From a virus, in the IMG/VR virus record IMGVR_UViG_3300035698_000247, positions 1 to 20,599 of that record: 20,599 bases of DNA; one strand, given 5' to 3'. A program made the position numbers and the translations under genes. Of the stretch, positions 1 through 20,599 are shown piece by piece; positions within the stretch are counted from its first letter, which is position 1; each line of letters opens with the position of its first letter. A model generated the notes under the pieces. That model ran no database searches. It saw only the letters and a program-made list of their open reading frames with translations, and was not told where the DNA came from.

Positions 1-1
1 A

Positions 2-1546
2 CATATTGACGGCGACGCCCTTAGTAATTGCCTGGCGATAGTAGAACAGGCCCACGAAATGTATACCGCCGAATTAGTGGCGCTTACCGACGGTACCGTT
101 AAAGGCGCCGGCGAGATAGCGAAGATAGCGGGCTGGCTAGGCGCTAACGGCGTCCACATGGCGAGCCTAGATTCCGAACACGTATCACAAGCCCTAAAGC
201 GCGACGATTTACCGCCGAACGCTAAACGGGTTTTACAGATACGTTCCTCCCTGGGCGCGGCTAGTGTTAAAAAATTATTCGCTATCGACCGCCGACGTTC
301 TAAAGACGGCAGACTCCGGGACCTTTTCGCGTTCTGTGGTGCGGACCGTACGGGCCGTTTCGCTGGCCGTGGGCCCCAGCCCCAAAATTTACCGAATAGC
401 GGCCCTATGGTTAGACGCTGCGACCCGGTTAGCGGCTGCGGTAAACATTTCGGCCCCCATTTAGATAACTGTCCATGGTGCCAAGCTTCGGCCGCTTTCA
501 GTGAGTCCGCCGAGTGGTGTATCGAAGCCGTAGAAGATACGCTCCTGGTAATTGCCTCGCGTAACCTCCAATGGGTAGAACATTACTTCGGCGACGCTGT
601 AGCGGCTGTTTCTGGCTGCCTCCGTGGATTATTTAGCGCGGCCCCTGGCTGCGACTTCCTCTGTTCGGATTATTCCGCTATCGAAGCCGTGGTCTTAGCA
701 ATGCTAGCCGGCGAACAATGGCGTATAGACGTATTCCGGACCCATGGCAAAATATACGAAATGTCGGCCGCTAAAATATCCGGTATTCCTTTCGAGGAAA
801 TGATGGCTAACGCCGGGTATACAGACTTAAACGCCCCGAAGTGGTGGGAAGTAAAACAGACCGGAGACCACCACCCGTTAAGGAAAAAAATAGGAAAGGT
901 CGCCGAATTGGCTTCGGGTTACCAGGGCGGGTACGGCGCCTGGTTAGCATTCGGAGCGGATAAGCACCTCGGCGAAGCGGAGATTAAAGACTCTATAAAA
1001 GCCTGGCGCCAGGCGTCGCCCGCTATTGTAAAATTTTGGTACGGCCTGGAAGACGCGGCGGTCGCTGCAGTACAAAACCCAGGCCATTGCTACGAATACC
1101 ACGGTATTACGTACGGAGTTAAGGACGACGTCCTCTACTGTCAATTACTTAGCGGTCGTAAGTTATCCTATCACCAGCCGAGATTACACCCGGACGTGAC
1201 GCCCTGGGGTAAACAGGTTTTAAAACTTACGTATATGGGCTGGAACTCCGACTATAAAAAGGGCCCTATGGGCTGGATGCGATTAGATACGTACGGCGGT
1301 AAGCTTTGCGAGAACACCGTCCAGGCCACCGCGCGCGATATCCTTACGTATGCCTTAAAGAACGTAGAACGCGCCGGGTATGCCGTGGCCCTGCACGTAC
1401 ACGACGAAATAGTTAGCGAAGTCCTGGAAGGTACCGGGTCCGTAGAAGAATTCGAGCGTATTATGGCAACTATGCCCCCCTGGGCCACCGGTTGGCCTAT
1501 CCGCGCCGCCGGTGGTTGGCGTGGCAAACGATACAGAAAGGATTAA
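2..1546 (+). CDS. Family A (phage-type) DNA polymerase, C-terminal part, 5' truncated
   Basis: Template-directed DNA synthesis for phage replication. The frame is open from the window edge, so the gene starts to the left; the ATG at 59 is internal, with 19 in-frame residues before it. Numbering from that ATG, the polymerase motifs are clear: motif A DYSAIEA (D204, E209), motif B K280-VAELASGYQGGYGAW, and motif C HVHDE (H448, D449, E450), the second catalytic aspartate. Between the N-terminal part and motif A is a Cys4 insertion, C121-x5-C-x10-C-x2-C141, which looks like a zinc ribbon. No 3'-5' exonuclease domain is visible, but it could lie upstream. The arginine usual two residues after the motif A glutamate is valine here (EAVV); I believe this occurs in related phage polymerases. 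Stop is TAA at 1544-1546. Family assignment is firm; the exact subfamily is not. Confidence 0.93.
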   Translation, partial: HIDGDALSNCLAIVEQAHEMYTAELVALTDGTVKGAGEIAKIAGWLGANGVHMASLDSEHVSQALKRDDLPPNAKRVLQIRSSLGAASVKKLFAIDRRRSKDGRLRDLFAFCGADRTGRFAGRGPQPQNLPNSGPMVRRCDPVSGCGKHFGPHLDNCPWCQASAAFSESAEWCIEAVEDTLLVIASRNLQWVEHYFGDAVAAVSGCLRGLFSAAPGCDFLCSDYSAIEAVVLAMLAGEQWRIDVFRTHGKIYEMSAAKISGIPFEEMMANAGYTDLNAPKWWEVKQTGDHHPLRKKIGKVAELASGYQGGYGAWLAFGADKHLGEAEIKDSIKAWRQASPAIVKFWYGLEDAAVAAVQNPGHCYEYHGITYGVKDDVLYCQLLSGRKLSYHQPRLHPDVTPWGKQVLKLTYMGWNSDYKKGPMGWMRLDTYGGKLCENTVQATARDILTYALKNVERAGYAVALHVHDEIVSEVLEGTGSVEEFERIMATMPPWATGWPIRAAGGWRGKRYRKD

Positions 1547-1552
1547 TTACTT

Positions 1553-1782
1553 ATGCAATTATTACCAGGGGAAGTTAAGGCCGCTAACTGGGCTGGAATG
1601 GCGCGAAGATACTAGGCGACGAAAACCTCGCGTACGAACAGGTAAGAGTAGAAGCGGCCGGCGCCGATTGGGTCGTCGTTCGTTCCGAAGCGGGCAAGTC
1701 TAGGGCGGCCACATTCGCGCCATACGCTCCGCTAATAAGTCATGCAACAATACTTAAGGTACTTAAAGAATGCGAACTTTAG
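1553..1782 (+). pseudogene. Small gene needing a frame change: frameshifted or non-canonical start, function unknown
   Basis: An ATG at 1553 has a good ribosome site (AAAGGA at 1537-1542) but gives only 20 residues (MQLLPGEVKAANW...) before TAG at 1613-1615. The reading frame one base back is open from 1588 to TAG at 1780-1782. It encodes about 64 residues with phage-like composition, including LGDENLAYEQVRVEAAG, DWVVVRSEAGKSRA and ISHATILKVLKECEL. It has no ATG, GTG or TTG at its head; only CTG at 1588, seven bases after AAGG (1577-1580). It overlaps the start of the next gene (1770) by 13 bases, as real neighbours do here. Possible explanations are an inactivating indel, a sequencing error, programmed -1 slippage without an obvious heptamer, or a CTG start. 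I do not recognise the product. The 63-codon frame at 1512-1703 in the third phase is very basic and looks like a shadow. Confidence 0.55.
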
Positions 1783-2024
1783 ACGATATTACTACGGCGG
1801 TCCGTCGGGCCCAGCCCGTTACGACCGAGGAATTAACCCTCGCTATCTGTGCGTACGACGTTTTAATGTCGAAGCTTAAAGTAGAAAATAACCCCGTACA
1901 ATTACAAGAATATTTCGTCGCTGGTGATAACGACCCGGCGGCTTATATAGGCCCAGCAAACGACCCCAGGAACGCGGAGTCGGTACACTGGCATAAAACC
2001 ATGATAGGAGTAGAACCCGAATGA
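1770..2024 (+). CDS. Small phage protein, 84 aa, function unknown
   Basis: Starts MRTLDDITTAVRRAQPVTTEELTLAICAYDVLM, a helical N-terminal half (residues 1-36) of a kind I associate with small uncharacterised proteins in phage replication regions. The C-terminal half is polar and contains Asn-Asp-Pro and Gly-Pro turns, with no enzyme motif, membrane segment or signal peptide. AAGG lies ten bases before the ATG. The start overlaps the preceding frame-shifted gene by 13 bases, and the stop overlaps the next ATG as ATGA (2021-2024), so it is probably translationally coupled to the MazG-like gene. No function is proposed. Confidence 0.75.
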   Translation: MRTLDDITTAVRRAQPVTTEELTLAICAYDVLMSKLKVENNPVQLQEYFVAGDNDPAAYIGPANDPRNAESVHWHKTMIGVEPE

Positions 2025-2563
2025 TTAATTACGACCAACAAGCCGAAGAAATTTACCAGCAAAATAAGGAGGTAGGCTGGTGGGATAACCCCGACCGCTG
2101 TATCTACCAGACGCTACAACTTGTTTCTACTGAGATAGCCGAGGCTACCGAAGGTGAGCGTAAAAACCTAATGGACGACCACCTCCCTGGCCGTAAAATG
2201 GGGGAAGTTGAACTCGCCGACGCGCTTACCCGGATACTGGACGTAGGCGGTCGTTATAACTGGAAAATCGTACCCGTGGATTTACCCGGCCAATTCAGCG
2301 ACCCGGACCTATCTATCGGCGGTAAGCATTTATTTATTAACGCCTGCCTTATAGGCCTTGTTAATGCCCTACCGCACGACCTGGAAGCACCGGACCGCGC
2401 CACCATGTACCATTATTCTATCCTGGTGCTGGCAATCGTTACGACGGCCGAAACCCACGGGTACGATATCGAGGGCGCTTTGGTTGAAAAACTGCAGTAC
2501 AACAAAAACCGAGCCGACCACAAGCGCGCTAATCGTGCTAAAGAAGGCGGTAAGGCTTTTTAA
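2021..2563 (+). CDS. MazG-like nucleotide pyrophosphohydrolase
   Basis: Probable all-alpha NTP pyrophosphohydrolase (MazG/dUTPase-2 superfamily), which would hydrolyse (d)NTPs to monophosphate and pyrophosphate in the cytoplasm. The metal-binding signature is present: E38-I-A-E41 with a following E45 in helix 1 (STEIAEATEGERKN), then E64-L-A-D67 in helix 2 (GEVELADALTRILD), giving the ExxE...ExxD pattern. Length is 180 residues, longer than minimal MazG domains because of an inserted segment around residues 80-125 before the C-terminal helices. Start is the ATG of the ATGA junction with the previous gene; AGGAG lies ten bases upstream. Phages often carry such enzymes beside replication genes, which fits the DNA polymerase nearby. 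Substrate (dUTP, dCTP, ppGpp or other) cannot be read from the sequence. Confidence 0.8.
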   Translation: MINYDQQAEEIYQQNKEVGWWDNPDRCIYQTLQLVSTEIAEATEGERKNLMDDHLPGRKMGEVELADALTRILDVGGRYNWKIVPVDLPGQFSDPDLSIGGKHLFINACLIGLVNALPHDLEAPDRATMYHYSILVLAIVTTAETHGYDIEGALVEKLQYNKNRADHKRANRAKEGGKAF

Positions 2564-2566
2564 TTT

Positions 2567-2572
2567 TATAAT
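2567..2572 (+). promoter_or_regulatory. Isolated TATAAT box between MazG-like gene and next gene
   Basis: A perfect sigma-70 -10 hexamer lies in the AT-rich 26-base gap, 18 bases before the ATG at 2590. There is no recognisable -35 at 17 bases upstream (2544-2549 reads AAGGCG) and no extended TG. It may be a weak promoter for the two small downstream genes or just AT-rich spacer. Confidence 0.2.
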
Positions 2573-2589
2573 ATAAGTGAGTTAAAACT

Positions 2590-2766
2590 ATGGATTTATA
2601 CCAGCAAGCGCCATACCAGGATATGACGCCAGCGGAGTTCGACGAATGGAAGGAAAAACACCCTACACCGTTGGTCGACTGGACGGATTTATCGGACTTT
2701 GAAAAAACCGACAACACTACCGGAATGCAGCCGTTAGCCTGTGCCGGCAATAGCTGCGAGATTTAA
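2590..2766 (+). CDS. Small acidic protein, 58 aa, unknown
   Basis: Encodes MDLYQQAPYQDMTPAEFDEW at the N-terminus, then a stretch rich in Trp, Asp and Glu, ending ACAGNSCEI with two cysteines five residues apart. Composition (EFDEWKE, LVDWTDLSDFEK) and codon choice match neighbouring genes, and it fills the space between the MazG-like gene and the next small gene with only a two-base gap to the latter. The ribosome site is weak (GTGAG about ten bases upstream). A short acidic phage protein of this sort could bind a host protein, but that is a guess; I do not recognise it. Confidence 0.65.
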   Translation: MDLYQQAPYQDMTPAEFDEWKEKHPTPLVDWTDLSDFEKTDNTTGMQPLACAGNSCEI

Positions 2767-2768
2767 TT

Positions 2769-2939
2769 ATGACTGATAGCGATTTAAACAGACTTATAAC
2801 CGCGGTAGAAACTGATAACGAGGAGCACTTCCACGGTAACGTCCGGGAAGGGATAGTCGACGCACTTGAGGAACTGCGCGACGCCAGGGAAACATTAGAG
2901 GAAATTAAGGACGCTATAGGCTGGGTAGTTCCAGGTTAG
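2769..2939 (+). CDS. Small helical protein, 56 aa, unknown; last gene of the plus-strand module
   Basis: Encodes MTDSDLNRLITAVETDNEEH, followed by a predicted amphipathic helix or coiled coil (ALEELRDARETLEEIKDAIG) and a GWVVPG tail. Starts two bases after the preceding stop, consistent with coupled translation; the ribosome site itself is poor (GAGA). The C-terminal heptad-like Leu/Ile spacing suggests oligomerisation. Its TAG (2937-2939) overlaps the TAA (2938-2936) of the minus-strand holin-like gene, so the two modules meet with no spacer. Function unknown. Confidence 0.65.
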   Translation: MTDSDLNRLITAVETDNEEHFHGNVREGIVDALEELRDARETLEEIKDAIGWVVPG

Positions 2940-3274
2940 GCGCCGTCGTCCTCTTTACGATTAGCCGGGAGACCGGCTGCTTTTCGTAGGTTCGCGGCTT
3001 CGATACGTTCCGCTTCTTTTTCTTTAAGTATTAAAATTTCTAAGTGGGTCTTCTCCCACTCTACCCGGCCTTTCCTAAAATGTGTATATATTAGAACGGA
3101 CGAAAGTATTATCCCGACCAGGGTAGCCAGCTTACCTATATCATTCGGTATCATTTCCAGGGCTGTTCCCAGGCCCGAGCCTATCGTCCCCATTACGGTA
3201 ACCCAGGCGACTTTTATGTCGCTTACTAAGTTGGTCGCGCTACCTACCGTTTTTACAATATCCCATAGTTTCAT
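2936..3274 (-). CDS. Holin-like membrane protein, 112 aa
   Basis: Probable lysis protein that would let the endolysin reach peptidoglycan. One clear transmembrane segment covers about residues 46-66 (KLATLVGIILSSVLIYTHF). A moderately hydrophobic glycine-rich stretch at about 23-43 might be a second, weaker membrane segment. The C-terminus is long, charged and helical (RKGRVEWEKTHLEILILKEK...), like many phage holins with a cytoplasmic tail. It directly follows the GH108 endolysin, with an ATGA overlap at 3274-3271. Call rests on topology and position, not on a recognised family signature. It could instead be a spanin-like or other membrane accessory, but no signal-anchor or lipobox is present. 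Confidence 0.65.
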   Translation of the reverse strand: MKLWDIVKTVGSATNLVSDIKVAWVTVMGTIGSGLGTALEMIPNDIGKLATLVGIILSSVLIYTHFRKGRVEWEKTHLEILILKEKEAERIEAANLRKAAGLPANRKEDDGA

Positions 3275-3801
3275 AGCGCCACCCTGTTTTTAAACCAGCC
3301 GTAGACGAAGCGTTCGTCCTTCTCGCGGCGTTCTGCCAGGTCGACATAGTAGGCGCCCTGTAAACAATTTAACACCCTGGTAAGTACCCCTTCGTTACGC
3401 CCATCCAGATATCCACGAAGGGCGGAAACCGTAGCCGGTCCGATAGCCCCGTCGACCACTAGGTCCGCGTATAGCTTCTCCTGGCTATTAAGAACATTTA
3501 ACGCCCGCTGCAGGAATTTACCAGCGCGACCGGCGCCCATATTTACCGACGTGTCGACTACTTCTTCCGCTACGTGTTCGGATAGTTTAACCAGGTCGTC
3601 GCCTTTTACAGCGTCCCAGTATTTAGCCGAATAGATATCGAAAGCGACACTACGCGGTAAGTCCCACATAGCGCCGTTATAGCCATTAGCGCGGGCCACT
3701 GCGACGGTAATACCGAAGTTAGTTTCCCCGCCGCTATCGCTAGGGTCGTTAACGTAACCGCCTTCGACCCTGATAATTTCGTTAATTATACGGTTTTTCA
3801 T
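3271..3801 (-). CDS. GH108-family endolysin (peptidoglycan hydrolase)
   Basis: Lytic muramidase-like enzyme degrading host peptidoglycan. The N-terminus carries the GH108 signature: VEGGYVNDPSDSGGETNFGIT with the catalytic glutamate in EGGY (E13 when counted from the chosen start). A C-terminal peptidoglycan-binding-like segment follows (VVDGAIGPATVSALRG, then the YYVDLAER region), typical of the secretion-activator type. 176 residues, normal for the family. The frame is open up to 3855, but the start at 3801 is preferred because its ATG forms an ATGA overlap with the stop of the preceding gene and the longer N-terminus is not part of the domain. No signal or SAR anchor is seen, so export should need a holin, and a holin-like gene follows directly. 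Confidence 0.9.
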   Translation of the reverse strand: MKNRIINEIIRVEGGYVNDPSDSGGETNFGITVAVARANGYNGAMWDLPRSVAFDIYSAKYWDAVKGDDLVKLSEHVAEEVVDTSVNMGAGRAGKFLQRALNVLNSQEKLYADLVVDGAIGPATVSALRGYLDGRNEGVLTRVLNCLQGAYYVDLAERREKDERFVYGWFKNRVAL

Positions 3802-4058
3802 ATGTCCGCCGAATCTGGGTAAACCTCTTTTAACTTGTCGTAAGCCTGTCCCCATAACGGGACCGCCACGTCGGCGTTAAACTCGATAAGTTCTTCGTGT
3901 ATGTACGAAGCCCCGCCGTCGAACGCCTCTTTACTTAAAAACCCACGGAAAAGAGCGCGGGACTTAACCCCGTGGTTACTAACTTCCACGTTATTAAGTC
4001 GGACATATAGTTCGCGTTCTTCACCGAATTTAGTTTTAATAGTTGCTTTAATAGCCAT
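3798..4058 (-). CDS. Small conserved-looking phage protein, 86 aa, between fibre and lysin
   Basis: Starts MAIKATIKTKFGEERELYVRL and looks like a small beta-rich domain (alternating Lys/Thr/Val, VSNHGVKSRALFRGFLSKEAF) followed by a helix (WGQAYDKLKEVY). No signal peptide, transmembrane helix or catalytic motif. AAGGAG lies nine bases before the ATG, the strongest ribosome site in this part of the operon. It sits between the tail fibre and the endolysin and overlaps the latter as ATGA. The position suggests a tail-fibre accessory or chaperone, or a lysis regulator, but neither is supported by a motif. Confidence 0.7.
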   Translation of the reverse strand: MAIKATIKTKFGEERELYVRLNNVEVSNHGVKSRALFRGFLSKEAFDGGASYIHEELIEFNADVAVPLWGQAYDKLKEVYPDSADI

Positions 4059-4075
4059 TTTATTAGCTCCTTAAT

Positions 4076-5893
4076 TTATGGCGTAACGACGCCGAAAGAT
4101 TTAAACACCGCAGTAGAGCCCGCGACGCCTGCAGTAGTACATACATACCCAATGAATCCCGAGGATACGGGAGCCTCTGAGTAACTTATATCTTTTACCT
4201 TGAAAGTCCCGGTGGTAGGCGCGAAGTTTTCGAAGACTACGTCCCTCGTACCTATTGTTTCTCTCTTAACGATAGCGGAGTTAACAATCTCGGCGTTATT
4301 ATTAGACCACTTAACCTTAGTTTGAAGGGTTGAACCCGACCCGCCGATATTACCATCTTGACCACGGAAGTTATTATCCTCGACGGTAATATCTTCCGGG
4401 CTATTATTAGTACGTAGCGACGTGGTGAAACCTGTACGCATTTTATTACCGCTAACCCGTGTACCTCTGTCGCCTAGGTCCAGCGCAATACCGAGCGTAG
4501 CGGTACCATACGTAACCAGTTCATTATCGGTTATAGAATGCCCGTCTTGCTGCACATTATCTACGGTGTTAAAACCATTAATACACGTTGTAGCGGAGTT
4601 AACCAAGCCTATGTAGTTCCCGCTGATAACTTGGTTAACGGATAGTGCACTCCAGGCTATACCCGCCTTAGCGCAATGGTCGAATATATTATTGTGGATA
4701 TAGTTGTGTGAAGACCCCACTAAGAATGCAGCGTGTCCAAAGTTATCTATAAGATTATTCGATATACACCAACCTTCGGCAGTGCCTAAAATCTTAATAC
4801 CCGCGTCGTCACTAACCGCCCCGTCCCCACCCATAGTGTTATACGAGACAAAGTTGTTAACGGAAAGCCCGTTCGATAGAATACCTAGCGCGCAACGATT
4901 CATAAAACAGCCTAGAATCTTTGTAGCCCAGGTCCATTCGACGGATACGGCGGTCTTAAAACCGTCTATAAACACGTTTCTAAATTCATTGTAGAACGGG
5001 CGGTTACCGGTGTCGCCTTTAAGGTATATTCCTACGTACGTGTTAGGTGTAACGGGGTGTAATACGTTACTAAATAGTGTTAAGTTTTCAATTAGCAAAC
5101 CGCCAACGCCTACCGCGCTAGTTTCAAAAGCGGAGTTACCGAGGCAAATAATTGTACCAGCTCTACTACTATCTCCACAAATATGCTGTCCTTGGTAGAT
5201 AGTTAACACGGAGCTGGTTAAAAACGCCCCGTTTCCGACGTCGCCCTTTGGTATGTACACCGCTAGCTTTTGCTTCACGAAGCTGTAGTCTAGCGCTGCT
5301 TGTAAAGCTGTCGTACTGTCTCCACTGCCGTTATTTCTAGCCCCGAATGTCGTAACGTCTAGCGCACCATGTATGACGATAGCTGCTACATAGTCCGTAC
5401 CGCCGCCGACGTAATGGTCTCCGAATCCGTCCGGTATAGCCCCATAATCGGCAATTGTTAATATCACATAGAAAGCGCCGCCCTTCGGTGTTTCCGAGGC
5501 TGCCGCCCACCCAGAATAGTACGCCTGGGTCTGTACGGTTGCTTGTGCTGCTGCCAGTTCCGCAAAGGAGACGGCCGCCGCCACCGTAGTACCGGCCACC
5601 ATGCTAACGACCGAGTCGAATACGGCCGCCGCTGCGATACTAGGGACTCTTTTAAGTGCTTCTAGGTACTGAGACGCCCCTACTTCGTCCGGCGCCCCCG
5701 TTGGTACAATCCCAGCGGTCACTAATAGCGACTGCTGGAACCCTTCGATATCCCTTAGTTCTGCCGCTACACGCGGCGTACCTGTTAGGTCTCCGGGGAC
5801 CGCGTCGTCTCGGGCGCTGCCATAGGGGTAAGCCGCGTTAGGGGCGTTAACCTGGCCGTTATAATCTACCAGTGTCGATGGGTTGTTAGCCAT
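4076..5893 (-). CDS. Tail fibre or tailspike with pectate-lyase-like beta-helix
   Basis: Probable receptor-binding protein at the tail tip. Residues 1-175 form an N-terminal region (VDYNGQVNAPNAAYPYGSARDD..., Ala-rich at 85-132) that should attach to the baseplate. From about 178 (VTTFGARNNGSGDSTTALQAA) it matches the start of pectate-lyase-3/GH-type right-handed beta-helices. Repeated Asn-rich rungs follow (NNLIDNF, HNYIHNNIFDHC, ISGNYIG, ITDNELV, VSGNKMR, VEDNNFRG) to about residue 530. It ends with a short cap, GYVCTTAGVAGSTAVFKSFG, like those closing other beta-helix surface proteins. 605 residues. Such proteins often depolymerise host capsule or O-antigen, but catalytic residues cannot be assigned by eye. 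It follows the gp48-like gene, where Mu-like phages place fibres. SD AGGAGA. Confidence 0.85.
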   Translation of the reverse strand: MANNPSTLVDYNGQVNAPNAAYPYGSARDDAVPGDLTGTPRVAAELRDIEGFQQSLLVTAGIVPTGAPDEVGASQYLEALKRVPSIAAAAVFDSVVSMVAGTTVAAAVSFAELAAAQATVQTQAYYSGWAAASETPKGGAFYVILTIADYGAIPDGFGDHYVGGGTDYVAAIVIHGALDVTTFGARNNGSGDSTTALQAALDYSFVKQKLAVYIPKGDVGNGAFLTSSVLTIYQGQHICGDSSRAGTIICLGNSAFETSAVGVGGLLIENLTLFSNVLHPVTPNTYVGIYLKGDTGNRPFYNEFRNVFIDGFKTAVSVEWTWATKILGCFMNRCALGILSNGLSVNNFVSYNTMGGDGAVSDDAGIKILGTAEGWCISNNLIDNFGHAAFLVGSSHNYIHNNIFDHCAKAGIAWSALSVNQVISGNYIGLVNSATTCINGFNTVDNVQQDGHSITDNELVTYGTATLGIALDLGDRGTRVSGNKMRTGFTTSLRTNNSPEDITVEDNNFRGQDGNIGGSGSTLQTKVKWSNNNAEIVNSAIVKRETIGTRDVVFENFAPTTGTFKVKDISYSEAPVSSGFIGYVCTTAGVAGSTAVFKSFGVVTP

Positions 5894-5904
5894 TTTACTA
5901 TCTC

Positions 5905-6723
5905 CTAAGAATATTTAACTAATATACCTAACCACTGTTGGGCCGGGCAAATTTTGAGACAAAGCGCCTCGAATTCATCTTTTCTAAGCGCCTCTACATT
6001 TGCCAAAGAGCCGAAAACAGCGCCACCTATATAGAGGAAATAGGGCCATTTAGCGGGGTCCGCCGGTATAATATAGTTCTTTTGTATTTTCTGTAATGAT
6101 GAATAATTACCACACGTAGCGGCTGGATTACCACACGTAGTGGCGGGATTACCACAGGTTACAGCGTATTTCGGTACGGTCTGTAATATCTTGTTAACTA
6201 GCGGATATCCTAGCGGCTGTAGTGTAGAGCCTGCCGTAGCGGCTGGATTACCACACGTAGTGGCGGGATTACCACAGGTTACTTGAAATTTCGTTATAAT
6301 CTGCGACGGTCTTAGCCATAATAACGGGTTACGCGGCGTTACGCATTGTTTCACGCCTGGCGCTGGTTGTGTTCCTTCGACCCACCACGAATGTAAGTAC
6401 ACGTCGAAGCCGTTAGCTTGTAGCGTATCCTGTATGTATCGGGGGCCCTGACCGCCTAATGTTTTCCATGTGGCGTCTAATCGGTCGCGCCGCTGTTGCT
6501 CTGTTAACGATGTATTTTTCGATAGTGCGAAATTATTTTCCCAGGCGTCTAACTCCCTGGTAGTTTGCGGGAATATGTCCAGCCAGATATCATCGAAGAA
6601 CGTCTTAACGTCCCCCCCAACGCCCGAAAGCCCTTCGAAAAACTGTCGGAGCTTTTTATCTACCGTAATACGCCATGCTCTAGCGTTGGGTAGTAGGTGC
6701 TTAAATATCCTTAAGAACATCAT
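5905..6723 (-). CDS. Baseplate/tail protein, Mu gp48-like (DUF2313/YmfQ type), with Cys-Gly-Asn repeats
   Basis: Probable baseplate wedge component linking the J protein to fibres. The N-terminal part (LLPNARAWRI..., LRQFFEGLSG, DIFPQTTRELDAWE, TEQQRRDRLDATWKTLGGQGPRYIQDTL) is the family hallmark, and the position after baseplate J agrees. Residues 149-163 and 189-203 are near-identical TCGNPATTCGNPAAT blocks exactly 40 residues apart, with Cys150, 157, 190, 197 and 204, built from a seven-residue unit. The C-terminus (DEFEALCLKICPAQQWLGILVKYS) is also typical of the family. 272 residues, somewhat longer than Mu gp48, apparently because of the duplicated segment. Start is the first ATG of ATGATG, overlapping the stop of the J gene as ATGA. 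Confidence 0.87.
   Translation of the reverse strand: MMFLRIFKHLLPNARAWRITVDKKLRQFFEGLSGVGGDVKTFFDDIWLDIFPQTTRELDAWENNFALSKNTSLTEQQRRDRLDATWKTLGGQGPRYIQDTLQANGFDVYLHSWWVEGTQPAPGVKQCVTPRNPLLWLRPSQIITKFQVTCGNPATTCGNPAATAGSTLQPLGYPLVNKILQTVPKYAVTCGNPATTCGNPAATCGNYSSLQKIQKNYIIPADPAKWPYFLYIGGAVFGSLANVEALRKDEFEALCLKICPAQQWLGILVKYS
6115..6282 (-). repeat. Two identical 48-bp direct repeats with 120-bp period inside the gp48-like gene
   Basis: 6115-6162 and 6235-6282 are identical base for base and are separated by exactly 120 bases (40 codons), so the frame is kept. Each copy contains two 21-bp units encoding CGNPA(T/A)T; a partial fifth unit lies just to the left (about 6103-6114, CGN). Identity at third codon positions suggests recent duplication or ongoing recombination between copies. 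Confidence 0.92.
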
Positions 6724-7916
6724 AGGAAAGTTACCGTAGCCGCTTTGGCTTTCTCACCCACTCCCAGGGCGTACGTGTCTATATTTATGGTGGACTGTTC
6801 TACTATTACGCCCGTAAATATACCGCCGGATGCGCTAACGATATCGTCGACTACACCAGCTACCCCGCTGTTAGTTATGCGGTCCCTTCTTGGTAATACG
6901 GATAGACCCGCGATAAAAGGTCCCCTGTCGAGGAAATATTCTTCTACGGCGCCCGTTATCGTCGCTTGTACTTGCGCCAGGTTATCTACTTGTAGCCCTG
7001 TAACTTTAACGTCGAATCCCGTACGTGTGATAGGGAACGAATTAGCCAGGGCGTTAGCGGGTCGCCTACTGGCTAGACCGTTCTGGTCCAACTCAATAGA
7101 ATCTAATACCGCCTGCAGTTGCGCCAACGTTGGTACCCCGTCCGGGTCTCCGGAGCTTTCCACCGTGGCCTCGACGTATACGTCGACCTGTCCGGGGCAA
7201 TCGCTGGTATAAGGGTATACGTTAATAACCCCGGCTACTTCTTCGCCCCATATCTCATAATCAGCATACGCCCCACCCTGGGGTCTTTTCTGGAATCTGT
7301 CTATAACTCGCTGGCGGTACGCTTCTGTACTTTCAGCATTCGCGCCGGTAACGGTCTGGATAACCACAACGGCGTTACGCGATACGTTAGCCAGGGGGTT
7401 AGCGAAGGAAATAATAGCGCCGGGGTCTAAGTTCCCTATAGCGCCGGAACCGCCCCCGCCTGCCTGGTCCGAAGCTGCCCTTACGGTCGCCTGGACGACT
7501 GAGGCGTCTAGAGCTACCGCGCCTATCGTAATGTAGGTAACCCCGTTATCGGTGCCTACTAATTGGGTCCCGGAGGGCAATACGCCGACCTGGGTATCGA
7601 CGGTAATATCGATAAGTAATTCGGCGCTAGTGGCTGGTACCGGGTCACCTACCCCGATAAGTCGGCCCCACTCGGTAAGCGGTGTTACTACTTCGCCGTT
7701 AACGGTAGTTTCTTTATCGCTGGCAGTTTGTACGAATACCTGCCGGGACATAAACCCGCCGTACTTATACAAAAGCACGAATACGCCGGCTACGGCCTTC
7801 GCTAAGACCCTTAAAAACGATTTAGGTAGTAGTGGTATAGTTTGGTTAAGAGACGCTTCTAGCTGCGCGATAATATTGTCGCTTATTTCTTTAGTTGTTG
7901 GGGTCTGTAGACTCAT
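6720..7916 (-). CDS. Baseplate J-like protein (Mu gp47-like)
   Basis: Baseplate wedge protein that helps couple the hub to the sheath. 398 residues. Features of the Baseplate_J family: N-terminal helical region, GVLPSGTQLVGTDNGVTYIT segment, glycine-rich DQAGGGGSGAIGNLDPG loop, NAESTEAYRQRVIDRFQKRPQGGAYADYEIWG, and a C-terminal GVAGVVDDIVSASGG region. The frame extends to 7931, but the ATG at 7916 (MSLQTPTTKEI) is preferred since it overlaps the upstream stop as ATGA. Order gp46-gp47-gp48 is the Mu baseplate order. Confidence 0.92.
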   Translation of the reverse strand: MSLQTPTTKEISDNIIAQLEASLNQTIPLLPKSFLRVLAKAVAGVFVLLYKYGGFMSRQVFVQTASDKETTVNGEVVTPLTEWGRLIGVGDPVPATSAELLIDITVDTQVGVLPSGTQLVGTDNGVTYITIGAVALDASVVQATVRAASDQAGGGGSGAIGNLDPGAIISFANPLANVSRNAVVVIQTVTGANAESTEAYRQRVIDRFQKRPQGGAYADYEIWGEEVAGVINVYPYTSDCPGQVDVYVEATVESSGDPDGVPTLAQLQAVLDSIELDQNGLASRRPANALANSFPITRTGFDVKVTGLQVDNLAQVQATITGAVEEYFLDRGPFIAGLSVLPRRDRITNSGVAGVVDDIVSASGGIFTGVIVEQSTINIDTYALGVGEKAKAATVTFL

Positions 7917-8359
7917 GCGCCGGCCTTCCAATTCTCTACGAACTCGAAGCTAGATTCTTCGCCCTGGGCCTCGATATCGATTGTTAGTTTGATTCTGTTT
8001 ATACCTGGGATACTGGCGACCACGTTAACCGAGGACGCTACTTTATTCGTAATAAACCAGGATAAATCCCTATTCGCCGCGTCTTCTATGCGACGTAAAT
8101 TTCCGCTAGTAGCGGTTAACGCTTGTAATAAATTCTGGGTTTCGCTGCGGTATTCCCTGGCCGGGTCCACCTCGTCGATATTGGCCCACCAGTTCGCCTG
8201 GTTGTCGGCTCTACCGTCGTCGTCTTCATTGCCGCCAAACAACGACAAATAGGCGGACGTTTCTAGCCCGCCGCCCATAGTAACGATACCACCTTCGACT
8301 GTAATATTACCGTCGTCGTCTGTCTGGAATAGGCTAACGTCGCCTTGTTGTTCTGCCAT
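7913..8359 (-). CDS. Mu gp46-like baseplate protein
   Basis: 148 residues with the GP46 signature: an N-terminal beta part (DVSLFQTDDDGNITVEGG), LSLFGGNEDDDGRADNQANWWAN, and EVDPAREYRSETQNLLQ, followed by a C-terminal DIEAQGEESSFEFVENW. The family resembles T4 gp25-type wedge proteins in position, between spike (gp45) and J (gp47), and is thought to contact the sheath. The start forms a one-base TAATG overlap with the gp45-like gene and the end an ATGA overlap with gp47. No anomalies seen. Confidence 0.88.
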   Translation of the reverse strand: MAEQQGDVSLFQTDDDGNITVEGGIVTMGGGLETSAYLSLFGGNEDDDGRADNQANWWANIDEVDPAREYRSETQNLLQALTATSGNLRRIEDAANRDLSWFITNKVASSVNVVASIPGINRIKLTIDIEAQGEESSFEFVENWKAGA

Positions 8360-8997
8360 TAGGTATTAGGCCCTGTATTACCCGGGGGTGTACCGGCTAG
8401 GTGTAAATGCCCCGCCAATTCTTTACCGGCTGCCTTAACGGACGTACTGCCTGCTATGGTGTCGCCTGTAATCGTCGCTGGACTTGTTATATTCCCGCTA
8501 GTATCTATAGTAACACCATTTACCAGAAAGTCCCCTCCGGCCGCTAGTTCGAAAGAACCGCTACCGTTGTCGCCTTTAATAGAGCCGTCCGCCTTAGCGT
8601 CGAACGTAGATTCCGGCGTCGTGGTTATAGCGCCGCCGTCTGGCTGTAAAGTTATAGACCCGTTTTCGTTTAAGACGGTCGCTTCTCCGGTATTCTTAAG
8701 CCATATTTCGACAATAACGACGCCGTCTTCGTCCCTGGCGTAGATACGTTTATCGCCGGGCTGGGCTTTAGGTTCGTTAAGCGGGTCCAGGTATCCAATA
8801 GCAGATTCCCGACCCGAACCGCTATCGGTATTTAAGGCCACGTAGTCGCCTGGTAACGGGTGCGAATCGTCCCCGGCTGCTGCGAAATGCTCGGCGGTTA
8901 TATTAGGTCCTCCGCCCGGGTCGACTTTAACGTCGGAGATTTTCGCCTCATTCCTGGAAGTGCGTAGGAAGGATAAAAGTTTCGCTATTCGTCCCAT
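8359..8997 (-). CDS. Baseplate spike protein, Mu gp45/P2 gpV-like
   Basis: Central membrane-piercing spike of the contractile tail. 212 residues. An N-terminal OB-fold-like region has the family segment LPGDYVALNTDSGSGRESAIGYLDP, then RIYARDEDGVVIVEIWLKNTGEATVLNENGSITLQPDGG starts a beta-prism made of short repeating strands. Near the tip is H197-L-H199 in GKELAGHLHLAG, matching the HxH motif by which phage spikes bind an iron ion at the apex. It ends with a Gly/Pro/Thr tail (TPPGNTGPNT). Starts 13 bases inside the hub gene, so is probably coupled. Confidence 0.9.
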   Translation of the reverse strand: MGRIAKLLSFLRTSRNEAKISDVKVDPGGGPNITAEHFAAAGDDSHPLPGDYVALNTDSGSGRESAIGYLDPLNEPKAQPGDKRIYARDEDGVVIVEIWLKNTGEATVLNENGSITLQPDGGAITTTPESTFDAKADGSIKGDNGSGSFELAAGGDFLVNGVTIDTSGNITSPATITGDTIAGSTSVKAAGKELAGHLHLAGTPPGNTGPNT

Positions 8998-10220
8998 GGT
9001 AAAGCCCCCGGGATTTTCCCGCTAAATGCGCCTGGTACTACTAAGTTAAGGGTAGCGGTTTCCGTCGCCCTGTCCCGGCTAAACTCAATAGACCGGATAA
9101 TAAATTCGTATTCTTTGTATATCATAGCGTCGGGGGCTAGTAATTTTATAGACGTATTCGGGTCCCATAGTGTACCGTTCGGGTCTCGCCAGGTAGCTAC
9201 GCGAACCGAGTAGGAAGCCATATTCCCGAACATACGCCCCGACTTAGCTTCTACGGCTGATTTAACGTCAGCGTCCAGTGTATCGGGTGCGTTGAAAGTT
9301 AACGGCCTGGTAACGCCTAATAGGCGCGGATTCTTAACGGTAAACTGGGACCCTGCCAGGCCGACGACTACCGGTTCGATTCCGGTTATATGGCTGTAGT
9401 ATTCCTGGGGGCTAAAGAACGGCGTAACCGATAATACGGGCGCTACCCCCTGCTGCAGTCTTGCGACCGGTTGGCCGCCTTCCGAAGACTGTAGGAATAC
9501 CAATTTACCGCGCGACGAACTGGATATTATTAAGTTACGCTGTTTCGCTAACTCGGTTAAAAACGCTAAAACTTTCTTACCGGGCTCGATGGCTACGCGT
9601 TCAAATACTGCGCCCTGGTCTGCTTTAAAATCCACACTTACGCCGAAGGGCGCGGCCAATGCGGTAGCTATGTCGCGTAGGCCTTGGTTATCGAACTCTA
9701 GCGGGAAAGAGCTAGCCGGCGGAGTACAATCGTTAAGAACACCCGGCAAGGAATAACCGCTTACGGCTATTATTTTCTGCGCGTTTTCTAAAACTGGGCT
9801 TACGGCGACCATGGTACCAGTGAATAGCGGGGCCCCGCCGACCGTAATAGTAACGCTTTTAAATGAGAACGGGCGGAACGTCTGCCTAAAGCCCGGCGCT
9901 TCGGAGTCGAACGGCGCACCGAATTCTACCGTATCCACGGTATCGATAGCGCGCGTAATCCGTACCTCGCCCCAAAATCGAAAGCGTTTACCGTCGATTA
10001 GGACAGCGACCTCGTCGTCTGTACTGCTATCTGCGGACTGTTGTACGTTCTGGGGGGCGTCTGGTAGAACTGGAACAGTTAACGTCGTACCGGCTGTTAG
10101 CGGTTGGGCTACGCCGGGGTTCGCTCGGGCTATAAGGTCCGCTTCTTTCTCGGTACCGTATTTCTTACGCGATATACTTTCGAAAGTATCGCCGGTAATT
10201 ACGCTATACGTAGTAGACAA
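8985..10220 (-). CDS. Baseplate hub, Mu gp44/P2 gpD-like, with N-terminal LysM domain
   Basis: Trimeric hub that holds the spike and caps the tube. Residues 3-50 (YSVITGDTFESISRKKYG...ANPGVAQPLTAGTTLTVP) form a LysM domain. From about residue 70 the late-control-D/gp44 fold follows (VLIDGKRFRFWGEVRITRAIDTVDTVEFGAP, PFSFKSVTITVGGAPLFTG, and the C-terminal YEFIIRSIEFSRDRATETATLNLVVP). 411 residues against roughly 380 for Mu gp44, the extra length being the LysM. The start is TTG: AAGGGG (10233-10228) lies seven bases upstream and no in-frame ATG precedes the LysM. It overlaps the gp43-like gene by 17 bases. In P2-type tails the LysM protein is a separate tail gene. Confidence 0.9.
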   Translation of the reverse strand: MSTTYSVITGDTFESISRKKYGTEKEADLIARANPGVAQPLTAGTTLTVPVLPDAPQNVQQSADSSTDDEVAVLIDGKRFRFWGEVRITRAIDTVDTVEFGAPFDSEAPGFRQTFRPFSFKSVTITVGGAPLFTGTMVAVSPVLENAQKIIAVSGYSLPGVLNDCTPPASSFPLEFDNQGLRDIATALAAPFGVSVDFKADQGAVFERVAIEPGKKVLAFLTELAKQRNLIISSSSRGKLVFLQSSEGGQPVARLQQGVAPVLSVTPFFSPQEYYSHITGIEPVVVGLAGSQFTVKNPRLLGVTRPLTFNAPDTLDADVKSAVEAKSGRMFGNMASYSVRVATWRDPNGTLWDPNTSIKLLAPDAMIYKEYEFIIRSIEFSRDRATETATLNLVVPGAFSGKIPGALPWDE

Positions 10221-11463
10221 TTTCGCGCCCCTTCGGTACTTCCAATATTTCAGAGCCGCTTAGATTATTCGAACTAATAAAAAAGTCGAGTTGGTCGTCT
10301 ACGCTTCCGTAGAACTCCGCCACCAGGTCGATAATAGTTCGGTTACGGGTAAGAATTATGCTTCGCTCCTGCTTCAAGGTAAACGATATTTCTACCAGAA
10401 AACCGGCGGTAAGTGCTACGGCTTCCTGCAGTTGTTGGTACGAAGCCCCCGTATCTACTTCGCCTAACGATTGGAAATTCGCGTCCCGCCAGTTTGTTAC
10501 GTCGTCTAGCTGGGTAAGTATTAGTTCCGCCGCCGCCAGCGCTTCGGACTTGGTAGTAAACTGATTATTTACCACGGAAACCACGGAGCCGGTAACGTAC
10601 GTAGACGCGTAAAGGTCTTTAGTGTGGAATCCGTTAGAACTGCTCGCGTCCAGGCTAGGCGTAACGACCGCGTCGTCCCCCGAGATAATAGAGTCCGCCA
10701 GATTTTTATACGCGTCTAGCCGGGCCGTTATGCTGGTTAGCGCTCTCGCAGGGGCCTGCAACATGATAGCGGTTTGAAAGGCTAAAGTTTGAAAGGCTAA
10801 AGTAAGCGGCTGGGCGATTAGTATATCGATGCCCTGATTAATGGAGTCGACTATCGCGTCGAATTGTTTTTGTACGTCTGCCTGGGTGTCTGCCACGGTC
10901 TGCAGTACGCTAGAAGCGGTGCCTAATAATACCTGGTAATCGTTCTTGAACGCCGCGGCGTCGACCGCACTATCCAGGCTAGTAACTTCCTCGAATTCTG
11001 CGGCCACGGCGTCGTTATACTCGTCTATCGCAAGTAACACCGCGCTAGCTGGGTCCGCCTGGGCTGCAGGGTAAATTAACCCTATGGTCTCCCATAAAGT
11101 AATCTCTAATACTGCCTGGTTTGCGCCTGTCTTCAAATCGTCGCGGCGGGTAATAGTGCCGAACGGTACGACGTCCACGGTTCCGTAAATCGGGTGTTCT
11201 AACTTACCGGTACCGCGCTCCAATAATGCGGCCTCGAATGCGTCGGCCTCCTGGTCGTAATCATTGCCCCAAAAGAAAACCCTAAGCGGGTACTTTCTAC
11301 CGGAGTGGCCCAGGTCTTGGACGAACGTACCGTCCGCGTCCGGGAATTCGAAGCCGGTAGTTTTCTTATCTACTTTTTTACTTACATTTTCATACCCGAA
11401 GGTAAGTCGAGCGCCCGAGGGGGGCGTATATGCCGCTTCGCGTATTCTGCCATTCCATGCCAT
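10204..11463 (-). CDS. Mu gp43-like DNA circulation/baseplate protein (DNA_circ_N)
   Basis: The N-terminal 110 residues match the DNA_circ_N type: MAWNGRIREAAYTPPSGARL, FEFPDADGTFVQDLGHSGRKYPLRVFFWG, AFEAALLERGTGKLEHPIYGTVDVVPFG. The name comes from an old DNA-circularisation proposal; in Mu-like tails the protein is a hub-proximal baseplate component. The middle and C-terminus are helical and end LEVPKGREIVYYV, a LysM-adjacent style tail. 419 residues from the ATG at 11463, which overlaps the preceding stop as TAATG; an upstream TTG (11469) is less likely. Contains an exact 15-bp tandem duplication (LAFQT twice). Confidence 0.87.
   Translation of the reverse strand: MAWNGRIREAAYTPPSGARLTFGYENVSKKVDKKTTGFEFPDADGTFVQDLGHSGRKYPLRVFFWGNDYDQEADAFEAALLERGTGKLEHPIYGTVDVVPFGTITRRDDLKTGANQAVLEITLWETIGLIYPAAQADPASAVLLAIDEYNDAVAAEFEEVTSLDSAVDAAAFKNDYQVLLGTASSVLQTVADTQADVQKQFDAIVDSINQGIDILIAQPLTLAFQTLAFQTAIMLQAPARALTSITARLDAYKNLADSIISGDDAVVTPSLDASSSNGFHTKDLYASTYVTGSVVSVVNNQFTTKSEALAAAELILTQLDDVTNWRDANFQSLGEVDTGASYQQLQEAVALTAGFLVEISFTLKQERSIILTRNRTIIDLVAEFYGSVDDQLDFFISSNNLSGSEILEVPKGREIVYYV
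10772..10801 (-). repeat. Exact 15-bp tandem duplication in the gp43-like gene
   Basis: Plus-strand unit GTTTGAAAGGCTAAA occurs twice back to back, encoding LAFQT-LAFQT in the central helical part of the protein. The frame is preserved. Confidence 0.93.
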
Positions 11464-11810
11464 TAGCAAATTACCTTAAGTTTTATTTCCGTCGAGTACC
11501 CTTCGCCGACTATTACCTCCGGCTCTAGGTCTGCGGCGGTTACGTAGCTTACCTTGGGGGAGTACGCGGGCTGTATAGGCTTAAGGGCCAACATACCGAA
11601 CTTAACGCGTACAGTGTCATTCAAGAACGAAACGTCGTCGGTGCTGCTGTCTATTTTAGTGATACCGCACGGCATGGGGGGCCCGCAAACCGCGACAGTA
11701 ACGACCGTAGCCCCTAGCGCGGTCAAATCCACGGGGGCACCCAGGCTATCGACTATATTGAAAACGGTTTCGTTACCCGAGTTTTTTGCCGCAGTTATAG
11801 GTATCAGCAT
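11463..11810 (-). CDS. Tail-region protein, 115 aa, unknown
   Basis: Starts MLIPITAAKNSGNETVFNIV and looks like an all-beta domain with alternating hydrophobic residues (VDLTALGATVVTVAVCG, DTVRVKFGMLAL, EGYSTEIKLKVIC). Three cysteines, no signal peptide and no membrane segment. It starts five bases after the stop of a 48-residue gene and its stop overlaps the gp43-like start as TAATG, so it belongs to the tail operon. This position, between tape measure and gp43, is normally empty in Mu, so a minor tail component is a reasonable guess only. Confidence 0.72.
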   Translation of the reverse strand: MLIPITAAKNSGNETVFNIVDSLGAPVDLTALGATVVTVAVCGPPMPCGITKIDSSTDDVSFLNDTVRVKFGMLALKPIQPAYSPKVSYVTAADLEPEVIVGEGYSTEIKLKVIC

Positions 11811-11814
11811 GATT

Positions 11815-11961
11815 TTAGCTCGCCGGTTGCGCTATCTGTAGGGAGTTTATAGTCGAATCCTCGCCTATAACATAGCTAGTGCTTGAAACTACCAGTTCTT
11901 GTGCCCCGGTGCCGACATTGTCGGCTTGCGAGTTCGTAGAGTTTGTGTTTAATGAGGGCAT
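11815..11961 (-). CDS. Very small Ser/Thr/Asn-rich protein, 48 aa, unknown
   Basis: Encodes MPSLNTNSTNSQADNVGTGA, then QELVVSSTSYVIGEDSTINS and LQIAQPAS before TAA. AAGGA precedes the ATG by nine bases, the start is four bases after the stop of the 86-residue gene, and the stop is five bases before the next ATG, so it fits the operon spacing exactly. Composition is low-complexity at the N-terminus and beta-like afterwards. No known family comes to mind. Without it the operon would have an unexplained 155-base gap. Confidence 0.68.
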   Translation of the reverse strand: MPSLNTNSTNSQADNVGTGAQELVVSSTSYVIGEDSTINSLQIAQPAS

Positions 11962-11965
11962 TGTA

Positions 11966-12226
11966 CTAGATCCTTATCGTAAAACTATTTGGTGTAGTTT
12001 GTATGGTTTTTGCGCTGTCGTCAATTTCTATAATTTTTGTTAGGGTATCTACCACGATAACAAAGTCTGGGGCTACATCCGGAATATCCCCCGCACTGCC
12101 GGCGAAGACCAACGACGGTAATTCTGCCGAGAATTCAAAAGTACCATCAGCGCTCCATTCGTATATCTCATCGCCAGCGTCTTGAGTATTGGCCGGCGCC
12201 CCCGTTACCGAGTCTATCGTGGGCAT
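11966..12226 (-). CDS. Tail-region protein, 86 aa, unknown
   Basis: An acidic, beta-rich small protein: MPTIDSVTGAPANTQDAGDE, then YEWSADGTFEFSAELPSLVF, with a C-terminal VIVVDTLTKIIEIDDSAKTIQ strand pair. No cysteine, signal or membrane segment. Its ATG overlaps the tape-measure stop as TAATG (12226), implying coupling to the tape measure and production in similar amounts. A role as a small tail-tip or tape-measure-associated component fits the position, but there is no motif to support it. Confidence 0.72.
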   Translation of the reverse strand: MPTIDSVTGAPANTQDAGDEIYEWSADGTFEFSAELPSLVFAGSAGDIPDVAPDFVIVVDTLTKIIEIDDSAKTIQTTPNSFTIRI

Positions 12227-13992
12227 TAGAAGGACCCCGAGGGCTGTAACAATAAACCAGGACCCATACTTCCGCTAGTCACTTCCGCGCGTCCTGACTC
12301 GTCGCGGATTGTTACTTCGGCGGTGCTGGTGGTCCGCTGTTCTTCAATACTTCGCGCTACTCGTTCCTGTGGGCTTACTACCTGGGGGCCTGCGCCGGCG
12401 CCCTGGTCTGTATCGTCGCCCGCGTCAAAGCCCAGGGATACCGCTAATTTACTTATAGCGTCGCCGAAACCGCCCTTAAATGCGTCTTTTATAAATTTTA
12501 TAGTACGGACTACTAACTCTAGCGGGGCTAGTATGGCCCTTATAAATGGGTTCATTTTACCGAATGCTTCCGCTACTTCGTCAATCCATACGACCAGCGC
12601 CGTAAACGCGGCTATAGCTGCTATTACTGCCAGGACTATTAGACCTAAAGGGTTTAAGGCCATAACGAGATTAACAAGGGTTAGTATCGCTATCAGACTC
12701 TTAAGGACTAACGCGAAGGCTATAAACACTCCTATAGCTTTAGCGCCCCATTGCACCCATTCGATTATAGCCGGTAGGTTAGTTATTAACCCCGCTATAA
12801 AGTCGCCTACTCTAGTAGCGATTAAATCTTCGTTAGCGCCTACCCATTTCGTCATGTTATCAACGACGTCTTTTAATGGCCCATTATTTAACCCGAATAT
12901 CTTGACTTTTACGGCATCTACTGCAGACCCTAGTAATAGCATACTGCCTTCAAAAGTATCCATTCGGAGGGCTGCCATTTTGTCGGCGGCGCCCTTGGCG
13001 TTTTCGAGTTCTTTAGTTAGTTTTTCTAGTTTACCGGTTTCGAATAGTTTACTTAAATTAGCCGCTGCTTTTTGACCTCGTAACCCTACTAGCTCCGCTA
13101 AAAATGCCACCTGGTCAAAGTTTCCGCCGACCTTCTTAGAAGCCTTAGACAATTGATTAAGCACCTTCGAAAGCGGTAACATATTGCCTTTAGAGTCTTT
13201 AAAAGATACCCCTAAACGCCGCATTTTCTTTTGCATTCCGACGGTAGGCGCCGCCATTTTAGTAAGCATGGTGTTAAACGCGGAACCTGCAACCGACGCA
13301 TCTAACCCGACGTCTTGCAACAATGCGACGCCCGCGATAACCTCTTCTAAGGGTATGTTCAATTCTTTAGCAGTTGAAGCCACATTCTTCATTGATTCGC
13401 CGAGGGTGCCTATAGACGAGTTCGTACGCGCCGACGCTAGCGCCAACACGTCCGCAACCCTGGAGGCCTCTACAGTTTCAAGCCCCATACCCTTCAACAC
13501 GTTAGATACGTGGTTCGCTACTTCCGCAATCTCTAGGCCGGAAGCGGCGGCGGCGCTCAATACTGCGGGGGTGGCACTTAGTATATCGTTCGCTTTAAAG
13601 CCCGCGCGCGCCATTACTTCCATGGCGTTGGCTGCTTGAGTTGATGTAAATTTAGTGGTTCGCCCTAATTTTAAGGCTAGGTTTTCGAGGGGCTCTATCT
13701 CTTTTCTGGTCTGCAGGGATACCGCGCCTACGTTGGTTATGGCTTGCTCGAAGTCGGCACCCGCCGCTATTACGTTAGCTGATAGCGCGCCGAATATAGC
13801 GCCCGCTACCGCTACGTTCCGGCCGACGGTTTTAAGCCCTCCACCGAATTTATTAACGCTGCGGTTAAGTTTGTCGAAGCCTCGACCCATTGAGCGGGTT
13901 AATTTACCTACTCGGTTTTGCATCCGGGTAACTGGTGCCGTTACGCGGTCTACTGCCTTAAACACGGCTTCTACGCTAAAACGGCCTGCCAT
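12226..13992 (-). CDS. Tail tape measure protein (TP901-type)
   Basis: Sets tail length and is probably ejected with DNA. The N-terminus carries the TP901 tape-measure core: FEQAITNVGAVSLQTRKEIEPLE, LKLGRTTKFTSTQAANAMEVMARAGF, VSNVLKGMGLETVEASRVADVLALASART, and ESMKNVASTAKELNIPLEEV. Residues about 416-473 are a long hydrophobic stretch (at least two membrane-like helices). The C-terminal 70 residues are polar. At 588 residues and roughly 0.15 nm per residue, the predicted tail is about 85-90 nm, short for a myovirus. SD AGGGG. It follows the frameshifting chaperone with an eight-base gap. Confidence 0.93.
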   Translation of the reverse strand: MAGRFSVEAVFKAVDRVTAPVTRMQNRVGKLTRSMGRGFDKLNRSVNKFGGGLKTVGRNVAVAGAIFGALSANVIAAGADFEQAITNVGAVSLQTRKEIEPLENLALKLGRTTKFTSTQAANAMEVMARAGFKANDILSATPAVLSAAAASGLEIAEVANHVSNVLKGMGLETVEASRVADVLALASARTNSSIGTLGESMKNVASTAKELNIPLEEVIAGVALLQDVGLDASVAGSAFNTMLTKMAAPTVGMQKKMRRLGVSFKDSKGNMLPLSKVLNQLSKASKKVGGNFDQVAFLAELVGLRGQKAAANLSKLFETGKLEKLTKELENAKGAADKMAALRMDTFEGSMLLLGSAVDAVKVKIFGLNNGPLKDVVDNMTKWVGANEDLIATRVGDFIAGLITNLPAIIEWVQWGAKAIGVFIAFALVLKSLIAILTLVNLVMALNPLGLIVLAVIAAIAAFTALVVWIDEVAEAFGKMNPFIRAILAPLELVVRTIKFIKDAFKGGFGDAISKLAVSLGFDAGDDTDQGAGAGPQVVSPQERVARSIEEQRTTSTAEVTIRDESGRAEVTSGSMGPGLLLQPSGSF

Positions 13993-14000
13993 AATTACCC

Positions 14001-14629
14001 CTATTTAGGTTTTGTATGCTCTCTTAGCTCCGCGCGCAATCCTTCGTAAAAGAATCGTATTTCATGCGCTAAAAGCGTTCTGGCATCCGGTAGGCCTGGG
14101 TAATCTCGGCTAACCTGTAGTAACATTTCAGTATATACAGGCTGGAACGTGTGGCTATGTTTCCCGTCTTTATCTTTCGGGAGCCTTTCGTCCGCGCCGC
14201 GACGAACTATCAGGGTCCGGACTAACCCAAAAAAAGCGTTGTTATTGCCATGCAGACTTTAAGGTCCGGCATTTTCATTTTACTAAACGTGTTCGCGTGG
14301 GTCTTAGTAATCTCCCCCATAGACGCGTACAGTTTTCCGATATCTTCGGTTTTCTTCTTACGGTCCATTGCCATAAGAGACGCGCCCGTCGGTTCGTAGA
14401 ACGTAATAACGTCCGCGTCGTTCGTGCGTTGTGGTGTAAATACGGGTTCGCCGTTATCATTTACTACCAGGGACCCCGACTGGATAGCCGCGATAATCCG
14501 GTCTTTCTGCTGTTCAAACCCTTTTTTATCTTCCGCGTCCATATCGACCGGGTCGATATCGAGGTCCATAGATTCCGCGAATCGGTTAAAATCTTGTTCG
14601 GCTACTTCTTTCGCTATTTTATCAGTCAT
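14001..14629 (-). CDS. Tail assembly chaperone, -1 frameshift extended form (lambda G-GT / Mu gp41-gp42 type)
   Basis: Reading T TTT TTG at 14234-14228 with a -1 slip leaves the zero frame before its TAG and continues for 75 codons to TAG at 14001-14003, giving a 209-residue fusion. The extension (GLVRTLIVRRGADERL, SHTFQPVYTEMLLQ, YPGLPDARTLLAHEIRFFYEGLRAELREHTKP) has the highly typical C-terminal chaperone signature IRFFYxGLRxELR. It has no start codon of its own near its head, so frameshifting is the natural way to make it. It fills the otherwise blank 230 bases before the tape measure, whose folding it should assist. Confidence 0.9.
14222..14629 (-). CDS. Tail assembly chaperone, short (zero-frame) form
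   Basis: 135-residue helical acidic protein (MTDKIAKEVAEQDFNRFAES..., FYEPTGASLMAMDRKKKTEDIGKLYASM, LKVCMAITTLFLG) located between tail tube and tape measure, the conserved place for the gpG-like chaperone. It ends two codons after the slippery heptamer, which is where such short forms stop. It binds the tape measure during tail assembly and is usually absent from virions. Translation starts at ATG 14629 after a 98-base gap from the tube gene. Confidence 0.87.
   Translation of the reverse strand: MTDKIAKEVAEQDFNRFAESMDLDIDPVDMDAEDKKGFEQQKDRIIAAIQSGSLVVNDNGEPVFTPQRTNDADVITFYEPTGASLMAMDRKKKTEDIGKLYASMGEITKTHANTFSKMKMPDLKVCMAITTLFLG
14228..14234 (-). promoter_or_regulatory. -1 ribosomal frameshift slippery heptamer T TTT TTG
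   Basis: On the minus strand the codons are ACG CTT TTT TTG GGT TAG, so the seven bases T TTT TTG are in the X XXY YYZ register with the zero frame. The zero-frame stop is only one codon beyond. After slipping, the next codon is GGG at 14228-14226. A homopolymer of seven T precedes GGG, a classic phage site. No strong downstream pseudoknot was identified by eye. Confidence 0.88.
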
Positions 14630-14667
14630 AATTAAGCCCTATTTGCTTTATTAAATTGGTGCCGCAC

Positions 14668-14720
14668 CCTGGAACTAACCAGGCGAAGGGATAGGGCGCC
14701 CGCGCGGCATTATGCCCTAT
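14668..14720 (-). other. Two inverted repeats in the gap between tail tube and chaperone genes
   Basis: Stem 1 pairs 14691-14697 with 14714-14720 (ATAGGGC/GCCCTAT) around a GC-rich loop that can itself fold. Stem 2 pairs 14668-14672 with 14679-14683 (CCTGG/CCAGG, six-base loop). Neither is followed by a T run on the minus strand, so they are not canonical intrinsic terminators. They may stabilise or process the upstream sheath-tube message, or attenuate transcription. Confidence 0.4.
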
Positions 14721-14727
14721 GTTTATC

Positions 14728-15111
14728 TTACTGCTTAGTTAATACGCCAGGACCCATTAGAGAAACCGCCGCCGTAGCGTTTTGGCTGCTCGCTTGAGTC
14801 TCGCCGACTATCTGGGCGGTACCCTGGTAGTCGTTACCCGAGGCGTACGAGATAACCACGGGGAAGAAGTCGTTACGGTTCGAAAGTTCTTGTAAGAACT
14901 CCTGGTCCGCTCGGTCGTCGTCAATTTCCACGGTTAAGCCGTCAATCGACAAAGGTACGCGAGTCTTAATTAAACGCGCTGTACCGTCGCCGTTTGCCTG
15001 AACTTCGTTTTCGAATCCGCCTAGCTTGCGCTGGGATTCGGCGTCGGCCGCGACTGCAAAGCCGCGCCCGTCTAATGTAATGCTTTCAATGCTGCCACCT
15101 ACTGCTGCCAT
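14728..15111 (-). CDS. Tail tube protein (Mu-type)
   Basis: Forms the inner tube of the contractile tail. 127 residues with the Mu-type tube layout: GGSIESITLDGRGFAVAADAESQRKLGGFENEVQANGDGTARLIKT, then IDGLTVEIDDDRADQEFLQELSN, and DFFPVVISYASGNDYQGTAQIVGE, ending MGPGVLTKQ. It directly follows the sheath gene with a 17-base spacer. The 98-base gap after it is the longest true intergenic space in the late operon and holds the hairpins described separately. Confidence 0.9.
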   Translation of the reverse strand: MAAVGGSIESITLDGRGFAVAADAESQRKLGGFENEVQANGDGTARLIKTRVPLSIDGLTVEIDDDRADQEFLQELSNRNDFFPVVISYASGNDYQGTAQIVGETQASSQNATAAVSLMGPGVLTKQ

Positions 15112-15128
15112 TTTCCTAACTCCTTACT

Positions 15129-16640
15129 TTACGCTACGACCGAGGCCGTACCGAAGAAAAACCCGAAATTCAAATCTACGGAAATTATGTTCGTATTTCC
15201 GCTTAGTTGAACAACAGTTGTAGAAACGTCCAGGCGCTTAGGGTTCTGGTCGTTAATTTCCGCCCGGATATTAGCCTTCGCGGTTTCTGGGTCGCTGATA
15301 ATGGCGTTAAGGCCTAAGCTATCCAGCATAGAAGCGACGGCCGCTACTGCTACCTTCGGTTTCTTCGCCGAACGGTTAACCGTTGGCTGGTTGTCTGGAA
15401 TTAATGGCGCGCCGTCCCATTCTGGGGTAGCGAAAATTAAGTCCAGGTTAAAAATAATATTCTGTAGTTTAACAATATCTACCACGTAACGATAGGCCGG
15501 TATAGGGTCCCCCGTTGGGTGGAAAAAAGTAACTACGTCGGATATGTTAACTACGCCGTCCTTAACTTCGATAGACGAACTACCTTTCTTAATAGCGACG
15601 TCCCGGTCCGTGTAGGTCCACTGTTCGCCGTCCGTTCCAGGCGTTAAACCTGTAGCGTCCTGGCTGCCGTAGTCCTGAGGCGGGTTGTTATTTGCGACTT
15701 TAACGATACGGGCCAACTGTCTAGCGGCCACAACAAACGGTAAATCGTTAGAACCTGGGGCTACTAGCTGGCCGTTCGTACGGTCCGTTTTACGGGCGTC
15801 CGATACTGCCGTCGCATTCGTTACAGTCGTCGCAGTGTTGCCAGTTAAAACTACCAAGGGCTTACGAACTAACGACCCCCAGCGGCCTTCGCCGAAAGTA
15901 GAATATTTATCAAGCGTTGCGGTGTCTGCTATGTCCAGGCAGTTAAGGACCATGGTTTCCCATACGCCGCCGACCTGGTTAAGTGCGTCGTCTACGTCTG
16001 GGTTTACCAAGCCGCCTACTGGCTGGGTTATAGCGAACGAAGTACCGGCGGTAGTTGAACCGACGACCTCGACGAAAATATCGTTAGCGCTTGCACCTTC
16101 CCATTTCGACGTTAAATCTAACTGGGTGGAAGTGCCGGGCGTAGCGTCTACCGCTAAAACCGGCATTTCCAGGGTAGCGTTAACCGCTGCGGCCATAGCC
16201 GTAATAATATCGGCCACGGTGTCGCCTACACTGATAACGAACTGTTCCGAGACGATGTTATTAATATTAATCGTATACGCCGCTGCTTCGGTTTGCGCTC
16301 CACTCGGGATAATATCCCCCGTAGAAACTACGCCCGCGCCGTCGTCTACCAATGGGTAAACAGTAACCGGGATAGCCCCGACGCCGTCGCCATTAACTGG
16401 TAATAGTTTTAATACTGCTAAATGAATCGGGGACCCAAAGCCGTAGAGCGTCGCCGCCTCCGTTGCGCTAGTTACCTGGCGCTTTGTGGTCGCATATACT
16501 GAGGCTGTAGAGCCTTGGCCAACAACGGCGATGCGTTGCGGTAGGAATAATATACCCCTACCTCGTAAAACTTTAAATGTTGTCTTTATGCCGACTACTC
16601 GCGCCACTGCGGACGCGTCGACCGCGCTTGATATTGCCAT
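15129..16640 (-). CDS. Tail sheath protein (Mu gp39/L-like)
   Basis: Contractile sheath subunit. 503 residues, close to the Mu sheath length. The N-terminal part (VRGRGIL-type LRGRGILFLPQRIAVVGQGS, RQVTSATEAATLYGFGSPIHLAVLKLLPVNGDG) and the conserved C-terminal part (TYTDRDVAIKKGSSSIEVKDGVVNISDVVTFFHPTG, YRYVVDIVKLQNIIFNLDL, INDQNPKRLDVSTTVVQLSGNTNIISVDLNFGFFFG) are diagnostic. The middle domain is variable, as is usual for sheath proteins. Followed immediately by the tube gene. Confidence 0.94.
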   Translation of the reverse strand: MAISSAVDASAVARVVGIKTTFKVLRGRGILFLPQRIAVVGQGSTASVYATTKRQVTSATEAATLYGFGSPIHLAVLKLLPVNGDGVGAIPVTVYPLVDDGAGVVSTGDIIPSGAQTEAAAYTININNIVSEQFVISVGDTVADIITAMAAAVNATLEMPVLAVDATPGTSTQLDLTSKWEGASANDIFVEVVGSTTAGTSFAITQPVGGLVNPDVDDALNQVGGVWETMVLNCLDIADTATLDKYSTFGEGRWGSLVRKPLVVLTGNTATTVTNATAVSDARKTDRTNGQLVAPGSNDLPFVVAARQLARIVKVANNNPPQDYGSQDATGLTPGTDGEQWTYTDRDVAIKKGSSSIEVKDGVVNISDVVTFFHPTGDPIPAYRYVVDIVKLQNIIFNLDLIFATPEWDGAPLIPDNQPTVNRSAKKPKVAVAAVASMLDSLGLNAIISDPETAKANIRAEINDQNPKRLDVSTTVVQLSGNTNIISVDLNFGFFFGTASVVA

Positions 16641-16654
16641 GGGTATATCTCCTA

Positions 16655-17329
16655 TTATGGCGCTAAATAGTCGTAATCAGCTTCGAGGACGATTTCGCCG
16701 TCTTCTGCTCTAATTACGTCTACCGATAAAAGTTCTAACGTCACCGGTTCGACCTGTGGCGAGAACTCGTTAAATACTACACGAAGGGCTAATCTAGCGC
16801 CTACTATTTGTTGCATCTGGCGGCCGTCTAATTGCGGCTGGAAGACCGTAACCGACTGGGGCCAGCGTTGCCATACTAGGCCCTGCAGACCTAAATACGT
16901 GTATTCTGCGGCCATTAGGATATTACGTATTAATCGTAACGCTTTCTGGACCTCGAACGCGGCTTCTCTATCTCCCGGAATATGTCCGGTACCGCCGTCG
17001 TCTCTGCTAAGGCCGTAGCCGTAGCAATCAATATTATATACAGTTTCGGACGCCTGGCGTTCCGATATATTGCTCTTACCCGGTGCGAAGTTAGAATTAT
17101 CATACCAGATATTTACGATAGGGCTTCGGTCGGTCTGCTCGTTAAGGAGTTGTTCCCAGGGGTTCGACCTCTCCGTAAAAATTCTAAGTTTCCAGTCGTC
17201 CGGGTTTGGCTTGCCCGCCGTCGTAGCTAATGCTATCTGGCTGGCTACTTCCGTGGTAAGTATCGCGGCTATCTGGTCGCGGATAACTTCGAAGGAGTCC
17301 TGTTTATCAATCAATGTCGATATGGCCAT
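16655..17329 (-). CDS. Tail terminator/completion-like protein (Mu gp37 position)
   Basis: 224 residues: MAISTLIDKQDSFEVIRDQI, WKLRIFTERSNPWEQLLNEQ, SPIVNIWYDNSNF, ETVYNIDCYGYGLSRDDGGTGHIPGDREAAFEVQKALRLIRNILM, and LARVVFNEFSPQ-like C-terminal strands. This resembles a protein I recall directly before the sheath gene in lambda-head/Mu-tail phages, and the alpha/beta layout fits terminators that cap the tube and join it to the connector. The start lies 19 bases inside the HNH gene. The functional call leans on position and is moderately sure. Confidence 0.7.
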   Translation of the reverse strand: MAISTLIDKQDSFEVIRDQIAAILTTEVASQIALATTAGKPNPDDWKLRIFTERSNPWEQLLNEQTDRSPIVNIWYDNSNFAPGKSNISERQASETVYNIDCYGYGLSRDDGGTGHIPGDREAAFEVQKALRLIRNILMAAEYTYLGLQGLVWQRWPQSVTVFQPQLDGRQMQQIVGARLALRVVFNEFSPQVEPVTLELLSVDVIRAEDGEIVLEADYDYLAP

Positions 17330-17934
17330 GTAACCACCCTAAAAGTATTACTCTTTGCTAGGTTCTCGTTAGCTGTAAGTACCTGTAAATTCCAAGAGGC
17401 ATGTAAACCGCTAACTAAAGAGCCCTGTAACGGGACTATGTGGTCGACGTGGTGTTCAATACCGGTTTCTTTAGTTAAGAGTCTAGCTTCTTCGTAAATA
17501 GCTAAAATATCGTTATTATCCTGCTCCGTTAACCATTCGGGCTTACGTTGTATTACGGCGCTAAGTCTATTCGAAGCCCAAAAATTTACTAAGGCGCGGT
17601 TTTCTTCTCTGTACTTCGGTCCGTATTTCTTCTGGTATTCGCTGTTTTTAATCGGGTCCCTGGACGCTTGTTCTTTTTTATAAAGCCCTTTCCCGTTAAC
17701 CTTCCTATAATTCGTTTTATAGTTTTTCAACTGGTCTTTATTTTCTGCGGCGTACGATTTCTGGTACTCCGCTATAGCTTCTTTATTTTCGATTACCGAA
17801 TTAAGGCGGCAAGCCTCACACCTACCATTAGCTGTACGTCTTAAATCCACATGGTTATTTTTACACGGTTTACCAGTGAAATAAAACTTATCTTTAGTGC
17901 TTAAAGCTGTCTTTCTAGTCGCTGGTAAACTCAT
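17311..17934 (-). CDS. Free-standing HNH endonuclease (probable homing endonuclease)
   Basis: 207 residues in three parts. First, a zinc-binding Cys-His-Cys-Cys element, C24-x3-H28-x10-C39-x2-C42 (KPCKNNHVDLRRTANGRCEAC). Second, a Lys/Tyr/Asn-rich linker at 50-112 with repeated EYQKxY-like units, probably DNA-contacting. Third, an HNH core, H161-H-V-D-H165-I-V-P-L then W-N182-L-Q-V-L and N189/N191 (ANENLAKSN). Such genes encode site-specific DNA nucleases that spread by cutting genomes lacking them. It is wedged between two head-tail joining genes, ATGA-overlapping the upstream one and overlapping the downstream one by 19 bases. It looks more AT-rich than its neighbours, supporting later arrival. 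Not needed for morphogenesis. Confidence 0.9.
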   Translation of the reverse strand: MSLPATRKTALSTKDKFYFTGKPCKNNHVDLRRTANGRCEACRLNSVIENKEAIAEYQKSYAAENKDQLKNYKTNYRKVNGKGLYKKEQASRDPIKNSEYQKKYGPKYREENRALVNFWASNRLSAVIQRKPEWLTEQDNNDILAIYEEARLLTKETGIEHHVDHIVPLQGSLVSGLHASWNLQVLTANENLAKSNTFRVVTWPYRH

Positions 17935-18311
17935 TCGTATAATTCCAGTAATAGGGTAACCAGGCCGAGCGCTCTATCCGGGTTCGACTGGGATACTTTA
18001 AACTTAAAAGCATTACCGTTAATGTCGTCGAATTCGATTAACCAGGGCTTAATACCGGCGTCTGCAATACCACGGGGTAAGGTTAAGCCGGTGGCTAGGA
18101 TAGAAGATATACGTAACGCTACGGACGCTAAACGGCCGCTTACGGCTTGCCCGGTGTCTGGGTCGATAATCTGCGCGATATCGTCCGAGAAACCCGTAAG
18201 AGGTCGAACGGTCCCCGAAGGATCCGTTACAGTAATCGGCCAGCCGAAACCCGTAGCCCCATCTTCTAAGATAAGGCCGAGGTCGGATTCTGCTAGCTGG
18301 CGAATACTCAT
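17931..18311 (-). CDS. Head-tail joining/adaptor-like protein, 126 aa
   Basis: MSIRQLAESDLGLILEDGAT, GFGWPITVTDPSGTVRPLTG, DPDTGQAVSGRLASVALRIS, and a C-terminal FDDINGNAFKFKVSQSNPDRALGLVTLLLELYE. The beta-rich layout and location between capsid genes and tail terminator resemble conserved connector proteins of lambda-head/Mu-tail phages. It starts two bases from the stop of the previous gene, and its TGA overlaps the HNH start as ATGA. A head-completion or stopper role is inferred from position only. Confidence 0.68.
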   Translation of the reverse strand: MSIRQLAESDLGLILEDGATGFGWPITVTDPSGTVRPLTGFSDDIAQIIDPDTGQAVSGRLASVALRISSILATGLTLPRGIADAGIKPWLIEFDDINGNAFKFKVSQSNPDRALGLVTLLLELYE

Positions 18312-18312
18312 A

Positions 18313-18660
18313 CTACGCTTTGCCTACGTGGCCGCATTTAACGAAAGCGTCTAACGCTTCCTTACCGCCGGCTAGGTCGTCGGCTTTAATCTCGGCGCCG
18401 TCTGCTATCAAACCGCGTTTACTGGTTAGACACTTACCGGGCATAACGTAGAATGGCGGTTTTTCGCCTTCCTCCGCTTTGACTTCGTCGGCCCTTTCCT
18501 TTGCTTCTGCGGCGTCCGGCGTAAGGTCTTTGTCGGCTTTCAGGCTGCTAAGAATATTAGCCAGGTCACCGTTATTTTTACCTTCGGTTTCCGGCGCGTC
18601 TTTTTCAAGTTCCACCGATAACGCCGCGATAGCGGTAATTAAATCTTTATTACTTGGCAT
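18313..18660 (-). CDS. Small head-region protein with C-terminal HeH/LEM-like motif, unknown
   Basis: 115 residues. The N-terminal 75 are acidic, helical and low in hydrophobics (ELEKDAPETEGKNNGDLANI, AEAKERADEVKAEEGEKPP). The C-terminal 40 form a compact motif, FYVMPGKCLTSKRGLIADGA then IKADDLAGGKEALDAFVKCG. The latter recalls the small C-terminal domains of Mu gp35-like proteins, which sit directly after the capsid gene as here. A head-completion or assembly role is possible. The call is tentative. Confidence 0.65.
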   Translation of the reverse strand: MPSNKDLITAIAALSVELEKDAPETEGKNNGDLANILSSLKADKDLTPDAAEAKERADEVKAEEGEKPPFYVMPGKCLTSKRGLIADGAEIKADDLAGGKEALDAFVKCGHVGKA

Positions 18661-18678
18661 AATTTTAGCCTCAAATAA

Positions 18679-18707
18679 TTAAGCGCCCAGGAAACCCCGG
18701 ACGCTAA
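18679..18707 (-). other. Hairpin after the major capsid gene
   Basis: On the minus strand TTAGCGTCC (18707-18699) can pair with GGGCGCTTAA (18688-18679) with one bulged base and one G-T pair, around a ten-base loop. It lies ten bases after the capsid stop codon. Only a weak T-rich stretch (TTATTTG) follows, so it is at best a leaky terminator or a processing/stabilising element limiting downstream expression. Confidence 0.4.
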
Positions 18708-18716
18708 GGTTAATTT

Positions 18717-19814
18717 CTAAAGCTGAGTATCTAAACAGCCGAACGTATCGATAGCCGTAGGAATCATTAGCGGTCTAGCGCCGACGCCCCCGAATAACTG
18801 TTCGCCGTCATTAGATAACCAGGCGTTCGTAAACAAGTCCATACCGCCGGCTGCATTACTAACGCGGCTAGGTAGTTCGGGTAGCAAGCCTGTAGCTTGT
18901 CCGCCGACTAACGCGCCGATATTAGGGATAGCGCCGAATGTGGCGTCCATGCGACCAGAAGAAGCACGTACCACAATCTTTCCAGGGTCTAAGAATTGAG
19001 TCTTAACGCCTGTTTGTGGGTCTTTATATCTACCACCGTAAGTCCACACGTCATAGCGATAGTTACCGATTTCTACGATACCGCGGAACGTGCCGCCATT
19101 ACCGCGCATTTCCATAGGTGCAATCGTACCTAGGTCGATACGTCGAATATTTAATCGCGCTTGTATCGCCGCGTCACTAATGAAGTTTTCGAACGCGTCG
19201 ATACCCATAAGTAATTGGTCCGGGTCCGATAAGCCATCGTTACGTATAACTTCCGCTAGTGCGCTGATATCCGCGATTTTCTGCGCGCCGGTAGCCGTGG
19301 CCCAGGAAACGCCAGCCGTCGGGAAATGCGTAGCTTTAGGTTTGTAGTCTAAAGTATAAAGCGCTACGCCGTTGCTATCTGTTAGCGTAACCGTACCGGT
19401 CTGTAGGACCTGCGACGATTGAACTTCGATAGAGCGGCGGATTTTACGTTCGATTTTCGTCATACCGTTAAACATGCGTAGGATAACATTCGCTCTAAAG
19501 TCCGGGGACTGGAACGGGTCTTGTCCTGGCATACGTTTAATTAAGTCGAACGAATTAATAGGTAGTGCTTCCTTATGGATAGGGGGCTTAAAACCTTTAT
19601 TCGTATATAGGTCTTCGGAATTCATACGGTAACCCGTACTTAAGTCCTGAATAACGATAGAGATATCTTCGTCGCTACGTACGATATCGATTTCCACTTC
19701 TTCCGAAGAATGGAAATTTTCCGGCGGGCTCTGAAATAACCCCGAAAGGAATAAAGTAGGCTGTGCCATTTGCATATATGCTTTAAGCATACGTTTAGTA
19801 GTTGAACCGCTCAT
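18717..19814 (-). CDS. Major capsid protein (lambda gpE-like family)
   Basis: Main shell protein. 365 residues, near the 341 of lambda E. Family features: N-terminal LFLSGLFQSPPENFHSSEEVEIDIVRSDEDISIVIQDLSTGYRMN, KPPIHKEALPINSFDLIKRMPGQDPF, IERKIRRSIEVQSSQVLQTGTVTLTDSNG, and a later VEIGNYRYDVWTYGGRYKDP, FLDPGKIVVRASSGRMDATFGAIPN. The upstream neighbour is a D-like decoration protein, as in lambda. SD AGGAG before the ATG. Expected to be the most abundant late product; a hairpin follows the gene. Confidence 0.95.
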   Translation of the reverse strand: MSGSTTKRMLKAYMQMAQPTLFLSGLFQSPPENFHSSEEVEIDIVRSDEDISIVIQDLSTGYRMNSEDLYTNKGFKPPIHKEALPINSFDLIKRMPGQDPFQSPDFRANVILRMFNGMTKIERKIRRSIEVQSSQVLQTGTVTLTDSNGVALYTLDYKPKATHFPTAGVSWATATGAQKIADISALAEVIRNDGLSDPDQLLMGIDAFENFISDAAIQARLNIRRIDLGTIAPMEMRGNGGTFRGIVEIGNYRYDVWTYGGRYKDPQTGVKTQFLDPGKIVVRASSGRMDATFGAIPNIGALVGGQATGLLPELPSRVSNAAGGMDLFTNAWLSNDGEQLFGGVGARPLMIPTAIDTFGCLDTQL

Positions 19815-19825
19815 GCTATACGCTC

Positions 19826-20227
19826 CTATTGGTTGTCAAGAATATTTAATTCTTGCACACCGATTGAAATAAGGGAATAGTCGCGTAATTGGTCAAGGAC
19901 CGCCGCGTCTACGTTACTACCGTCGCCGTCGGCGTTGATAATTAAGCGTTCGGCACGTACTGAGCCCGAGACCATATCGCGGATACTTACGTCGCCGGCG
20001 CCTGCTGCCACTACGTCGTAAGTTACTACCGCTTTAGGGATTCCGTTTTCGTTAGTTACGCCGCCTTTAACAAAAGGGACCAACTTAAGCGAAGCCGAAT
20101 CGCGCGCCAGGATAGTTCCTTCTAAGACCGTCGCCGCACCCGCAAAGGTAAGGAGGTCGTCGCGGAACTCGCCGTCTTTTAGGATTACGTTACCTAAATC
20201 CACATTGGTAATAGTTAAATTAGGCAT
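19826..20227 (-). CDS. Head decoration/stabilisation protein (lambda gpD-like)
   Basis: 133 residues. The core matches lambda D-type decoration proteins: DDLLTFAGAATVLEGTILARDSASLKLVPFVKGGVTNENGIPKAVVTYDVVAAGAGDVSIRDMVSGSVRAERLIINADGDG-style layout, ending in a helix DAAVLDQLRDYSLISIGVQELN. Trimers bind at three-fold points of the expanded shell. It sits between the scaffold and the capsid gene in the lambda order and begins one base after the scaffold stop. Confidence 0.92.
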   Translation of the reverse strand: MPNLTITNVDLGNVILKDGEFRDDLLTFAGAATVLEGTILARDSASLKLVPFVKGGVTNENGIPKAVVTYDVVAAGAGDVSIRDMVSGSVRAERLIINADGDGSNVDAAVLDQLRDYSLISIGVQELNILDNQ

Positions 20228-20228
20228 G

Positions 20229-20564
20229 TTATGCGTCTCCTAAGCCGAGTTTAGATTCGATAATGCTAGCAACGTCGCCGCTTTCGTCTTGTGCGTTAGC
20301 ATTGTCGCCCGCGTTCGCGCTAAGGTCGTCTTCCTGTCGGCCTGCTACGTCGCTGCGGTTCATGCCTGCAGTCATGTAGGTAGCCTGTAAGGTCGCCGTC
20401 ATGCCCGAGCCGTCTTTAATTGAAGCGCTAGCGGTTTTCATATCGCCCGAGCTTTCCCCCATCATTAAATGGGCCGAAACGCGGTCGCGTTCTTCTGTAG
20501 TACCCTGCTGCACCGCCGCCGCGAAAGTTTCGGGGTGCTGGGCCTGTAATTGTTTAAGGTCCAT
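20229..20564 (-). CDS. Scaffold protein (lambda Nu3-like), nested in the protease frame
   Basis: 111 residues: MDLKQLQAQHPETFAAAVQQ, TEERDRVSAHLMMGESSGDM, KTASASIKDGSGMTATLQAT, then a polar linker and a C-terminal helix (SIIESKLGLGDA). This is the C-terminal segment usually found on S49-type capsid proteases of lambda-like heads and is proposed to act as scaffold. GGAGG lies eight bases before the ATG at 20564, so an independent start is well supported. The frame also stays open to the window edge (see the protease entry), giving a Nu3-in-C type arrangement. Confidence 0.78.
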   Translation of the reverse strand: MDLKQLQAQHPETFAAAVQQGTTEERDRVSAHLMMGESSGDMKTASASIKDGSGMTATLQATYMTAGMNRSDVAGRQEDDLSANAGDNANAQDESGDVASIIESKLGLGDA

Positions 20565-20599
20565 GTTATTGGCCTCCGGTTGGTTCCCGCTGTTGGCGG
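20229..20599 (-). CDS. Capsid maturation protease, C-terminal end (partial, continues beyond window)
   Basis: The reading frame of the scaffold has no stop between its ATG and the right edge; the last in-window codons read A-N-S-G-N-Q-P-E-A-N-N before the internal Met. In related phages an S49/ClpP-like protease precedes this same scaffold segment in one frame, so a longer protease-scaffold fusion entering from the right is likely. No protease motif lies within the window, so this is inference from 35 bases of open frame plus family knowledge. Confidence 0.5.
   Translation of the reverse strand, partial: ANSGNQPEANNMDLKQLQAQHPETFAAAVQQGTTEERDRVSAHLMMGESSGDMKTASASIKDGSGMTATLQATYMTAGMNRSDVAGRQEDDLSANAGDNANAQDESGDVASIIESKLGLGDA

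Follow-up and report, generated by a model that had tools for sequence, protein, structure and literature searches.

The closest described systems are the baseplates of phages Mu, E217 and Pa193. In the passages that deal with fibre attachment, one wedge subunit per wedge is described as meeting the fibre trimer via one loop (PMC11915804, PMC10329688, PMC11042391). The attachment loop of E217 gp45 (residues 76-123) fits the interface formed by the trimer of fibre N-termini (PMC10329688), a 3:1 interface is described for Pa193 (PMC11042391), and the fibre docking loop of Mu gp48 comprises residues 133-155 (PMC11915804). The baseplate of Milano is described as disulfide-linked, and that of Pam3 likewise, as cited in the E217 paper (PMC10329688). 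For every simple baseplate it matters by what means a single wedge subunit can hold a fibre of three chains, and how spikes are swapped without loss of the fit.

The stretch of DNA analysed here, called the window, is a 20,599-nt viral sequence (IMG/VR record IMGVR_UViG_3300035698_000247, positions 1 to 20,599). Its minus strand carries a tail module encoding capsid, sheath, tape measure, hub, gp46-like protein, baseplate J, gp48-like wedge protein, spike and endolysin. As shown in Table 1, the wedge gene is located between the J and spike genes, as for Mu gp48-like proteins. The initial annotation of the wedge protein as gp48-like was supported by a match to PF10076 (E 1.8e-8), though its 34.8 bits were just below the curated cut-off of 37.4 bits; PF10076 was matched at E ≤ 0.01 by 99 of the 100 alignment members. 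The protein was aligned to Mu gp48 by hhalign over 107 columns (prob 94, E 1.4e-7) and matched phrog_4920 (E 9e-62) and phrog_203, a baseplate wedge family (E 7.4e-14). Apart from its blocks, described below, it is an ordinary gp48-like protein. Mu gp48 belongs to the same family by profile and stands in the same gene order (gp47-gp48-fibre), but it lacks most of the insert of about 110 residues that carries the blocks. In the alignment the Mu docking loop falls near window residues 233-254, past the blocks, so the idea that the blocks are that loop was rejected. Elsewhere in the window, an ORF at 17311-17934 among the structural genes ends by eye in an HNH-endonuclease-like C-terminus (HHVDHIVPL), and 2.1 copies of a 15-bp tandem repeat, GTTTGAAAGGCTAAA, are found at 10772-10803 within the ORF 10204-11469 (minus strand).

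Table 1. Positions of the wedge protein, its blocks and the neighbouring tail genes in the window.
Feature	Position	Strand	Remarks
Baseplate J (gp47-like), wedge partner upstream	6720..7931	-	PF04865 E 1.6e-31
Mu gp48-like baseplate wedge protein (BW3 type), 272 aa, with both blocks	5905..6723	-	PF10076, phrog_4920, phrog_203
Block A	6229..6282	-	Residues 148-165, VTCGNPATTCGNPAATAG, three heptads
Conserved strand between blocks, GYPLVNKI	6187..6210	-	Residues 172-179; strand in the model, 172-175
Block B	6109..6162	-	Residues 188-205, VTCGNPATTCGNPAATCG, three heptads
C-terminal gp48 domain, residues 207-272, between blocks and spike gene; tracks block type far less closely than the anchor	5908..6105	-	
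Tail spike, pectate-lyase-like, 605 aa, presumed plug	4076..5893	-	PF12708 E 6.2e-9; anchor HMM E 3.6e-35, its seeds coming from the same family of loci
Spike anchor N-part, residues 1-40, co-varies with block type	5774..5893	-	Residue 30 (Asp) is the strongest partner position

Two identical 48-nt stretches (6115-6162 and 6235-6282, minus strand; 120 nt from start to start) lie in the wedge gene, and both encode VTCGNPATTCGNPAAT. The five CGN units that had been annotated (Cys 150, 157, 190, 197 and 204), their seven-residue Cys spacing within a block and the 48-bp/120-bp layout were all confirmed. The heptads, however, number six, five of them with Cys: CGNPATT, CGNPAAT and AGS in block A, and CGNPATT, CGNPAAT and CGN in block B, so that the third unit of the first block is AGS and not CGN. 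Gly at three positions spaced by seven was found at 3 sites in the window protein, which was matched in 2 of 5000 residue shuffles. Sixteen of the 17 codons for identical amino acids in A and B were identical as codons too; the product of the match probabilities is 1.2e-8 under the window's own codon usage, with codons assumed independent. Between the blocks, L175, V176 and N177 were invariant and G172 and Y173 nearly invariant in 31 sequences. A 5208-nt contig (L001) with the same two blocks differs from the window by one mismatch and is thus practically the same phage.

Four scans of viral contigs (three of them giving the best 80 of 133, of 223 and of 212 relatives) and 12 named phages yielded 247 loci, many contigs being fetched twice, with at least 116 distinct gp48-like proteins among them. 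A genome scan with the single window protein as query gave no match; with the alignment as query it gave four MAG contigs, which were left out of the counts. In the 113 proteins with a recognisable linker, automatic detection found both blocks in 90, A only in 17, B only in 4 and neither in 2; the 17 include the truncated L099 as well as L234, L242 and L248, in which two blocks precede the linker. The number of whole blocks per protein ranges from 0 to 3, three being found in L051 and L052. Most relatives have three heptads per block; block A of L055 has two, and L015, L071, L227 and L176 are irregular. The initial annotation had taken the segment for an expandable, spacer-like repeat. A tandem array growing by slippage was rejected, because the heptad number is nearly fixed and mainly whole blocks come and go, while the segment between wedge and fibre is as variable in sequence as had been suggested. 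Invariance of copy number and sequence, which the annotation had named as speaking against itself, was thus found for the heptad number, nearly, and not for the sequence, which varies and is matched to the spike.

Among 31 sequences, the nearly invariant columns were Gly 151, 158, 191 and 198, not Cys. The core residue, Cys in the window, is D, A, L or M throughout some proteins; S takes this place in part of other proteins, and F in the DUF2612 family described below. In the two distant relatives examined, one Flavobacterium phage (FCL-2) and one Cellulophaga phage (phi38:2), three copies of a six-residue QHG unit (QHGGGT type) stand at the site of block A. Two loci of this kind, L249 and L250 (Flavobacterium and Cellulophaga), each encode two anchor-like fibres, and a further QHG/PHG stretch is found at the N-terminus of their gp48. 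Shewanella phage SppYZU01 and its relatives (phrog_4920) resemble the window in having a full-length homologue, two blocks and one anchored spike; SppYZU01 is of the GE type with V at spike position 30, whereas the window is of the GNP type with D. A search for tri-heptads elsewhere in the loci gave 63 looser matches; those with the same core, which alone were listed, were gp48 copies and two stray matches (L121 and L037).

The two blocks of one phage are alike far beyond chance, codons included, which shows that they homogenise. For 69 non-redundant proteins of 89 with two blocks, agreement of A with B at the core was 0.763 within the same protein and 0.367 between genomes; at the other non-Gly positions it was 0.454 against 0.259, and for DNA 0.605 against 0.455 (0 of 5000 permutations in each case). 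The gap was smaller within the CGE subclass alone (36 proteins; 0.456 against 0.410, DNA 0.586 against 0.536), also with 0 of 5000. Of 718 amino-acid-identical A/B sites, 375 had identical codons, against 314 predicted by the codon usage of each gene itself. The longest in-register identical A/B runs were 48 nt (window and L001), 47 nt (L002), 30, 30 and 28 nt, with a median of 8; the comparison between genomes gave 20 nt at most (4692 pairs). A and B of the window share 50 of 54 nt and those of L002 share 52, but block A of the window shares only 36 with block A of L002, indicating that the two lineages were homogenised separately. The first two heptads of one L052 block are identical, and the second of them differs by three bases in L051, a close phage. 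This difference is possibly a direct view of homogenisation, with either direction of change. The recombination between copies that the initial annotation had postulated is supported.

The gene after gp48 mostly begins with an anchor of about 85 aa, and an anchor HMM was built from the seeds, out of 55, that were at least 85 aa long. Distances were compared by partial Mantel correlation for 87 loci kept of 97. Loci lacking downstream sequence or an anchor (L007, L012, L043, L044, L045, L099, L112, L229), six two-anchor gp48 loci and most proteins without block A were left out of the anchor statistics; block B was used for L033 and L091 in the Mantel correlation. L055, L071 and L227, whose blocks are out of register, were left out of both homogenisation and anchor statistics and fit the class rule by eye, and four blocks were registered by hand for both. 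Block A correlated with the anchor N-part (the first ~40 residues, to the GTP motif) at r 0.705, and at 0.700 when the gp48 N- and C-domains were controlled (0 of 2000 permutations). For the anchor C-part the simple correlation was 0.362, falling to -0.02 once the N-part was controlled, and the gp48 N-domain showed 0.121 with the anchor N-part (partial 0.02). The strongest residue pair (excess of 1.10 bits) linked the residue that follows CG to spike residue 30. GE blocks went with I/V at this position in 62 loci, DG with E in 17 and Q in 1, GN with D in 5, A in 4 and E in 2, and GH with D in 4; the rule is not one-to-one, E occurring with DG and with two GN loci, and D with both GN and GH. 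When GE or not was set against I/V or not, agreement was 95 of 95, which are not 95 independent events because the loci are related. Either label changes 17 times by parsimony on the tree of gp48 N-domains, against a mean of 27.4 and a least value of 21 for label shuffles. The closest disjoint pairs with unlike block classes numbered 29, and 28 of them were unlike in anchor class too.

We consider it quite probable, from these sequence comparisons, that each block is a docking loop, a socket on the baseplate wedge for one trimeric tail spike. A block would be built of three near-equal heptads, each made of a core residue, Gly, a specificity residue and four more, and one heptad would probably serve each spike chain; a partner of three chains is the likely reason why there are exactly three. 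The spike's first ~40 residues, residue 30 above all, would read the residue that follows each Gly, together with the core residue. E217 gp45 and Pa193 gp46, as far as the descriptions cited above go, resemble the proposed blocks in that a loop of a single wedge subunit meets three fibre chains. E217 differs in its fibre N-terminus, which looks different, and in its attachment loop, in whose sequence a triple repeat was looked for and none was found. Neither triple repeats in a fibre docking loop nor matching of blocks to anchors was described in the literature listed by the searches (titles, starts of abstracts and, mostly for open-access papers, passages).

The main alternative is that a tail module from inside gp48 to the spike is swapped whole, so that block and anchor agree from neighbourhood alone. 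The wedge and spike genes are adjacent, the body of the spike is hypervariable (DNA identity of 0.36-0.49 in each of the 18 pairs below), and the gp48 C-domain also correlates with the anchor (r 0.318, partial 0.297, 0 of 2000 permutations). Yet the C-domain sits between block and anchor and correlates far less than the block does. Pairs of loci were picked by hand, some loci being shared between pairs. In ten that differ in class, mean DNA identity was 0.43 for block A, 0.67 for the C-domain and 0.51 for the anchor N-part, and in eight of the same class it was 0.71, 0.73 and 0.73. The C-domain thus nearly keeps its identity when both its neighbours switch, which proximity alone explains poorly. 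The linker between the blocks drops as well (0.55 in class-different and 0.67 in same-class pairs), so the exchanged piece may exceed the blocks. Against exchange by neighbourhood also stand the anchor C-part, which adjoins the N-part and has no residual correlation, and a second wedge family in which anchors adjoin tri-heptad-like blocks too. We regard this alternative as unlikely.

The second wedge family was found by an anchor-first search (53 and 364 records), from which four phages were picked among the matches listed that were absent from the gp48 matches, namely Edwardsiella MSW-3, Klebsiella JD001, Pseudoalteromonas H101 and Vibrio 511E55-1. In all four, a DUF2612 protein with tri-heptad-like stretches, e.g. 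ECGDSSMQCGDPDAQCVG, precedes the anchored fibre; some stretches of JD001 and 511E55-1 are irregular. All 24 related loci, which form one clade with several near-identical members, have GD blocks with Arg at the matching anchor position. Their C-terminal block consists of two GD units and a third core residue, and the first block often has fewer clear units. E217 gp45 is a DUF2612 protein too: PF11041 was matched by both E217 gp45 and MSW-3 ORF40, and block 1 of MSW-3 begins at residue 76, where the E217 loop also begins; local alignment of E217 gp45 with the MSW-3 family was insignificant (E 0.35).

If the blocks are sockets, each wedge would bear as many spike trimers, from one to three, as its wedge protein has blocks. 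The window has a single spike gene and two blocks that are alike, which would then give two copies of the same spike per wedge and twelve per virion. Twelve tail fibres are also given for Pam3, in the E217 paper's sentence on it. The like blocks would be kept alike by recombination and selection because both must fit the same plug, and they would change together with it. Kinds of block and of spike were found to correspond. L234, L242 and L248 have one CGE and one SGG block and two spikes with anchors of I/V and E type, and L051 and L052 have CGE and CGNL blocks and two spikes with anchors of V and D type; these five loci are two lineages, and both anchors fit the class rule. L015 has two D-type anchors. 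Among long or complete records, two blocks occur with one anchored spike in SppYZU01, AeroV_348, SFCi1, Vibrio 367.14, PD0307 and the window, which is a fragment, and one block with one anchored spike in Scuro and CKB-S1. In the partial record of 1.225.O (MGG blocks), one divergent anchor is 6.8 kb away. VP16T, also a partial record, has one block and two anchored fibres, by which a strict rule of as many blocks as spike genes was rejected. Among the 12 records examined, at least one anchor was found in all 10 that have blocks, and none in PY6, which has no blocks, or in the Mu piece. In this set blocks and anchors come and go together, and their counts need not match.

The first monomer model of the wedge protein (31 sequences) was poor (mean pLDDT 67). 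In the second (100 sequences; mean pLDDT 77), the blocks were separate loops, still of low confidence (pLDDT 51-66 by tens), on a well-predicted C-terminal domain. Loops of this kind are what one expects if the blocks fold on contact with a partner, and are no proof of it. The best PDB match was Mu gp48 (9ki1, Foldseek E 1.4e-3), with zero PDB matches at E ≤ 0.001 for either model. The solved structures that matched best were those of Mu gp48 and of other chains from baseplate wedges or triplexes (VIA Z 6.4, rmsd 16.2 over 149 residues). In the viral library the second model had four Foldseek matches at the same threshold, the best being a homologue of 62% identity. The weak or absent fold match does not show a new fold.

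The model also bears on a second alternative, that A and B pack as layers of one solenoid whose cores must match, the spike following by chance or through a third partner. The high core agreement within a protein and the heptad pattern with its nearly invariant Gly are what such packing would give. However, the model puts the blocks on separate loops, the link to spike residue 30 is unpredicted by packing, and the one-block proteins L029, L080, L090, L096 and L098 obey the same anchor rule (GE with I or V at the spike position). Its strict form is also disfavoured by L051, L052, L234, L242 and L248, whose blocks differ in type. We judge it slightly less likely still than exchange by neighbourhood. 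Least probable of all is what the initial annotation had proposed, a metal-binding or disulfide role of the cysteines at the tail tip; for all the five Cys in the window blocks, Cys being a common core residue and the disulfide-linked baseplates described for Milano and Pam3, core Cys is replaced in some relatives while Gly is kept, and the window spike has its first Cys at residue 239, leaving its anchor without any. In this respect Pam3, which we know by description alone, is unlike our reading of the window blocks.

Docking of spike trimers by the blocks may also be a case of something more general. We give an even chance to a transferable three-fold docking code, in which tri-repeat loops of two wedge families, in six- and seven-residue versions, would match trimeric spikes by one-residue pairing, be kept matched by recombination, and state by their number and kind which spikes a virion has and how many of them. 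The proposed pairing rules are GE with I/V, DG with E, GN with D/A, GH with D and GD with R. If these rules hold, some 20 wedge-protein residues would be enough to tell which spikes a phage can carry and in what number, and metagenomes could supply matched wedge-spike pairs for direct binding assays. That the blocks physically dock the spikes is what we infer from the matching.

Some relatives of the wedge protein are extended. A long beta-propeller-like insert (YVIDNGDDSLYRSTNSGASF type, by eye) stands before block A of the gp48-like protein in L034 (2986-4614) and L035. In L229 (1480-2400) the protein has a C-terminal extension of "GSGSINLESMVYESLDYVQTGSG" repeats, and there is no anchored fibre in the 871 nt downstream. 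A C-terminal fusion in L069 (3001-5259) adds ~480 residues that are LamG-like by eye.
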